From: JBHIBR01 sp046759145 [NCBI: Nitrospinota bacterium]
Lineage (GTDB): Bacteria > UBA8248
Reading direction: 5' to 3'
DNA length: 7,705 bases
Assembly: GCA_046759145.1 (NCBI GenBank)
Contig: JBHIBR010000074.1
Coordinates: forward strand, 1 to 7,705
The position numbers and the translations under genes are program-made. The notes below the pieces were generated by a model that saw only the letters and a program-made list of their open reading frames with translations, made no database searches and was not told the origin of the DNA. Below, piece after piece: positions 1 through 7,705 of the stretch (position 1 is the first letter of the stretch; the number at the start of each line of letters is the position of its first letter).

Positions 1-726
1 GATGGGCTCGCTCACCTCGCCCACCTTGAGGCGGAAGGCCACCTCTTCCAGCTCCCTCTGGAGCTGGCCCCGGGTGACCGCCCCCATCACGCCCCCGCTG
101 TTGCGGGTCCCCTCGAAGACCGAGCGCTCGCGGGCCACGCTCCCGAAGGAGCGCCCCTTGCGCAGCTCCGCCAGCACCTCCCGGGCCTCCCGGAGGGTGG
201 GAACCACGATGTGACTGAGCGTGACGGATTCCTTCTGGCTGAACTCATCGGGGTTGCGGTCGAAGTGCTCCCGCACCTCCGCCTCGCTCACCCTCACCTT
301 GGCCGTCACCTGTCGGCGGATGAGCTCCTGGACTGCGAGCGTGCGCACCACCAGGCGGAGTTGCTCCTAGACGGCCCGGCTTTTGTCAATGCCCCGGCGG
401 GTGGCCTCCTGGAAGAGGAGCTCGGTCTGGATGATCCCCGAGAGGAACTTGGCCTTCTGGCGGTTGGCCCGGATCTGCATGGGGAGGGGAAGGAGGGCGA
501 GGCGCTTGCGAAAATCCCCCATGGTGATGACCTTCCCGTTCACCCGGGCGAGGACGGCGCTATCGGGGGTCTTCGGCTTGGCCTTCGCACCCGGGGCGGG
601 CGGGGCACCCAAACGCGCAGGCGCGTTGGGGTCCCCGGGAGGGCGCACCTGCCCCCAGGCCAGGGCGGGGACCAAGAGGAGAAAAACCCAAAGCCAATGA
701 ACCATGGAACCAGGGGCTCTCCGCAT
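1..726 (-). pseudogene. SurA/PrsA-type periplasmic peptidyl-prolyl isomerase, partial, interrupted by in-frame TAG
   Basis: Parvulin-type cis-trans prolyl isomerase/chaperone for exported proteins, reading out of the window at its 3' end. Start ATG at 724-726 is preferred: it follows a GGGGAGGGGG purine tract and gives a charged n-region (MRRAPGSM). ATG 703-705 is the alternative. Residues 10-25 form a signal peptide core (WLWVFLLLVPALAWG) with no lipobox Cys. A Pro/Ala-rich linker follows, then a SurA_N-like segment (VNGKVITMGDF, residues 62-72). Codon 120 is TAG (367-369). The same frame then stays open for 122 codons to the window edge and carries recognisable PPIase sequence: SHIVV (171-175), a GRSFGSVARERS stretch (191-202), NSGGVMG (209-215) and AFRLKVGEVSEPI (230-242). 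The frame is therefore preserved and only one codon is bad. A CAG-to-TAG change, an assembly error or suppression are all possible. It is the last visible gene of the left minus-strand cluster, 91 nt after the MOSC gene. Family assignment is confident; functional status is not. Confidence 0.8.
367..369 (-). other. In-frame amber codon inside the PPIase gene
   Basis: On the minus strand, codon 120 reads TAG, between residues DKSRAV and EQLRLVVRTLAVQELI. The two flanks together make a continuous helical SurA-like segment, so no frameshift is needed to explain the break. One base change from CAG (Gln) or AAG (Lys) would restore the frame. Confidence 0.85.
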
Positions 727-740
727 CTCACCCCCCTCCC

Positions 741-799
741 CGCGGTCTCTCCAAGGCCGAGGACGCGGGGCTGAAAAACCTCCCTCCCGAGAGACCGCG
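741..799. repeat. 11-bp perfect inverted repeat between the MOSC and PPIase genes
   Basis: Arms CGCGGTCTCTC (741-751) and GAGAGACCGCG (789-799) are perfectly complementary, with 37 nt between them. The element fills most of the 91-nt gap upstream of the PPIase start at 726. On the minus strand a GGAGGGAGGTTTTTC tract lies inside the loop. It could be a 5'-leader structure, a protein-binding site or a weak attenuator. There is no T-tract after the second arm, so it is not a typical intrinsic terminator. Confidence 0.55.
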
Positions 800-817
800 C
801 CCCGCCTCCCCTTCTCC

Positions 818-1288
818 TCAGGAGGATTTCGGCCGGACGGGGTCTCCCACCCGGATCGCCCCTCCAGCCAGGATGCGCGCCCGCAGGCCCCCACGGTGAA
901 TGAGGCCAGCGGGGACGCCCTTCTGGGTGAGCCCCTCCATGTGCCCACACGGCTCGCAGAGTCGGGTCCCCTCCAGCAGCACCTCGCCCACCCAGAACTC
1001 TTGACCGACCAGGTGGTTCAGGGGAACGCCCCGCGTGGCGACATTGCGCCTCGTCGCGGGCGGCGAAAGCTCAATGCCCGACTCCCCCATGAGCGCTTCC
1101 ACCGCCTCGACCTCAATGAGCGTCACCTCCCGGCCGGAGCCGGGTTTCGTGGAATAGGTGCCACGCTCGCGGAAATACCGGTCCCCTTCGAGACCCTTGC
1201 CCGGAACCGCGCGGACCTCCGCCACAGACTCCATCGGCCCGGCGGCCTCCCCCGCAATGTGGATCGATACGACAGAGCCCTCCCACAT
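818..1288 (-). CDS. Stand-alone MOSC domain protein
   Basis: A 156-aa single-domain MOSC protein. The family, named after MOCO sulfurase C-terminal domains, includes YiiM/YuaD-like proteins that bind molybdenum cofactor or handle sulfur; the substrate here is not deducible. Visible hallmarks, numbered from ATG 1288, are VVSIHIA (6-12), GKGLEGDRY (30-38), RNVATRGVPLNHLVG (81-95), the conserved Cys pair in LCEPCGHME (C111 and C114) and IRVGDPV (145-151). The family Cys expected for sulfur chemistry is present, so the protein looks intact, and its length is normal. The start at 1286-1288 is chosen because GGAGGG lies 9 nt upstream. The ATG at 1295-1297 is abutted directly by that purine tract and is less likely. 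It lies 92 nt downstream of the uncharacterised gene and 91 nt upstream of the PPIase gene, all co-oriented, so co-transcription is plausible. Confidence 0.9.
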   Translation of the reverse strand: MWEGSVVSIHIAGEAAGPMESVAEVRAVPGKGLEGDRYFRERGTYSTKPGSGREVTLIEVEAVEALMGESGIELSPPATRRNVATRGVPLNHLVGQEFWVGEVLLEGTRLCEPCGHMEGLTQKGVPAGLIHRGGLRARILAGGAIRVGDPVRPKSS

Positions 1289-1380
1289 ACCGAACATCCC
1301 TCCCTCACCGAAACTCCCATTCCCAGGCCGGCCTCGGGGCACCCCTTACCCTCCCAAGCGGCGGACCGACCACGGGAGTC

Positions 1381-1896
1381 TTATATCCCCATCTGCCGGA
1401 TGAGATACTGGTAGAAGGGGTCGTGGAGGAACTCCCGCTCCAGGTTGAGCGCCTGGACGCACCACTCGAACTGCTCCGCCAGCTTGCGGAAGGTGGCGGC
1501 GGTGGGCCGCCAGGCGTCGTATTCGGAAACGAACCGGTAGGCCGCCTTGCCCTGAGAAACGTAGAACCCGGGGCTCACGCTGCGGGCCTCCAGGGTGTCG
1601 GGGTAGAGGCCGGTGAAGAAAAGACAGAAGTCCCCCATCTGGCGCCGCAGCTCCCGCTCGGGCATGCCCTCGGGGTCGAGGAACTCTTCGAGGAAATCCG
1701 CCACCGTCTCCAGCCGCCTCCCCCTCCCGCTCCTGCGGAAGAGGTTGTCCACATGCACGAAGTCCACCAGCATGCGGGAGACGTAGTCCACCACCTCCCG
1801 GTCGCGGAAGCCCACCGCATCGAAGCTGGAGCAGGTGAGCCGCCCCAGGTAGCGCCGCAGGGGGTGGCCCTCCGGGATGGAGACAACCTGGAACAC
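1381..1896 (-). CDS. Uncharacterised conserved-looking helical protein
   Basis: A 171-aa soluble, largely helical protein that I cannot name. Visible segments from GTG 1896 are RRYLGRLTCSSFDAVGFRD (14-32), an amphipathic stretch around EVVDYVSRMLVDFVHVDNLF (34-53), a basic RRSGRGRR patch (54-61), MGDFCLFFTGLYPD (87-100), GFYVSQGKAAYRF (110-122) and a C-terminal EFLHDPFYQYLIRQMGI. The pattern GDFCLFF-GLYPD followed by a YV-x-GKAAY motif resembles an uncharacterised family I have seen in deltaproteobacterial/myxobacterial genomes, but this is recollection only. Start choice: GTG 1894-1896 sits 5 nt after GAGG in CGAGGTGATC, an almost perfect anti-16S match. A promoter ends at 1967, so the upstream open frame (to 2586) cannot be translated and merely lies antisense to the riboswitch. 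It is the first gene of the left minus-strand cluster. No signal peptide or membrane helix. Confidence 0.72.
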   Translation of the reverse strand: MFQVVSIPEGHPLRRYLGRLTCSSFDAVGFRDREVVDYVSRMLVDFVHVDNLFRRSGRGRRLETVADFLEEFLDPEGMPERELRRQMGDFCLFFTGLYPDTLEARSVSPGFYVSQGKAAYRFVSEYDAWRPTAATFRKLAEQFEWCVQALNLEREFLHDPFYQYLIRQMGI

Positions 1897-1966
1897 GATC
1901 ACCTCGCCTCGGAAGGAGCCTCCTCCCCCGGGGACATGTCCTGCCACGAAGGCGATACCCAATTTC

Positions 1967-1995
1967 AATATATGGAAGAGGGGGCAGACCGTCAA
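1967..1995 (-). promoter_or_regulatory. Sigma-70-like promoter for the left minus-strand gene cluster
   Basis: On the minus strand, TTGACG (1995-1990) and TATATT (1972-1967) are separated by exactly 17 nt. That is 5/6 matches for each hexamer. Predicted initiation near 1960 leaves a leader of about 64 nt before the GTG start at 1896. It points away from the thi promoter. Confidence 0.65.
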
Positions 1996-2022
1996 CGAGG
2001 ACGCCGAGGCGCCCCCCTTTCC

Positions 2023-2051
2023 TTGACAACGCCCCCGCGCCAGCGGATACT
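2023..2051 (+). promoter_or_regulatory. Sigma-70-like promoter for the thi operon
   Basis: Perfect TTGACA at 2023-2028 and GATACT at 2046-2051 (4/6 match to TATAAT) are spaced by 17 nt. Initiation near 2058-2062 would place the first transcribed base just before P1 of the TPP riboswitch, as expected. The nearby TATAGT at 2055-2060 would need a 26-nt spacer and is not favoured. Confidence 0.7.
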
Positions 2052-2063
2052 TTTTATAGTGGA

Positions 2064-2218
2064 CCGCTAGGGGTGTCTCGGCTGAGAGTCCGGGGTCGAG
2101 TGACTCCCGGCGGGATGGCAGGCCCAAGGGGCGCCTGGGAGCCGGCCATTCCGCTTCCGCCTCCGGCGGAGGACAACCCTTAGAACCTGACCTGGGTAAT
2201 GCCAGCGTAGGGAAGCGG
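2064..2218 (+). ncRNA. TPP riboswitch (THI element) aptamer with enlarged P3 domain
   Basis: Senses thiamine pyrophosphate in the operon leader. P1 is CCGCT (2064-2068) with AGCGG (2214-2218). P2 is GGGT (2071-2074) with ACCC (2176-2179). The invariant CTGAGA is at 2082-2087. P3 is GTCC (2088-2091) with GGAC (2171-2174). P4 is CCT (2186-2188) with AGG (2209-2211). P5 is CTGG (2192-2195) with CCAG (2202-2205), and the conserved pyrophosphate-sensing half TAATGCCAGCG-AGGGAA is present. The P3 insertion is about 79 nt and appears to hold three hairpins: 2092-2107; a two-tier stem 2107-2145; and TCCGCC-TCC-GGCGGA at 2156-2170. Aptamer identity is very secure; the internal folds of the P3 insertion are inferred by eye. 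Confidence 0.95.
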
Positions 2219-2260
2219 CCCCGGAGAGAGCGTCCGCCGCAGGCGGATTGTAGGGGCCGC
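2215..2260 (+). promoter_or_regulatory. Candidate antiterminator of the TPP riboswitch
   Basis: GCGGCCCC (2215-2222) is a perfect 8-nt complement of GGGGCCGC (2253-2260). The 5' arm shares 2215-2218 with P1 of the aptamer and the 3' arm shares 2254-2260 with the terminator stem. It is therefore mutually exclusive with both the ligand-bound aptamer and the terminator. A small hairpin, TCCGCC-GCA-GGCGGA (2233-2247), would sit in its loop. Confidence 0.65.
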
Positions 2261-2288
2261 CCTCCGGAAGCGGGCGGCCCTTTCTTTT
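2254..2288 (+). terminator. Riboswitch-controlled intrinsic terminator upstream of thiS
   Basis: A perfect 9-bp GC stem, GGGCCGCCC (2254-2262) with GGGCGGCCC (2272-2280), has a 9-nt loop and is followed at once by TTTCTTTT (2281-2288). It ends 11 nt before the thiS start codon, so readthrough is required for expression of the operon. With TPP bound, P1 would hold the antiterminator arm and let this hairpin form. Confidence 0.88.
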
Positions 2289-2299
2289 GGGAGACCCCC

Positions 2300-2500
2300 T
2301 TGAAGCTTATCCTCAACGGCGAAGAGCGGGAGTTCGAAGGCCCCCTCACGGTGGCGGACCTGCTCGGGAGGCTCGGCATCAGCGGTGAGGGCATCGCCGT
2401 GGCGGTGAACCTCGAGGTGGTCCCCCGGGGCGAACTCGACCGGCGGCAGCTCGTCGAGGGGGAGCGGGTGGAGATCGTCCGGGCCGTGGGAGGCGGATGA
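2300..2500 (+). CDS. thiS: ThiS sulfur-carrier protein
   Basis: A 66-aa ubiquitin-fold sulfur carrier for thiazole biosynthesis. Its C-terminal glycine is adenylated by ThiF, converted to a thiocarboxylate and delivers sulfur to ThiG. The sequence has the expected N-terminal beta-strand (MKLILNGEE), [12 protein letters not shown] (16-27), the [11 protein letters not shown] stretch (33-43) and the required C-terminal VGGG ending in Gly-Gly. The start is TTG at 2300-2302, with GGAG 6 nt upstream (2290-2293). No in-frame ATG gives a full-length family member, so the rare start is well supported. It is first in the operon, directly after the riboswitch terminator. No thiF is visible in the window, so the activating enzyme must be encoded elsewhere or replaced by a related E1-like enzyme. 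Confidence 0.95.
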
Positions 2501-2531
2501 GGCGGCCCCGCCGGAAGGGGGCCCGGCCGCC
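2501..2531 (+). repeat. Intercistronic hairpin between thiS and thiG
   Basis: GGCGGCC (2501-2507) pairs perfectly with GGCCGCC (2525-2531) over a 17-nt loop, starting right after the thiS stop. There is no T-tract, so it is unlikely to terminate transcription. It could stabilise mRNA ends or tune thiG relative to thiS. In composition it resembles the terminator stem upstream of thiS, including a CCGGAAG loop segment. Confidence 0.4.
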
Positions 2532-2573
2532 GAGGGGTGCTCTCGCGGCGGGCGGGGCTGGGGAGAGGGAGAA

Positions 2574-3350
2574 ATGTCTTTGACACTTCGGATCGCAGAC
2601 CGGGAGTTCCGCTCCCGCCTCATCGTGGGCTCGGGCAAGTACACCTCCTTCGAGGTGATGCGGGAGGCCACCGAAGCCAGCGGGGCGGGGATGATCACGG
2701 TGGCCATCCGCCGCATTGACCTCAACGACCGCTCGGGCAAGGGCCTCTTGGATCACATCGACCGCGAGCGCATCGCCCTGCTTCCGAACACCGCCGGGTG
2801 CTACCGGCCGGAGGAGGCGGTGGCGACGGCGCGTCTGGCGCGGGAGGCGCTCGGGACCGACCTCATCAAGCTGGAGGTGATCGGAGACGAGAAGACCCTC
2901 TTCCCCGACAACGAGGGCCTCCTGGAGGCAGCCCGCATCCTGGTGCGGGAGGGCTTCATCGTCCTCCCCTACTGCATCGACGACCCGGTGGTATGCAAAA
3001 AGCTCGAGGAGGTGGGCTGCGCCGCCGTCATGCCCCTCGCCGCCCCCATCGGCTCGGGCCTCGGCATCCGCAACCCGCATAACCTCCAGATCATCCTCGA
3101 GCAGGCCCGCGTGCCCGTGATCGTGGACGCGGGCGTGGGGGTGGCCTCGGACGCCGCCATCTGCATGGAGATAGGCTGCGACGGGGTGCTCATGAACACC
3201 GCCATCGCCGGGGCGGGCGACCCCGTCAAGATGGCCCGGGCGATGAAGCTCGCCATGGAGGCGGGCAGGCTCGCCTTCGAAGCCGGGCGCATACCTAAGA
3301 AACTCTACGCCGCCGCCAGCAGCCCGCTGGCGGGGGTGATCGGGACCTGA
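2574..3350 (+). CDS. thiG: ThiG thiazole synthase
   Basis: A 258-aa TIM-barrel enzyme. It condenses 1-deoxy-D-xylulose 5-phosphate, dehydroglycine and the sulfur of ThiS thiocarboxylate into the thiazole phosphate carboxylate of thiamine. Family signatures are all in place: [13 protein letters not shown] (14-26), VAIRR (43-47), LLPNTAGC (69-76), the [10 protein letters not shown] segment with K99 as the likely Schiff-base lysine, [17 protein letters not shown] (112-128), [12 protein letters not shown] (157-168), [12 protein letters not shown] (184-195), [10 protein letters not shown] (203-212) and the C-terminal [12 protein letters not shown]. Length is typical and no key residue is missing. 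The ATG is preceded by a GGGGAGAGGGAG purine tract. It follows thiS by 73 nt. The fourth substrate, dehydroglycine, would come from ThiH or ThiO, neither of which lies in the window. Confidence 0.97.
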
Positions 3351-3371
3351 GGAGGGGGGAGGAGGCAGAGG

Positions 3372-3791
3372 ATGGTGACGGATTCGTCTGAGCCCTCCCG
3401 GGGAAGGAAATCGAGCACGCCTCGGGGCAGGAGAGGGGAGAAAAAATCGCTGGCGCTGCGAGATAAAACCGGGCAGAGACAGAAGGCCAGCGAGAAAAAA
3501 CGCCGGGAGCTCCAGCTCACACCTTTAGAGAAGGCGCGCTTGCAAGGCTACTTCGAGCGGGGAGCTTTGCGCGGGAAAAAGAAACTCATCTCCTCCTTCG
3601 GCGAGCCATTGAAGGAGCCCCTTATCATTCAGTTCGACGCCGAAGACGCGGCGGACGGCCTGTACACCCTCATGACTACCGGGGTCACGCTGGGGGTCTC
3701 CAGCACAGTGTCCGTGGCGACTTCAACGGCGCAAATCGATGCCCTCAAGAAGGAGGGCATTAATTTCCGAGTTTTTGATCTTCCAGACTGA
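3372..3791 (+). CDS. Uncharacterised protein with basic tail, first gene of a two-gene insert in the thi operon
   Basis: A 139-aa protein of unknown function. Residues 1-50 are strongly basic and low-complexity (many K/R/S, for example GRKSSTPRGRRGEKKS), probably disordered and possibly nucleic-acid binding. A helix-like TPLEKARLQGYFERG (50-64) follows, then a compact C-terminal domain: a strand PLIIQFDAE, a helix DAADGLYTLMTTGVTLGV, a strand SSTVSVATS, a helix TAQIDALKKEG and a final strand NFRVFDLP. The ATG has a good ribosome site (GAGGAGGCAGAGG immediately upstream) and lies 21 nt after the thiG stop, so it belongs to the thi transcript. Its stop TGA shares its A with the ATG of the next gene, implying translational coupling. 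GC content is visibly lower than in thiG and thiE. I recognise no thiamine-pathway motif; a small two-component module such as a regulator or toxin-antitoxin pair is speculation. Confidence 0.75.
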   Translation: MVTDSSEPSRGRKSSTPRGRRGEKKSLALRDKTGQRQKASEKKRRELQLTPLEKARLQGYFERGALRGKKKLISSFGEPLKEPLIIQFDAEDAADGLYTLMTTGVTLGVSSTVSVATSTAQIDALKKEGINFRVFDLPD

Positions 3792-4126
3792 TGCCCCCGA
3801 GGGCAAAACACAGCAAGGGCCCTCGAGGTGCACGAGTACGCTACGAGTTCCTTGTTCCCACGTACTATAGTCCCCGACGTCAAGTTGAACGCCTCAAGTT
3901 CGAGTGCCTTGAAATCCTTCTGGCGGAGTTCTTCGAAGGATACAGTGAGTACGCCGGCGAGGGAGCCTGGCGATTCTACCGTAAAGAGAAGCACATAAAG
4001 TACGAGGTCGATGTCCGGGACAATGCATTCACACGGCAGTTCTTTGGACATTTTCGCCGCATCCTGGAGAAATGGTTTCACCAAGAGCGCATCTGGATGA
4101 CACGCAGTAGGATCGAGCTGGTTTGA
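3791..4126 (+). CDS. Uncharacterised small alpha/beta protein, second gene of the insert
   Basis: A 111-aa protein of unknown function. After a basic leader (MPPRAKHSKGPRGARV) the predicted order is strand RYEFLVPTY, helix VERLKFECLEILLAEFFEG, strand YSEYAGEGAWRF, strand HIKYEVDVRD, helix TRQFFGHFRRILEKWFHQE, strand RIWMTRSRIELV. This beta-alpha-beta-beta-alpha-beta order suggests a ferredoxin-like fold. The pattern YEFLVP ... F-G ... G-W ... YEV-V ... LE--F-Q--I resembles small orphan proteins of similar length that I have seen in varied genomes, without a known function. The start overlaps the previous stop (TGATG, 3789-3793), a classic coupled arrangement, and no separate ribosome site is needed. 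GC is near 50-55%, well below the flanking thi genes. A 46-nt gap separates it from thiE. Confidence 0.75.
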   Translation: MPPRAKHSKGPRGARVRYEFLVPTYYSPRRQVERLKFECLEILLAEFFEGYSEYAGEGAWRFYRKEKHIKYEVDVRDNAFTRQFFGHFRRILEKWFHQERIWMTRSRIELV

Positions 4127-4172
4127 ACGGCCACCGCCGGTCTTTGAGACTCCGCGGGCCATCGAATCCCAC

Positions 4173-4802
4173 ATGCTCCCACGCCTCTACCTGATCACCG
4201 ACCGCCAGGCCATCCCCGCGTCGGTCCACCGAACGGGGGGAGACCTCGTGGGCGCGGTAGAAGGGGCGCTCCGGGGGGGTGTGCGGATGGTCCAGCTCCG
4301 GGAGAAGGATCTCCCCCCCCGGGAGCGCTACCGCCTCGTCCTCGCTCTCGTCGAGCGCTGTGCCGTCCACGGGGCGCGCCTTCTGGTGAACACGACCGCC
4401 GACCTCGCCCTCGCGGCGGGCGCGGACGGGGTGCACCTGGGGAGAGATACCCTCCCGGTGAGCGCCGTGCGCGAGAAGCTGGGATTCCGGGGGCTCATCG
4501 GCTACTCCGCCCACGGGACGGAGGAAGCACGCGCGGCGGTCGAGGCGGGGGCAGATTTTGTGACCTTCAGCCCCATCTTCGCCACAAAACCCGGCTACGG
4601 CCCCGCGGTGGGAGTTGAGGCGCTTCGCACAGTCTGCGCGAGGCTTAAGGCGCCCACCTTCGCTCTCGGAGGGATCACCGCGGCCAACGTGCGAGAGGCC
4701 CTGGCGGCCGGGGCCCACGGCGTAGCCCTGATCTCGGCCATCCTCTCCGCGCCCGACCCCGAGCGGGCGGCGCGGGAGCTGGTGGAGGCGGTGGGGGGAT
4801 GA
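4173..4802 (+). CDS. thiE: ThiE/TenI-family protein, probable thiamine-phosphate synthase
   Basis: A 209-aa TIM-barrel protein. ThiE joins hydroxymethylpyrimidine diphosphate and thiazole phosphate to give thiamine phosphate. TenI relatives tautomerise the ThiG product instead. Seen: LYLITDR (5-11), MVQLREKDL (39-47, with the ThiE-type Arg43 and Lys45), GADGVHLG (83-90), GYSAHGTEEA (110-119), FSPIFATKPGYGPAVG (132-147), ALGGI (164-168) and a C-terminal ALISAIL (185-191). Length is normal. Oddity: the two Asp residues that bind Mg-pyrophosphate in ThiE (in the ND and GQED motifs) are replaced here. The sites read VNTT (72-75) and GRDTLP (90-95), with an Asp only one position early in the latter. 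That, plus the YGPAVG motif, makes the protein TenI-like in part. No Shine-Dalgarno sequence is evident before the ATG. It closes the visible thi operon. Confidence 0.85.
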   Translation: MLPRLYLITDRQAIPASVHRTGGDLVGAVEGALRGGVRMVQLREKDLPPRERYRLVLALVERCAVHGARLLVNTTADLALAAGADGVHLGRDTLPVSAVREKLGFRGLIGYSAHGTEEARAAVEAGADFVTFSPIFATKPGYGPAVGVEALRTVCARLKAPTFALGGITAANVREALAAGAHGVALISAILSAPDPERAARELVEAVGG

Positions 4803-4999
4803 GGAGGCAGGATTGCCGAGAAGCCCAGTGGAACGGATTGACACAAGGGGGTCTCTCCGTGTACGCGCGTGCACCCAGGATCGCCCTTAAAACTTACCAA
4901 GGTGCCCAAACTTAAACCCCTAATGGTAGATTTCGTCTTCCACGTTTATGTGATGAATGTAGGATTCTGCTGGAAATATTTATGCATATAAAATTTCTC
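4803..4999. other. AT-rich gap between the thi operon and the membrane-protein gene
   Basis: The gap separates convergent transcripts. Composition drops from GC-rich at 4803-4890 to AT-rich by about 4970. No intrinsic terminator with a clear T-tract, no RNA gene and no convincing small gene was found. The only symmetric element is an imperfect 16-nt palindrome, GTGTACGCGCGTGCAC (4859-4874), with one mismatched pair. Confidence 0.5.
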
Positions 5000-5740
5000 T
5001 TACGGTATTTTTGTCGTGGGTTCCCATTTCGCTAGCATAGCCTTCTGTTTTCGCCCGATTCCCATTTTCGCCCCAAGCGAACTCCCCAAAGGTACCAATG
5101 TTAAAATCAAGAAAGCCCCGGGACTAAAACTTCTGATGATCCACTCAGATCTACTTGATTCGCTTATAAGTTTTTTGGCAATTGCTTCATCGGCAATTGC
5201 GTCAAACCCATAAGAAAAGGCCAATAAAACCAAAAATGAATAGAAGACAAGTAAAGGAACGGCAAAACATATATTTAAGACCCGGGTATAGCCTCCATAC
5301 ATTCCAAACAGATCAGACCTATAAAAGTTAAATGGAGCGCCTTTCTCATGTACTTCAGATTCTGAACAAACGTATTCTTCCAGTTTTCGAATGTACATCC
5401 TATACGACCAGAGTTCCCGGTTAACGTATGCCCATCCGGCAAACCAGATGTTGAAGCACAGTGCCAATATTATTGCCAAGAGTCCTACAATTCCCGGATC
5501 CAGATTTTTTAAATTGTTGATCGTTAGGGCTCCTATCGCCGCAAGTGCAACTCCTATCATAGCGAGAGTACGGTAATAAAGGCGGTAGATTTCCAAGTAG
5601 AAATGATGAAGTGTGTTATATTCCTGCAAGGCGCAGTCGAGAGAAGAAGGCTTCGTACCAGGCATTGGAGGAGGAGGCTTCATATCAGGCATTGAACGGA
5701 AGAGTCTCCTTAGCGCTCCAAGTAATCCGAAATTTCCCAT
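5000..5740 (-). CDS. Four-helix membrane protein of unknown function in a low-GC island
   Basis: A 246-aa inner-membrane protein, numbered from ATG 5740. A short cytoplasmic-looking N-terminus carries RRLFRS and a proline-rich repeat (MPDMKPPPP-MPGTKPSS, 17-33). An aromatic helix (EYNTLHHFYLEIYRLYYR, 40-57) leads into TM1 (58-78) and TM2 (83-106). A soluble loop of about 48 residues with charged and aromatic residues follows, then TM3 (154-176) and TM4 (206-224), and a basic tail. The aromatic helix plus closely spaced TM hairpin is reminiscent of SLATT-like 2TM effectors, but no diagnostic motif was matched. Start is uncertain: TTG 5815 keeps the frame open, but its TTGACA looks like a -35 box. 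ATG 5692 has AAGGAG 13 nt upstream. Base composition is much more AT-rich than every neighbour, suggesting recent transfer. It stands alone, so context gives no function. Confidence 0.7.
   Translation of the reverse strand: MGNFGLLGALRRLFRSMPDMKPPPPMPGTKPSSLDCALQEYNTLHHFYLEIYRLYYRTLAMIGVALAAIGALTINNLKNLDPGIVGLLAIILALCFNIWFAGWAYVNRELWSYRMYIRKLEEYVCSESEVHEKGAPFNFYRSDLFGMYGGYTRVLNICFAVPLLVFYSFLVLLAFSYGFDAIADEAIAKKLISESSRSEWIIRSFSPGAFLILTLVPLGSSLGAKMGIGRKQKAMLAKWEPTTKIP
5649..5694. repeat. Imperfect 27-bp-period direct repeat in the membrane-protein gene
   Basis: GGCTTCGTACCAGGCATTG (5649-5667) and GGCTTCATATCAGGCATTG (5676-5694) match at 16 of 19 positions, exactly 27 bp apart. On the coding (minus) strand this is a duplicated nine-residue unit, MPDMKPPPP then MPGTKPSSL, in the proline-rich segment before the first membrane helix. 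It looks like an in-frame internal duplication. Confidence 0.7.
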
Positions 5741-5786
5741 ATCAAAATGAGTCCGCCCAAAGAGGGTGCCAACCGGGCCGAGAGCG

Positions 5787-5815
5787 AGTACGGTCCTGCT
5801 TCTTACCTTTGTCAA
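5787..5815 (-). promoter_or_regulatory. Possible promoter of the membrane-protein gene
   Basis: On the minus strand a perfect TTGACA (5815-5810) is followed after 17 nt by CGTACT (5792-5787), which matches TATAAT at only 3/6 positions. Initiation near 5780 would suit an ATG start at 5740 and argues against reading the TTG of this box as the start codon. Confidence 0.35.
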
Positions 5816-5886
5816 CCTCTCCGTCGTCCCGTTTGCCCCAATGGATCTCCCCGGCGGCCGGATCCCCTAGGGGCGCTCCCGGCGCG

Positions 5887-6816
5887 CTAGGCCTTGCTCT
5901 CCCGGGCGAGCTCGCGGCGGCTCTTGCGCCCCAGGTAGATGCGCTCGGGGTCCACGATGGTGCGGAGGATCTTGAGCTCCTCGTGGGCGGGGGGGTCCAT
6001 CACCTTGACTTTGGTCCGGGCGGTCGCCTTCTTGCCGTCCACCGTCCGCAGCTCCCAGCTCACGTTCTCGAGCACATCCCCCAGTTCCACCCCCGGGTAG
6101 ATCATCTCGAGTTTGAGTTCGTTGTCCTTCGGGGGGTCGTTGCGCATGATGCAGAGGTCGCTGATCATCACGCAGGGCCCGCCCCGGGGGAGCCCGTAGT
6201 CGGCCTTCGTCTCCCCCGGGGGCCCCAGGTTGCCGGCGACGGAGGTACGGTACTGGACCTTTTCGGGGAAGCGCCGATCCTCCATCACCATCATCACGAT
6301 GGTCATGTCGGCCAGCGAGGCGATGTTGTTGGCCCCCCCGCTCCCCGCAAAGCGCACCTTGGGGCCCCGGCCGCTCGACGACACCCCGCCCGGCCAGTAC
6401 TCCCCGATGGCGGTGGAGTTGAGGTTCCCGTAGCGGTCGCACTCGGCCGCCCCCAGGATGCCCAGCGTGCAGTAGCCCCGCTGGGCGGTGGTGCCGAAGG
6501 TGTCCGCCATGTTGGTCACCGTGCTCCCCCGCAGGCACCCCCGCGGGTCGGAGACGCTGATGGGGAGGTGCTCCACCGTGGGCCCCACGATGCCCGCCTC
6601 CATGATGAGGGTAGCGCCCGGAGCCGAGGTGTGGAGGGCCAGCATGGAGCCCAGAAGGGGCAGGCCCGTCCCGGCGAACATGAAGGCCCCGTCCGGGATG
6701 TTCCGGGCCACCGCGATGGCCAGGAGCTCCATGGTGGTGTAGGAGGCGGGGTCGGGGCTCAAACCCCGCGCCTCGCAGTATCTTCTGTACTCCTCGTCGC
6801 TCACCTGGGTGACCAT
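5887..6816 (-). CDS. Family I CoA-transferase, beta subunit (GctB/IpdB-like)
   Basis: A 309-aa beta subunit of a heteromeric CoA-transferase of the glutaconate/3-oxoacid type, cytoplasmic. It moves CoA between carboxylic acids through a glutamyl-CoA thioester. Seen: TTMELLAIAVARNIPDGAFMFAGTGLP (27-53), a typical N-terminal fold; IMEAGIVGP (71-79), where E73 fits the catalytic Glu of the E-x-G-(I/L)-(L/V)-G motif; AECDRYGNLNS (125-135); GSGGANNIASLAD (158-170), the glycine-rich CoA-site loop; and YPGVELGDVLENVSWEL (240-256) near the end. It is about 50 residues longer than many family members, with a 17-residue YR-rich N-terminus and a basic tail. The ATG follows GGAGGTGA with ideal spacing. 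It lies 29 nt downstream of the alpha-subunit gene, so the two are one transcriptional unit. The substrate acid is not deducible; relatives act on glutaconate or on steroid-ring degradation intermediates. Confidence 0.93.
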   Translation of the reverse strand: MVTQVSDEEYRRYCEARGLSPDPASYTTMELLAIAVARNIPDGAFMFAGTGLPLLGSMLALHTSAPGATLIMEAGIVGPTVEHLPISVSDPRGCLRGSTVTNMADTFGTTAQRGYCTLGILGAAECDRYGNLNSTAIGEYWPGGVSSSGRGPKVRFAGSGGANNIASLADMTIVMMVMEDRRFPEKVQYRTSVAGNLGPPGETKADYGLPRGGPCVMISDLCIMRNDPPKDNELKLEMIYPGVELGDVLENVSWELRTVDGKKATARTKVKVMDPPAHEELKILRTIVDPERIYLGRKSRRELARESKA

Positions 6817-6845
6817 CGGTCTCTCACCTCCCTCTGTCCCGGGCC

Positions 6846-7705
6846 TTAGATGGGCCTCGCGAGGTCGGGCTTGTAGCCATAGGAGCTATCCGCCCGGAGC
6901 TCGAACAGCCGGTCAAAACCCTCCTTGCCGCTCTTGGCACGGTAGTCTGTGCCCACCTTGTTGGCCAGAAAATCCCAGTCGTCCTCGGTCTCCACCACCA
7001 TCTTCTGCCAGTACTCCTTGACCGCTTCCTTGCTCTTCCGGTTCACGCGGCCGTAGTTCACCCAGAAATCCCAATCGTAGTCGTAGTAATAGGGGACCGC
7101 CGAGGGGTAGCCCCCGAAGGGCTGCTCCACGATGGCGTGCACGAAGTGGGCGCCGATGTGGTTGTGGTCGGGGCGGAGCCGCAACTCTTCCTCGGGCACC
7201 ACCTGCTCGCACTCGACGATGAGGTACTTGGAGCTCATGGCCTGCTCGCAGTCGGGCCCCCAGATGCCGTCCAGGCGCACCGTGCCCTCGCTCCCGGCAC
7301 GCTGGGCGCGGATGATGGTGACCTCGGGCAGGATGGGGGGCAGGAGCACCACCTTCTGGCCAGGCTTCCCGGTATACTTGGTGCTTTTGAGCGAGACCTC
7401 CAGGCTGCTCGTCTGGTTGGCCGTCGTGTCCCCGCCCGCGAAGGCGTGGGGCCGGTAGCCCCATCCCTCGAAGGGGTCGTCGACAACGGCGAACTTCTTG
7501 GGCGCAATGGATGGATGCTCCCAGTCGCCCCGTGCGTCCTTCTTCCCCCGCAGGCCCGCCTTCCCGAACACGTCGTACTCCAGGAGGTCCGTCCCCAGCT
7601 CGCCCATCATGGGGGCGAAGGGCCAGCCGTAGCGGCCCGCCACGGTCCGCAGGGCGAAGCCGTAGTTGCTGTAGTCCTCGATGAGCTTGATCTCGCCATC
7701 CTGGA
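6846..7705 (-). CDS. Family I CoA-transferase, alpha subunit (GctA-like), 5' end outside the window
   Basis: Partner of the downstream beta subunit. The frame is open to the window edge, so 285 C-terminal residues are visible and the start lies outside. The edge sequence (QDGEIKLIEDYSNYGFALRTVAGRYGWPF) is typical of the middle of the alpha subunit, so roughly 90 N-terminal residues should be missing. Further family-like segments are MMGELGTDLLEYD, LPPILPEVTIIRAQRAGSEG (the central beta-alpha core), CEQAMSSKYLIVECEQVVPEEEL, and the PFGGYPSAVPYYYDYDWDFW segment, which matches the usual PFGAHP-x-x-x-x-x-YYDYD motif. After it comes a region rich in K/W/D (KEAVKEYWQKMVVETEDDWDF) and a GYKPDLARPI end. 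With the missing N-terminus the subunit would reach about 370-380 residues, longer than classical GctA (around 320). Stop TAA at 6846-6848. Confidence 0.93.
   Translation of the reverse strand, partial: QDGEIKLIEDYSNYGFALRTVAGRYGWPFAPMMGELGTDLLEYDVFGKAGLRGKKDARGDWEHPSIAPKKFAVVDDPFEGWGYRPHAFAGGDTTANQTSSLEVSLKSTKYTGKPGQKVVLLPPILPEVTIIRAQRAGSEGTVRLDGIWGPDCEQAMSSKYLIVECEQVVPEEELRLRPDHNHIGAHFVHAIVEQPFGGYPSAVPYYYDYDWDFWVNYGRVNRKSKEAVKEYWQKMVVETEDDWDFLANKVGTDYRAKSGKEGFDRLFELRADSSYGYKPDLARPI

Follow-up and report, generated by a model that had tools for sequence, protein, structure and literature searches.

Two small genes lying between thiG and thiE in the window (the whole 7,705-nucleotide stretch of DNA analysed) belong to a family of paired genes, designated X and Y, which occurs in several phylum samples and mostly away from thi genes. 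The pair is likely to be a mobile module, and in its decaying copies Y is the gene that is interrupted first. Our best guess, offered tentatively, is that X-Y is a horizontally moving pair of the type II toxin-antitoxin (TA) kind, in which X would be the antitoxin and Y the toxin. This assignment is based on the one-sided decay, on the gene order and on the TA genes found near some of the loci.

The X-Y pair in the thi operon

All features of the operon are on the + strand. Its leader contains a sequence (2059..2230) matching the full TPP riboswitch aptamer model (Rfam RF00059, model positions 1-105) with 51.3 bits and an E-value of 4.9e-8, slightly below the Rfam gathering score of 54.3. The putative riboswitch spans 172 bases, and annotation at the gathering cut-off would miss it. 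It is followed by thiS (2300..2500; Pfam PF02597, E 1.9e-14) and thiG (2574..3350; PF05690, ThiG, E 2e-114), and then by a purine-rich stretch with GGAGG (3351..3371), a likely ribosome-binding sequence which abuts X. Gene X (3372..3791) codes for 139 amino acids and consists of a basic N-terminal extension (approximately residues 1-82) and the X core (approximately residues 83-139). It was recognised by a match of the X-core profile at 3618-3788 and by its place upstream of Y, as in other pairs. Gene Y (3791..4126) codes for 111 amino acids, with a basic N-terminal tail and a predicted ferredoxin-like domain, and was recognised by a homologue in genome G037 (E 2.9e-38), by a structure model and by a motif count. 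The last gene is thiE (4173..4802; Pfam PF02581, TMP-TENI, E 2.6e-53, and NCBIfam TIGR00693 over its cut-off).

An earlier note on this DNA had described two open reading frames between thiG and thiE with a TGATG overlap, basic N-terminal tails on both products and a GC content lower than in both flanks. All of these are present in the sequence. X and Y overlap by one base, the A, and the GC content of the module is 56% compared with 70-72% around it (0.560 versus 0.697 for thiS-thiG and 0.722 for thiE). The lowest-GC 755-base stretch of positions 1-4802 begins at 3441, over the module, and GC3 values are 0.71 for X and 0.62 for Y versus 0.92 for thiG and 0.85 for thiE. The suggestion that X and Y would be co-expressed with thiazole synthesis behind the riboswitch is supported with reserve.

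As judged from homologues which keep the same order, X and Y are real genes and not chance open reading frames. Neither had a match at E<=1 in Pfam, NCBIfam or PADLOC; a PHROG search gave one weak match for X (E 0.045) and none for Y.

Downstream of the operon, a gene on the opposite strand (5000-5815, -) codes for 271 amino acids with membrane-like segments. It has an isolated low GC content, 42-48% versus 65-70% in the surrounding DNA, and all of its Pfam matches are sub-threshold (8xMP, E 0.027). It is possibly a second foreign gene beside the operon.

Distribution of X-Y pairs

Open reading frames read around Y hits revealed 35 further X-Y pairs, spread over 27 genomes of seven phylum samples, giving 36 pairs with the window. 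In all 36 pairs X is directly upstream of Y on the same strand. A survey of whether the homologues co-occur had been proposed in the earlier note; they do, at 36 loci including the window, and its idea of a nameless two-gene module holds, as the homologues occur in pairs, appear mobile and fall into no named family. Paired copies were present in 1/18, 1/16, 5/297, 10/245, 8/201, 1/297 and 1/77 genomes of the respective samples, with up to three pairs per genome. Any match to Y profiles was seen in 1/16, 7/247, 11/297, 12/245, 9/201, 5/297 and 1/77 genomes, the last two counts being lower bounds as the thresholds were stricter there; the 247-genome sample represents the same phylum as the first 297-genome sample, and this phylum was counted once. 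Y thresholds were E 0.01 (18 genomes), 0.001 (16 and 247), 1e-4 (first 297, 245 and 201) and 1e-8 (second 297 and 77).

X of locus L151 (G665) was recognised by eye only and is missed by the X profile, while those of L181, L187 and L189 gave E-values of 1e-7, 1e-4 and 5e-8 with a profile excluding these three. The pair count leaves out solitary Y types (L119-L123, L127, L140, L195-L198), helix-turn-helix proteins recognised by eye (L124, L128), and Y remnants or partial Ys near which X was undetected (L139, L152, L156, L158 and L143, the last of which adjoins a pair).

A search of the 245 genomes with the X profile gave 13 places in 10 genomes. Twelve of these are X-Y loci, and the thirteenth is a broken X without Y. 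Adjacent co-directional small genes occurring together, as expected of a type II TA module, were found with either gene as the starting point (12 of 13 X places; 35 pairs among Y hits), the counterweight being the four loci where no X was detected with a Y remnant or partial Y. When genomes behind 27 of the 80 thiG loci described below were searched with Y, matches at E<=0.1 were obtained in four of the 27. The clear match was in G002 (E 2.0e-9), where an adjoining overlapping small open reading frame is X; those in G013 (E 0.092) and G025 (E 0.05) were weak.

Direct searches for window X and Y in phages and viral contigs found neither. No copy of the pair was detected in 72,556 plasmid records, where relaxing the threshold to E 10 yielded two pieces at chance level; a more typical Y used as the query matched 17 plasmid records, and all five that were inspected carry Y without X. 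The joined window cores found no relative among genome contigs. The titles and abstract openings returned by a literature search contain nothing on an X-Y pair.

Locus L186 (G647:C137) has two tandem X genes before a single Y. The record titled Cyanobacteria (L026 / G017) shares a phylum sample with one titled Acidobacteria (G023), and one of the titles is probably wrong.

Mobility and base composition

Module DNA is 84.1% identical between G002 and G128 and 82.0% identical between G128 and G613, with a three-way range of 78.8-84.1%. These genomes come from three different phylum samples (of 16, the first 297 and 201 genomes, respectively). When 800-base flanks of 14 loci were compared by blastn (E<=1e-3), the only matches were between G517 and G548, which are a close pair, and between the two sides of G655; there was none among G002, G128 and G613. 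High identity across phyla within unrelated flanks, together with the patchy and multi-copy occurrence and the low GC content, makes it likely that X-Y is a mobile module.

In G655 the module is flanked on both sides by direct repeats of 78 and 59 bases, which are 92 and 95% identical (L144, 1311-1433 and 2134-2289). These are possibly a trace of its movement.

The GC content of X-Y is below that of the flanks in 29 of 30 loci, by 5.8 points on average (Wilcoxon p 6e-6). The earlier note had considered a mobile module using the promoter of the operon. The family does appear to be mobile; low GC is family-wide and was rejected as a sign of recent arrival.

Decay of the pair

When the pairs were classified by eye, 25 of the 36 had both frames open, nine had an interrupted Y beside an open X (L168, L169, L182, L184, L185, L188, L191, L192 and L199), two had both genes broken and none had a disrupted X beside an intact Y; MAG assembly errors may add breaks to these counts, which do not include L139, L152, L156 and L158, where a Y remnant or partial Y has no detectable X. 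The open class includes G551 and G393:C119, where Y is intact and a stop inside the match, at the C-terminal end, cuts X slightly short of the profile but leaves the core whole. In L185 the X gene carries a short in-frame deletion. Both of the doubly broken pairs are in L190 (G659:C74), as two decayed copies approximately 2 kb apart; a third copy, with a broken Y, is located on contig C114 of the same genome.

Most loci were discovered through Y, a bias that should work in favour of intact Y genes. If damage followed length (106 versus 73 positions), the probability of finding nine of nine breaks in Y would be about 0.009. Loss of the toxin before the antitoxin in decaying copies would be expected of type II TA modules, and here the corresponding counts are nine versus none among 36 pairs. 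Such one-sided decay would be expected if Y harmed the cell without X.

Protein Y

A single-chain structure model of Y made with no alignment (pLDDT 70.8) has strands at residues 13-21, 60-65, 68-76 and 102-110 and helices at 30-50 and 79-98. This E-H-E-E-H-E order agrees with the β-α-β-β-α-β order predicted in the earlier note, and according to the model Y has a ferredoxin-like fold. A designed ferredoxin fold was the best match (Z 10.1 over 92 residues, 2.3 A). Similar Z values were reached by monooxygenases, Dabb proteins, ribosomal proteins and IS200-type transposases, and because so many unrelated ferredoxin-like folds score alike the function of Y was not read from its fold. The profile and structure searches suggested in the earlier note yielded no known function: PDB profile searches gave nothing convincing, and Foldseek with the Y model gave no hit at E<=0.001.

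Nineteen paired Y proteins, selected by hand, were aligned for a profile. Invariant positions are P, the G of G-x-W and the Q of F-x-Q, and the W is present in 18 of the 19. The Asp of an N-D-G loop is also present in 18 of the 19; only the window departs from this, with Pro at the position, and G037 keeps the Asp.

Comparison of this profile with six DUF3574 (PF12098) members taken from ten loci gave an alignment of 91 columns with a probability of 94% (E 1.4e-7, single comparison). G-x-W-like and F-x-Q motifs are common to both, and on this profile-profile evidence Y is distantly related to DUF3574, a family without assigned function. The relation is seen by profile-profile comparison only: Y does not reach the Pfam cut-off (25 bits), and hmmscan gave no match at E<=1. 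DUF3574 members differ from Y in a signal-like N-terminal segment (seen by eye), and none of the ten fetched DUF3574 loci had a match to the X profile.

Clear relatives of Y were found among solitary Y-like proteins (WP_022802695.1, WP_231043718.1; phrog_3543), six of which matched the paired-Y profile with a probability of 99% and an E-value of 2.9e-19. Unlike paired Y, they are scattered in ordinary neighbourhoods with an X partner undetected. The phage family phrog_3543 itself, which has no assigned function, was matched by two of seven paired Y proteins (best E 3.1e-05). Solitary Y-like genes were seen at L119, L120, L121, L140, L195-L198 and the plasmid loci L160-L164; in the five inspected plasmid records they are annotated as hypothetical protein.

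VapD is toxin-antitoxin related. Small size and a ferredoxin-like fold are shared by Y with the Cas2/VapD-like ferredoxin-fold nucleases (PMC10491678); no sequence match was seen, and the likeness is one of fold.

Protein X

The X core is approximately 73 amino acids long. An alignment of 17 X rows shows I4 and L43 to be invariant, with F6 and L19 close to invariant. The core of window X (3618-3788) matches with an E-value of 2e-21 a profile that contains window X itself. With a profile made without it, the similarity to short X proteins gave an E-value of 1e-4 in a two-sequence search and an hhalign probability of 59%, and the relationship of window X to short X, which rests on place as well as on this modest score, is itself put forward modestly. 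The structure model of X was poor (single chain, pLDDT 50.2) and was kept out of fold searches. No known DNA-binding domain was seen in X, nor any match to a known toxin or antitoxin family.

The end of the X frame and the start of the Y frame share 38-53 nt in 13 of 20 tabulated pairs (e.g. L107, L109, L132 and L146); there the same DNA, read in two frames, codes for the X C-terminal tail and the Y N-terminus. The corresponding overlap is 1 nt in the window, and in G037 the two genes are 3 nt apart; in both of these genomes X is extended at the N-terminus and is without the C-terminal tail seen in most other X proteins. It is a guess that the short hydrophobic tails of other X proteins could be degradation signals. 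In L187 (G128:C22) X is longer, 211 amino acids, with an X-like C-terminal part, and may be fused to another domain.

Toxin-antitoxin-like reading of the pair

The order, size and overlap of X and Y are those of many type II modules. X-Y also resembles such modules in being two small co-directional and often overlapping genes, in its patchy, multi-copy and horizontally spread occurrence, in the decay of one partner while the other stays open, and in the presence of PIN, HepT or CopG antitoxin genes near some loci. It differs in that X and Y both fall outside the named toxin and antitoxin families (Pfam and PADLOC gave no match to a recognised domain of either kind), in that the pair was not found on plasmids and in that Y has solitary relatives. 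Occurrence of Y relatives without X in ordinary neighbourhoods would be odd for a toxin.

Neighbouring genes were analyzed in one Pfam search of 75 open reading frames, 72 of them chosen from 160 listed and three added by hand. No family was present in more than two of the 75 proteins. Two-member families, among the first 25 of 109, were signalling domains, MazG types, Yip1, nucleotidyltransferase types, PIN and DUF2283. Ten visually selected neighbours were scanned singly, with no control set, and TA families among them were PIN (L172, L188) and HepT-like with NTP_transf_2 (L178). CopG_antitoxin was found beside an MqsA-like protein below its cut-off (L183), BrnT_toxin approximately 3 kb from the pair (L168), and DUF2442 with DUF4160 (L167). 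The last two families are sometimes listed as toxin-antitoxin candidates.

In the mechanism that we propose, X would be translated first and act as the antitoxin. Y, translationally coupled to it and ferredoxin-like, would act as the toxin and would be inactive while bound to X in a complex. The window copy would be lineage-specific, lodged between thiG and thiE and read from the TPP-riboswitch-controlled thi transcript. Toxicity, neutralisation, complex formation and co-transcription are predictions of this scheme. As window Y is without the near-invariant Asp and window X without the usual tail, the window copy may be disarmed or repurposed.

A different kind of mobile cassette is almost as probable as this scheme, although we would give neither an even chance: X-Y could be a ligand-binding or enzymatic ferredoxin-like pair, or a defence or counter-defence unit, which is occasionally useful and not toxic. 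The generic fold of Y with its diverse matches at similar Z, the ordinary metabolic genes adjoining solitary Y relatives, the phrog_3543 matches and the retention of the pair in the thi operon of two lineages are consistent with such a cassette, whereas decay that hits Y first, the lack of a constant pathway partner among the 75 neighbours and the lack of a PADLOC match speak against it. If Y is not toxic, X-Y is still a widespread nameless mobile two-gene unit.

As an unannotated pair that crosses phyla and decays mainly one-sidedly, X-Y offers a specific candidate, open to experiment, for a new TA family. DUF3574-like proteins gain a relative with a genetic partner, and the thi-operon copy would exemplify how a mobile module can settle under the control of a metabolite riboswitch. 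The most detailed version of this reading is rather doubtful: an undescribed TA family of little-studied phyla, in which a small antitoxin is paired with a DUF3574-like toxin of ferredoxin fold, and which in one lineage was captured within the thiazole operon under a TPP riboswitch and is probably disarmed, with expression tracking thiamine state.

Linkage to thi genes and history of the insertion

The thiS, thiG and thiE genes of the window were compared by tblastn with 34 fetched pair loci of approximately 3-12 kb each, which hold 35 pairs, and a thi gene was found in none but G037. Linkage of the pair to thi genes, also proposed for survey in the earlier note, is therefore seen in two of 36 pairs, the window and G037. 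X and Y were absent at E<=1 from the best 80 of 552 thiG loci, the 552 being relatives found among 592 stretches.

G037 belongs to the phylum sample of G003 (record titled Tectomicrobia), which comprises 18 genomes and in which it alone carries the pair. X, Y and thiE of G037 are located downstream of the end of thiG, the contig terminating inside the last thiG codons (SSPLAGVVGS and a stop). Its Y is 61% identical to window Y over the matched part (E 2.9e-38), and global identities between the two genomes are 59.1% for X, 52.3% for Y and 50.7% for thiE, with 63.3% in the shared X core. Of the 18 genomes, 15 gave a thiG match, the exceptions being G028, G036 and G037. In all 15 thiE lies 19 to 291 bases after thiG with no X or Y between them, X matches in this interval having E-values of 6.5 or worse. 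The thiG-X-Y-thiE order, looked for across relatives as the earlier note had suggested, was found in one further genome, G037, and is rare even among relatives.

The presence of this order in a second genome, with X and Y just 59% and 52% identical to those of the window, speaks against a recent insertion in its simple form. The X comparison gave dN 0.30 and dS 2.5, i.e. synonymous sites are saturated; dS for Y was not computable. An intact pair in G037 at 52-59% identity suggests a selected function beyond selfish upkeep and counts against the toxin-antitoxin reading. The thi-linked lineage could have domesticated the mobile pair, for example as a regulator or as RNA-binding proteins with basic tails, with the pair remaining selfish elsewhere. 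The basic N-terminal extensions of X and Y, the absence of the X tail and of the long overlap, the loss of the Asp in window Y, and conservation of the X protein at saturated synonymous divergence would fit domestication, but only two genomes are concerned, G037 retains the Asp, and GC3 is far below that of the flanks in both copies (in G037, 0.50 for X and 0.40 for Y versus 0.77 for thiE), which is odd for a long-settled gene. We consider domestication unlikely. An unrecognised accessory to thiazole or thiamine synthesis under riboswitch control, as proposed in the earlier note, is highly improbable: the arrangement and the N-terminal extension of X are common to the window and G037, but thiG is followed by thiE without X and Y in 15 of the 17 other genomes (the remaining two have no thiG match), the best 80 thiG loci have neither gene, and 33 of the 34 fetched pair loci have no match to thiS, thiG or thiE.

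A Shine-Dalgarno-like sequence is absent before thiE in the window and in 15 of 16 relatives, for which thiE start sites were extrapolated from the alignment. The earlier note was right about this absence; its interpretation as a scar of the insertion was rejected, since those 15 relatives carry no insertion and the only one of the 16 with a short Shine-Dalgarno-like match is G037, which bears the insertion.

The thiG tree places the window as sister to the G003 sample and L062 with a support of 0.83, G037 being without thiG. A simple sister relationship of the window and G037 was tried with the thiE tree, which does not group them (supports 0.07 to 1.0). There may have been one ancestral insertion with later loss, or two arrivals at the same site.

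In L003 (4978-5268) and L092, thiG and thiE are separated by 291 and 269 bases, respectively, without X or Y, and the gap in L003 appears repeat-like by eye.
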